From positions 60,536,181 to 60,600,180 of the forward strand of contig NC_134848.1 of the NCBI RefSeq assembly GCF_965363235.1: a stretch of DNA of 64,000 nucleotides. Reading direction: 5' to 3'. The translations under genes were made by a program, and so were the position numbers. The notes below the pieces were generated by a model. The model saw only the letters and a program-made list of their open reading frames with translations. It was not told the DNA's origin and ran no database searches. Position 1 is the stretch's first letter; every line of letters starts with the position of its first letter. Shown one piece after another: positions 1 through 64,000 of the stretch. The stretch comes from Mytilus galloprovincialis. Taxonomy: Eukaryota > Mollusca > Bivalvia > Mytilida > Mytilidae.

Positions 1-49
1 AAGGCGGATGATACCAATGAAACATTAAAAACTTAAACAGAAGAAAAAC

Positions 50-225
50 TGACTATCCCATGAAAAAAAAAAACCCAAAAAAAACAACCAAAAAAGTCAT
101 CAATACTCTGTATAAAACTACAAACTGACCAACACGAGCCCCACCAAAAACCGGGATGAACTCTGGAGCTCCGGAAGGTGAGCAATTTCTGCTTCACATG
201 TGGCACCGGTCATCTTGATGGTGTA
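50..225 (-). repeat. Dispersed bivalve repeat, family B (partial)
   Basis: The stretch with 'cacgagccccaccaaaaacc' followed by 'ctccggaaggtgagcaattt' matches the right half of a repeat seen more fully at 53665-54130, 59727-59910, 48100-48235 and 38775-38935. No coding potential is seen. The name 'family B' is mine. The strand is set relative to the copy at 57040-57175. Confidence 0.55.
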
Positions 226-943
226 AGTAAAAATCAACCCATGATAAGTTTGTAAGTTGTAAGTTGTATACATGAATGTCAGACAGCAACGGATTTGTCG
301 TATAAGGGAATTACATTCACAAAGAAAAAAACGGAATATTAAATTTTAATTTCTCGACCGACGCAATTTATATACATGTATAGCTTTAAAGTTGATTATT
401 CGTTTGAAAGACATGCTCTTACATTTATAACTTGAGAGTTTTTCCTACGAGATAAGTGTGTACATGTACATTTGTTCCGGTGAATATTTGTTTTATTAGT
501 AAAAGTACCCTTTTTAAAAACCTGTTGTATTGCAGGGTATGGTGCTCGTTCTATGTCGATGCAATATAACGTGTCTGCGTGCTTGTTGTATGTGCCCTTC
601 TATTTTATAATGGTTTTGGTATTTGCTGCTTATAATAGAACTGCATATTCATAATTGTTGTCTTTGGTTAATTGTTGATTATTTAGTACACAATATGAGC
701 ACATTTTATATTGTTCTATTCTTTACAATCAACATGTTTGTTTTTATATTCGTTCATACATATTTCTAACATTCATTACTCTATCTCTTTCTCCTCATTG
801 TTTGAATCGTTAATAATATGTACATTGTGAATTCAACCAAATAAAAAATCAGTTCGACATCCAATATCGTAACAGTTGTTTTCCAAAACCTCCTCAATAA
901 AAAGACAACTCAAAATATCCTGCAATTTTGTAATTTAGTTAAG
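226..943. other. Non-coding spacer in duplication unit 1
   Basis: No gene, RNA or structured repeat is seen here. The interval aligns with about 32530-33260 in unit 2, which is also non-coding, so it is simply older flanking DNA of the VMO-I gene. Confidence 0.6.
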
Positions 944-1602
944 TTGATTAATATAATGAATATTGATATACAAAAAGTAATGTCCTGTCAAAATATGGAA
1001 CAAGTTAACAAACTAAAGACTTGGATTAAGAATATTACAAGTAAATTTTATTCAGAACTACTGGAAAATAAAATTAACAGTTTGAACGAAAATAGCAAAC
1101 TTTTTCTTTACAAAAATATTAAAGTCAAACAAGACCAAGAATTTTATCTAAAATATCACAATTTTGAAACTAGACGTTTATTTACAAAAATTTGAATTAG
1201 TGACCATAATTTGCTCATTGAGAAGGGCAGATATCTAAAAATACCTCGAGACAATAGAACATGTCCAACTTGTAAAACCTTAGAAGACGAAAATCACTTT
1301 CTCCTCCACTGTCAAATTAATAATGTTTTACGTATAAAACTTTTTAGTGACAGGGCAATAGATAATCCTATGTTTTCAAATCTATCTGATACTGAAAAAC
1401 TAGTAGTCCTACTAAATCTTTCTAATATAAACCAAGTGAAAAAACAGGTTCCTTTAGAGCTGAGGACAGGGGACTCTTAGTTAGTTCTACTTGTATATAT
1501 ATAGATATGTGTGTGTTCAACTCAGTTATTTTATTGTTGTTGTTACTTTTGTTTATGTCACACGTATAATGTTACGTATATGACAAATAAAGATTATTAT
1601 TA
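944..1602 (+). mobile_element. 5'-truncated LINE, reverse transcriptase C-terminal remnant
   Basis: Two open stretches in one frame (944-1195 and 1211-1480) encode the end of a non-LTR retrotransposon polymerase. They include the zf-RVT-type motif CPTC, eight residues, then HFLLHC. One in-frame TGA at 1193-1195 separates them; its place between 'FTKI' and 'ISDHN' suggests a former CGA codon. The stop is followed by a short AT-rich 3' tail ending near 'aataaagattattatta' (about 1585-1602), as expected for a LINE 3' end. Unit 2 of the duplication lacks this insert at its equivalent position (about 33,240-33,300), so it arrived after the duplication or was lost from unit 2. The LINE clade is not determined. 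Confidence 0.7.
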
Positions 1603-3042
1603 AGAATTTTTAGAACCAGAAAACAAAAACATGACAAAAGCATAAAAACAACAAAATCATGGTGTCGAGCTTTTCTACTGTTTTGTAGCTAGTACAAAAT
1701 ATTTTACTATTTCAGACGTCGTGTGAACTTAAAATGTATCCAACAAATAAAAAAATCTGGCATGGTTATTTTGATTCATCATTTCCATATTTGGTCGTTG
1801 CATTTTATGATAGTGGACTCCTTTGTAGTATTGGTGACATAGATGATCCCATTCATTTTTTTAAGGTTCATCATCCAAAATGAATGAATAAATTTTATTA
1901 TTTATTTGACGTACCATATTGTCATCTGGACATGGGATGGACATGAACGGATGATTCAATTTTGATATTATTTGATAATTTATAATTTTGTAATTGTTAC
2001 TTTATCAAATTGGGAAAGTGACTGTTATGACCATTTATGTAATATGTTTTTTTCTATTTCTTGAATTCGAGAAACACAACTTAGATTTTGGTATTGATAG
2101 TATAATATTCTGTCTTAATCAACACAAAACATCGGCCCAATAGTTTGAAGGCACTCTTGCTGCATGACAGTCCCAACTTTACACACAATTTGTCTTGCCT
2201 ATGTGTTTAGTACCTATCCATGTAACGTTTGTTTTGTCTAAGTTTATTTCAATCTATGAACAAATTTAAGTATAGTAATTTGTTATCATTATCAGCTTAT
2301 CTCATCATGTATTGATAAATATCTCGTTTTCGTGTTATTGCATCATTTTATTATACTTATTTTATAATTCTGTTTCACTTATACATTTTGGAGTAATTAA
2401 AATTGGTATATGTATTTTGAAAGATGTTTTTAGAATATTCATAAGGTATTTTGTCTTCTCACAATATATCAGATAGCCTTTAATAATTCACTTTCATTAC
2501 TGTATTTAATAATGATAAAATGTATATGATGATTCACAGAAGAAATAAATATAAAAATGTTATTCATAATCAATATTTGAATTCATACATATTAATCAAT
2601 GAAATGCTTTATATAACTGTGTTTAATATAAACAAGTCTTATCTCTGGAATCAAAGAGAGACTAAGAATACTACAGGGACAATTGATGTGTTAGGGACGC
2701 AGAAATTTCTAATATGAATTGACATTTGATTTGTTTTTGATTTTAAACATATTTTATTCATTAAGATATGAAAAGGATTGAGCAACAGGCACAGCCTATA
2801 AAAGCTCTCTCCGTATTACATGTACAAGGTATAATTCAATTGACATTTGACTCTGAAGACCTATGATATATGTTAAGTGTGAGCATAAATCAAACTGAAT
2901 CTATCATGTCTAAAAGCAAGTTGTCTTGAATTTAAACATAACTAGATTAATTGCAGTTATCAAATGAATTTGTGGTGTGCAGCATTTGTTTTAAAACTTT
3001 AAAACTTATCTTATTTACATAGATTTATTCGTTGTATCAGAC
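1603..3042. other. Upstream flank of the VMO-I gene, no gene seen
   Basis: AT-rich DNA without recognisable genes. From about 2420 it aligns again with unit 2 (about 33,300 onward), which marks the right limit of the unit-1-specific insertion. The position that carries a TATAAAAC box in unit 2 (33803-33810) reads TTTAAAAC here (about 2990-2997), 46-53 bp before the ATG. Confidence 0.6.
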
Positions 3043-6000
3043 ATGCAAGGATATGTTATCGCTTCGATATGTAGCTTCCTATTTCAAAATGCGGTGTCGG
3101 CTGTTGGAAATTATCAGACGAGAGCAGAATACTTTAGAGTAGAAAAGAATAAGAAAATCAAGTCAGTGAATCTCACAGCCATAGGGAGAATGTCTCAGAG
3201 TCAATGTGCAGTATTTTGTTTGACTTTCAGTGACAAATGTTGTGAGATTACTTATATAAATTCGACTCAAGAGTGTAAACTTGATCAGTCCGGATGCTGT
3301 CATACGAATTTTGACAATGTTTCAGGTTCAAACATCCTACATACCAGTCGTAAATATGTCGGTAAGTCTAATCTTCACCTAAAATTTACTTATAATTAAA
3401 GGCAATGGAAAGATGTTCATAATAGGGGAAGTCTAGGATACCCTGATATATTTCCATTTATTTATGTGTTTACGTCTGGCCATTGCATCAGATGACAATT
3501 TAATAGAGAGAGTCAACAGTCCGATTTGCTTTCTTCCTTTCTTCTTTAGAAAGGTAGAAGGAGCATGTTAAAGTAACCACGTTATATTTATATTGAATAG
3601 ACACTAGTTCACGCTTGTTCTTGAGAGTGTCAACTGTTTTTCTTTCAAACTTATGTTAATTTTTTAACTTTAAGCATGATTTAAACGAGCTATTTGTTGC
3701 CAATTTCTCATATATACTCACAGCGTTTGAACTTGTAGTGGGGTTAGATTTTCGCAAAGTTCAGGGCTTTTTTCTTTGTCTTTGAGTTTGTTTACTTGCG
3801 TTTAGTTTGTTTTGTGTCATAAATGTAAGCACAATATCTTTTCTTTTCTTTTTTTAAAATTCAAAAGATGAACAATTACCTGATAGCAACTGAATATGAA
3901 AAGTCTTTCTAATATACTTAAACTATGCTTCAAACATGTCAAATATTAAACATAAGTCCATTAGACTGCAATATGATTGTGTGCATTATAATTATGTGGA
4001 AGACAATTTTGATACAGTATTGTTCTGGAAGTCTATCTCGTTCATTTTGTTGATAAATACTCAACATTTGTTTAATTAAACTTGCACTTATGATCATGAT
4101 CCATAATGAATTATATATCAATTGGTCACGACATAAAGTTGCAACCTTTAAGTAAAAATATAAAGCTGGTGCAATCTTTATAAAGATCGGAAGACATTTT
4201 TTTTAAATAACCGTAATAAACCTGATAATACACTGAAGGATAACACGCTTTACTTTGTAAGGGGTTGTTTTTATCAATATTTGTTTTAAGTACGTAGGAT
4301 TTGTGTCAGTTGCTTTTAAAATCTTTTGGAAGTTTCGTTCTTTTTCATTGATACATATGATTACATTTGTTTAATACGTAAGAATTTGCAATAATAGGTT
4401 TGAAATATTATTGACGAGAAAAAATGTATATACTGCTGCTAGTCAAGAACTTTTTGCGGAAGAGTATTTTTTACTATTTCAGGCTATAATAAGATATTGT
4501 CTGTAACAAATGGTGGATATTTTGGTAATTGGGCAAATGAAGAATTTTGTAGAAAAGGTCATTATGCTGTTGGTTACAGAATGAAAGTATGTATACTTCT
4601 ATGATAATCGTTTAATAATTATCATTAAAACGTAAGAGTTAAGACTATTTAACTTCTACAATCAGATACCAACTACACGTGACTATCTTTACTTTATACT
4701 AAAACATTGTAAAAATCGTAACAAAATCGTTACAAAATTTATCGTCAAAATAAAATAACTATTTAGTTAATTGTGCGAGCAGTAAATGTAAACCAAGTTA
4801 ACATCAAATCGTCTATAAAAGGTGAAATAACAAAAATACCAAACTCCCAGGAAAATTCAAAACGGAAAGTCCCTTATCGAATGGCAAAATCATAAGCTGA
4901 AACACAACAATCGAATGGAAAAAAATGACATATTCCTGACTTGGTACATGTATTTCCTTATGCAGACACTGGTGGAATAAACCTGTATTTCTATTTGTAT
5001 CCATCTCATGAGTTAAGCTTTTTTATATGATTTCTATAGTTTGTTCTTATGTTGTACTGTTACACCACTGTCCCAGGTTAGATAGAGGGTTGGGCGCCCG
5101 CTAACATGTTTAACGCCGCCACATTCTGTATGTGGCTGTCCCAAGTCAGGAGCCTGTAATTCAGTGGTTGTCTTCTGTTTCTGTGTAACATATTTGTTTT
5201 TTTGTTCTTTATTTGCACATAAATTACATGAATTAGGCCGTAAGTTTCTAGTATAAATTGTTTTACATTTGTCATTTCGGGGACTTTTATAGCTGACTAT
5301 GTGGTATGGGCTTTGCTCATTGTTGAAGGCCGTACGGTGACCTATAGTTGTTAATTTCTGTGTCATTTAGTCTTTTTTGAAGAGTTGTCTCATTGGTAAT
5401 CATACACATTTTTTTTTATATAATACGTTAACATCACATATTTTAGAATCTCCTTGCTGATTACATGTAGTGTCCCATACCATTATGTCAATTCATAAGT
5501 CATTCTCCACATTGATGCAGGGGCTTTCCCCAGATGTGCACTTAAACATGCACACACATACCTTATTTTGATTCAATAATATAAATTATATGTGTAAAAG
5601 TATTTCTCACCGGGTGTCACAAGTATTTCGACCAATTCAATGGCAATCTAAAATTATTAAAATCTGAAGTTAAAAAAAACCTCAAAATATCATCAAAGAG
5701 AGCAAAGAAATCAGTCAATAAAGAAGTATCAATATCTAATTGAGTATAAGTACAAAGCCACGTGCCACAGCTTACAAAGTGTCTTTAACTCATTTAAAGT
5801 TCACAATACACCAAGTCCAGTCCACCAGCAGGGGAAAGAAGAAATATTAGAAGTGACTAAATACAACAACCTAATCACAAGGTTCCAAAAAATATGAATA
5901 AATATCAGTAAGTCAAATCAGAAGATCATACAATACATGTTTGTAATTAATCGTTTAAGGATGTACTTTATGAATTTTTGTCAGATGTTCAAACTCCATT

Positions 6001-9000
6001 GGTTTTTCTTCTACGATACAGGGTAAAATGTTTTGCTACATAATACCCATGTTTTTTCATAAAAGAATTGAATATCCCATAAAAGGTATTTTACCAAAAT
6101 TGAAACAGATTCTAGATTACTTTTCTTTCGATTTTAGGCCCAAATAATACCAAGGCAAATATAAGGCAAAAGTCCGAGGCAGCCTTTTCCCATCATTTAA
6201 AAAAAAAAATCTCTCAAACTAATGCTATTCTGACTTATAGCATCAATTTTAAATTCTAGAATTATTTAATTTTACCTAAGTACACCCTTAATGTATGCAT
6301 TTCACTGACATTTCATTTCAAAAATATTGTGATGAGATATATTCCAGCAGTAGTCTTAAAGTGATGTGGATTCTTAAAAATTCTAAAGATCTACTGCTAA
6401 ATCTTAGATCTAAATTTCTGCAATTTTGCAGCATCATTAAAACTTTTGATTTGTCTACGCTTTACACTACTATTCCCCATGCTCAATTAAAAGATCGACT
6501 TCAACATCCATTAAACAGAGCTTTCTATAAAAAGGGAAATCGTAGATACAAATTTTTTGTTTTTGGTTATAATAATTCTACTTTTGTGAAGAGCCACACT
6601 GATTCTACCCATAACATATACTGAAGAGATGATATTATCAAAATGCTGGACTTTTTGATTGACAACATATTTGTTAAGTTTGGAGGATTGATATTTCAAC
6701 AGACAGTCGGTATTACAGACAGTACTAATTGTGCATCTCTACTGGCTGATTTGTTTTTGTACTCGTATGTAGCAGAATTCATTCAAAACCTTCTAAAAGA
6801 CATACAGAAAAAGCACCTTGTGAAATTCTTTAATTTCACTTTCAGATATATTGATGATGTCCTCTCACTGAATAACCCGTATTTCAGCCAATACTTACAT
6901 CTCATATATCCAAGTGAACTTAAAAATTAAGGATACTACTGATACTAGGAGGACTGCTTCATACCTTGATCGTTTACTCAATATTGACACAGATAGACGA
7001 CTTCACACTAAAATCTATGACAAACGGGACGATTTTAACTTCCCAATTATCAACTTCCCATTTCTCAACAGTAACATACCCTTTGCCCCATCGTATGGTG
7101 TTTACATATCTCAGTTCATACGTTATACTTGTGCATGTTCAAACTATACGGACTTCATATACAGGAGTGTGCTCCAACAGAGTTATGAAGAGGAAAGATT
7201 AAAATTAACACTCCGTAAATGTTATGGACACCATCACGAATTGGTTAATCTAATGATGTTTCTTTGTCTAAACTAACTAACGACATTTTTACCACGTCTT
7301 AGATTGTGGTTTATCATCTACGTCGTCTGGTCTTCTAACTACCAAACATGACATATTCCCAAATATGACTGTTTTGCTGAGTGTAAAGTCGCATTGATAT
7401 AAGACGTGTCTCGGTATTTGTTCATCCAACATTCATGTATTTAGTTATGATGTTCCATATGTAGTTATTGTTGGATGTTGTTTAATGTCTTATCGTTTAT
7501 GGTTTTAATTCTATTTTTCTTTTTCTTTATGTATGTAAAAGTAAAGATATTAATCATCTAGATCATTTATATGATTTTTAGGTTAAAAGTAACTATATGC
7601 ACATGATTCATTTGTGAAAAACCATGGTTTTAAAATACAAATAATGACACCATTACTAACACAATTTTATATTAATATTCTTGTAATGGTTAGAAAAAAC
7701 ATCAAATAACACCATTACAAACTTAATCCCAATTTCCTATTGTAATTTTAGAAATTTACCTGTGACGTCACTTTTTGTGGCGTTGATACATTCGTGTGAC
7801 GCATAGTTCATTATTCTGTTGTGCTGTAATTGTGTTTTGTCACAAATTAATCTTAGATGTTCGTTGTTATTCTGTGGTTTACATGGTGAAATGGACTATT
7901 ATATTAATTTTTAATGTATTTCTCTGTCCTGAATGTACTTGTATTTATTTGTACTTTATTCCTGTCACGTAATGTTGTTTTTATCGGTATTGTTAACATT
8001 GCTATATAAGCGGGAGGTTCGACACGCCATTTTTTCTTAAAATGTCCTGAACCAGGTCAGGAATATGGCAATTGTTATCACATAGTCCGTGTTTATGTAT
8101 GTTGGCGTTTTTTTAGCAGTCCAGTGTTTGTGGTTTTATAAATTGACCATAAACCCACTTATTCATGGTATGGTATCAATATTTCTGACCTGACACTACG
8201 TACTTTTTATTGCTTAATTCATTAGAATTTAATATGCAATGTTTCGGGTTCTTTCGGGAATAATCCCAGGTAAACCCTCATCAGAGGTCGACCTTTATAT
8301 ATTTATTTCGTATCTAGTATCATAGATAGATGTGTGTCTGTTTCATAACAGTTTTTTTCAAATTTACTACACGTGCATATAGGTCTACGTTGTAGCTAGT
8401 CTTTTTACAGACTAAAGAAACTGACCAAGTAGATCAGCACCTTTGGTTAATTATTCATATATATAATGAAAAGACTTATTGTCTTTATTCACGTGATCTA
8501 ATCTATCATAAATCTACACGAGATCTAATAGAGATAGTAGTTATCAGTGCTATACTGTGGAATTCAACAGCAGACTGTCGTGTATGTTTTAACACCTATT
8601 TGATAATATACAAATGTCTCCATGTTTAACAATTGAAGTGGTTTGTGTAGATACCATGTCGGGTCTATACATGAATATAACAGGAACCATTCGGTTTTCC
8701 TTGTATGTGATCGCTTGAAGATAAACGGCATCACGTCTTTTTACATCTGTTTCACAGATTGTATACTGAAGCCTCCCGTGGTGGGGTATTGTGAATCAAT
8801 GTCTTTGGCTTAATGATTAATTATCATGTTGCCAATATTCTTATTGTTTTTTAAACCACTATCTGGTTTGGATTTAGATAGTTTTTTTTTTTTTTTTTTT
8901 TTTGTTATCTATCTTTTGGCAGTCGGATCTTTCCGGTTTATATACCAACATTTTTGTTAATACCGTGTTAAGATATTCAAAAATATTTCAGTCATTTGTT

Positions 9001-12000
9001 TTCTAATCTTTGGTTTCTTTGAGAGTTTCTATATGCATCTATGCTAACTTAGTCTAACTGTTTCGTTAGGGTGAAATGTGCAAGACATGTATACTTTAGA
9101 ACGTATATATACGCTTTTCTCTTTAGTACATGTTGCTATTGTTTCTAAGAATTCTCGTACCTTCCGAAGGAATGAAAACAGTGTACTATTTCAAATAGTT
9201 GTTCACTTTGTTCACTTTCTTCATTAAATTTATTAAATCCATCAATTCTCATTCTTAAGTGGAATTTAATATTATTCTTATAGCATATTTCTCTGTTTTA
9301 TGTCTATAATTATGGTCAAAATTAGCAGTATCAGATATTTCCAGGGAGGCAACTCTGCCCATTGAAACGCCAACGATCTGTTGCTAGTATAATAGTATAA
9401 CTTTCGTTGTTCATTGACAATCATATTTATTTGTTATTAGTTTCTATGTAACCTTAAACGGCTTGACATACTAATTAGTATCGATATTAGTTGCTTAACG
9501 TCTAGTTGCCAATATTTCATGTATGTTTAGGACTATGATATAGTAATGACAAGGTTGTTTGCTAGTATAATAGTATAACTTCCATAGTTCATTGACAATC
9601 ATATTTGTTTTAGTCAGTTTCCATGCTACCTTCTATGGTTTGACATGATACAGCGATGAATAATTATTGTTGACTGCTTAACATCCAGTGGCAAATATTT
9701 CATGTATGTTTAGGACTATATAAGATATAGTATAATGACATAAGGTTGTTTGCTAGTATAATAGTATAACTTCCATAGTTCATTGACAATCATATTTGTT
9801 TTAGTTAGTTTCCATGCTACCTTGTCAGGTTTGACATGATACAGCGATGAATTATTGGCTGTTTGTTGATTAACATCCAGTGGCACGTATTTCATGTATG
9901 TTTTGGACTATGATATAGTAATGACATAGGGTGTTTGCTAGTATAATAGTATAACTTCTATAGTTCATTTGCAATCATATTTGTTTTAGTCAGTTTCCAT
10001 GCTACCTTGTAAGGTTTGACATGATACAGCGATGAATTATTGATTGTTTGTTGCTTACATCCAGTGGCAAATATTTCATGTATGTTTAGGACTATGATAT
10101 AGTAGTGCTATAAGGTTGTTTGCTAGTATAATAGTATAACTTCCATAGTTCATTGACAATCATATTTGTTTTAGTCAGTTTCCATGCTACCTTGTAAGGT
10201 TTGACATGATACAGCGATGAACTATTGATTGTTGGTTGCTAAACATCCAGTGGCAAATATTTCATATATGTTTAGGACTATGATATAGTAATAACATAAA
10301 GTTGTTTGCTAGTATACTATAGTATAACTTCAATAGTTCATTGACAATCATATTTGTTTTAGTCAGTTTCCATGCTACCTTGTAAGGTTTGACATGATAC
10401 AGTGATGAATTATTGGTTTGTTTGTTGCTTAACATCCAGTTGCAAGTATTTCATGTATGTTTTGGACTATGATATAGTAAAGACATAAGGTTGTTTGCTA
10501 GTATAATAGTATAACTTCCATAGTTCATTGACAATCGTATTTGTTTAGTCAGTTTCCATGCTACCTTGTAAGGTTTGACATGATACAGCGATAAATTATT
10601 GATTGTTGGTTGCTTAACATCTAGTAGCAAATAGTTCATGTATGTTTAGGACTATAATATAGTAATCACATAAGGTTGTTTGCTAGTATAATAGTATAAC
10701 TTCCATAGTTCATTGACAATCATATTTGTTTTAGTCAGTTTCAATGCTACCTTGTAAGGTTTGACATGATACATCGATGAATTATTGATTGTTTGTTGCT
10801 TTATATCCAGTTGCAAGTATTTCATGTATGTTTTGGACTATGATATAGTAGTGCCATAAGGTTGTTTGCTAGTATAATAGTTTAACTTCCATAGTTCATT
10901 GACAATCATAATTGTTTTAGTTTCCATGCTACCTTGTAAGGTTTGACATGATACAGCGATGAATTATTGATTGTTGGTTGCTAAACATCCAGTGGCAGAT
11001 ATTTCATGTATGTTTAGGACTCTGATATAGTAATGACATAAGGTTGTTTGCTAGTATAATAGTATAACTTCCATAGTTCATTGACAATCATATTTGTTTT
11101 AGTCAGTTTCCATGCTACCTTGGTCAGGTTTGACATGATACAGCGATGAATTATTGGCTGTTTGTTGATTAACATCCAGTGGCAAGTATTTCATGTAGGT
11201 TTTGGACTATGATATAGTAATGACATAGGGTTGTTTGCTAGTATTATAGTATAACTTCCATAGTTCATCGACAATCATATTTGTTTTAGTCAGTTTTCAT
11301 GCTACCTTGTAAGGTTTGACATGATACAGCGATGAATTATCTTCATTAGTGGTGACAGGATCATAAATTAAATATCACATTAGTCATTGGTGCATTATAT
11401 TGTCCTATATTGTGTGACAATATTATTTTCACCTCCCGTTTCAATGAAACGGGATTATTATCATTTAAATAATTATTAAATAATAAATATGATTCAACAT
11501 TGTTTATATGTTCTATATATACATTTTATTTTTGTATTATATAATTTTATTTTTGTATTATATAATTTTATTTTATTTTTGTATTCTATTATTTTTATTT
11601 TTATTTCAGTTCATTCTGTATACATCGATATATTAAGTTATTCACTTTACATATATATTAGATTTCTATTATTTGTATCTTATGGTATATGTAGATTGTT
11701 TACGATGTACAATATTATAAACATATACAAAGATGCATACTATTGCATTGTGCATATAGTATAGTGTCGTACGTAGTTTCTCGATCAGAAATACGTCGTA
11801 CCATAGCATAAATAAGGATCAAAAATTCTATAATGAAATAGAACCTGATTCAACGGGTGAGATCACAACAAGTGAAAAATTCACCGTATCAAATAGTTTT
11901 ATAAATTGACCATAAACCCACTTATTCATGGTATGGTATCAATATTTCTGACCTGACACTACGTACTTTTTATTGCTTAATTCATTAGAATTTAATATGC

Positions 12001-15000
12001 AATGTTTCGGGTTCTTTCGGGAATAATCCCAGGTAAACCCTCATCAGAGGTCGACCTTTATATATTTATTTCGTATCTAGTATCATAGATAGATGTGTGT
12101 CTGTTTCATAACAGTTTTTTTCAAATTTACTACACGTGCATATAGGTCTACGTTGTAGCTAGTCTTTTTACAGACTAAAGAAACTGACCAAGTAGATCAG
12201 CACCTTTGGTTAATTATTCATATATATAATGAAAAGACTTATTGTCTTTATTCACGTGATCTAATCTATCATAAATCTACACGAGATCTAATAGAGATAG
12301 TAGTTATCAGTGCTATACTGTGGAATTCAACAGCAGACTGTCGTGTATGTTTTAACACCTATTTGATAATATACAAATGTCTCCATGTTTAACAATTGAA
12401 GTGGTTTGTGTAGATACCATGTCGGGTCTATACATGAATATAACAGGAACCATTCGGTTTTCCTTGTATGTGATCGCTTGAAGATAAACGGCATCACGTC
12501 TTTTTACATCTGTTTCACAGATTGTATACTGAAGCCTCCCGTGGTGGGGTATTGTGAATCAATGTCTTTGGCTTAATGATTAATTATCATGTTGCCAATA
12601 TTCTTATTGTTTTTTAAACCACTATCTGGTTTGGATTTAGATAGTTTTTTTTTTTTTTTGTTATCTATCTTTTGGCAGTCGGATCTTTCCGGTTTATATA
12701 CCAACATTTTTGTTAATACCGTGTTAAGATATTCAAAAATATTTCAGTCATTTGTTTTCTAATCTTTGGTTTCTTTGAGAGTTTCTATATGCATCTATGC
12801 TAACTTAGTCTAACTGTTTCGTTAGGGTGAAATGTGCAAGACATGTATACTTTAGAACGTATATATACGATATGAGTCTGTAAAAAGACTAGCTACAACG
12901 TAGACCTATATGCACGTGTAGTAAATTTGAAAAAAACTGTTATGAAACAGACACACATCTATCTATGATACTAGATACGAAATAAATATATAAAGGTCGA
13001 CCTCTGATGAGGGTTTACCTGGGATTATTCCCGAAAGAACCCGAAACATTGCATATTAAATTCTAATGAATTAAGCAATAAAAAGTACGTAGTGTCAGGT
13101 CAGAAATATTGATACCATACCATGAATAAGTGGGTTTATGGTCAATTTATAAAACTATTTGAGTCTGTAAAAAGACTAGCTACAACGTAGACCTATATGC
13201 ACGTGTAGTAAATTTGAAAAAAACTGTTATGAAACAGACACACATCTATCTATGATACTAGATACGAAATAAATATATAAAGGTCGACCTCTGATGAGGG
13301 TTTACCTGGGATTATTCCCGAAAGAACCCGAAACATTGCATATTAAATTCTAATGAATTAAGCAATAAAAAGTACGTAGTGTCAGGTCAGAAATATTGAT
13401 ACCATACCATGAATAAGTGGGTTTATGGTCAATTTATAAAACTGTTCCGTTTTGTTTCCTCTTATACTATCAAGTGTTTCCCTCAGTTTTGGTTTATGAC
13501 CCGCATTTGTTTCAGTTAAATAGATTTATGACTATTGAATAGCGGTATACTGCTATTGCCTTTATTTACAGATCGAAGGACCACATTTAACAGATAAGAC
13601 AGAACTGAATGACATAGAAATTATCTGTGGGAGTAGAGGGAGTGATCGTTGTGGTGACACGGCAAGTTCTGGTCAGCAGGTATGGGGAAATTGGACAGGG
13701 GAAGCACTTTGTCCGGCTAAGACATTTCTTACCTCATTTTCTCTACAAGTAGAGAAATACAATGTAAGTTGATTAAATCTAAAAATGTAACAAATATTTT
13801 CTCGATTTAAGCTATTAGAAATCTAAACGGATTTTATTATCAATGATATACTAAAAATTCTTGCAAAACAAACCACATGTTTGTTGTGTTCAAATCTCCT
13901 TTGCAAGTTTAATTAATTAAGTCCATTACAAAATGTCTGTATGGATGTACAGATAATTTGCAATATGAAATATGCATTGAACTGAAATTTTGAAATTCTA
14001 AGCTAGGTGATGAGTTGTTAATGTTTTTATTTTTGTCCTTGTACTTTGATATCTATATAATAATGTTTCTGATTTCAAGAAATATTACAAGGGGACAATA
14101 TTTCGTATTTCCTATTCCAAAAGATTTTTTTATGGGGACTTAAACAGACTAGCACTTTTGATCTATAAACATTACTCGGTGTCCGTCATTCATGCAATAA
14201 AGAATCTAAGTGAAATCGAATATGTTAAAATTACCTGTGTTTGATTTTGAATTTTTGAATTTTTAAACTTTTCTGTTAAACAAAATAAAAAAAACAATTG
14301 TAATGCCAGAGGTAGATATTGTTCTTTTAATCGCGAGTTTTTTTTCTGTAACATTTAACATTTAATATCATGTATAATTTTAACATACTGAAAATTATGT
14401 AACTTTCATACATTTACTACCTTAGTAAAGTTAAAACATTGATGTAAAAACATCAGGGTAAGAATTAAAGAAACTGGTCAATCCTAAACCTTGGTATGCC
14501 ATTGTAGATTTTAGATGGTTATCATTGTTTCATTTGATATTCATTAAGCCCAGTTACCAGGGTTTGGATATTGGCATGATGCCGATGATACATTTTAACA
14601 GTATAATTTCTTATCATAATTAATGAAATTGTACTAAAACTGATGTTATGTAAATGTACTAAAGCTAATGTTATGCGATTGTACTAAATTAATGCCACAA
14701 TTGCTTAAGACAAAATTGACCTTAGATTCAGCTGTTCTGTTTTGAATTTTTGCAGTTTTCATCTATCTAGTTTCACTTAGCATAGATGCAAGGATAAACA
14801 TGTTGTACGCGTTCGTCTACAACAAACTCACCAGAGACGCTCGAACCAAAAAAAGTTAAAAAGGCGAAATTAAGTACGAAGCTGAAAATTCGAAAGATTT
14901 TGCCAAATGCAGCTAAGATAATATTCATAGGGTAGATAATCTTAGTATTTTGAAAATTTCAAATTATTTATATTTTTAGCCCTGGAGATTCTTAATTTCG

Positions 15001-16977
15001 ATCGTACCAAGTAAGGTTTTTTTACAAACTCGTTTCGTGTTCTTGTAAAAATGTAACATATGTTGATATGCCGAATGGATATTTACGCATACTGTAAACA
15101 AACTAATATTTGCGAAAATAAATCGTCTTATGTACATATATAAGTTACAAATCTCTACCAGAGACCAAATAACATAGAGGTAAACAGCTATATGTCATCG
15201 TACGGCCTTGAAAATGAACAAAACCCATACCGCATAGTATGTGCATGAGCCAGCCAAGTATATATAATCTAAATAATTCATTCACAAAATATTTTCCGAT
15301 TTCCAGAAATAATATTGCTTGAGCCGTTCTTTGTCCTCTATAACCTTTACAAAGATCTAACAGGTATAAGCATGATAAGTGTGATTTATCCGTTTCTTTT
15401 GGTTTTGGGGTAAAATCTCATTTCCATCTTTTGGAAAACACGATGAGGCCGACACCTTGTCAAAATGATAACAAAAGGGAAGAGGGTGTAGGTTATATCC
15501 CAGGGACAAATAACCTTAGCTGTATTTGGCTTAACCTATCGCAATATTGGGTCCTCAATTAAAGCTCTTTAACTTTTAACTTCATTTGACATTTATTCTA
15601 CCAACTGGGAGATATACATGTTTATTTCATCTGTTGGCGCGCTGATTGAAAACGAAAGATTACGTTATATTCTCTCAACCAGTGTAACATGTTTATAGAG
15701 ACAAAATAATTACCAGAATATTATACATGTACGTTTTCTCATCTATATTTCAAACATAGCTTCATTTTACCACAGTTGGCCTGAAGGTCCTATACTTGGC
15801 TAGCTCAGGCACATACTATGCGGTATAGGTTTTGCTCATTTTCAAGGCCGTACGGTGACCTGTAGCTGTTTACTTTTATGTCATTTGGTCTCTGGTAAAG
15901 ATTTATAAACTTATTGTGTACACATTTAAACCCGATGCATTTGGTTGCACCTGTCCTAAGTTAGAACTTTGATGTTCAGTGGTTGTCTTTTGTGGTTCAT
16001 AAGTGTTTTTCGTTTCTCGATTTTTTTATATAGATTAGACCGTTGGTTTAACACTAGTAATGTTTTGGGTTTTTTATAGCTTGGTGTTCGGTGTTAGCTA
16101 AGGCTCCATGTTGAAGGCCGTACTTTGACCTTTAACAAATTGCCACTTGGATGGAGAGTTGTTTCATTGGCACTCATACCACATTTTCTTATATATATGT
16201 GCTATACATTTTATATGATGTTGTTCATTTTTTCCCTGTTTCCGTTTATCACAATCATACAGTCGTACTTTGAAATTGGTTTTATTGGATTCGACCTTAT
16301 TTATTTGAAGTTCATTGTTTAAGTACAGTTCTATAATTAAGGTTGCAAATTATTGGACACACAGAGCAAATTAGTGTGAGTTTGATTTTCTACAGAATAG
16401 TCATATAGAAGATACATTTCAAAAATTGATTAATTAGACTTTTGCATATTCTACTCAGGTTCATAGTGTTTTAATATCCTTAAATCTTCTGTATTTTTCG
16501 CTTATCAAAACTTTAGTTTTGTATTTAATTAAAAGTTCACAAACCATATCTCATGCACTGGTATATTTTTTTTAATTTTCCGAAACTATATAAAATGGAT
16601 GACACTGCCAACTATATGCTTTTTTAAGTAACGGTTGATGACAACAGTTTACATATGCGTCACACCAAATTCATAAATTTATACTAAGTTGAATGAACTC
16701 AGAACATGTTTATTTTGTTTATGTTTGGTAGGCTACAAAAGACAGTACAGGTGCCAACTACGTCAGGTTCAGATGCAGATCTTTTAAAGATAATTTGTTT
16801 GACTTTGACCTAAGCTTTCCTCCCGGGTATGGCAAATATGGGGCTTACGGTGCACGGAGTGACGCTTGTCCAGTGAACAGTGCCATATGTGGTTTAAAGA
16901 CTAAAATACAAGCTGTCCAAGGAGCGGGATTCGACGATACCGCACTTAATGATGTTAAATTCTTCTGTTGTGAATAA
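3043..16977 (+). CDS. VMO1: Secreted PAN/apple-like plus VMO-I domain protein, four exons
   Basis: Exons are 3043-3361, 4483-4586, 13572-13763 and 16732-16977, all bounded by AG/GT; intron phases are 1, 0 and 0, and the joined CDS of 861 nt gives 286 aa. Residues 1-20 form a hydrophobic signal peptide. About 44-90 is a cysteine-rich PAN/apple-like module (C55, C59, CC66-67, C78, CC85-86). Residues 108-286 form a VMO-I beta-prism domain: VTNGG..GNW..EEFC..G.YAVGYRMK, then ELNDIEIICGS, GNW..EALCP, and DDTALNDVKFFC at the end. VMO-I proteins are secreted; the avian one is an egg vitelline-coat protein, and its role in molluscs is not established. The usual VMO-I protein is about 180-200 aa, so the N-terminal module is extra. 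ATTAAA at 17020-17025 is a candidate polyadenylation signal. Intron 2 is enlarged to 8985 bp by nested retroelements (1430 bp in the paralogue). Exon structure is inferred from homology and splice sites, not from transcripts. Confidence 0.87.
3362..4482 (+). other. Intron 1 of the VMO-I gene
   Basis: Nothing recognisable. It aligns with the intron at 34175-34653 in the paralogue. The acceptor at 4481-4482 has a good pyrimidine tract. Confidence 0.6.
4808..5005 (-). repeat. Dispersed bivalve repeat, family A
   Basis: Contains 'caaaaataccaaactcccag' and 'aaaacggaaagtcccttatc', the signature of a repeat also at 25628-25790, 28470-28690, 34950-35150, 39245-39560, 42700-42815 (opposite strand) and 59093-59400. 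Non-coding; probably the tail of a retroelement, since related sequence lies beside Penelope-like tails at 22838-23600. Confidence 0.6.
4990..5415 (+). repeat. Dispersed bivalve repeat, family C (long copy)
   Basis: Carries 'gagggttgggcgcccgctaa', 'ttgaaggccgtacggtgacc' and 'gagttgtctcattggtaatc', ending in a T/TA-rich tail. Other copies are at 15140-15260 (-), 15770-15910, 15925-16195, 31815-31880, 37188-37370 (-), 39118-39245 (-), 39805-40215 (-), 45775-46030, 50519-50645 and 62560-62850. The shared 3' end with a simple tail suggests a SINE- or LINE-derived family. Open frames over it are chance. Confidence 0.65.
5956..6291. mobile_element. MITE with TTAA target duplication
   Basis: The ends are inverted: 'ttaaggatgtactt' on the left and 'aagtacacccttaa' on the right, each with TTAA outermost as expected for piggyBac-type target duplication. 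The interior is non-coding and AT-rich. The paralogous intron in unit 2 has the uninterrupted site (TTTAACATATGC at about 36162-36173), so this insertion is specific to unit 1. Confidence 0.7.
6312..8132 (+). mobile_element. Penelope-like element, 5'-truncated, left part (RT remnant and 3' region)
   Basis: Fossil retroelement. The first kilobase encodes reverse-transcriptase segments typical of Penelope-like elements in bivalves: a 'STLYTTIPHAQLKDR' block, an 'ADLFLYSY' block, the catalytic RYIDD motif and a distal 'NFPIINFPFL' block. It is broken in about three places. About 7300-8132 is non-coding 3' sequence of the same family; a solo copy of this tail lies at 22838-23100 on the minus strand. 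The element begins mid-RT, directly after 'gcatttcactgaca', which in the paralogue runs straight into exon 3. It is interrupted at 8133 by a nested element and its 3' end resumes at 13443. Assignment to Penelope-like elements is from motif recognition; a related tyrosine-recombinase lineage is less likely. Confidence 0.7.
8133..9113 (-). repeat. 0.98-kb direct repeat A with hammerhead ribozyme
   Basis: Same sequence as 11896-12869 apart from the length of a poly-T run at 8882-8903. The first roughly 280 bp carry the ribozyme; the remaining roughly 700 bp have no open frame. A short hairpin (TAGTCT/AGACTA) lies at about 8396-8413, at the limit of the part shared with copies C and D. Strand is given for the ribozyme. 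Confidence 0.85.
8187..8289 (-). ncRNA. Type I hammerhead ribozyme, copy A
   Basis: Reverse complement of the copy detailed at 12999-13101: GACCT/AGGTC stem I, CTGATGA core, GGGTT/AACCC stem II with an inner GGGA/TCCC hairpin, GAAA core, stem III, and cleavage triplet GTC. The predicted cut on the minus-strand RNA lies between the bases at 8192 and 8191. All core positions are retained. Confidence 0.85.
9114..9380. other. Spacer between direct repeat A and the satellite array
   Basis: About 270 bp of AT-rich sequence in which I see no gene or known repeat. Confidence 0.5.
9381..11340 (+). repeat. Satellite array, about 10.6 units of roughly 185 bp
   Basis: Units begin at 'ttgctagtataatag' at 9381, 9559, 9750, 9935, 10120, 10306, 10495, 10680, 10866, 11048 and 11235, so spacing is 178-191 bp with most near 185. 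Other landmarks in each unit are 'gacatgatacagcgatgaat' and 'catccagtggcaa'. The first unit is the most diverged; later units look roughly 90-95 percent alike by eye. The array lies wholly between direct repeats A and B. I searched both strands of the unit for a hammerhead core and found none. Confidence 0.9.
11341..11895. other. Spacer between satellite array and direct repeat B
   Basis: Contains a perfect 9-bp-arm palindrome, CCCGTTTCA/TGAAACGGG, at 11437-11455, then AT-rich near-repeats of 'tttttgtattatataatttta' type at about 11530-11590. The open frame here is low-complexity AT sequence, not a gene. Confidence 0.5.
11896..12869 (-). repeat. 0.97-kb direct repeat B with hammerhead ribozyme
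   Basis: Second copy of repeat A. The left flank 'caaata' is mirrored as 'tatttg' to the right of copy C (13146-13151), so B and C form an inner inverted pair with 6 bp of extra palindrome. Confidence 0.85.
11950..12052 (-). ncRNA. Type I hammerhead ribozyme, copy B
   Basis: Base-for-base the same as copy A as far as I can read. A minus-strand transcript crossing B and then A would carry two cleavage sites 3763 nt apart, spanning the satellite array. Confidence 0.85.
12999..13101 (+). ncRNA. Type I hammerhead ribozyme, copy C
   Basis: Stem I pairs GACCT (12999-13003) with AGGTC (13097-13101). Core CTGATGA is at 13004-13010. Stem II pairs GGGTT (13011-13015) with AACCC (13038-13042) and has an inner GGGA/TCCC hairpin. 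Core GAA is at 13043-13045. Stem III starts at A13046 and pairs seven positions (13046-13052 with 13089-13095, two of them G-U). The cleavage triplet is GTC (13094-13096). Every invariant hammerhead nucleotide is present. The stem III loop is long (about 36 nt). Activity is inferred from the fold, not shown. Confidence 0.87.
13286..13388 (+). ncRNA. Type I hammerhead ribozyme, copy D
   Basis: Same as copy C shifted by 287 bp: CTGATGA at 13291-13297, GAA at 13330-13332, cleavage predicted after C13383. It lies 189 bp before exon 3 of the VMO-I gene, on the sense strand of the pre-mRNA, so self-cleavage could compete with splicing. Confidence 0.87.
13443..13571 (+). mobile_element. Penelope-like element, 3' end, forming the exon 3 splice acceptor
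   Basis: The stretch with 'gtttccctcagttttggttt' and 'agcggtatactgctattgcc' is the 3' terminus of the family whose other copies are at 22838-23100 (-) and 35470-35570 (+). It continues the element interrupted at 8133. Its last bases, TTTATTTACAG, abut exon 3 at 13572. The flanks suggest a 3-bp ACA target duplication. Confidence 0.7.
14804..14840 (-). ncRNA. Decayed hammerhead-type motif in a dispersed repeat
   Basis: Shows the order GACGC, core-like region, stem II remnant and GCGTA typical of bivalve hammerhead repeats, followed by the usual 'aagtacgaagctgaaaattc' flank (14873-14892). The core is not conserved, so I expect no activity. Confidence 0.4.
15140..15260 (-). repeat. Dispersed repeat, family C
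   Basis: Reverse complement of the '...ggccgtacgatgac...' core seen at 4990-5415, with 'catcgtacggccttgaaaat'. Confidence 0.6.
15770..16195 (+). repeat. Dispersed repeat, family C, two adjacent copies
   Basis: Two related copies in tandem orientation (about 15770-15910 and 15925-16195). Each has a 'ttcaaggccgtacggtgacc'-type core and a 'cattggcactcataccacat'-type end. The second ends in a TATA-rich tail. Confidence 0.6.
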
Positions 16978-17949
16978 ACATGATAAAGAACTGTAACTAC
17001 TTAAGCAAAATGTACAACAATTAAAAACTTTCGGTGCTTTTGAATTAAGTAAACTAGGGAAATTTAGAATGTAATAAGTTATTTATTTTACTTGAAACAA
17101 AAGTGCAATCTTTACAGTTTCTAAATTACATTATTTTACTTTATGTAGCAAACTGTATTGTATATTTCATTTCAATTTCTATTTGTTGTTGGACTAAATA
17201 TTAGTGGCATTAGACGCAGACATTGGGATTTTGTTCCTAAACCCACCGTTGTCTTTTTCATCATCATAAGCATAACCTTTATATATTGCACTAAACAATT
17301 TTTACAAAGTTCGATTCTAACGTCATTGGCACTCGTTTCTCTTATCCCACTCCATCAAGGAATGAAACGTTTTGATCGTGGTGGCATCATTTTGTCGGTC
17401 AACACTTTGACCACAACTTCTACCTGACATATTATTTGATTTCAATGATAGTTTAAAATAGACGTATAACACATCGTTTCGGATGGAGATGAATCTAAGC
17501 ATCAGCGCTTCGGACTTGCGCAATTTATGAAGTGACTTTTTGTTTAACTCGTTATGGCAGTATTCTTTGCGCATGCCTTTGTCCAAGTGGTATTTGGGGT
17601 TTCCCGTTGACTTAAAAAATAAGATTTTGGACCATATTCACAAATGAACCTATTTTATGTCCGCAATACTACATTGTAGTTTTCTCATTTCCTTCGAATA
17701 TTCGTCGAATAGAAATGCACTTAGAGACTAAATGTTTGGTAATTTTGGAATAAACGTGCTGATAAATATAATTTTTTTTCTAGATTTTAACTGAGCTCAA
17801 CTCTGAGAGATCACTTGTATTAAAAAATTCATCACATCAAACCGAGTTATACAAATCAAAGCTAAGACAACCTTAAATCATGTATCTTATCATTGGACAG
17901 CAGCTCGCGACTTTATTAAGCCATCTGTAAAGTTTATAAACGTGACAAT
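16978..17949. other. 3' flank of the VMO-I gene
   Basis: 3' UTR and flank aligned to 37983-38930 in unit 2. ATTAAA at 17020-17025 may be the polyadenylation signal. No further gene is seen; open frames on both strands here are chance. Confidence 0.5.
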
Positions 17950-18060
17950 TTCATAATTATTTTTCGTATAATGTTTATACTTGTAATTTGTATTGTATAT
18001 TTCTTGTTGTTTGCTTGGCCCATATGAGTGTACTTTGCAAATAAAATTATTATTATTATG
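17950..18060 (+). mobile_element. LINE 3' tail
   Basis: 'gtgtactttgcaaataaaat' followed by (ATT)n at 18040-18058 resembles CR1/L2-type LINE 3' ends with a microsatellite tail. No polymerase sequence is recognisable upstream. Unit 2 lacks this stretch (about 38970-38985), so it is an insertion. Confidence 0.45.
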
Positions 18061-18329
18061 CTTTGACTCACACCATATTGAAAGATCAAAATGATAAACT
18101 ATACTGCTGTTATTAAATCTTGTTTCTAAACAACCTTATTTCGGTTATATGTTCTAAAATTATCTTTCGTGTTTCTTGTTTTGCCAAACTCTTCTTGTTG
18201 TCATATGAGTAAGGTTGCCTTCATACACTTGTCAAACACGTGACGATCAAAGAAGCACGATCCTTTGATTTGACAATCAGATGAAATGATGATGTTTTTT
18301 CTTTTAAAAAATCCAAACATTTCTTATTG

Positions 18330-18620
18330 GGTTCAATTACTAGATCCTTCAGAACTAGAAGTTAAAGTAATAACCGACAAGGCTTCATCCGCTTCATTTT
18401 TAGACGTATACCTCGAATTTGACATCAGCGGTGATCGCAGCACAAACGAGTCGCTTTAAATTTGGAAATTATCAATTTCTCCCACCGTAGCAGTAATATA
18501 TCAACTTTACAATCATATCAGATATACATTTCCGTACTTATTCGGTATTCAAGAGCTGGCACCAGTTACTCAGATAATCGAATTATTTTATATCAGACTA
18601 AGTCCTTGAAAACGCAAGCA
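18330..18620 (+). mobile_element. Old Penelope-like RT fragment
   Basis: A short stretch encoding 'SELEVKVITDKASSASFLD'-like residues matches the distal RT region of the family at 6312. Its 3' part is shared with 41690-41810 in unit 2, so it was present before the segmental duplication. Broken fossil. Confidence 0.55.
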
Positions 18621-21600
18621 TTGAATTATATGGTATTATGATTCAGGTTACTAGTATATTGACTGATTTTTTTTTGTAAACTATTCTATATACCTTCTAT
18701 CATTCTACTGATCGCAAAACATCAGATTGATTTCTCAAAAATCTTTGTTATCCATCTACAAGTTTACTTACGTGTTTTCCCTAGTCGGGAGCTGTGTCTT
18801 TGTTTCTTAATGGGTGATTTTTGTTTGCTGCTTTTTTCTTTTTTCTTTTTGGTAATTTGGTAATAATGACATATCGTGAAAATGTCTTTTGCATTGAATC
18901 TCCACTTGTGAAGACGGGGCTCTTTATGTCTTGACAAAAGTACAAATGTTTGTCTATTTTTTGAAGATTATACATTGGCCTCTCGATGTCTTTTTGATTT
19001 TGATGTCGCTACGTTGTTTTTATTATCGACATATATCAAGCATATTCGTTTATTGCTATGAGAAAGTATTTCCATAAACTTAGAAATATGAGAAACACAG
19101 TTTTATTGCAAAATATTTTTTTCTTATGAAAAAACGAAAAACTACGACACTTAAAACAACATATAAAACTAGAAGACTGAGTACCAATAAGCTCATCAAG
19201 AAACCAGGTTGATCTCAGGTGCTACCTATTTACAACGCTTGAAAGCTAAAAGATCGGGATCAAAATAATGTGACAGCTTCATCTGTTGTTGCTCGAATCA
19301 ATGAACGCGTGTGTTATGTCCTCCGTATTCTGGAATTAAAAATTCAATAAATTCATTTCAATTCAATAAAATATTGTACTTCCATAACATTTAAGCTTGA
19401 ATCAGGACATCTTTGAACATTAACATGACAGTTTACCATTCTTAACACGCACTGCGGTTGACGCTCTCGATGTTATAAGTTGACGGTCTCTTTTCCACCG
19501 TGCAGTCTTACATAGAGCTGGGATTTTTTTTCTCTCCCCATAAACATATATCACAAATTTCTAGAATTTAGAACATGAAGAAGTTTGAATAAAAAAAGGA
19601 ATGTTATAATAATTGAACCGTAATTTCGAGTCTATGCATAATATATATAAAGGTGATGACAGCAATTCAAAATAACGAGATGCACAAAATGTACTTTGAT
19701 TGACATTAATTGTACCCCACTGAAATCAGTCATTGTATCTATATTTTAACATAAGAAACACACATTGCACTAAATAAATTGAAAGTAATGACTTGCTTTT
19801 AGCAGATGAATTAACGCTTTTATGAAATATTAACTGAAATAAGCAAGATAGCACAATGATACCAAATTATAAACTTAAGGCCAACGTTGGGGTTTTCTTG
19901 TATTGCGTCGGCTGCCTTGTTGAATTTTAATAGTATAAAATTTTCAAAAGAAAAACATTTTTTTTTAAACTGCGTAGTTTGTTTTGTAGAATGATTTTGA
20001 TATTAAAATGACGTCATACTCTATCTTCGTGTTGTCTATCGAATGTTTAGTTCATTATGAATTTGTTTTGATGTCTGTGTCTGTTAAACCTTTCGTGCAG
20101 GCTGATACATTTTCATCATTTTAACTGGGTGCTTACGATAAAGAAAAAAACAGACGTGAACTTATACAAAAAACAAATAAAAAATCATTGCAAAGTCCTT
20201 TTACATGTACATATATGTGATTTAGAAATAAACTTTGAAGATATACTCTGTTTAAGTGCATAAAACGTACAACGGAGATATTTAGACAAATTATTAAATC
20301 ATAACTATGAGAAATCTAGCATTCTTCTTTGACATCAACTGACCACTGATTAAAAATCGACTTCGACAATGATGATACGATAATGGGTTATATTAATTTA
20401 GGAAACCAAATGTCAGTTTAAATATCATTAATCAAGATATACAAATTTTTTTCTGAATTTTTGTACTCAACAAGACAAGGAACACTAAAGCCACTTCTTC
20501 AATAATTAGATTTCTATTTGAAAAGACAAGAATTTCTGGTATTTAATTATGCCTGACAGTGAAATTTTTAATGTAAATATACTGAAGCAACTTTTGATAC
20601 AGGTTTTTACATATGTGTGTATTCTTTGGTTTCACAAATTCCAGAAAAAAAACAGAGACGAACGCATTAGTCTTGAGATCAGCACATGTTAACAACAAAC
20701 TATACTACACAAGCAGAGGGAGCGCGAACAGTATCAGAATAGGAGAGATATAATCAGACAGGATATTTATATATTTATTTTTTTCTCTTTTATGTTCATT
20801 GTTTTGGTCAGGAGTCATGATATAATCAAAGTCAATGTAGGTTTTATAGACCTCCTTACAAGTCAGTTGATTTACGTAAAACCATATCAAGTATCTAAAG
20901 GTAACGAAACCTTGTTTTCTTTTATATAACATGTCGATGTTAACACTATATTTGTCTAACTTATATACAACAAACATTGATGCTTTTCCAAAGACTTCTA
21001 CCTATCCATGGTTGAATATTCTTCAAGTCACACTTAATGATAACCAGGCAGTCAGGTAAGCACATATATTACAAATATGTATACAAAAATTGTTTAAAAA
21101 ATATAAATTAAATCGTGTTTAACATAAATGTACAAATACGTTATATCTAAAATTCAAGTTCCTTAATTTCAAAAAGGGATACCTTCACATAAGCAACTTT
21201 TGTTTTTTAATTTTGTGCATATGATAAGCTTTAGAAAAAAACTTAATTATGAACGCATTAACCCAACACTATGTAGCCAACGCTGTATACATAAAAATTC
21301 ATGTACGTGTAGACATGTACGAACAAAGGGACCTACAAAACTCGACTCAGATAAGCACAAATTAATAATTGGAAAGAGTGCCATCGTTTGTCATTTTTGC
21401 AAGCAAATAATGGTACAAATGTCCAATGAAAGGACAGTTCAACACCAACATGACCAAACTGATTTCGAAAGCATATGACCTCATTGTTCTATCAAATACA
21501 GAAAAGGATTTAATCATGTACCATCTCTCATTATTTACAAGCATTTCAAAAGTGTCATAACTCTTAAAATTACAAACAAATCTATATATTTACTGTGGAA

Positions 21601-21683
21601 CAAATATCCAACAAAAGCAAAGAAATGTTTTTAAAAAATTAGTTCATAGTTTTCAAGTTGTATTTGCATAAATATTGGCATAA
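18621..21683. other. Non-coding flank within duplication unit 1
   Basis: No gene recognised. Several stretches align to 41,830-42,880 in unit 2. Open frames of 60-92 codons here show no domain, signal peptide or conserved frame between the units. Confidence 0.55.
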
Positions 21684-22106
21684 TATTATAAGTTATACGG
21701 ATCCATAGAGGGTTAGTAAAATCCATAGGGGGTGAGGCCGGAGGCCGAATCCCCTATGGATTTTATTCATCCTCTATGGTCAGTAGTGGGTCAGTAGTTA
21801 ACCGTATAACGAATTTATCGCATGCTTAACCTTTTCTGCTGCGTTTTGTGGAAAAATAAACAATGAAAGACAACAACATTTATTTAATAGATGACATCAC
21901 CAATGATAGTAAACGTGACGTCATGAACCCCTATGAAATTTACTAACCACCTACGGATCCATAGGGGGTCACCACGTGACGGCTTTAAACCAATCAAAAC
22001 GTGATAATTTTTAAGCGGTGCGATAATATAAGTTATATGGTTCGCTACTGACCCCATACGGATCCATAGAGGGTTAGTAAAATCCATAGGGGGTGAGGCC
22101 GGAGGA
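21684..22106. mobile_element. Fold-back element inserted in unit 1
   Basis: A block 'gttatacggatccatagagg ... aatccatagggggtgaggcc' (about 21693-21740) is followed by its inverted copy (21745-21815) and then repeated in direct orientation at about 22030-22106. Unit 2 has the empty site at about 42879-42918, so the insertion post-dates the duplication. No coding sequence. Superfamily unknown. Confidence 0.6.
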
Positions 22107-22837
22107 AATCATCAATTGATTACAGTGATCAAACTTGTTGTAGTTGTATTTAACACATTTAAAGTATTTTAATTTTGGATCAATGTTTTGAAATAAACAA
22201 ACCAGCTCATGCAGTTATAGAATGCAATGATTAAGACGTTTCAAAATATGAAATGAATATTAATTTCATAATTTTCTTTGGAATTAGGAAAATTCGATTA
22301 TATCTATATCTCTACAGTTTAATTTTTGTAATTATCTTTTTCATGTTTTTTTAAATTGAAATAGTGAAATTAACTTTGTTGTTTCTATGAAAGACATTAT
22401 ATGACAGGTAATAAATCAGTGGAATATTGAATCATTTGTCTGATTGATTAGTTATCAAACAGAAAACTGTTAATTATTAATTGAAAAGAAAATGTTCCGG
22501 GAGATAGTAATTACCGATTTCAAAGAAAGTAATTATTTTACATCAGAAACCAATAGTGTAGAAATTTAAATGCGTTTTTAATATAAGTAGTTAAATTGTG
22601 CTATATATATAAAAAAAAATATACCACGTATTTTCTCTATTTCGCCTTCTGACTTAAAGATTTTAGTTTGTTTTTTCTGATAAGAATGAAGAAAAATGTT
22701 TTAACGATTGTGTGAATTCATTACACTATTAATTCAATTTCTTCGTTTATAATTTAAAGTATTTTCGATTATGACACCACTCAAAGAGTAAAACTACATA
22801 CCAAGATCTAAGGTAAATTCCATTAACACTGACAAAT

Positions 22838-23600
22838 AAAGGCAACAGTAGTATACCGCTGTTCGAAACTCATAAATCGATAGAAAAAAAAACAAATTCG
22901 GGTTACAAACTAAAACTGAGGGAAAATCATTAAATATAAGAAGAGAACAACGACACAACATTAAAATGTAACACACACAGAAACGAACTAAGCATTAGAC
23001 AAAATCCGATGAGAATAACAAATATAACATCAAAACTAAATACATGAATTTGGGATAGAAAAGTACCGTGACACGTCTTATAGTAATGTGATTTCACAAT
23101 CAAATATAAGAGGAAACAAACGACACAACAGAAACACAACGTTAAAATTTAACACACACAGAAACGAACTATAATATAACAATGGTCATATTCCTGACTT
23201 GGTACCGAACTTTTTTAAAGAAAAAAATGGTGGGTTGAACCTGGTTTTGTGACATGCCAAACCTCCCGCTTTAATGGCAATGTTAAATATAACATTAAAA
23301 TGACAACATACATTTCAGGACTACAATACAAATAAATAGGAGAACATATTGGACAAAGAAACACACGAATAATAGCTAACAAAAGGCACCAGGTTTAAAA
23401 TTTAATACGCCAGAAGTGCGTTTCTTCCACACAAGACTTACTAGTGACGCCCAGATACAAAAGTTCGAAAGCCAAAACAAGTACAAAGTTGAACAACACT
23501 GAGGACCAAAAATTCAAAAAAGTTGTGCCAAATACGGCTAGGGTTTAACAAAATCGGAAAAATAAATTAAATTAAAATAAAAAAAAATTAAAAAAATAAA
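22838..23600 (-). mobile_element. Penelope-like 3' tail with decayed hammerhead repeat
   Basis: On the minus strand this contains the '...gcggtatactactgttgcct...' terminus (near 22843-22862), the 'aagacgtgtcacggtac' stretch, and a second related copy running to a hammerhead-type motif at 23406-23450. It pairs the family's 3' tail with a ribozyme-bearing repeat. Non-coding fossil. Confidence 0.55.
23406..23450 (-). ncRNA. Decayed hammerhead-type motif
   Basis: Retains the outer arms (GCGTCA on one side, TGGCGTA on the other, which can pair as stem I) but the catalytic core is not conserved. Confidence 0.45.
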
Positions 23601-25811
23601 TAAAAAAAACCTGACAAATTCGAACGTCGGGCATGACAAACCAAAGGAACGAATGGAAGACAATCGTCATTTACCTGACTTAGTAAAGGAAATATCCGTA
23701 GAAAATGATAGATAAAAAAGTTGTATAGCCTTACTTCGCACACATATGACCGTTGTTAACAGTTCCGCTATATTAAAATTTCCCCTTGTTATCTTGACCA
23801 CTTTTGAAAATATTCAAGTCAAGATTCAATTATACTTCTTTTCAATTGTAAACCGAGTGTTTAATTAGCAATTTAATGCCATTTTGACACTTCTTTTTAA
23901 ATATTGTGTTGCTTTTAATTTGAATGTCCAAATAAGAGTTCATTCTGCTGGTAGCTTCCCGTTGCAGTTTATTCCTATGTATTTTTGTTAGATTTACGAC
24001 ATGGTTTAAAACGGCAACACATATGATTGCGTGCATCTTAATCTGGTGTAATCAAATTTAAGGCTATGGAATGTGTTTTTATCGTTGCTGGTTTGTCTTT
24101 ATTTGTCTTTATATGCATGTCGGATTAGTCGGCTGTGGTTGGTGAATTTGGTCTTATGTACTGTGCTGTTTTATTGTTGCTTCTTGGTATTCATTTTTAT
24201 TTTTGTGAATATTTGATGCTAGTTTGGCAGAGATTCTAGAGTAAAGATATGTTCAAATTCTTTAACAAGCTTATATCAATATCGAAATCGTTACCATTAA
24301 CGAAACAAGGAGGTCGATGTATATCAATGTTATCTTGGCAAGAGATGTATGTAATCGGTAATTGATAAATTAAGAAAAAGAAATCACCTTACTTTTTTTT
24401 CTTTTGATCACATATCTTTTTACGTGTTTCGTTAAATAAACATCCTCCCACTTAAAAAGGGGTTTGCTCGATTCTGATGAAATTTTATTCAAAATACCAT
24501 ATTTGATGCACCATGTTTATAAAAGTTAGTCTCGAATTCACAACATGCGTTGGACATGCTATTTATTGCTGTTCATAAATAACGCAGATAACTTGGACAT
24601 CAAGCCCGCCCCCTTGTTCTTGATGAAGGGAAATTTAGACGATCACATCAGATAAAAGTGTTATTTAATTGAGAACAACTTCTGATTAATGGTAATGAAA
24701 GACAGTGTTGGATCTTTGGTTTCCTCCTGTAGTTGTTTTTGTCTCATTTATGTACACGTATATTCAATATCATCTATTCATACTGTATACATATTGAGCA
24801 CACGAATTTTTCTCGTTGAAATTGTAATAAAGACGATATTGAAATTTACTAAACTTATTTTCAAATACACCATGCTATTAAAATTAAAAAAAAATGTATA
24901 ATGAAATATTTTGTAAAACGCCCAATATTAACTACAGTCGACTCTCGTTATGTCGAAGTCAGCCGGACCACAGAAATATTTCGAGATACACATAGTTCGA
25001 CTCAAACGAACACCGGAAGTTCGACAATCTAAGGGACACAACTCTTGCTTGGCTTGGTAAAGCTAAAATAAATCCAGGTGAATATGGCAAGGGGATCGAT
25101 ATTCTAGTATCAGATCGATGTATTTGTATGTCACAGTCTTTTAATTATTATTATGATGACATTATTTTTATTTATTCAATTCTTTCAATTAAAAAAAAAA
25201 TCCTATGGCTTTTCCAAGAGAGTAATTTCCAATTGATAGTTTCGTTGTTCAGGTCGGTTATAGCTGACAAAATTGATTATTCTCGGATACAAGAGATTTA
25301 AGAAAATTTTGATTTCTATTCATTTTGTTTTATCTCACTCTTTCTTTTCAAAAGAAAATATAACAAGTTTAAAGACGCTGTTTGAGTAGTTTTTAGGTGA
25401 TCATCAACGGAAGCCATAATCCTCACTTTTTACACACCCAAGCTCATTAGTGTAAATCACAAATTAATTGCTTTGTAAACATTTTAAATACTTTTTCATG
25501 AACATGTACTTGAGTTTTCTTTCGTATGAACCCTATATTTCTAATGGGAATATCATTATCACTATATTTACTTTAATTATTTCATCAACATGACTTTGTA
25601 ATATCAGCATTGTTTATTAAATGCAAATAAAAAAAGTATTAACAAAAGTACTGAACTCCAAGGTAATTCAAAAAGGGAAGTAACTCCAAGGTAATTCAAA
25701 AAAGGAAGTCCATAAAAACTGACAAACTCAAACCAAACGTAGACTTCAATCAATGGAACGCATATAAAACAAAAGTCTTGACATGCATTTGCTGATGACA
25801 ATAGATATAGA
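23601..25811. other. Intergenic, no gene seen
   Basis: AT-rich. Contains a transposon-end-like sequence 'cagtcgactctcgttatgtc' at about 24936-24955 without a visible partner, and a family A copy at 25628-25790. Nothing else supported. Confidence 0.5.
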
Positions 25812-25941
25812 ATAACTAATCAAAGAATTCAAATAGAGAACAACATGCAACGATTGTCCGAACAACACATTATTTCACGAGTGTTGTTCGGTCACGAGTT
25901 GCATATTTCTCGATATTTGAATTCTTTGATTAGTTATTCTT
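25812..25941. mobile_element. Hairpin MITE core with perfect inverted arms
   Basis: AATAACTAATCAAAGAATTC at the left is mirrored exactly at the right, and the match runs for at least 24 bp. Inside, 'ccgaacaacac' and 'gtgttgttcgg' are also inverted. The RNA or single strand would form a long hairpin. The flank to about 26140 may belong to the same element. Confidence 0.6.
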
Positions 25942-28870
25942 TTTATTAGATTGCCAAATGGCTTTTTTAATAAAATTAAAGTAGAAAATATAAGGAACTA
26001 TATATTTGTTCTACGCATTCACAATTTGTTTTGATCCGACGTTATCGACGCCTTGACAACGCCTATTGTTGTATGACGTGAGATGAGTGAAATAAACACG
26101 TTTAATCACATGTGAAATTATCGGTTTTTATTTCACTGGGAAATCAATGTAATTCGTTGCAACCAATGTAATAATGGGTTATACCTGGTTTTATAGCTAC
26201 AGTACGTGCAATTCATCTTCACAAACATGTCAGACTTAAAGTGATCGGTCTGATCGGAAGGATAGGATGGAGGGACCTTTCTGACAGATTGAACTCTACT
26301 ACGTCATATGTTGTACTCTTACAAATTACGCAATCGTAGTTTCGTTTCAATTCATTAAAATGATCCTGAATCTCGGGAAAATTTAAATCGCCTATGTACA
26401 GGAGCCCGACATTTTATTTTTAATCATTCAACAAAATTTTCTGATCCCAGATTGTTTTCGTTTATTTGGAAAGAAGTGAAACGTGCAGACAAATCTCAAC
26501 TTTAAATTGCATTATAATTCCTTTGCCAAAAGCATAAAGGCATTCTTTTATCAAACCCGATGAGTACTAATTGAAAATGTATATCGCGATTGCTACAATC
26601 TAATAGAATTGTTCAAAACAATCAAAACATGCCAATTCGGTGGATGATTTTCAATAAAATTTAAAAATAATACAAATGAAATATAAAGTATATTTTATCT
26701 GATAATTATCATAATGTATGGAGAACAATCCATAACGATGTACATAAAAAAATCATATAAAAAATTTGTTAATGCTTCCGTTTAAAAAGAGGAGATAATG
26801 TAAGTTTTTTTATCCTTTTATTATTCATATTTCATAAAATTAAATTATATCACCAAGTATCATTAAAATGACTGATTGAAAATGAAGGTACAATGATTTT
26901 AACAAAAATATGAGATATTTATAAATAATACGTAGCAGTTTTAGTATCTTTAAACTATCTTCATTACTCTTTATGAGAAAAAAACATTCCTTATGTTAAA
27001 AAAAATATGCTTATACAAAATTATACTTCATGGTGTTGTATTAAAATGAGAAAATAAAAAATGTATAAAACTCTTCACAAACACACACACAAATTTAAGT
27101 ATCTTTACTTGTACATTTGCATACCCAAAGGTATTCAAAAATAGACTAATGGCAAATAATGGTACACGAATTAAAATTAAAAAAAGAAGAAATATGTGTA
27201 ATAATTGCTGACAAAGTTTTAGTTAGTTTTTCTATTACATTCATTATACTTTATGAAAAGCAACCATTCATGATGTACAATTGTTACTAATCATGGTAAT
27301 AACAAAGACAAGTTTATAATTTTTTTAAAAATGTAGAAATGATCGGACTTTTAAAAAACACAAAGTAAAACCAACTAAGTCTTTACCCGTATGTCATTCA
27401 CATTTCATAACAAAATTTACACTACCAAATTCATTTGAAACAACTGATTGCAAATAATGGTACACAAAAAAAAAAATGACAATTTTATTAACAAAGAAGA
27501 AATGTCTGTAATAAATACCGACAGTATTGTAGTACATCCACCCGAACCTGAGGCAGAAGTGTAACATTATAACATATAATTATCTGTATTCTCCTAAAGA
27601 AAACAAAGAATTATCAAAGATCTGTCAACAGCATCAAAGTTTTGAATGAAGGCCATAAACATGACTAATACTTATTTACAAATTGAATAGCCGGTGATGA
27701 AATATAAACAAATGAGTGACAATGTGTAATACAAATTTAAAAAAAACAATAATAGCCACAATTGAACTTATTGTAGTTTTTATATTGATGTTTTGAAGCG
27801 TATAAATGCATTGTTTCCTTTTCGAAAGTACTTACAATGTGGAATTTGTATTATGATACAAAAATCAACATATCAATGCCAATAAGGAAGAATTAAATTT
27901 AAAAAAACAAATGTAGTAAAAGGATTGTAAAGATTCAAACGCCGATATTTATAAAGTTAGTTCGTCGTACCTTCTGACCAAGTGCCTCTCTAAATATTCA
28001 ATGAGAAGTCCTATTTGAATTGAGTTTATCGACCAGTTTGGAACCGTGTAATGAACTACCTATATTGAACAAGGTATGCACTCTTTGAATTAATTTGTGG
28101 TTCTGTGTACGTTTTTTTCTCACTTAATTCAAAAAGTGGTATCTCATTTCAATTGCTGCAGTGCAAGTCGCCTAATTGATGATTTTCAGAGACCATTTTT
28201 TTTTAAGGTATTCGAGTTACAGAAGTTCAAACAGGCAGCAAAATGATAAATTGTTAAATCAGATTGATTTCCATAAAACAATGCAAAAATGATAATTAAC
28301 ATTATTTGTAACATAGAAAAAACAAAATCTCTTGCGTGAAATGAAATAGAAATAAACCTCATTTAAAATACAAGACCGATCATAGTGTTCGGCAGTACTG
28401 TGTTTCTAACTTATCAAAACAGTTCAAATTCAAATCAAGACTAAAAATCGAAATAATTGTGCTAAATAATAGCTATATCAAAAATATCATAACTTCAAAG
28501 TAAATTAAGAAGAAGTCTATAAAAACTGCAAAAAGTCAAACGTTATCTACAAATGGAATGCGTTAAAACAAATGTCATATTCCTGACTCGGTACAGAGCA
28601 ACACACACAGACATGACCCACCTGCACCAGGAACACAAACTTATACAATGGAATGTATGCACACCTATTCTCGTCAAAAATGGTATGAACAATGCAATGA
28701 AATAACAAACATTAATAAAATACTCTTTTAAGTATTCAATTTAGTATGTTTTGATTTTCTTGTGCTGTGATTCACAGTTCGTTAATGCCTTCATCATTTT
28801 CATATATAAGCTTCTTTAAAGGGGCACTAGCTACGAGATACATAAAACAATTAAATTATGATTTTTTTGT
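25942..28870. other. Intergenic upstream of the Toll-like receptor, no gene seen
   Basis: About 2.9 kb of AT-rich DNA without recognisable genes. A family A copy lies at 28470-28690. Repeated phrases of 'caaataatggtacac' type occur at about 27150 and 27450, hinting at an old local duplication. Confidence 0.5.
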
Positions 28871-28875
28871 TCAAT

Positions 28876-28886
28876 GAAAGTGAAAT
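28876..28886 (+). promoter_or_regulatory. IRF/ISRE-like motif upstream of the Toll-like receptor
   Basis: GAAAGTGAAAT fits the GAAANNGAAA core bound by interferon-regulatory factors in animals. It lies about 206 bp upstream of the TATA box. By base composition such a motif is expected less than once in the window, but copies also occur in a repeat at 44460 and 44570, so function is a guess. Confidence 0.35.
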
Positions 28887-29081
28887 TATAGTGAAATAAT
28901 AATTCACTAATAGCAGCCAGTATGGTTTAATGTTGTAAAAATAAAATAAGAAACATTATAAACGATGATGAATTATTCACTTGCAATTGAATAATTCGAC
29001 CTCATTGAATCCGTATGCATGTGAACTTCAATTTTATCCATTAGGTAGTGATGAAATATGCATGATTGATGCGTGTTAGAC

Positions 29082-29118
29082 TATAAAAAGAAAAGAATGT
29101 CAACATTGAAAGTGAAAC
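29082..29118 (+). promoter_or_regulatory. Core promoter of the Toll-like receptor: TATA box and IRF-like site
   Basis: TATAAAAAG at 29082-29090 is a good TATA box. GAAAGTGAAAC at 29108-29118, a perfect ISRE half-consensus, sits where transcription should start. A 5' UTR exon could end at CAG|GTAAAA (GT at 29174) and splice to the acceptor TTTATTACAG (ending 29412), 12 bp before the ATG. An alternative donor is AG|GTAAAT at 29123. Confidence 0.45.
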
Positions 29119-29424
29119 AAAGGTAAATCATTCGATTGACCGATTCGATCCACAAAACATCATTCTTATACAGGTAAAACCGAAAATTAACTTAATTTTA
29201 AACCTGAAAATTGAAATCAAACAGACATAGAAAATGTAAATCGCTTGTTTTAGACTTTTTGTAATTTGGATAAATGTTTTACACTGTTATAAATCTAATA
29301 TGAACATTTGAGTCAAATCGGTGAACATGAATTTGACAGCTAGTGCCAATTTAACTTTCAATCTGGCGAATTCGAAATAATATTTATTATATTTGGTCTG
29401 TCTTTATTACAGGTAATTCTTAAA

Positions 29425-31569
29425 ATGAGAATATACATCCTTTTTGTGTTTGCGCTTGGTTTCCTAAATATAAGCAAAGGTTATGTAATGCAGAAAGAAT
29501 GCCACAAGAATTGTAAATGCACAATTAGGCGTTCAAAGAAACGTGAAGCTGTTTGTAATGGAAGAGGTTTGCATTACATTCCACAATTTCCAGATCAGAT
29601 AATTTCTGTTATAATGAGTGGAACAAATTTGACGAATATTGAAAAAAATGGATTCAAGAATTTGACCTATATTAGACTGAAAGAATTAACATTAGATAAC
29701 AATCTTATTACGTTTATTCATGAAGATGCTTTTGTCAATTTGAAATTTCTGGATAAATTGCGTATTTTTCAAGAAACAAATCTAGAGGTGAATGTAATAA
29801 AGGTATCCGTTGGGAAAATGAAAACAAGGAATCTCCGATCTTTATATTTTCAGAATAACAACTGGCTTTTCCTTCCAGTCGATATGTTTACAAGTTTTTC
29901 ATACAGTGAAATACGAACTGTTAGAATTAATGGTAACAGTTTTTCTAAACTAAAGAGTGCGACATTTTCACCATTAAAAAAGTTGCAAAAGCTGTTTTTG
30001 AATAAAAATGAGATTGAACATATTGATTTAAAAGGCATTTCGAAGGATTTAGTAGATTTGCGTTTGAATGAAAATCTTCTCTCAAAGGTTCCGGAATGGT
30101 GTACGAAGGATAGCCGAGTTGTCAGTTTAGTCAACAAATTAGAAAGTTTAGATTTAAGCGATAATAACATTGGGGACATTAGAATAAAAGCTTTTCTATG
30201 TTTGCCAAATTTGAAGAAGCTTTTACTCAATAGAATGCCAATGAGGAGAATTCGGTCAAATATATTCGCATTCCTCCCAGTTTTGCATTCTTTACAACTC
30301 TCGAAAATAGGGTTTCCTTTGCAAAAAATAGACGATTATGCGTTCAATAGTTCATCTCTTTCAAGTCTGCATATGGATGTTGCAAATTTCCATTTCGACC
30401 GGAATGAGTTTAATCCACAGACTATTTTTTCCTTGTCACCAAATCTAAGTTTTCTAAACTTAGACCATAATTTTTTCCCTAGAAACGAAACAAAGATGCA
30501 ACAAATATTTTCACCTTTAGTAAGGCTGAAAAATTTAATAATATCCTCAGCCAGTCTTTTTATTCTTCCAAAAAATGTTTTTCCGTTCTTAAAATCACTC
30601 GAAATATTGACCCTAAGCTCAAACAGATTGTCAGATTGGAATGATGGTAGTGAAATATTTCGGAATATGACGTCTCTTAGGAACCTCAACATGAAAGATA
30701 ATTTCATCAAAATTATAAATAAAAAAACATTCCCTGCAGACGTACTCAGATCTTTAAAAGTTCTGGATTTGAGCTATAATTCGTTTGTATGCACTTGTGA
30801 TCAACTATGGTTTACAGAATGGATTAAAACAACTAAAGTAAAGCTTCTCAGTTATCCAACGCTATATAAATGTAGGTCACCACCAGCGCTTGATGGAACG
30901 TTACTTCAAAAGTATGTTAACTCGTCTAAGGAGTGTCCTCCATGGAATCCTATTTATACAATGGTGATAATCTTGTTATTGTCTGTTGCGGTATTAGCTG
31001 TGATATTTGCGATAATAATAAAGTGTCAAACAAACATTAAAAATTATTTATACCTATGGAGAATCAATTACAACAGAAGAAAAGGTTATCTCCCCTTGCA
31101 AGATGCAGATGATTTCGAATATCATGCATTTGTTGTATATTGTGATGCAGATCGGCATTGGGTTCATCACAAGTTTCTAAAGAAACTAGAACAAGATGAA
31201 GGAATGAAACTTTGCATTCATCATAGAGATTTTGAAATCGGGGAATCAATTACTGCAAACATCAATAACTATCTCGAGAAATCATGGAAAGTTGTTGTTA
31301 TTTTATCAAATGATTTTGCAAAAAGTGAATGGTGTCAATGGGAGGTTGATATCGTTCAAGAGCGAAGGCGTAGACAGGGAAGGGATGTTTTTTTATTGAT
31401 TATGCTTAAAAGTATTGACTCTAAACATATGACGAATCAACTCAGAGCCCTTCTAGACAGTGCATCAAGTCTGAAATATCCAGTGGGCGTTGGCGAAGAA
31501 CTGTTCTGGACGGCAGCAGTAGAAACACTTAGAAAGCCATTGGGGCATCCACCGACAGCACTGTTATGA
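29425..31569 (+). CDS. Toll-like receptor, single coding exon
   Basis: 714 aa type I membrane receptor. Residues 1-19 are a signal peptide. An LRRNT cysteine cluster is at C26, C30, C32, C44. About 14 leucine-rich repeats follow, for example LKKLLLNRMP and LKVLDLSYNSF. The LRRCT has C456, C458, C483, C504. The transmembrane helix is about 510-534. The TIR domain is about 563-705 with box 1 (YHAFVVY at 566-572), BB-loop RDFEIGE (601-607) and box 3 FW (694-695). One C-terminal cysteine cluster makes it the vertebrate-like single-cluster type. TIR domains recruit adaptors such as MyD88 to activate NF-kB; the ligand cannot be predicted. The BB-loop has Ile605 where most TLRs have Pro and TLR3 has Ala. 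The ATG was chosen because it directly precedes the signal peptide and follows a splice acceptor. Candidate ATTAAA signals lie near 31740 and 31758. No paralogue is in the window. Confidence 0.95.
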   Translation: MRIYILFVFALGFLNISKGYVMQKECHKNCKCTIRRSKKREAVCNGRGLHYIPQFPDQIISVIMSGTNLTNIEKNGFKNLTYIRLKELTLDNNLITFIHEDAFVNLKFLDKLRIFQETNLEVNVIKVSVGKMKTRNLRSLYFQNNNWLFLPVDMFTSFSYSEIRTVRINGNSFSKLKSATFSPLKKLQKLFLNKNEIEHIDLKGISKDLVDLRLNENLLSKVPEWCTKDSRVVSLVNKLESLDLSDNNIGDIRIKAFLCLPNLKKLLLNRMPMRRIRSNIFAFLPVLHSLQLSKIGFPLQKIDDYAFNSSSLSSLHMDVANFHFDRNEFNPQTIFSLSPNLSFLNLDHNFFPRNETKMQQIFSPLVRLKNLIISSASLFILPKNVFPFLKSLEILTLSSNRLSDWNDGSEIFRNMTSLRNLNMKDNFIKIINKKTFPADVLRSLKVLDLSYNSFVCTCDQLWFTEWIKTTKVKLLSYPTLYKCRSPPALDGTLLQKYVNSSKECPPWNPIYTMVIILLLSVAVLAVIFAIIIKCQTNIKNYLYLWRINYNRRKGYLPLQDADDFEYHAFVVYCDADRHWVHHKFLKKLEQDEGMKLCIHHRDFEIGESITANINNYLEKSWKVVVILSNDFAKSEWCQWEVDIVQERRRRQGRDVFLLIMLKSIDSKHMTNQLRALLDSASSLKYPVGVGEELFWTAAVETLRKPLGHPPTALL

Positions 31570-33855
31570 TAACTGTAAAAATTGTAACAACCGTGTAACA
31601 CTTTGAATTTTTAATTTGAGAATTTAAGAAAAAATTACTATGAAGGTTATTCGATTAACGATCAAATTCAAATGCATTGTGTATTTGTGTTTCTAGTAAT
31701 GCAGATTTCTACATGAAATAATAGTCGTTGAATTGTTAGATTAAAAACACATGTTTAATTAAAAAACATATCTGGTTTTCAACCATGTATCTTGAAAAAA
31801 ACTATTGTTTCTAACTTCTATGCCAATTTGTCTTTGGTGGAGCGTTGTCTCATTTGCAATATCCTACAATATCCTTTTTTAAAAATATTTATTAAAGCAT
31901 TCAAATATTATTCTATTGATTTTTAAACTCGTCTTTAATATGCATACAAAATTTACCGTCGGACATTAATCATGCAAAAATGAATCAAATCATGTGTTTG
32001 ATCAAGTTTCCTGTAAGTATGAAATACATAAAAAATAAAATTGAGAATAAAAATGGTTAATTTGACAACGAGACAACAACCCTACCGAACAGCGGAAACA
32101 GTACAAGGCCACCTATGGATCTCCTATACAGAGAGAAAATCAATGATAAATCGAATGCATACAGTAAACCATATGTGTCTCGGGATACATAAGATATATA
32201 GTTTTTAAAACGTCATGAGATTGCTGTCTCATATTGCTGACAAAAGTCTGACCATTAAAAAAGGTGAAGATACAAATGTAACATTTAAGACTCCAACCGG
32301 ACGTGAACCGAAGGTAAACTGACAATGCAATAGTTTCCCCCCCCCCACAATTAAAAAACAGACAAAAAAAACCGACGAAAAGAAGAAAAAAGTTAACAAA
32401 ACACTACAAAAAAAACACAGAATGACAAACAAGAAGTATACCAAAAACAGTGTCGAACTCATGAGCTCGGGAAGGTAAGATGTTTCTGAGTAACAAGTGG
32501 TACCAGTCGTGTTGAAAGTGTTAGTACAACACATGATTCGTCCTTAAGTTGTAAGTTGTACACATGAATATTCAACAGAAACGGATTTTTCGTATAAGGG
32601 AATTACATGCAAAAAAAGTATATAAAATTTTAATTTCTCGACCGACATAATTCACATAAATATATAGTGTTGAAAGCTTCTGAACATTCTTACATTCATA
32701 ACCGTGAAGTTTTGCCAACGAGATAAGTATGTACTTATGATTATTTCCGGTTAATATTTGTTTTATTAGTAATTGTACCTTTTTTATAAACACATTTGTA
32801 TTGCAATGTATGTCAATGCAACATAACGTCTATCCGTGCTTGTTATGCACGCCCTTCTATTTAATAATTATTGCCCATAATAGAGCAGAGCATTTATAAT
32901 TAATGTCTTTGTTTAATTGGAACACATTAGAATAAATTGTATGACTCTTTCCTCGATTACCTGAAACGTTAATAAAATGTACCTTGTAAATTCATCCAAA
33001 CAAAACATCAGTCCTTGTCACGGAATAGAAGTTCCTTCATACTATAAGTTCCAATGGGAAAAAATATTCTGGAATATTATTTCCACAGGAATAAATATTA
33101 CAGTATATGTTCCTAACGGAATAAAAAGTATAGAATATTTATTCCACCAGGTACAGGTATTATGACATTGTTTATAACAAAGTTTCCACTGGAACAAATA
33201 TACGTTGAAAGTTCAACATCCAATATCTTACATTTTTTCTATAATTTTCTCAATAAATAGATTTGTCAAAGTACCCTTACTTTATATACGTACTTTTAAG
33301 GATGTTTTTAAAACAATCATAATTTCGTCTTCTCATTAACACAGTAAATCATAGTCCCTTTAACAATTCACTATAATTACTGTATTGCATAATAATAAAA
33401 TGTATATGATGATTCACAGAAGTAATAAATATGAAAATATTATTTATAATCAATATATGAATTCATGCGTATAAATTCATTATATAGCTGCTTTGTTTAT
33501 TTCAAAACTCAATCGAAACTTCAGCAAATTTAGTGTTTGATATAATTAAACCTTATAAGATCTCTGTAATCAAAGAGAATAGAAGAATACCAAGGAGACA
33601 ATGTATGTTTGAAGAATGCAAGTTTTTCTTACATCAATTAAAATTTGACTCTAAAGACCAAAAGCATTTGTTAAATGTATGCATACATTTACAATAAACA
33701 GAAGCTATCATGTTTATAAGGAAGCTGTCTTTAAATAAAACGGCAGTTAGAATAATTGCAGTCATCAAATGGATTAACATGTAAACGCTGTACAGTATTT
33801 GCTATAAAACTTAAGATTTTGTTTAATTCATATATAATTTTTCGTTGAATCAGAC
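31570..33855. other. Spacer between Toll-like receptor and the second VMO-I copy
   Basis: Holds the receptor's 3' UTR, the end of a family C copy (31815-31880), and a family E repeat fragment (32040-32130, minus, 'gacaacgagacaacaaccct'). From about 32370 it is unit 2 of the duplication. TATAAAAC at 33803-33810 is a plausible TATA box for the gene at 33856. No other gene is seen. Confidence 0.55.
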
Positions 33856-34949
33856 ATGCAACTGTATGTTTTCGCTTCGATGGGTAGCTTCCTATTTCAA
33901 AATGCGGTAGCGGCGGTTGGAAATTATCAGACGAGAAAAGAATACTTTAAAGTAGAAAAGAATAAGAAAATTACGACAGGGAATCTCACTGTCGTAGGTA
34001 GAATGTCTGAAAATCATTGTGCAACGTTTTGTGTCACACACGGTGACCGATGTTGAGAGATTACTTACATAAACTCGACGAAGGAGTGTAAACTTGATCA
34101 ATCCGGATGCTGTCGTACGGATTTTGTCAATGCATCAGGTTCAAACATCCTACATCCCAGACGTACATATGTAGGTAAGTCTAAGCTTTTTTTACTCATG
34201 AATAAAAGCGATGGAAAAATGTAAATAATAAGGGATGTGTAGGATATAAAAAAATAGTTCCTTTCAATTGTGTGTTTAAGTATTAACATTGCTTTGAAAG
34301 AAAACAAATGTATTTCCATTGCCAACTGTGAGAAAAATAAAAAAAAAAAAAAAAATATTAGTTCTTAAACTATGATAGCTTATACAGAATAGCAAGAAAC
34401 AAAATGCATCAGATGACAAAATGTTAACTTTTCAACTGATAAAGTCGGCAGTCCAATCGTCTGATTAATTTTTATCAATCTCTTTTGATATCATTTAAGT
34501 TTAAAAAACTACTGACAAGAAAAGAATGTACAATCTTGTTGTTTGTCAAGAACGTTGTGAGTGCTTGCATTTGGTTTCATTTGTATGTCGATTTATTGTT
34601 TTCTTTGTTTACATTACAACCATTGTAATGAAAGGTGTTGTTGACTATTTCAGACTATAATAAGATATTGTCTGTAACGAATGGAGGATGTTTGGGTGAT
34701 TGGGCAAACGAAGATTTTTGTACGAAGGTCATTATGCTATTGGTTACAGAATGAAAGTATGTATACTTCTATGATTATTGTCAAATTGTTACATTTCAAA
34801 CGTTAAAATTAAAACTACTACAATCAGACACACACTACACGTGGTGACTATCTAACTTAATACTAAAAAAACATAAACAAGTTATTGTCAAAATTTTAAA
34901 ATAACTCTTTGATTAACTATATAACTGGTAAATGTAAATCAAATAAATA

Positions 34950-35150
34950 ACTAATCGTCCATAAAAAAAAAGAAAAAAAAAAAAACCAAACATACCAAAC
35001 TTCATGACAATTTTAAATGGGGACATCCCTTATCAAATGACAAAGTCTAAAGCTCAAACACATCAAACGAATGGTAAACTACTGACATATTTCTAACTTC
35101 TTACATGTATTTATTTTTAATGAAAAAAAAAAAATGATTGAAGATACCTG
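34950..35150 (-). repeat. Dispersed repeat, family A
   Basis: Contains 'ggggacatcccttatcaaat' and 'atttctaacttcttacatgt', diverged versions of the family A signature. Lies in intron 2 of the pseudogene, at the position where unit 1 has its own family A copy (4808), so it was probably present before the duplication. Confidence 0.5.
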
Positions 35151-35190
35151 TTTTCTTTTACTTAACTAAATATTTTACCTTTATGAAAGT

Positions 35191-35310
35191 CACATAAAAC
35201 TCATGTGTGAGCTAAACACACTCATAAAACTCATGTGTGAGCAAAACACACTCATAAAACTCATGTGTGAGCAAAACACACTCATAAAACTTATGTGTGA
35301 GCAAAACACA
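35191..35310 (+). repeat. 30-bp minisatellite, four units
   Basis: Four 30-bp units of 'ctcataaaactcatgtgtga' plus 'gcaaaacaca'; the middle units are identical. Each unit contains the small palindrome CTCATGTGTGAG. Absent from unit 1. Confidence 0.9.
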
Positions 35311-35469
35311 AAGGCATAATGGATAAACACATCAATATTAAAATGTTTTTATTATAGATTCTATGTTCAATACCATTATGCCAATTCAAAAGTAATTTTT
35401 CACATTGATGCATGTGATTTCCCCGGATGTACAATTACACGAACCGTAACAAAGGATTAAAATTATAAG

Positions 35470-35570
35470 TTGATGGACGATTTGTTTCCCTCAGTTTTAG
35501 TTTGTTTCCCCGTTTTGTTTTGTCCATCGATTTACGAGTTTTGAACAGCGGTATACTACTGTTGCCTTTA
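35470..35570 (+). mobile_element. Penelope-like 3' terminus, solo fragment
   Basis: 'gtttccctcagttttagttt' and 'agcggtatactactgttgcc' match the 3' end at 13443-13571 and 22838-23100. Fossil, non-coding. Confidence 0.55.
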
Positions 35571-36071
35571 GTGTGCACAAAAAATCTGCAAAGACAGCAC
35601 AAAAAAATATTACTATCATATTAGTACATAACAAGCACAGAGGTCAAGTGCACAGATTCGGAAATTACTATGAGTAAAAGAGGATATTTAGCATAAATGA
35701 ATTTGACAGAAAACGAAAGGTACAACCAATAAATTACTACAACAATATAAAAGCGTCTTAAAAATATTTTAAGTAAACGCTACACCAAGTAACATAAAGT
35801 GACATTAACAGCTATTAATCACAAGTTTCTTATCAATCAGTAAGTAGAATCAGAAGATCATAAAAATATTAATAAGAAGATATGTGAAAACTCTCCATCA
35901 TATTCCCAATGTACAAAAAGTAATAATTGTAGGCCTTCAGTTATGAATTACGTATCGCACCGAAAAGCAAGCTATTACGGACCCTAACATGACCAGTGTA
36001 AAACAATTCAAAGAGAATACATGTTTGTAAATACTCTCATCATATATACCGTGATTGAAATTTTATACATT

Positions 36072-36117
36072 CGCACGGACGCACGTTTCGTCTAAAAAAG
36101 ACTCATCAGTGACGCAC
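36072..36117 (-). ncRNA. Hammerhead ribozyme motif with ultrashort stem III, core retained
   Basis: On the minus strand: CTGATGA core (36103-36109), stem II GTCT/AGAC, GAAAC (36085-36089), a 3-bp stem III with a 2-nt loop and cleavage triplet GTC (36078-36080). This is the architecture reported for Penelope-associated ribozymes. In this copy the stem I arms do not pair well, so activity is doubtful. It lies in a roughly 120-bp insert absent from unit 1, just before exon 3 of the pseudogene. Confidence 0.6.
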
Positions 36118-37187
36118 ACATCTAAACATGTAAAAGGCCAAAAGTACGAAGTAATTGTTCCTTTAACATATGCATTTCACTGACAGATCGAAGGACCACA
36201 TGCAGATAGGACAGAATTGAATGCCATTGAAATTATATGTGGAAGTAGAAGTGTTGAACGTTGTGGCGATACGGTCAGTTCTGGTCAGCAGCAATGGGGA
36301 ATGTGGACCGAGGAAGCACTCTGTCCAGCAAAGACGTTTCTTACCGCATTTTCTCTTCAAGTACATCAATTTGATGTAAGTTGATAAGATCGAAAGATGG
36401 TACACAAAAAGTTCTTGTTTTAAGCTATTAGAAATTTTAACATATCTCATTATGAATAATATGCTAAAAATTCTTGCCAAACAAACCACATGTTTATTTG
36501 TTCAAATCTCCTTTGCAAGTTATTCAAAGTCCATTACACAATGTCTGTATGAAAGAACTTCCTGAAAAAATGAATTGCAATTAATGAATGGCTATTATTT
36601 ATATTGATTTTTTTAACAATACAAATAATTTTTCACTCTTCACATTGAATTATCCGCGAATGTGAAGAGTCCAAAATTGATTTTATGGTTTAATACATTC
36701 AAAATAAATTGTTGTCATTCATTTTAAATAAATTTCTATCAAAAATAAGGCTTAAAGAACTTTTTATATTATTAATATTACAATAACAACGTACACACAT
36801 GTTGGCGTATGCCTACACAACGTCGGAGTGGGCGTGTCGCCATCAAAATTGACAACATTGAAAATTACATTTATTATAGAAATATGCATTGAAATCAAAT
36901 TTGGAAATTCTAAATAACATGTACAATGTGGGTGATGTGATGTTATTTGGTTTCTGAAGGAAATTTGTCTAATGGGAACATACCACATATTCTTAAATTC
37001 AAATGGTTTATGTTTTATATGATGTTTTTTTTTTTCAGTTGTCCCTATTACTGCACTTCACAATTATACAGGCAGACTGTGAAATACGTTTTATTGCATG
37101 GATTTGACCTTTTGTATTTGCGATTTTTTGTTTGAATACAGTATAATTAAGTTTCAAATATTATTGGACAGATAAGTGTAAGATATA

Positions 37188-37370
37188 GGAAGATGTGGTG
37201 TGAGTGCCAATGACACAACTCTCCATCCAAATAACAATTTAAAAAAAGTAAATCATTATAGGTCAATGTACGGCCTTCAACACGGAGCCTTGGCTCACAT
37301 CGAATAACAAGCTATAATAGGCCCCAACATTACTCGTGTAAAACCATTCAAACGGGAAAACCAACGGTAA
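37188..37370 (-). repeat. Dispersed repeat, family C
   Basis: Inverted copy with 'caatgtacggccttcaacac' and 'acacaactctccatccaaat'. It lies in intron 3 of the pseudogene, where unit 1 has a plus-strand copy. Confidence 0.6.
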
Positions 37371-38774
37371 GTTTAATTTTCTAAGAATTGACGATATATT
37401 AGATACATTTAAATGCTCTAACTATATGTGTAACCTCATGTAAAATACACCTTAGACGTTTGTATATTCTACTTAGGTTCATAGTATTTTAATTTTCTTC
37501 AATAAATTTGGTTTTTTATGCTCATCAAGGCTTTAGCATTGACAACAACAAACAAAAAACAAACGATATCTCATGCACTGTTAATTTTTTTTTCAAAACT
37601 ATATAAATGTGAATGAAACTGCTACTAGTTACTATATTGCCTTTTCAGGAACAGTGATGATGACAGTATGCCTATGCACCACTTTTAACTCATAAATGAA
37701 TGTATGGACTGAATTGAGATTATGTTTTTTGTTTGGTAGGTTATTACAGATAATACAGGTGCCAACTACGTCAGATTCAAATGCAGATATTTTAAGGATG
37801 AATATTCTGGTTTAGACCTTAGCGTTTCCCCTGGGTCTGGGTCATATGGTTACTACGGTGAATGGAGTCAAGCTTGTCCAGTGAACAGTGCCATTTGTGG
37901 TATAAAGACTAAAATTGAGGATAAAAAAGGAATTTTCGACGACACCGCACTAAATGATGTTGAATTCTTCTGTTGTGAATAAAGAACTGCATTTTAAAGC
38001 AAAGTTTACATTAATTGAACACTTCGGGAGGTTTTGAATTTTGAATTTAGTTAGTTATTTATTACACCTACAACAATAGTGCGATCTTTACAGTTTATAG
38101 ATTACAATGTTAGTTTTTGCATTAAGCTGTATTGTATATTTTATTTTATTTCCTATTTTTGTTATACGCAGATGTTTTGTTATTTTCTAAAAACCTACCA
38201 TTGCATTTTCATCATTAAAAGCATAACCGTTATATATTGCACTGACAAATTTTGACAAAGTTCGATCCTAATATCATTGGCACCCACGTTTTACTCCACA
38301 CTATCAAGGAGTGGAATGTATTGATAGTAGTGGTATCATTTTGTCTTGACCCCACCTTCTACCTGACTAACCTTTGATTTCAATGACAGTTTAAAAACAG
38401 ACGTATAATGTAACGTTTGGATGAATATAAGCATCAGCAATTCGGACTTTTATTAAGTGACCTTCTGTTAAATTCATTACGGTAGTATTCTCTGCACATG
38501 GTTTTGTCCAAGTGGTATTTGGGGTTCCCGTTCTTGTAAACGAAAATGTTTTGGACCTTCTTAAAAATTGTACCTATTGTATGTCCTCATTGTAGTTTTC
38601 TATATCCTTTTCAACATTCGTTAAATAGAAATTCATTTAAAGTCCAAACTTTTTCTAGATTTTAACTGAGCTAAAATTTGAGAAATCATTACATAAAAAC
38701 GAGTGAACAAATCCATGCAGAAACAACATTTAATCAGGTATCTCAACATCGAAGTTTGTGTATTTATTAAAGAG

Positions 38775-38935
38775 GGACGAAAGATACCAGAGACAGTCAA
38801 ATGCATTGATTGAAATTAAACTGACAACGCCATGGCTAAAAAGAAAAAGACAAACACACAAATAGTAGAACACAACATACAACATAGAAAACTAAAGACT
38901 AGACAACTTGAACACCACCAAAGTTTGTAAAATTA
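38775..38935 (-). repeat. Dispersed repeat, family B
   Basis: 'gggacgaaagataccagaga' through 'aactaaagactagacaactt', typical of family B. The sequence on either side (37983-38774 and 38936-39117) is flank shared with unit 1 and holds no gene that I can see. Confidence 0.6.
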
Positions 38936-39117
38936 ACAATTTTGAAACTTGTTACAATTTGATGCTTATACTTGTAATGTTTTAAAAAAAGATCAAAATG
39001 TTAAACTATACTGCTGTAATTAAATATTTTCTCTCAACAATCTTATTTCAGTTATCTGTGCTAAAATGATCTTTCATGTTTCTGGCTTTGCAAATCTGTT
39101 CTTGTTATATATGATAT

Positions 39118-40215
39118 CACAAGAAGAAGATATGGTATGATTTCAAATAAGACAACTCTTCACAAGAGACCTAATGATACAAACATTAACAACTAAAGTA
39201 CGGCCTTAAACAATGAGCAGAGCACATACCACATTGTCAGCTATAAAAAGTGAAATCACAAAAATACTGAACTCCGAGGAAAATTCAAAACGGAAAGTCT
39301 ATAATCAAATGTAAATAATCAAATGATAAAACTCTTCAAACGAATTAATAATTGTCATATTCCTAACTTGGTACATGCAGTTTAAAATGTAGAATATGGT
39401 AGATGAGACCTGGTTTTATAGCTTCAATTATCTTACTTGTATGACAGTCGCATCAATTTCCATAATGTTTACACCGATGCGTGAACAAAACAGACATAAT
39501 AGGTACAATTATTAAAATAAGGGTACATCAGACATCACCTTTAACAATCTTAATCAGAACAAAACAAACAAAAATTTGACAACATGAACAGAGTAGCACA
39601 AAAAAGCTTATATCAAACTTAAAAACCATATTCATTGCTTACATCAACCCATAAAGGATTTAAATATTTGAAGTCCGTTGAGTAAATGAATAGGTTCACA
39701 TCAACTTTGGTGTAGAATCACGTGTTTGACGTCAGAATGTAACGTCACACAGGTGGAGATATCAAATGATTTTGTCGTTCAAGCTATTTTCTAAATTATA
39801 ATAGAACAATAACATAATCATGATACATGATAATGGCGCCACGTCTAATGTACCAACGAAGCACAAGAAATCACACATACAAAGCACACCAGCAAAATAA
39901 AGATAATACAAAAAACACATTGACGGTATGCATAAGTCAAACGGATAAAAGGCCCCAAAATGACAAATGGAAAACAATTCAAATGAGAACACTAACAGTC
40001 TTATTTATTTACTAAAATGAACGAACGACAATCAGTGAATTATAGGCTCTTGACTTTTTACAGGCACATACATACAGAATGTGACGGGGTTAAATATGTT
40101 AGTCATTGTTAGTGGAATCCCAACCCTCTCTTAATCTGTAACAGTGGTGTTACAGTACAACATAACTATAAATATAAGTTTAAAAAGGCTAAACTCATCA
40201 GATGGATACAAAAAA
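39118..40215 (-). repeat. Cluster of dispersed repeats, families C, A and C
   Basis: A short family C piece (39118-39245), a long family A copy (39245-39560), and a long family C copy (39805-40215) with 'gtggaatcccaaccctctct' at its far end. The open frames at 39762-40015 lie wholly in repeat sequence. Confidence 0.55.
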
Positions 40216-40319
40216 AAGAAATACGACACAGAGTTGACATGGCCAGATTTTTGTTTATTCAAACAACAAAGAGACAGTAAATACATATCTGAGAGTACTC
40301 GAAGTTACTGATTTAGTTT

Positions 40320-41560
40320 AAACATATTTTATTTGCTGAATTAAAGCAAAATGGAGTAGACACAAGTAAATCATACTTATGAAGTCTTCTCCATAATATA
40401 ATATAAAGTTACAATAGTAGTATAATATAAATGACATGCATATAAAACAAACAGTTTATACAATATAAAACTAGCTTTCATAGGTGAACAAAGAGGAGAG
40501 AAAGTAAAAAGAGAAAAAGAAAGTTTGAAAAGTCGTATAATTCTGTGACGGTGACTTGTGAATTGATGACAACGATGAAGTTCCGTGTCGGTAATAATAA
40601 CGCTCTATCAAGGCATAAGAAATCTGTTTGACCTTTTTAAGAAATTTTGAACATGTTTGAAAATTTGAATATTTTTTGAATATTTTGTTCGTTCGAAAGT
40701 TCCAAGTGTCCGCAAACTAATAGTTTTGTATCTAAAACAAAGTTTTCAGATAACCAGTTAAGGCTATGGAATAAGATTTTTCTACACAATGTGTATTTTG
40801 GGCAAACGAAGAAGTAATGGTAGACATCCTCAATATCGGACCCACAATGGCAAGAAGGATCATCTGTAATATTAGCTCTAAATAGGTCATTGTTTACGAA
40901 TGAAGCGGAACATGGCAATTGCGTTAAGATAATATTTAATTTCCTTAGGCGGTACAAATAAAACGTATCAATTTTACATAATAGACTATCGTTTTTTAAT
41001 TCTTTCTTCAATTTAGAAATAGAGTCGACACTGCGAAATTTTGCATCAAGTTTATTCCATTCACGTATAGTAGAGGCAATAAACGATTCAGTAGTAATGG
41101 AAAGTCTACAAAATGGAATAATAATATCATGACCATTTCACAACGGGTAGTTGGTTGTACTTTGTACACAAGGAGGTACAAGATAACATAAATATTCTGG
41201 TGCATGCTTTTGGTTCATGTTATAAAACATCTGTAATTTTCTTCTCCTTCTTCTTTCAAAAAGAGATTCCCAGCCAATCTCAGAATATAAAGTTTCAGTT
41301 TTTGTAAATATTGGTAGACCGGTTACTATTCTTGCGGCCTCTAAATGGAATTTTTCTAATTTATGTGAGTAGCCTATTTCACAATAATCCCAAACTTTCG
41401 TAGCATATTCAAAAATGGGTCGAATAAAAACTAAGTATAGTTTTTCTTAATTATTTCGATATAATCGGTATTTTAGTTTACGTAAAACATTTAAGTGTTT
41501 CTTTACACTTATAATTATACTTTCAATATGATTGTTCCAAGTTACTGTTAGCTAGTTAAA
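40320..41560 (-). mobile_element. 5'-truncated LINE, RT thumb and C-terminal zinc-finger region
   Basis: On the minus strand, one frame encodes the end of a non-LTR polymerase: 'LRKLKYRLYRNN', 'YLVFIRPIFEYATKVWD', 'IVTGLPIFTKTETLYSEIGW', 'IREWNKLDAKFR', then the zf-RVT motif CHC...HYFFVC. Two in-frame stops interrupt it, TAA at 41447-41449 and TGA at 41138-41140. The 3' tail ends near AAATAAAATATG (about 40325-40336). It sits in unit 2 only, so it arrived after the duplication or was lost from unit 1. It is a different lineage from the LINE at 944 by its sequence. Confidence 0.75.
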
Positions 41561-44250
41561 GCCACTTACAACTTATAAAAAAATCATGCATCTAAGACGA
41601 AATCATCAATCATTTCACATCCAACAACCAATGAATTAGGTGTGTAAAGACGTTATCAATTGTCAGAGAAACTTGACAACCATGTGGGATATACATTTCC
41701 TTATTTATTTGGTATTCAAGAGCTTGGAGCTGTTACCAGGATGTTCGCAGGATTTTATATCAGACTAAGATCCTAAAATTAACGCAATCATTCAATTATA
41801 TGGTATCATTTTTCGTTTTTTTTTTCTCTTTGGTTATTTGGTAATAATTGCAGATCGAGAAAACATGTGTTGCATTTAATCCGTACTAGGACTATTTATG
41901 TCTTGACAAAAGTATAAATATCTATCTTTTTTCAAGATTATGCATTGACCTCTCGATGTTTGTTATGTGTTATTTCTCATCGAAATGTATCAAGTATATG
42001 TATGACAAAGTATTTGCGCATACCTAGGAATATGAGAATGAAAGTTTCATACATACAAACATAAGAAAATTGACGCCACATTAAACAACGTATAAAACTA
42101 GACGACCGAGTAAATAGAGGGTACCAAAACATTGGCGATCTCTTGTACATATATTCTGAAAAGGTTAAGTTAATGTAAGATATTGCTTTGAAATGCCCGG
42201 TTTACAAAGCTTGCAAGCTTTAAGATGAAGATAAAATAATGGAATAGCTACATACATGTTATATATTCTCCGTGTTTTAGAATTAAAAAAAAAATCAAAT
42301 GTATATAAATTGGGGGGATTTTTGTTTAACTTTTCCGGAACTCAATAACCAAGGAACACTTTAGTCACTTACACAACAGTTATATTTCTATTTGAAAAAA
42401 AAACCCTGGTATTTTGAAATTTCTTTCAGTGAACACTTTTTAGTGTATAATACTACAAAAACGTTTGATTCAGGTTTTTTACATATGATACATATGTGTG
42501 TATTTTTTGATTTGAACAAATTCCAGAAAGACGAAGACGAACACATTAGGCTAGAGAACAGTTGATCTGCACAATTTACATGTAACAACAAACTATATTG
42601 TATACACCAGCCGAGGGAGGGAGAACAGTATCAGAATAGGATATCTAAACTGTGGAAAAAAATCATTTATACCAAGACAGAAACATGACAGTTGTTATTC
42701 ATTCGTTTGATGTGTTTGAGCTGTTGATTTTACCATTTGATTATCAGGGACTTTCCGTTTAAAAATTCTCTGAGTTCAGTATATTTGTGATTATACTTTT
42801 CATTCAATAAATGCAAAGACATGGTTGTAAAACTGTTTTCATAGTTTCAAGTTGTATTTGCATGACTGTTGGCATAATCTTATGTACGAATAAGGAAGAT
42901 GCTGAGAGAAATTATCAATTGATTACTGTGACCAGGCTTGTTAAAGTTATATTGAACATATTCAAAGTATGAAATAAACAAACCAATTCTTAAAGTTATT
43001 GAATGCAATGATTAAAACGTTTAAATATAATTTTGAAACGTTCTATGTAATTAGGAAAGTGCAATTATATCTCTATTTTTGAAGTTTATTTTTTGTAATT
43101 ATCTTTTTCATGTTTTTGAAATTGAAATAGTGAAATTAACTTTGTAGTTTCTATGATAGACATTGTGTGACAATTAATAAATCAGTGGAATATTGAATCA
43201 TTTTAATGATTGATAAGTTCTCAAACAGAAGGCTGTTAATTAATACTTGGAAAGAAAATGTTATGGGAGACAGTAATTAGCGATTTAAAAGAAAGTTATT
43301 ATTTTACACTAGAGACCAATAGTGTAGAAATTTAAATGAGTTTTAATATAATTAGTTAAATTTTGCTATAATTATACAATCAGAAGCACTTGATACTAAA
43401 CACGTGAGCAATATATACGCTTTCATAACCATGTGAAATTATAAAAGGAAGCACTCACTTCGTCATGTTCGTATCAGTACATTTGTATGCTGCAACTGTG
43501 CCATTGATTGCCAATCTATACTATTTAAATCTGGCGGTGGTGAAAACATGACAAACAAGCATCAGAAGTTTACATTTGTTCAACATTAAGAACGCTGCAC
43601 AACGATACCATGACTTTTCTTTTCCTATTGTTGTGTTTCAAAATACGGATCGGTTGATTTCTATGCTATTAAACGAGAAGACCTCATTTTGTGTGTCTCT
43701 TCTCTACCTTCCACAATAAATTAATCATCATGTCTATTTGTTCTTTAGGTAACATGCATAGTCGCATTTGTCATCCATTCTTATAATTATTCAGATTGAG
43801 TTATTTTGGGAGAAAAACGACTAAATAGGTGTCCGGATATTGTTTCCGTCATCAGACTGACTTTTAGTCATAGATAAGCCTTCCTTTTTTAAACATGCAC
43901 AAGAACAACCAATCGTATGATAGATTACAAAAAAACAAAAATAAATGAGTCAATCAGAGCGTTCTCCATATCATGGTGTCTAGATCGCAAGAATTACAAC
44001 TATTATATCTCCTTAGAGACATTATTTTTCGCGTTTATCCACATGTAAACTACGATTATACTACTATAATATATAGAGACTCTCTGTATTCTGTCTACTT
44101 TTTCCTGAAATATATTTACTATCTAAGGGGTCATACCAGTTGCATATATATTGAAATAAGTAAAACATGTGGAAACAAGAATGTGTCCATAGTATACGGA
44201 TGCCACATCGGCACTATCATTTACTATGTTTAGTGAACCGTGAAATGGGG
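41561..44250. other. Flank of unit 2 and intergenic, no gene supported
   Basis: Up to 43375 it aligns with 18,500-22,600 and includes the end of the old Penelope-like fragment (41690-41810). A family A copy lies at 42700-42815. TATAAAAGG at 43440-43448 precedes a short 28-codon frame at 43464, but I see no gene to attach it to. The 86-codon frame at 43973 has no recognisable feature. Confidence 0.5.
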
Positions 44251-44289
44251 TAAAATCTCGAATTTGGCATTAAAATAAGAAAGATCATA

Positions 44290-44580
44290 TCATAGGGAAC
44301 ATATTTACTAAGTTTCGAGTTGGTTTGACTTCAACTTCATCAAAAACTGCCTCGACAAAAACTTTAACCTGAAGCGGGACAGACAGACGGACGAACGAAC
44401 GAACGATTGGACAGACTAGAAAACATAACTCCCATAAATGGGGCATACAAATTTATTGTTGAAAGTGAAAACTTAAACCTGAAGCAGGACAGAAGGACGG
44501 ACGAATGAACGAACGGACGAACAGACTAGAAAACATAATTCTCATAAATGGGGCATACAAATTTTTGTTGAAAGTGAAAG
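44290..44580 (+). repeat. Dispersed repeat with two tandem roughly 108-bp units
   Basis: 'cttaaacctgaagcgggaca' starts a unit at about 44366 that recurs at about 44473; both contain a (GACG/GAAC)n stretch, 'aaacataactcccataaatg' and GAAAGTGAAA. I recognise the first unit as a common bivalve repeat tail. Non-coding. Confidence 0.65.
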
Positions 44581-44599
44581 TAGTGATTTGGCCAAAAAG

Positions 44600-44800
44600 A
44601 AAGTGAGGTAGAGGACGTCGGGATCAGGTGTCTTAAGTTCGGGATTTCGTGATTGATCCTTACGGGGTACGGGAATATTTTTTTTTTAAATTTCGGGATG
44701 TCGGGATATGAATTTCGTTAAAATACGCACCTCGTTATTTCATGTTTTTAAGCCCGGGATTTCGGGATCAGGGCCCCTCAGACCACCCCTCAAAGGAACC
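44600..44800. repeat. Repeat rich in CGGGAT motifs
   Basis: Many short 'cgggatttcgggat'-like phrases at 44618-44780 form an irregular internal repeat. No coding potential. Confidence 0.4.
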
Positions 44801-45237
44801 TTAGTCATTTATACGAGATTCAAATCCTACCATTGGCATGTTAATAGGGCTCTCAAAAGGAAAAGCGCTGATGGATTTTCCTAGAAGCTTATTTTATTAG
44901 AATAATAATGGTCTATAAGCAGTTTCATTTATTTCATGTTTGAAGCGGTGCAAATGTTTGATTTAATTTGACTTTTACCAAAAAATGCATTGTAGCAAAG
45001 GGGAAGAATAATTGTGTTATAAGGCCAGAAACACGAACATAATTGAATTTAACAGAAAGGAAACACATAACAGACTTTGGAAAAAAGGGAGAGGGCTTTT
45101 GATACCTTATATGAAATTCTCCAGTCATAATATCTTTAACAAAAATTCTTCCTACAACAGTTTACAAGCTGTATATGCCCGCGATTTCGCGGGTGTGTTC
45201 TAGTAACAATTAATGGGAGCTAACGCCTTTATACCGT

Positions 45238-46677
45238 AGTCCCACTAGGTCACGATCACACTACGATCTGTGAAAAAAATGCAAATTTTGAAGATCGTAG
45301 TACGATCGTGTAGATCGCAGTAAGGTCGTATCACGGTCGTGGTGAGGTCTGCAAGATCGTGATGAGCGTGGAAAACTTTGAACATGTTCAAAACAGTCGT
45401 GGTGCTGTCTTTTCGAAATCAGGTCGTAGTAGAAGCGTAGTGAGAGCGCACTAAGATCGCAGTAAGATCGCAAAGGTCGCTGTACCATTGTAGCGAGAGC
45501 GTAGCGAAAGCGTGATTCTAGTCGGAGAAACTGCGATACGATCCCACAGCGACGTTATTAAGACCTCACTACGACTATTACGTTCTCACCACGACCCAAC
45601 TACGCTTCCACTACGACTATACCACGCTGTTCAAGACCATAGTACGATTCTAGCACGCCCTTGCCGTCCTCTTCACGCTCTTCTTACGACCTGACTACGT
45701 TCACACTACGACCATCATTCTTATTGTCATTTTGACATAGAATATGTTAAATCTCTCCAGGTTTTGTTTGTCTGTATGTGATTGGGACTTCTTGTCCATT
45801 TTCTCTAACGGCTCAACCATGCTTCTCGTTTTCATATAGATTAGACTGTTGGTTTTCCCGTTTGAATGGTTTCACACTAGTAATTTTGGGGCCCTTTATA
45901 GCTTGCTGTTCGGTGTGAACCAATGCTCCGTGTTGAAGGCCGTACCTTGGGCTATAATAGTTTACTTTTAAAAATTGTTACTTGGATGGAGAGTTGTCTC
46001 ATTGACACTCATACCACATCTTCCCATATCTATTGACACATCTGTATCATCTCTGCTATCGTCCACTATAATGTCGTCATTTCAGCTTTATTGACCAGCA
46101 ATAGGTTGTAATTAAGGTTGGATTGGTCTGTCCGAAATCTCTACTTCATCAGTATTCGTTACTATCAGAGCTCCCTCCGCCTCTAAATCAACCCCGACCA
46201 CCACGCCCACGTGTTCTAGTAGTTTTCGGTGGCATGACTATTGTTTCCGAGAAATCTACGTATTAAGCAAAAATAGAAGGAGTGGAACTATATTGATATG
46301 GAACACGATATTGACGTTATTGCTGATAGCGAAGTAAGATCACGGTATGAACGTAGTATAATTGTGATAAGAACATTCTATAATCGCAATAGAAGCGTGG
46401 TAAGATCGAATTGCCATCGGATAATTCGTGGTATGGTCGTAGTGAGAACGTGATGAGAGTAGAAAGATCTTGATAAGCGTAGTGAGGTCGCAGAATATGC
46501 GCTGTGAGAACGTGGTATAATCGTATCGGGATCGTTGTAGAAGCGTAATGAGGAAGTAGTAGCATCGTGAAAGCAACTAAAATTTACATTTTCATGCCGC
46601 TCATACCGCGACCTCACCACCATATACATATATTTTAGATCGCGGTGAGCGTGGTGCGATCGTGGTTTAGTGGGACT
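45238..46677. mobile_element. Fold-back, CACTA-ended transposon packed with CpG motifs
   Basis: The left end AGTCCCACTA (45238-45247) is mirrored by TAGTGGGACT (46668-46677); similarity continues inward for tens of bases (CACGATC, CAC.ACG, then 'aatgcaaatttt'). The ends contain CACTA/TAGTG, as in the CACTA superfamily. Both arms are dense in degenerate GATCGTAG and CACTACGAC motifs, and motif orientation flips at about 45510. A family C copy is nested at 45775-46030. No transposase is seen, so it is non-autonomous. No clear target duplication is visible, and superfamily assignment is tentative. The open frames within are motif artefacts. Confidence 0.6.
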
Positions 46678-47597
46678 GGGCCTTTATTTGCTATCATTTA
46701 AATTAAAATTTCATGACCCTATTTTTTTATTAAACTTGTATCAATTTTAACATTAGTTTCAATTGATGTTCACATTTCGTTTTTTTTTTATGTTCACAAA
46801 ATGAAACTCTAAACCCGGTATAGATCACAGTTAAACTACAGCAAATGTGTGTAAACCTGATGATAGGATTTACAATCTATATTTCAATTGATCGTACTGT
46901 GAAATTGAAGGAACGATAAATCAAATTCGGTTGGAGAATGACATAAAAACCTTGCCGGATGAAGAAAGGCGATAAACCAAAAATTTTATAAATTATTGCA
47001 AATATCTTAGCAACACAAAAAATAAATCAACCTAACAAAAACAATACCCCATGTCCCGATAAAAACAGTGTGCCCGGTTTAGCCATCCTTTATCATAGGC
47101 GATTTTTGTATTTAGACTCTGATATCACGTAATGCATTAAAAACTATACATATAAGTGAGCTCTTTATTGGAAAATTATTGAAATTACAGTCTACATATT
47201 TTTTGAATGGATTTGTAGGTTATATTATATCTTGTGATTGTTGCATCGAAATGTATCATATAGGACATACAATTGATAAGCGTTGGTTGAATTCAGTTTC
47301 CTATTTTTTGGAGGCATAGATACTCAGCATATCAATACGCAACAGATACAGTACTGTTTTATAAATGTTGAAGATGGCGATCAATTTTATTTAAATTTTT
47401 TTACAACAGTTAGTCCCTATCAACACGAATTCCGGCGATTTGAAAGTATCTGAAAGACAATTCACAACTATATTGTTATTTAGATAAACTAATGTATCTG
47501 AAGTTGTAATCGTGTAACTCAAGCTATTGATATTTGACATTCATTGAAAACATATCCATATAGAATATCGGAGATAACCATATCTAGAAAATGTTTT
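46678..47597. other. Intergenic, nothing recognised
   Basis: AT-rich sequence without gene, repeat or structured element that I can support. Confidence 0.5.
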
Positions 47598-47890
47598 ACC
47601 TGCCGCATTTTTGCGCCTGTCCCGGCCTCTGGCCTATTTTAGTTTTACATGACTTTTTTTTATCTTAGTTTCTTTTATATATTTCGCGGATTAGTATGAC
47701 GTCCTTTAGCACTGAACTACAATATGCATTTCTTTAGGGGCCAAGTGAAGCGCGCCACCAGGTGTGGGATTTTCTTGCTGCATTGAAGACAAAATGGTGG
47801 CGTTTGGCTGGGTTCGCTCTTTGGTCAGGTGTTGTCTCTTTGGTCAGGTTGTTTTCTATTCGACCATTCCCCATTTCCATTCTCAATTTT
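47598..47890 (+). repeat. Dispersed bivalve repeat, family E
   Basis: 'gcatttttgcgcctgtcccg', 'ttaggggccaagtgaagcgc' and 'tccccatttccattctcaat' define a repeat with inverted copies at 51895-52040 and 62297-62460. Non-coding. Confidence 0.65.
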
Positions 47891-49315
47891 ATATCTATAT
47901 TTTGATAAATTAAGTATCACACATTCAGTTTAACAATAAATTTTAAAACACATTTTACCATTGGTAGAACGCGCATTACTACTAGACTATATATGCCTAT
48001 TTTGGACTCAATTTATTCATTCAGCAAATTTGTCATCAACGTATGACTACTGTACACCAGCACATATCCTCTTTTCTATTCTTTCCTTATGCGTTTGGTT
48101 TAAAAGAGGGACAGTCAAACTCATAAATCGAAAATAAACTGACAACGCCATGGCTAAAAAAGGATAAAAGACAAACAGACAAACAACAGTACACAAGGCA
48201 CAACATAGACAATCAAAGACTAAAGAACATGAAATTCCCTATGGATCACTTATAGTGTAAAATATAATGCACCTCATGGTTTAATATAAACTTGAATATT
48301 CATAAAGCAAGAACAAATGCTACTGTGTATGAACAATACAAACTCGTTGTAATAGATTATGAAACGAACTTTATTAATAAGACATACACTGTTTTCTATC
48401 CCTTTTTTAAGATAAATTTATCACAATTTTTTTTGTTAAATACAGGTTTTAACGAACTATTTAAAATAAATATTGTCTATCTTTTGTCTGACCATATGTC
48501 CTTGAAAAGGACAAACACGTACATGTTATACAGCAATTTAAATGACAATTATGTAGTTTTTATTTGTATTTGAATAACCCATAAAACTATCAATTTCCTG
48601 AAAGTATTTCTTCTCCATTTAATGCTGATCACAGTGGCTATTCTACAAATTTAAAAGAAAAAGCGGATTACTTGTTATATTGTTATCTCGGGTTCCAAAT
48701 AAGTTTGAATTTCAATTTGTTTAGCTTCTTTTATATGTTGTTATGTTGAACAGTTCATAATAATTAATGCATAAGATTAGTTGATCAATTGGTCTAAAAT
48801 GGTCAATAAATACGCAGATCTATCATGACATAATGTACTACGCACTTTCGTTAATGCTGAACTAAATCGAATATTACGTTATAAGATATGAAAACTGACT
48901 GTAAAAGACATTTGAACATTTAAGATTAGGAACAATACATTTTAAAACATTAATACAATGAAGAGTCATGAAATGAAGGTACCACAAATAAACTTTATCG
49001 ACATATACATTAAGGATAAACTAGATGGACAGGGTAAAATCATAAACACATGAAGTAACAAACAATAAGATCAAAGTGTGTATGCATTTTTATCTTTGGC
49101 TTTTTGTACAAATACTTTAAGAAATATATACGATATATAGGTATATGTGATTTAAATATATATATATATTGGTTTTTCTCTATATGACAATTGCTTTTGC
49201 TTGAACTTGAATCTCATCTTAATCCAATTTTTATAACCTTGAACATACACACATACAAATGAAAGGAGAGTGTGGACTCAAATGACAAATTGCAATTTGT
49301 TTATTTTCATAACTT
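47891..49315. other. Intergenic with one family B repeat
   Basis: A family B copy lies at 48100-48235. The 93-codon frame at 48292 is AT-rich with no recognisable domain. The rest is featureless. Confidence 0.5.
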
Positions 49316-49589
49316 ACCATAGGTCGCTTGCAGACAAATCTCGCCTTTCGACTGCACATAATATCATTCCATTAACCATTGTCATACATGCCATACATGT
49401 GGCAACAGTTTTCGCCTTGATCTCTGTGGTTATTTGGTTCTCCGGTATTCCAATTAGAGTAGGTTAAAGGTACATAATCGTATGACCAGATCCAAATTCC
49501 TGTTTCACTATCTGTTGCTCCAATCCAGTAAAGATCAGTACCTGCAGTAGACATAAGTGTAAGTATGTATGTGTGTGTGTGTGTATGTG

Positions 49590-49649
<60 letters not shown>

Positions 49650-51525
49650 ACAGATTGGTATGCCTAAACAGGTATTTAAACTTTTTCATCTTATTTTAAC
49701 TTTTTCTTTAAAATTTTAACCAACTTAACTCTTCTGGCATTTAAAATAATGGACACACGTATTGAATTTGAAGGTTGTGTGATGAAAGAGCATCTAGTGA
49801 CTGTATATAACAACATCATAACATTATTGTTGATAGTCTGTTTTGCAACTGTAACACATCTAATTATTTCTATTTCTATGTTATTCCGTTATTTTGTTTC
49901 TAATGATATACATATTCCTTCATTCTTGATTATTCAATATTTATATTACTATTCATGTTGCTCAGGTTGAACTGTATCCAATTGTTTTCAGTAACATCTC
50001 TTATGTATGCAAGGAATGCATTTTGGGACCTGCAGTATCTCTGAAATTCAAAAGTATCGATTTTGAAAATAAATATGTGATATATGCATCGAGAGTTTAA
50101 TACTAAGGGCATACCATACAATTTTGATCCCACGGTAATGTTTTGAATAAAATTTGTATGCTCACTATTTTTACGTAGCCAATTCAAATAATATGTAATA
50201 AAGAATAATACTTTTTGTTCTACTTTTGAAAATAAATCTGTCGAACTTTTGGACATTTACATTTGTAAACAAGATACATTTATTCTTTGAATAGACTTAC
50301 TTAACTTGTTTTTTTCAAGATACACAAATGTAATCAAAGCCGAGTTTTGATAATACATTCATTTAATCGTCTCTACATAAATTGACTCTTGGTTTGTGTT
50401 TCAAAAGTTTGCAAATGATTCATTTCTATAACATGAAGCTAAAAAAAAATGTTTGTCCGATTTTTGAAAAATCACTGTTTGTTTTAATAATCTCAATACT
50501 GAATCAAGTACATGTATTTTAAAATGAGGGCCCCTGTTAAAGGCGGTACATTAACCTATTAGTGTTTTCTTTTCGTACATTGTGAATTGGATGTTAAGTT
50601 GTCATTTTGGCACTCATGCTATACCTTCATATTAAGAATTGTTAAAATCAGTCGAAGAATGTATTGTTTCAAGTATGGATAGTTTGGCGTCACAAAAAAA
50701 AATGTTAGCACCGTAATTGCTTCCCCGTAACTACGTCGAGTGCCCCCAAGTCAGAACAATATTACTATATAGTAAAGCAACAACAATACTTCAAGAATAT
50801 TTGAAGCGTATTATCATACTGTATATAAAGTTTGATTTACTATACTATCGATACATTTTTGTGATGACTAAGCAGAATATTCACCCTTTCAGTGAAACAA
50901 ATTCTTAACACGCAATATTCTGTCAATATCACGTATAGGCCCTCTCATTTCCTGAAGTTATTTATATCAGTCATTTGATACACATTTACAAAACAAAGAG
51001 AAACACACGTTTTCAAACTAGTTAAGAAACATATACAATACAACAACTGACTGTTGTGTTAAACAAAAGACATGATAGACATACCTCTGCTTCAAACCAG
51101 GACCTCTGGTCATCGCTAAAATAATAGCAGTGACCTTTGAACTGTTCCCATTCTGACTTACAGGAGCTGTCCTTATCTAATGAAGAAGAAAAGGAATCGA
51201 TAGTTACATGTGAAAATGTTAGAATTCAGTATTGTTTGCTTTCTACACCCAACAATTTAGGAACCTATGTTGTAAAAAATCCGTCTGGACATAATCGTAA
51301 CATTTATAATAAAGGCACTTACTGGTTTATAGATATAAGTTCCACGAAAAATTATGATATGTTCTAAAATTAAAGAACCTAATTACCTTGGAGGTCTACT
51401 TCTAAATCTTTTACTGTTTGTTCTATGTATTCTAAATTAGTTCTCCACTGTTGTTGTTTTGACTCCGTAAGACATATATCAGCATTTGCGGAGGCTATTA
51501 CCAAGATGATTGTGAGCAGCAACAT
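49316..51525 (-). CDS. Secreted C-type lectin, four coding exons, with a stop in the last domain exon
   Basis: Minus-strand exons: 51525-51387, 51176-51085, 50040-49950, and 49541 to a stop at 49374-49372. All have AG/GT borders and phases 1, 0, 1. Exon 1 gives a signal peptide (MLLLTIILVIASANA) and a polar helical stalk. The others build a long-form C-type lectin domain: CKSEWEQFKGHCYYF, RYCRSQNAFLAYI, DLYWIGATD, then EPN (a mannose-type calcium-site motif) and ENCC. TAA then falls directly before WNDIMC and FVCKRP, the second calcium-site motif and last two cysteines, which remain readable to a donor at ATG|GTAAGT (49316). The product would therefore lack the end of the domain. It could be a recent pseudogene, a null allele or a sequence error. 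Intron 3 contains (GT)n and (GA)n microsatellites. Bivalve lectins of this kind bind microbial sugars; that role is inferred here. Confidence 0.75.
49566..49643. repeat. Compound microsatellite (GT)n then (GA)n
   Basis: About 49566-49584 is GT-rich and 49592-49643 is an almost pure GA run, within intron 3 of the lectin gene. It produces a spurious poly-Ser-Leu and His-Thr translation on the minus strand. Confidence 0.95.
50519..50645 (+). repeat. Dispersed repeat, family C, in lectin intron 2
   Basis: 'gttaaaggcggtacattaac' and 'gttgtcattttggcactcat' are diverged family C phrases. Confidence 0.5.
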
Positions 51526-51755
51526 CTCTAAAAAATTTAAAATACATGGTGGAAATTATTCTAACAATGAAATATTCTACAGTGTTACATAAACAGTGAA
51601 GAGCAAAACAGTCATAAAATATATGTAAAACAATTGGAAGACTTGAATACTGTATCTATATGGTCGGCAGCTCCTATACCAATGTCCTTTTCGATCATAT
51701 AGCTCTTAAACTGTTTAGTTTTTGATACATTCTTGGCTTCCGAATATTTGACTTT

Positions 51756-51800
51756 GAGCATTCATGTTCAAGGTGAATCAATAAAGGCGCGTCGGACGCA
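51756..51800 (+). ncRNA. Decayed hammerhead-like repeat with paired stem I
   Basis: GCATTC and GGACGC can pair as a stem I around 'ggcgcgtc', the layout of another bivalve hammerhead repeat that I recall, with GTC before GGACGC. The catalytic core is not conserved. Confidence 0.35.
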
Positions 51801-51894
51801 TGAAATTTATTACATGTTGTTTAAAAAAAATTATCATTGTTCGATGCTTATTACATTTTCAAGAATGTCTTTTGGATTTATCCTTAACAGAAGG

Positions 51895-52040
51895 TGTGAA
51901 TAAAGTTAAAAATGAAAGCGAGGAATGTGTCAAAGAGACAACAACTAGAACCAAGAAGCAAAAAGCAGCTCTAGGACACCGAAGGGTTTTCAATAAATAG
52001 AGAAAATCTCACACCCAGAGGCAGACATAATTTAGCCTCT
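51895..52040 (-). repeat. Dispersed repeat, family E
   Basis: 'aatgtgtcaaagagacaaca' is the inverted signature of family E; the plus-strand open frame over it is not a gene. Confidence 0.6.
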
Positions 52041-52329
52041 AATCAAAATGTGTACAAGTTCACACGCCATGTAAAGAGTCAATTGTCTCTGCTATTGAAC
52101 ATAAATGAGAAAACTGGACAGGTAGATCCACGTTAAAAACTATAACGTCTCCATGTTCCATTTTGACAGATTTAGAAAATACATGTTATATATATTTAGA
52201 TCCTTTGACATTAAATCAAGGGTGTGCCATTTCTTAATCTGTGAAAGTGTTACCGAGGTCATACATTGTTCGGCCAGCAACTGCTATCTGTAGTTACGAT
52301 ATTTCAAGTAATAAATGTGCAATCGTTTC

Positions 52330-53664
<1,335 letters not shown>

Positions 53665-54330
53665 TCAATTTCTAAAAGAGGAGTGAAAGATACCAGAGGG
53701 ATAGTCAAACTCACATATAAAAAAAGACTGAAATCGCCATGGCTTAAAATGAAAAAGACAAACAGACAAATAATAGTACACATGACACAACATAGAAAAC
53801 TTAAGACCAAGCAACACGATCACTACCAAAAGCTGGGGTGGTCCCAGGTGATCAGGATGGGTAAGCAGATACTACTCCACATGCGGCACCCCTCGTGTTG
53901 CTCATGTTATTACAAACTAGGTTAATAGTCTCACTCGGTAGGTCACATTCACGAAAAGGGAAGAGGATTGTAGTCACGACGTAAGGAACATATGCTATAT
54001 CATCTGTGAAACGGTTATTCCATAACAGTCAACCAACCCGTAATGGCGTCCGTAAAATCTAAGAAGGTATGATTTCAACTCCACCATTTGGAACTCTTGG
54101 TTAGATAGCTCACATAAGTAATGCTGGAAAGATTAAAGGTAATTTAGAAGAGTAGTTGAAAAGGTTTGAAAATTTGTAATGCAAGAAAAATTAGAGGTAT
54201 GTCAGTCGAGAAGATGGGAATGGTTTTTCAAAAGGTTGAAAGTAATTTAGCAGAGCAGTTGAGAAAGTTTGAAAATGTGTAATGCCAAAAGAGTAGAGGT
54301 ATGTCAGCAGAGCAGAATGGAAATACAAAC
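53665..54330 (-). repeat. Family B repeat, longest copy, with adjoining 103-bp duplication
   Basis: Family B runs from 'gaggagtgaaagataccaga' to about 54130 and includes 'gtgaaacggttattccataa'. Immediately after it, a roughly 103-bp unit is repeated imperfectly twice (about 54141 and 54243, 'gtttgaaaat(t/g)tgtaatgc'). Confidence 0.6.
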
Positions 54331-54460
54331 GTTATGCTAGAAAGGTAATCCTTGTGGTAGTGGTTAAAGAAAAACAACATTGAACTTGGAATTTTAAATA
54401 TTTACTGATATGACATTCAAGATTTAGAGTCTCTCGTATTAGACCAAACAATCGTCCTAA

Positions 54461-56008
54461 GGGACCGTTCAATATTTACCAGATTGATGGGCCGGTGCGT
54501 TCTTAATATTGTTTCATTAACAAAGTTAATGCCCATCCTTTTAAATTCTGCAAAAAAGTCCTTGCCCATCTAAAAAAATCTATAAAAAAGTCCTTGCCCC
54601 TCATTACCTATATGACAATCAAAAATTATTTAGGTTCTTTTTCTATTTTAAATTTTTATGTCTTGAAATCAAAGAATAGACTTTGGTGTTAATACAAAAT
54701 TAAAAATGTGCTAGTTAATTTCATATAAATGTATATATTTATGTGTATATCAGAACCATACATTTTATTGTTTTTTAAAACCAGTATGAATATACATGTA
54801 CAGATTTATATGTGCAGCCTCAAATACAATATTGATTTAAACTAAAGGAAATAATTTAAATTAAGGGACTATAACTCTTGGACTAGTAAACATATTATCA
54901 TATATATGCTGAATTACTAATTATTGTCTTTATAATAGAGCATGTGTATAGTTCAAATATCAATGTCCCTTTATCTATTCTACTTTTTAAAAAGGAAATT
55001 ATGGTCTTTTTAAGCAAATATAGGCAGACATGTTTTTGACTTTGATGCAGCCTTTTTCACCAATCAATTAATTCTGTAAGTTTGACAGCTAAACACCAAA
55101 CTATCAAACAACCTGACATTTGGTAAAATCAATATATAAATGAGATAGCTGTACAGTTATATTAAAATCTTGATTTGAAAAAGTTATACAATTTTTTAAA
55201 GGTGACCATCAGAGTTTAGTCTAAACTTGAAATTGTAGCTATCTAGATTCAGCCTAAACTTAACATTTTAGCTTTTTTTTTAACCTATTTATAAAATCCA
55301 TAAAAATGACAGCAATACACAATAGTACGAAACAAACTGCCTTTCTGTAAGATCAATATATAATTGAGATAGCTGTAGAGTTTGATGAAAATCCAAGTTG
55401 TTTTGAAAAAGTTACAAAAATTTAAAGGTGACTATCTGAATTTAGCCTAAAATGAAAATTTGGGTTTTTTTTCTTACCTATTAATTGAATCCACAATTTA
55501 ACAGCAATACTCTTAACTACCAACCAACCTGGCTTTTTATAAGATCAATATATAAATGAGATAGCTGCAGAGTTTTATGAAAATCCAAGTTGATTTGAAA
55601 AAGTTATATAAAAAATTAAAGTATTATTTAGCCTTAACTAAAACTTTGAGCTTAATTAAATCCATAAATGTAATATCAATACACCAAACTAGTAAACAAC
55701 TTGGTATTCTACAAGGTCGAAATAATTCAAAAGATATTTAAATATCAGAAAATTCTAGCTTTTTTATTTCTTTATTAAATCCATAAATCAGAAATGAACC
55801 AAGATACCAGTTTGTTGAGACATGTTTTGAGTGCCCGCAAAAGAAATTTCCTACACACCGATAAAATTGATAGCAAAAATTATGTTCTGGCCCATCCATT
55901 AAATACCTTAGAAAAAGTTCTCGCCCATCCAAGTATTTACACAAAACAAGTGTTTGCCCCGCCCCATTTTGCACCGGCCCATCCATCTGATAAATATTGA
56001 ACGTTCCC
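54461..56008. mobile_element. Non-autonomous PIF/Harbinger-like DNA transposon
   Basis: Inverted ends of about 40 bp: the left starts GGGACCGTTCAATATTTA and the right ends with its near-exact complement, both continuing into 'gatgggccggtgc'/'gcaccggcccatc'. Each end is flanked by TAA (54458-54460 and 56009-56011), the TWA-type target duplication of PIF/Harbinger. The interior is non-coding and has three diverged units of roughly 200-225 bp marked by 'tcaatatataaatgagatag' (about 55127, 55352, 55549). The short open frames near the right end are chance. Confidence 0.75.
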
Positions 56009-56011
56009 TAA

Positions 56012-56838
56012 ACACTGATATGTGTTATAAAACAATGTCATTGTTTTACCAGAACCGATACCGACGCAACTTTCGTATCTTTCGAACGGATGACTGTATC
56101 GAGGAACAAATGTAATTACGTAAATTTATAGTAGAATTAATTGTAATATATGGATTGCATATTATTAACCTTGACTTTCATAGGTATCAAATCGCATCGG
56201 TGGTGTTATTGTAGCTCACACACTGTTCGATGTTTAATCATTTCCTAATTTGGCAGCAGTAACACACCCTCTGTCTCATCGTACATCGTTAACATATCTT
56301 AATTAACATGGTACGAAAGATCGAAAGATGGTCTGGACACAAATTGTTCACATAGACTAAAAAAAGATCAGTTTTACGGTTACCATTACAAATCGATTAA
56401 CCGATACGATGTTTTTTTGAATCACTACCGTGTTTTAGCTCTCATAGATATTTATATAACACAATTGTCGTCTAGCCTGTACATGAATCGATTATGGGTG
56501 TATTCGCACCTGGAGAAACTTAACCCTTCAGAACATAGGGTATTCCTGCTTTTGAAATTAACCGGATTTGAAATTTAAACATCACAAAACACGTGTTGCT
56601 CTTACGGAACATATAGACCAATTATTTAAATGTAAAACAAGTTATTTGTATTGACGATTACATTTCAAACGACCTTGGAAAGAATTTCGACTCATAACGA
56701 CTCATAGAAAAGCAAATTTCCAATTTTTCATTACACATGTTTGTTGAACAGCAGAAGTCAATATCATTTGTAGAAAAAAACAATACTGAAGAGAATATTT
56801 ATCAATAAAGATTTAACATGAATTTTTAATCATTTCAG
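56012..56838. other. Intergenic or upstream intron, nothing recognised
   Basis: No repeat or exon is supported here. The gene whose exon starts at 56839 may have earlier exons that I could not identify. Confidence 0.4.
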
Positions 56839-59800
56839 AAAATTCCATTTACAGATAAGCTGTGGGCAAACAAATATCCAAAGCTTGCTAAAATCATGGA
56901 TGGCCATAACCCAGGAAATCCTGTTGGTGAGTACTAATCATGATTGGGGGAGGGGGAGCAATGACCTTGATAATAATATTAATAATTTTTAGAAGGGACA
57001 ATGACCAAAGTACTATTGTAATATTTGAGCGGGTTCGTGTCGCTAAGTCTTTAGTTTTCTATGTTGTGTCTTGTGTACTATTATTTGTCTGTTTGCTTTT
57101 TTTCTTTTTTAGCCATGGCGTTGTTAGTTTATTTTCGATCTATGAAGTCTTTCGCCCCTCTTTTGTAGAAAGTGTAGCTTATTCAGAACAATAAATTTTT
57201 AAATCTTTGGTTTTTAATGCTTTCCACTTCTTTGGTAATGATGGTGCATTTTAACTGTTTGATTGCAGCACTACTGATGCATTCTTCTTGTATTTCGGAT
57301 GACGTTTTACCTAATTTCTATATTTCTGTTGATCAATTACATAATCTTGCAACTAAGAAGTATATTATTTACACTTAAATAGCGCATTATGGTCTCAGGC
57401 AAAATATGCCAAGAGTTTTAGCTGTATCAAATATCCTCTCGGTAGATATAGTCATTACGTATTAAGGGAGCTCGCGGGTTTAAATCAATTTTTTTTAAAT
57501 ATAGGATTTCGCTATATTTTTCTATAAATGAACTTTATCTTAAACGTAATAGAAAAATAAAATAAAAAAATGGGGTCACCCTTCATTTACGCTCACAATC
57601 TGTCTTCGAAAACATCATACATTTTTGTAAAAGTATTTTTTTTTTTGTTGAACTAATAGGAGAAAAATGGGTAATATCGAAATAAAAAAAGAATTAACAT
57701 ACAGAAATTGCTAAAATTTTACAATAGTTCAGATTAAGTACAGCTTATTTGAAAATAATAATAAAAAATATAGGTCACCGATGATTTAAAAAATATATTT
57801 CAATTTTAATGCCAAAAAATGGCATTTTTGCATCAAAGGGAGATAATTTGGAGCTTTTGAAATGTACGTATTATTTCAAAAGTCATCTTAGGCCAAAACG
57901 AATTGATTTATTTGAATGATTTTTGTACCATATGATAAAGTAACAACTACTTAAGTAATAAATATACTTTGTAATGAAAAACAAAATGTTTCTTTTTTTT
58001 TCTGAAATTTTTATACCCTCGAGCCTCCTTAATTGCTTATTAATCTTTGGATTAATAAAGATGCTTTGTTCTGCCTTAGGCGCAGAGAGTTAAACCATTT
58101 ATATGTAGATAATTGTATTCAATTAAACATCAATCATAAAGCCACATACATTTGGTGAAAAGCTACAATATAAAAAATAAAAACTCATAACTAACATGTA
58201 AACTACCAACTGTAGTTATAAAATACCAAAATCTATGATTAAAAACGCTCATATCAATAAAAAAAATACAATTGTCAAAAAAGGGGGCAAAATGTACTAA
58301 ACTGACTTGACTAGAGTTGTACAAAAAATGCTGTCTTCATAAAAATTACATACGACTTAGACATATGCCAAATAATACTGTTTTCTCATACAAATAAAAC
58401 ATTACAAACTTCACACATGATTATTTACACAAATGCCATCGTTCGTAGAATGTAAACTGTTTGGATATATGCTTTCTCATGACTTTTATCGCAAATAACA
58501 TAATAATAGCTTTAACTAGAATATATAGGACATAATGGCATTATTACTGACATCGTAATTCACCAAGGGAGAAGGAGAATGATAATGTTCTTCGTAGATA
58601 TGTTCAAAAATTTATCAAGCCATGCTGCAGTAAAAACTATGTGTAAAACAAAAAACAATGTCGGATAAACCACAATTAACAAAAATGCAGGTTGCGTATA
58701 AAGAGGGATAACTCTAATGATATTCTTGGCATTACATCCTTATCAAGCAATAAACATACAATATATGTGGATCAGAAATAAGTTAATTACTTGCTCTTCT
58801 GTTCAAAATTTCTACCTTAACTTTATAGCAGTGAATTAGCCAGTCGGCTTCAAGTTAACTTTTGTACAGGTAATGCGTGCATCTTTCTGTTAGAGAAACG
58901 ATTGGTGAAAAGAAGAAAAGAGACTCTCCTTGTAGCTTTATTTTCGTTTGATAGTGACTACAAATATTATATTGAAATTTAACGTTGACGTTTATAAATC
59001 AAAAAAATTATTTCACATTTTGTTGTTGGATTCTTTTTTTAAGCAATCGTTTTTGGCTAGGTCCACACAGAGTCTCTGCGTTCAACCAAATATAAAAAGT
59101 AAAATCACAAAAATACTGAACTCAGAGGAAAATCCAATCGGAAAGTCCATAATCAAATGGCAAAATCAAATAACAAAACACATAAAAAACGAATGGACAA
59201 GAACTGTCATATTCCTGATGTGGTACAGGCATTTTCAAATGAAGAAAATGGTGGATAAAACCTGGTTTTATAGCGCCAAATCTCTCCCTTTGATGACAGT
59301 CTCATCACATTCCGTTATATCCACAATGATGCGCGAACCAAACGGACACAATAAACAAAACAGTCAAAACACGGGTACAGCAGTCATCATCGTGTAACAA
59401 TTTCAAAAGGAACAATTTAACAGAACACAAAAACATCTATCTACAAACACATTCATTGATTCGCGTGTCTGACGTCAGAAAGGTTTATACGTCACATATA
59501 TTTGTCGTTCAATGTATATACAAACAATTTTAAAATTACATTTTAAAATAAAAAGGGTTCAGAGTAGGGGTTCCATTTGATAGTTAATCAGTTGATATCA
59601 GAATAAAATGTCTTAAAACTGAGAGAAGGAATTACTAGAAAACGGGAATATCATAGAACGTTCCATATTCATTTACGTGATACATTTAACATTTGTGTCC
59701 ACTAAGTGTATTTCAAACTTTAATCAAATAGGGACGAAAGATACCAGAGGGACAGTCAAACTCAAAGATTGAAAATAAACTGACAACGCCATGGCTAAAA

Positions 59801-62800
59801 AAAAACAAACAGACAAATAATAGTACAGAAGACACAACATAGAAAACTAAAGACTTAGCAACACGAACCACATCAAACACGGGGGTGCTCAGGAAGGGTA
59901 AAGAGATCCTGTTATTTATGTGTTATTGAATGTTATAACGTCTGACAAACACATGATAATGTATGTTGAGCTAGAATACAATTTAACATTAGACGCTGTT
60001 AAATTGTCGGATTTTGATATCAGACAAACATAATAGTTATCAAATGTACCAGGATTATAATTTGGCACGCCAGACGCTATTAATCATTATTAATATATTT
60101 GGTTGGTAATGAAATCGAAAGTAACATTTTTTGCTTCATCAAACCCGGTGTTAATGGTAATAAATTCGTCACCGAATGGTTCAAAGTCGATAATAACAAG
60201 AACAAGCAAAAATATTTATATAATCAAAATGCCACTTTATAATTTTGTAGGTCCAAAAAGCTTTTCCGAAATAGTCATTACCAGGGAACGTCAATTTTAT
60301 TGAAATGCAAACCTTGTCACCGCACTTCACTTACAGTGATCTGATAACTCCTTTTTATTTGTGTTCCTGTTTACTTTTATATCAACCAATGAAGTTAATG
60401 CTTTCAAATAAGTGAAGATGTGAATCATCACACAAAACAAAGGATCCCGACTAATTGTTCAATTGAAAGTACAACAATGTAGTATGCCTCGTTTTCAGAT
60501 GTTTGAAAGCGAGACTTGGACAAAGGATCAGCATTTTTAAGTCATATTATGGAAACGCTCAACACAAATTTCAAACGACAAAGATGTGAAAATACATGAA
60601 TACCTGAAATAAAGCAAACATTTAAAACCAATGTTTCATGTGTTTATTTCAATGAAATAATAGTTGTCAAAGGTACCAGGATTATAATTTAGTACGCCAG
60701 ACGCGTAATTATTCTAATAATTCTTATATGATTTGCATATAATGGAAAACGTTTATTGATGGGTGGAGAGGACTTCCGGTAGTGTTTCTTGTCGATATTT
60801 ATTTTTCGATAGACGACATTGACAGAACTACATTTTGTAATTAATGTAAACAAGATGGCGGGGACGTATAAAATATTTTTTTTCATTTCGAGTTCATCGT
60901 TATATGAAATGATATATATAACACATTTATTTGACTGATAATAAAATATTTTTATCGTTAATTGTTTATCATATATCAAATTTCATGGAGTACCTTTTTT
61001 TTACGTTAATCAAAAATATATATATTCGTGCACAAGACCATTTCAGTGACTCAAATATACGTGTGATATAGATTATGAGTGGAATATTAAAGTTCCTCTC
61101 TCAAATGTTAAAGAATCAAGTCATTCACCAACAGATCATGAAATTCCTTTGTGAGTGTATTAGTCGAGTTTGTACACCAATAAATTCCTTTATAAACAAA
61201 CTGATAAAGGCGTTTCATTCTATAAATATTCTTATCTTTGAAAAAATACTGGTTATAATGAAGAGCTCGTACCTTTTTTATCAGCTTTGTATCGTATATA
61301 GTGTTGCGGAGAGCTGTGGAATAAATGACACTTATCCAATAACTAAGTCTTGTATTGAAGAAATTATTTTTTTACACGAAAATGGTAGATGTTTGACGAT
61401 ATAGTAATTCACTTGGAAAGATGAATGTTAAATGTATCATGGCATGATACAATAACGCCTATACTGAAAGCTTACGAAATAAAACAAGAATAATATTTGT
61501 TAAGAATTTACATAAGAATATAACATTGTATTGTGTCCGCAACATTTTTTCTAGATTTACCTTCACCAAGAACGTCGAAAGCCAAGTATTTGAAAGCAAG
61601 GGATAGAAAAGAACCGAAAGAAGTGAAAGGCTATTTAACTATAAATGGTCCAACAAATAATAGGGGATTCCATTCATGAGATTTTGTATTGTTGTACATT
61701 GAATGTTTCAATTCAAATTATGATGTACAAAAATTACACAATTTTGTATGGAAATAGGTTTATTTACATCATGAGCTTAACAAAGCAATTTGACCGGCAT
61801 CACACGATTCGCAAATTATCTAGTGATGAAATAAATAACTTTTAATGATTATCACACAGTGGTGTATTAGTTTTTGACCTATGACTAGAAATAAAGAATG
61901 TATGAGTGTACATCATCTTTTTAATGAAAAATATTTTCTTTTTTTATAAAGATTACCAGCGACAACAACTTTTATGCACCTACCTACGGAGATTTTGATC
62001 CGAGATGTGACCTGAACGATTACGCCTGGGACACAGGGTGTCCGCATCCAACTTTACCAAAAGAAGCAAAGCCAAGATATCACGTTGGGCCTGCTGCAAT
62101 ACGTATGTATATTTGCCGAGGCGCTGTCAGTTTTCTTTTAAATAATGAGTTTGGTATATGTCGCCTATCTTCTATTACATGGTTTGGTATATCTCGGTTC
62201 TCATTTTGATATGCTTACTTAGACTATGTCCGTCCATAAAATAGGTTTTAATGTTTAAAAATGATGTCTTAAGCATCAGGTAATATCAATAACATTGAGA
62301 GAGGAAATGGGGAATATGTCAAAGAGATCACAACCCGACCAAAGACCATACAAAATTCGAAGGCCACCAATGGGTCTTCAACGCAGTGAGAAAATCCTGT
62401 ACCCGGATGTGGTCCTGAGCAGGCCCCTACACAATATATCTATTAATTTAACATCGTGGTAAGTGCGGTGGTTGACATTTACTCGTATCTTTATGCGTGC
62501 AACTTAGGACAGTTGGAATTCCGATCAGCTCTGTAATAGCCGACAACCTGTATACCAGCTGCAATAGTTTGCACCTGTCCTAAGTCAGAAATCACTAGTT
62601 TTTGTTTGTAGATGTGGTTCATTAGCGTTTCTTGTTTCTCGTTTTGTATATAGATTAGACCGTTGCTTTTTCCCGTTTAAATACTTTTACACATGTCATT
62701 TTATGGCACTTTATAGCTTGCTTTTCGGTGTGAGCTTAGGTTACATGTTAAAGACCGCACTTTGATCTATAATGGTTTACTTTTACAAATTGTGACTTGG

Positions 62801-63578
62801 ATGAGAGAGTTGTCTCGTTGGCAATCATACCACATCTTCTTATATCTATATTTTGATTGTTGAGAATATGTTTGTTGATAAAAATTGTTACCGAAAGACT
62901 CATGTTAAAACACGTCTTCCTTGTTCTCACACAGTGACCAACATTATTTTATATTGTCCCTTAAGTAGTGAACTACCAAAGTATTATATCCGTTTTGTGC
63001 ACATGCCAATTTATTTCCAAGTAATTTGAATAGAAAGCACTTATGAGAAAAATTGTAAAATGAACTGGTAAAGAATATACATAATAACAAAAATGCAGAA
63101 TTTCATAAAAATGACCATTATTTTGAAAGTGGTTTCCAGTACAACTATGCAATATCTTATATAGAACAGTCGCGCAATGTGTAGCACCTATTCAGGACGC
63201 TATTCATTTTATTTTGTAATTAGGGAAAGTTCTGCTAGATATTAAATATCGCTATACGCTATATAAAACATTCCCTCACAAACATTTTGATCCAAAATTA
63301 ACATCAGTAGCAAGAAAAGTGCAAAAATTAAACCTGGCAACATGCTTAGTTCCTATCTATAGAAATCATGAAATAAAAACTCCGCGAAAATTAATCACAT
63401 TGCAATATAACGTCATTTAAACTATACTGGTACCTGTATTTTGCAGCTGAAGAACCACTACCACTAGGTTATAAGACAGGAAATGAACCTGCACCTAAAC
63501 CTTGTGAAGGAAAACGAACAATAGACGCGTTCAACGATAATAACCTGTATAAATCTTTAGAAAAACTTCTAGATGAGG
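56839..63578 (+). CDS. Unrecognised multi-exon gene, partial (internal exons)
   Basis: Four candidate coding exons share compatible phases: 56839-56926 (KLWANKYPKLAKIMDGHNPG), 61555-61622 (DLPSPRTSKAKYLKARDRKE), 61952-62102 (FYAPTYGDFDPRC..WDTGCPHP) and 63447-63578 (YKTGNEPAPKPCEGKRT, ending LEKLLDEG). Donors are G|GTGAGT, GAA|GTGAAA (weak), C|GTATGT and G|GTAAGT; acceptors all end in AG after pyrimidine-rich tracts. Exons 3 and 4 are the best supported. The start and end are not in the window or not identified. The 'W..KYPKLAKI' phrase faintly recalls the linker region of parallel beta-helix proteins, but I do not assign a family. Introns are filled with repeats. Confidence 0.5.
57040..57175 (+). 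repeat. Dispersed repeat, family B (opposite orientation)
   Basis: 'ttagttttctatgttgtgtc' to 'tatgaagtctttcgcccctc' is the reverse complement of the family B start at 59727. It accounts for the 84-codon frame at 56940. Confidence 0.6.
57462..58032. mobile_element. MITE with TTAA target duplication
   Basis: The left end TTAAGGGAGCTCGCGGGTTT and the right end (reverse complement TTAAGGAGGCTCGAGGGTAT) are imperfect inverted repeats with TTAA outermost. The interior is AT-rich and non-coding. It belongs to a different family from the MITE at 5956. Confidence 0.65.
58033..59092. other. Intronic or intergenic, nothing recognised
   Basis: AT-rich DNA without supported features. Confidence 0.45.
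59093..59400 (-). repeat. Dispersed repeat, family A, full copy
   Basis: The clearest copy: 'caaaaatactgaactcagag', 'ggaaagtccataatcaaatg', 'tggtggataaaacctggttt' and 'tgatgcgcgaaccaaacgga'. The 149-codon plus-strand frame that covers it is an artefact of the repeat. Confidence 0.65.
59727..59910 (-). repeat. Dispersed repeat, family B
   Basis: 'gggacgaaagataccagagg' and 'aaaataaactgacaacgcca' mark the start of this copy. Confidence 0.65.
60020..60706 (+). repeat. Two truncated copies of a hammerhead-bearing repeat arm
   Basis: About 60030-60075 and 60655-60706 both carry 'taccaggattataattt' followed by 'acgccagacgc', the arm that elsewhere leads into the ribozyme core. Both stop matching within a few bases past the predicted ribozyme cleavage site. 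Between them I see no gene; the 66-codon frame at 60103 has no recognisable feature. Confidence 0.5.
60707..61554. other. Intronic or intergenic, nothing recognised
   Basis: The 109-codon frame at 61075 shows no domain or signal peptide that I can identify. 'acaagatggcgg' at about 60849 is a G/C-rich island in AT-rich DNA. Confidence 0.4.
62297..62850. repeat. Family E (inverted) followed by family C
   Basis: 62297-62460 has 'aatatgtcaaagagatcaca' and 'caccaatgggtcttcaacgc' (family E, minus). About 62560-62850 has 'gcacctgtcctaagtcagaa' and 'cgttggcaatcataccacat' (family C, plus). Both lie in the last visible intron of the unrecognised gene. Confidence 0.6.
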
Positions 63579-64000
63579 GTAAGTACAGTTGGTTTAACAA
63601 TGTAAATGAGTAATGTTACAACCAGCAAAGAGATAACTGGACTGTCAATGTGGTCTTTACACAACAATTGTACTACTCAATGTAACAGTGAGAAAAAGAA
63701 AAGAAAAAACAACAGGAAAATTAAGAAATAAAGAAATAAAGTATTTATTTCGTCAACAATCACATTCATAAGTTTTTAAATTTACATACAGTCACTGTGT
63801 GCAAATCCTAGTTCTGACGACCTAACATAAGGTGGTTCACAAAACTACAGGAATATAACTCTCTAAAACCAGCAGAACGTTTTACAAGTTTTTATTACTT
63901 AGGAAATAGCTTCTGAACATCAAACATAGTGTTTGTCCAACTGCTATGTTTACATTGAACTGTTTCCGGTTTATTGAATTTTTCATATATTTTATAAAAA
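63579..64000. other. Start of the next intron, nothing recognised
   Basis: Follows the donor at 63579. AT-rich, with no supported feature up to the window end. Confidence 0.45.

Follow-up and report, generated by a model that had tools for sequence, protein, structure and literature searches.

The closest described relatives of the insertion analysed here are Penelope-like elements (PLEs) of the Penelope and Poseidon type. Penelope has two direct pseudo-LTRs (pLTRs) and an inverted pLTR, head-to-head, at its 5' side (PMC3846280). In Penelope and Poseidon, as in the insertion described below, the pLTR includes a hammerhead together with the opening codons of the open reading frame (ORF), partial tandems occur, an inverted pLTR lies at the 5' side, reverse transcriptase (RT) starts internally, and non-ORF sequence is carried between pLTRs (PMC3846280, PMC11167929). 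Target-site duplications of 8, 9 and 10 bp have been described for these elements, some copies having none (PMC3846280). PLE hammerheads usually lack helix III (PMC6155905), and in an anole PLE hammerhead cleavage was dispensable in vitro, with no RNA reads reported at the cut site (PMC11167929).

Two further groups invite comparison. The endonuclease-deficient PLEs (Athena, Coprina and Terminons) have an RT-only ORF, with hammerheads in Terminons, and Athena and Terminons are telomere-associated (PMC3846280, PMC6431247); the inverted-pLTR organization is reported not to be shared by the endonuclease-deficient PLEs of protists and fungi (PMC3846280). Metazoan type I retrozymes share with our locus a tandem dimer of a hammerhead unit of about 290 bp and a bivalve host (PMC7229834).

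The window (the whole 64,000-nucleotide stretch of Mytilus galloprovincialis DNA analysed here) contains a recent 5.3-kb insertion at 8133-13442. We regard it as quite probable that the insertion as a whole is explained by a non-autonomous PLE that was copied by the RT of intact relatives, with cDNA synthesis starting internally at position 281 and the 5' end of the RNA setting the class of copy. The layout of direct and inverted copies, which the first-pass annotation had not recognized as described, is already known from Penelope (PMC3846280) and recurs in all mixed-strand clusters among the matches listed, and we limit our claim of novelty to the footprint of ribozyme cleavage.

Organization of the insertion

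The insertion contains four exact copies of a 281-bp unit, all with their 3' ends outward (Table 1), and these units are the pLTRs of a PLE, each containing the hammerhead and reaching ~11 codons into the ORF. Self-comparison of the window upheld the arrangement given in the first-pass annotation, with minus-strand copies in 0.98-kb direct repeats (8133-9113 and 11896-12869), plus-strand copies in a tandem dimer, and inverted ends: 8133-8432 and 11896-12195 are direct repeats with 100% identity, the halves of the dimer (12867-13153 and 13154-13440; 287-bp unit) are 99% identical, and the inverted arms (I1-I4) are 99-100% identical. In sense orientation the element runs pLTR - C - 185-bp satellite - B - A - pLTR. 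Segments B and A are decayed remnants from the 3' part of the PLE RT ORF, and the double-aspartate motif in B reads MRIDGF instead of MRDDGF. The insertion consists of two stacks, one of about 1.3 units on the minus strand and one of two pLTRs on the plus strand, with element position 281 at both outer ends. Its two A copies differ by no substitution in 674 aligned bases and by one gap in a T run.

Table 1. Features of the insertion in window coordinates
Feature	Coordinates	Strand	Remarks
pLTR copy 1 (281 bp)	8133..8413	-	left outer end 8133 = sense 3' terminus; derived from the unit: hammerhead about 8289-8187, predicted cut 8192/8191, PLE start codon 8166
Segment A	8433..9113	-	decayed 3' part of PLE RT ORF and 3' UTR; protein match 8953-8813
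Segment B	9114..9380	-	decayed RT-core remnant; matches 9383-9312 and 9282-9157
Satellite array	9381..11340	-	185-bp unit, 10.6 copies
Segment C	11341..11892	-	5' region of element
pLTR copy 2	11896..12176	-	derived from the unit: hammerhead about 12052-11950, predicted cut 11955/11954, start codon 11929
Segment A, second copy	12196..12869	-	5'-truncated here
Junction filler ATATG	12870..12874		head-to-head junction between minus and plus stacks
pLTR copy 3	12875..13155	+	starts at position 1 (putative transcription start), preceded by G; hammerhead 12999-13101; predicted cut 13096/13097
TATTTG spacer	13156..13161	+	between the two plus-strand pLTRs; same as what follows position 281 in C-type units (a short tail)
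pLTR copy 4	13162..13442	+	right outer end 13442 = sense 3' terminus; hammerhead 13286-13388; predicted cut 13383/13384

Relationship to autonomous PLEs

Derived from a PLE, the window element has lost the ORF and carries a satellite; the intact RT ORF of this PLE lies on another chromosome, where it encodes 631 aa directly downstream of the pLTR. The two elements share the pLTR and the start codon, decayed pieces of the PLE RT sit within the window unit, and at a composite locus (C8) a window-type unit adjoins autonomous-type units. These observations give substance to the earlier description of the element as non-autonomous and Penelope-dependent, and we infer that the RT on which it depends is that of these intact relatives. 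The satellite, previously regarded as an array that the repeats surround, is not foreign, and a composite with a foreign satellite was rejected, since a long-form autonomous copy also carries segment C and satellite-like sequence between its pLTR and ORF. Genome-wide, segment C yielded 23 candidates, all of which were scored. At another locus (C11), a 1282-bp tandem of 11 copies holds PLE 5' ORF sequence; it was dropped as evidence of rolling-circle copying, as the stretches read contain no pLTR match inside the repeat.

The 631-aa protein (P0001) gave no RT match in Pfam or NCBIfam, and a PDB search with P0001 and a profile of six relatives returned no relevant solved structure. Among five divergent RT relatives, Pfam RVT_1 matched L053 and L054 above and L051 and L052 below the cut-off and did not match L050, while the fragment at locus L001 scored below it (E 4e-4). 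At the level of sequence, the PLE label is supported by motifs, the RVT_1 matches to relatives, the pLTR, the hammerhead and the layout; the RT motifs and the layout are what would place the ORF in PLEs rather than in another RT clade. The genome also contains a second PLE family (family 2), whose RT is 53% identical to that of the window's family (family 1).

Unlike in Penelope and Poseidon, no GIY-YIG endonuclease was detected, either in P0001 (E up to 1) or in the five relatives (E up to 0.1). The RT-only ORF resembles those of Athena, Coprina and Terminons. In contrast to the telomere-associated Athena and Terminons, the window element is internal to its contig (at 60.5 Mb of 86.5 Mb), and inspection by eye of the 30-60 nt printed flanks revealed no telomere-like runs.

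The hammerhead motif

The minimum-energy fold of 12996-13103 (108 nt) comprises stem I (GACCU/AGGUC), a single-stranded CUGAUGA, stem II, GAA, stem III and one C before stem I. As modeled, this is the exact hammerhead topology, with a z-score of -2.8 and 2 of 200 shuffles folding as well. A competing stem I appears in the best fold of a wider stretch (12993-13118; z -2.2, 5 of 200 shuffles), and recovery of the hammerhead topology is therefore sensitive to the choice of ends. Conservation of the core was high in the 48 copies spanning it, shared insertions included: CTGATGA and the TC dinucleotide at the cleavage site are each intact in 46, and GAAA is intact in 47. Together with the exact 281-nt copies, the fold of 12996-13103 confirms the initial report of four complete hammerheads, two on each strand.

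An Rfam search, proposed in the first-pass annotation as a check, did not return a hammerhead in the whole window at gathering thresholds, over 8000-13600 at E up to 5 (where only two sub-threshold, chance-like sRNA matches appeared) or at six loci at E up to 1. Despite this negative result, the hammerhead motif is present in the pLTR as judged from predicted fold and core, and its full helix III distinguishes it from the usual PLE hammerhead. For the family 2 unit, the hammerhead stem I is not part of the best fold, which barely outperforms shuffled sequences (z -0.9; 35 of 200); the putative hammerhead of that family is recognized by its core motif and by pairing judged by eye.

Copies beginning at the predicted cut site

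Short copies beginning at the predicted scissile bond (position 223 of the pLTR) and ending at or near the internal RT start occur in both families, with lengths of 59 nt in family 1 and about 57-66 nt in family 2. Counted as exact 20-mers at chosen positions only, cut-site starts in family 1 gave 10 pattern matches, which on inspection were nine genuine ends and one C17-to-T mutant (L027), compared to 2, 1 and 2 uninspected matches at control positions; family 2 gave 11 matches, all genuine on inspection, and none at its control position. Two of the short copies (L048 and L049) are solitary inserts with other sequence on both sides. Because several cut-site copies have common junctions (L022/L025/L026 and L045/L046), independent events are fewer than pattern matches. 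Such 5' ends, visible here in the genome, are a point of difference from Penelope and Poseidon, and in the portions of the PLE hammerhead literature available we found no report of genomic copies starting at the cut site, to which extent the observation is new. That such copies are present in two families argues for a footprint of ribozyme cleavage, with cutting by the ribozyme inside the animal and reverse transcription of the cut RNA.

Reverse transcriptases pause at RNA structure, and the starts at 223 could instead reflect stalling on the folded, uncleaved hammerhead, which lies just upstream; two copies start 1 nt off the site, at 222 (L005) and at 224 (minus half of L022). Positions 223-227, however, themselves form the 3' side of stem I; an RT that stalled should have stopped before the stem, near 228, and the starts coincide with the predicted scissile bond in two families that differ in sequence there. 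We consequently deem stalling unlikely compared with cleavage.

A second recurrent 5' end is position 1 of the pLTR. Its context (TCAGTC in L013, with AGACC at +28 to +32) is presumably Inr/DPE-like, as judged from consensus motifs, and position 1 looks like a transcription start. The G that precedes it need not be a cap trace: three cut-site copies placed after unrelated sequence likewise have a G in front, so it may have been added without a template or be left over from a tail.

Comparison with retrozymes

The tandem dimer raises the alternative that the insertion is not a PLE but a metazoan retrozyme, a small non-LTR element with type I hammerheads that moves through circular RNA. The dimer at 12867-13440 resembles described dimers, and mussels have type I retrozymes of 350-390 bp (PMC7229834). 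Its 287-bp unit fits the size of retrozyme monomers (170-400 nt, non-autonomous and in tandem, with a type I hammerhead), yet the 281-bp unit within it is a PLE pLTR carrying the PLE start codon, the main unit of about 4 kb includes the satellite and RT remnants, and the outer ends and head-to-head stacks are those of PLEs. A retrozyme origin thus appears improbable; an LTR-type retrozyme was rejected, as neither ends nor layout fit.

Ends and orientation of genomic copies

The genome-wide search that had also been proposed revealed that the element is not unique: among the matches listed (40 of 146 candidates scored), 42 of 48 are near full length, with 93-100% identity. Every listed pLTR row reaches position 281 except L001 7926-8140, which ends at 198, and the sequence after 281 varies between copies except in C- and ORF-type units. 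In a search with the terminal 18 nt, position 281 is followed by TA in 35 of 47 distinct junctions; the flanks of the window insertion lack TA and start, in sense, with CA at the left end and TG at the right end. Family 2 copies have 3' ends scattered across several nt.

All mixed-strand clusters among the matches listed are head-to-head, nine of nine by ORF and eight of eight by pLTR, with one cluster common to both. The two A copies of an insertion are reciprocal best matches among 17 A copies in six of six insertions (the partial second A of L001 was left out), which suggests one source per insertion. At eight of eight two-sided insertions the flush target duplication is 0-2 bp, and none exceeds 2 bp, unlike in those Penelope and Poseidon copies that have a duplication. 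Shared words of 4-11 bp lie within 12 nt of the ends in six of these eight and are chance-like, the longest being in an AT microsatellite.

Inverted and direct copies could also have arisen afterwards at the DNA level, by rearrangement of older copies or by recombination between them. Junctions common to several loci (L009/L030/L031/L032 and L022/L025/L026) indicate that DNA-level duplication or re-copying does occur, and at C8, where the minus stack contains a short inverted piece of the ORF, the window-type/autonomous-type junction lies off position 281, so later insertion or rearrangement is possible there. Against this origin for the window insertion, its four pLTRs are identical, its A copies have no substitution, and the mixed clusters among the matches listed all have 3' ends outward, unlike the outcome of random inversion; we consider it very unlikely. 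Near-identical repeats are hard to assemble, but an assembly artefact is the least credible explanation, given the many near-full-length copies and the recurrence of this anatomy on different contigs, at many loci whose flanks differ.

A model for the origin of copy classes

Under the PLE reading, RT supplied by intact relatives would start cDNA just inside the ORF start, at an internal site (position 281/TA). It would do so on each strand of a broken target, which would place 3' ends at both outer ends. For initiation at an internal site and extension on two strands there is an in vitro precedent (PMC11167929), and the layout suggests that, at a break, RT-only PLEs make use of the two strands. 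The RT would then jump serially to further RNAs of the same source, and the 5' end of each copy would be set by the RNA copied: a primary transcript from the Inr/DPE-like start at position 1 would give 281-nt copies, hammerhead-cleaved RNA with its 5' end at 223 would give 59-nt copies, and uncleaved multi-unit or circular RNA would give long tandem copies. One internal RT start and two RNA 5' ends could hence yield three copy classes by one rule. Cleavage would shorten the template: ahead of the RT start just 59 nt would be left, except where the RNA has been circularized or keeps an uncleaved upstream unit. Transcription, cleavage and circles are inferred here from genomic sequence.

More tentatively, retrozyme-like hammerhead dimers might be born as by-products of the PLE RT, with 281-nt and 59-nt RNAs copied serially from one internal start into tandem units that, once transcribed, could release circles feeding back as templates. 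If so, hammerhead cleavage would both limit full-length retrotransposition and seed a parasitic small-RNA lineage, and PLEs and retrozymes would be linked by descent and mechanism.

Hammerhead fold and geometry of the window element

Repeat tools bore out the four-copy geometry, direct plus inverted, that the first-pass annotation had proposed: the direct copies are 100% identical, the units of the tandem dimer are 99% identical, and the inverted arms are near-perfect (table). The unit common to all four places, the pseudo-LTR (pLTR) of a Penelope-like element (PLE), is 281 nt long and does not differ among its window copies. The full hammerhead fold also stood: the lowest-energy structure of 12996-13103 reproduces the three-way hammerhead exactly, down to the 7-nt CUGAUGA strand, the 3-nt GAA strand and the single C at the junction (z -2.8; 2 of 200 shuffles equally stable). 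In the wider stretch 12993-13118, a competing stem I beats the hammerhead stem I in the fold computation. Among copies spanning the core at the loci examined, CTGATGA and the cleavage TC are each kept in 46 of 48. An Rfam search of the window did not detect the hammerhead, and the covariance-model check of the hammerhead loci suggested in the first-pass annotation returned no hammerhead match.

Unit anatomy and relation to Penelope-like elements

The mapping of 20 loci and the window gave the order pLTR, C, satellite, B, A, pLTR in the hammerhead sense, with pLTRs 3.7-4.3 kb apart at four loci (L001, L006, L008, L012) and more closely spaced at L020 (~1.1 kb) and L004 (2.4 kb). The sense 3' end falls at position 281 (...TTTATAAAAC) in all tabulated copies except L001 7926-8140, and TA directly follows it in 35 of 47 distinct junctions, some of them between copies; both outer flanks of the window element are exceptions. 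The genome searched (1.385 Gb, 331 contigs, the fourteen large ones 73-133 Mb; the window lies at 60.5 Mb within an 86.5-Mb contig) holds at least 48 matches to the 281-nt unit, 42 of them near full length (best 40 of 146 candidates scored), at least 48 to segment A (best 40 of 84), 26 to segment C (23 of 23 candidates) and at least 294 to the satellite (best 40 of 760), those listed lying, by eye, mostly close to other element parts.

At locus L013, a pLTR containing the start codon leads into an intact 631-aa open frame, to whose reverse transcriptase (RT) core and C-terminus window segments B and A are decayed matches. RVT_1 was matched in four of five RT relatives of 35-54% identity, two of them above the Pfam cut-off; GIY-YIG matched none of the five, and no endonuclease was found in the ORFs scanned, the 631-aa frame included. 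In an 18.3-kb composite on contig C8, the minus stack combines a window-type unit with PLE ORF pieces, and the plus stack reads pLTR-C-satellite-like-ORF-pLTR, then pLTR-intact ORF-pLTR. Because of this make-up, segment C and the satellite-like sequence are assigned to an autonomous PLE of long form, as its 5' region, and the window unit is best read as an ORF-deleted derivative of that PLE. A single event may have laid down both forms in this composite, with the reservation that the window-type part meets the next part elsewhere than at position 281 and that the minus stack holds a short inverted ORF piece; alternatively, an older copy may have received a later insertion. As a non-autonomous PLE, the window element is of an ordinary kind, found in an informative state. 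Two features count as variants: the ORF-deleted form that carries a satellite, and the combination of an RT-only ORF with a Penelope layout.

Locations of the features described
Feature	Location	Strand	Remarks
Direct copies	window 8133-8432 and 11896-12195
Tandem dimer	window 12867-13153/13154-13440		repeat tools
185-bp satellite	window 9381-11340		repeat tools
18.3-kb composite	C8:81.667-81.685 Mb		minus stack left, plus stack right
Nine family 1 cut-site starts	L002, L004, L021 (two), L022/L025/L026, L023, L024		L022/L025/L026 have one common junction
RT-like motif frames	window 6292-7276	+	left of insertion
pLTR tail and RT frame	L004 5350-6538	+
PLE ORF repeat	C11:8439764-8453291 (L055, L056)
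Toll-like receptor-like frame	window 29344-31569	+	741 aa
LINE-type RT-like frames	window 40637-41446	-	two adjoining frames
Short tandem array	window 44358-44579		110-bp unit, 2.0 copies
Short tandem array	window 35193-35310		30-bp unit, 3.9 copies

Head-to-head layout and target site

All both-strand clusters within 20 kb were minus-then-plus with 3' ends outward, 9 of 9 in the ORF search (70 rows, best 70 of 5533 candidates) and 8 of 8 in the pLTR search (48 rows, best 40 of 146), one mixed-strand cluster being common to both sets. This layout is already known for PLEs (PMC3846280), and the main novelty claim of the first-pass annotation, which did not recognise the layout as described, falls. 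None of eight two-sided insertions has a flush target duplication longer than 2 bp; the words of 4-11 bp shared within 12 nt of the ends in six of the eight look like chance or microsatellite.

A palindromic minimal insertion of two ~59-nt copies, head-to-head with 3' ends outward, occurs at three places with common flanks (L022, L025, L026) as a miniature of the window layout.

Insertions that start at the predicted ribozyme cut site

The predicted scissile bond lies at position 222/223 (GTC^A). When the genome was searched for the 20 nt after this bond in the window's family (family 1), with a preceding base other than C, 10 places emerged, nine of which are 59-nt inserts running from the cut site to position 281; the tenth (L027) is an intact copy with a mutation. 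Control searches at positions 206, 151 and 236 gave 2, 1 and 2 places as raw matches. In two copies the start is shifted from the cut site by 1 nt: it lies at 222 in L005 and at 224 in the minus-strand member of the pair at L022.

In a second family (family 2; RT 53% identical), a candidate hammerhead with the core GTA^AGGCC was assigned from the core motif and pairing by eye; the lowest-energy computed fold differs from it. The equivalent search found 11 places, all genuine starts, partly with common junctions (L045/L046), and the control search 13 nt upstream of the cut site found none. The inserts are ~57-66 nt long, with 3' ends varying by several nt, and at L048 and L049 single inserts are flanked by unrelated sequence. 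Of all that the element shows, the feature to pursue is this apparent trace of ribozyme cleavage in the genome.

Putative transcription start

The search at position 1, with any preceding base but T, found 22 places, preceded by C (12), G (9) or A (1). Ordinary upstream sequence goes on in all four of the 12 C places inspected, and four of the nine G places have one common junction. This G could be a trace of the cap, a nucleotide added without template or, at 13162, the last base of a TATTTG tail. The context across position 1 at L013 is TCAGTC and unit positions +28 to +32 read AGACC, which we take to be Inr and DPE consensus matches.

A model of copying

One internal RT start at position 281, combined with three situations at the template 5' end, would produce three copy classes: 281-nt copies from the primary transcript, 59-nt copies from cleaved RNA, and long tandems from multi-unit or circular RNA. 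In six insertions (17 copies compared), the two A copies of each are reciprocal best matches (98.0-100%), as expected if each insertion drew on one RNA or one source locus, which fits circles and tandem transcripts alike. In a report on an anole PLE, reverse transcription begins internally, just inside the ORF, both target strands are extended in vitro, and hammerhead cleavage is dispensable, with none seen in RNA reads (PMC11167929). Two-strand initiation would leave 3' ends outward; for the inversion, self-priming, proposed for PLEs in another report (PMC3846280), is an alternative.

Additional observations

Left of the insertion, RT-like motif frames (TFDLSTLYTTIP, YIDDVL) belong to a different, decayed element; we take these motifs to be PLE-like, and the frames gave no Pfam RT match. 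At L004, an RT frame from another PLE-like family comes after a pLTR tail, possibly through a template jump between families. On contig C11, eleven matches to the 5' part of the PLE ORF are spaced 1282 bp apart, with no pLTR within the repeat in the stretches examined. At L038, an open frame of ~200 aa by eye (MNKTGRNK...) lies between two tandem PLE RT ORFs. Elsewhere in the window, two short tandem arrays are present, two adjoining frames resemble by eye the C-terminus of a LINE-type RT, and a Toll-like receptor-like open frame has, on sequence reading, leucine-rich repeats, a transmembrane stretch and a TIR-like end.
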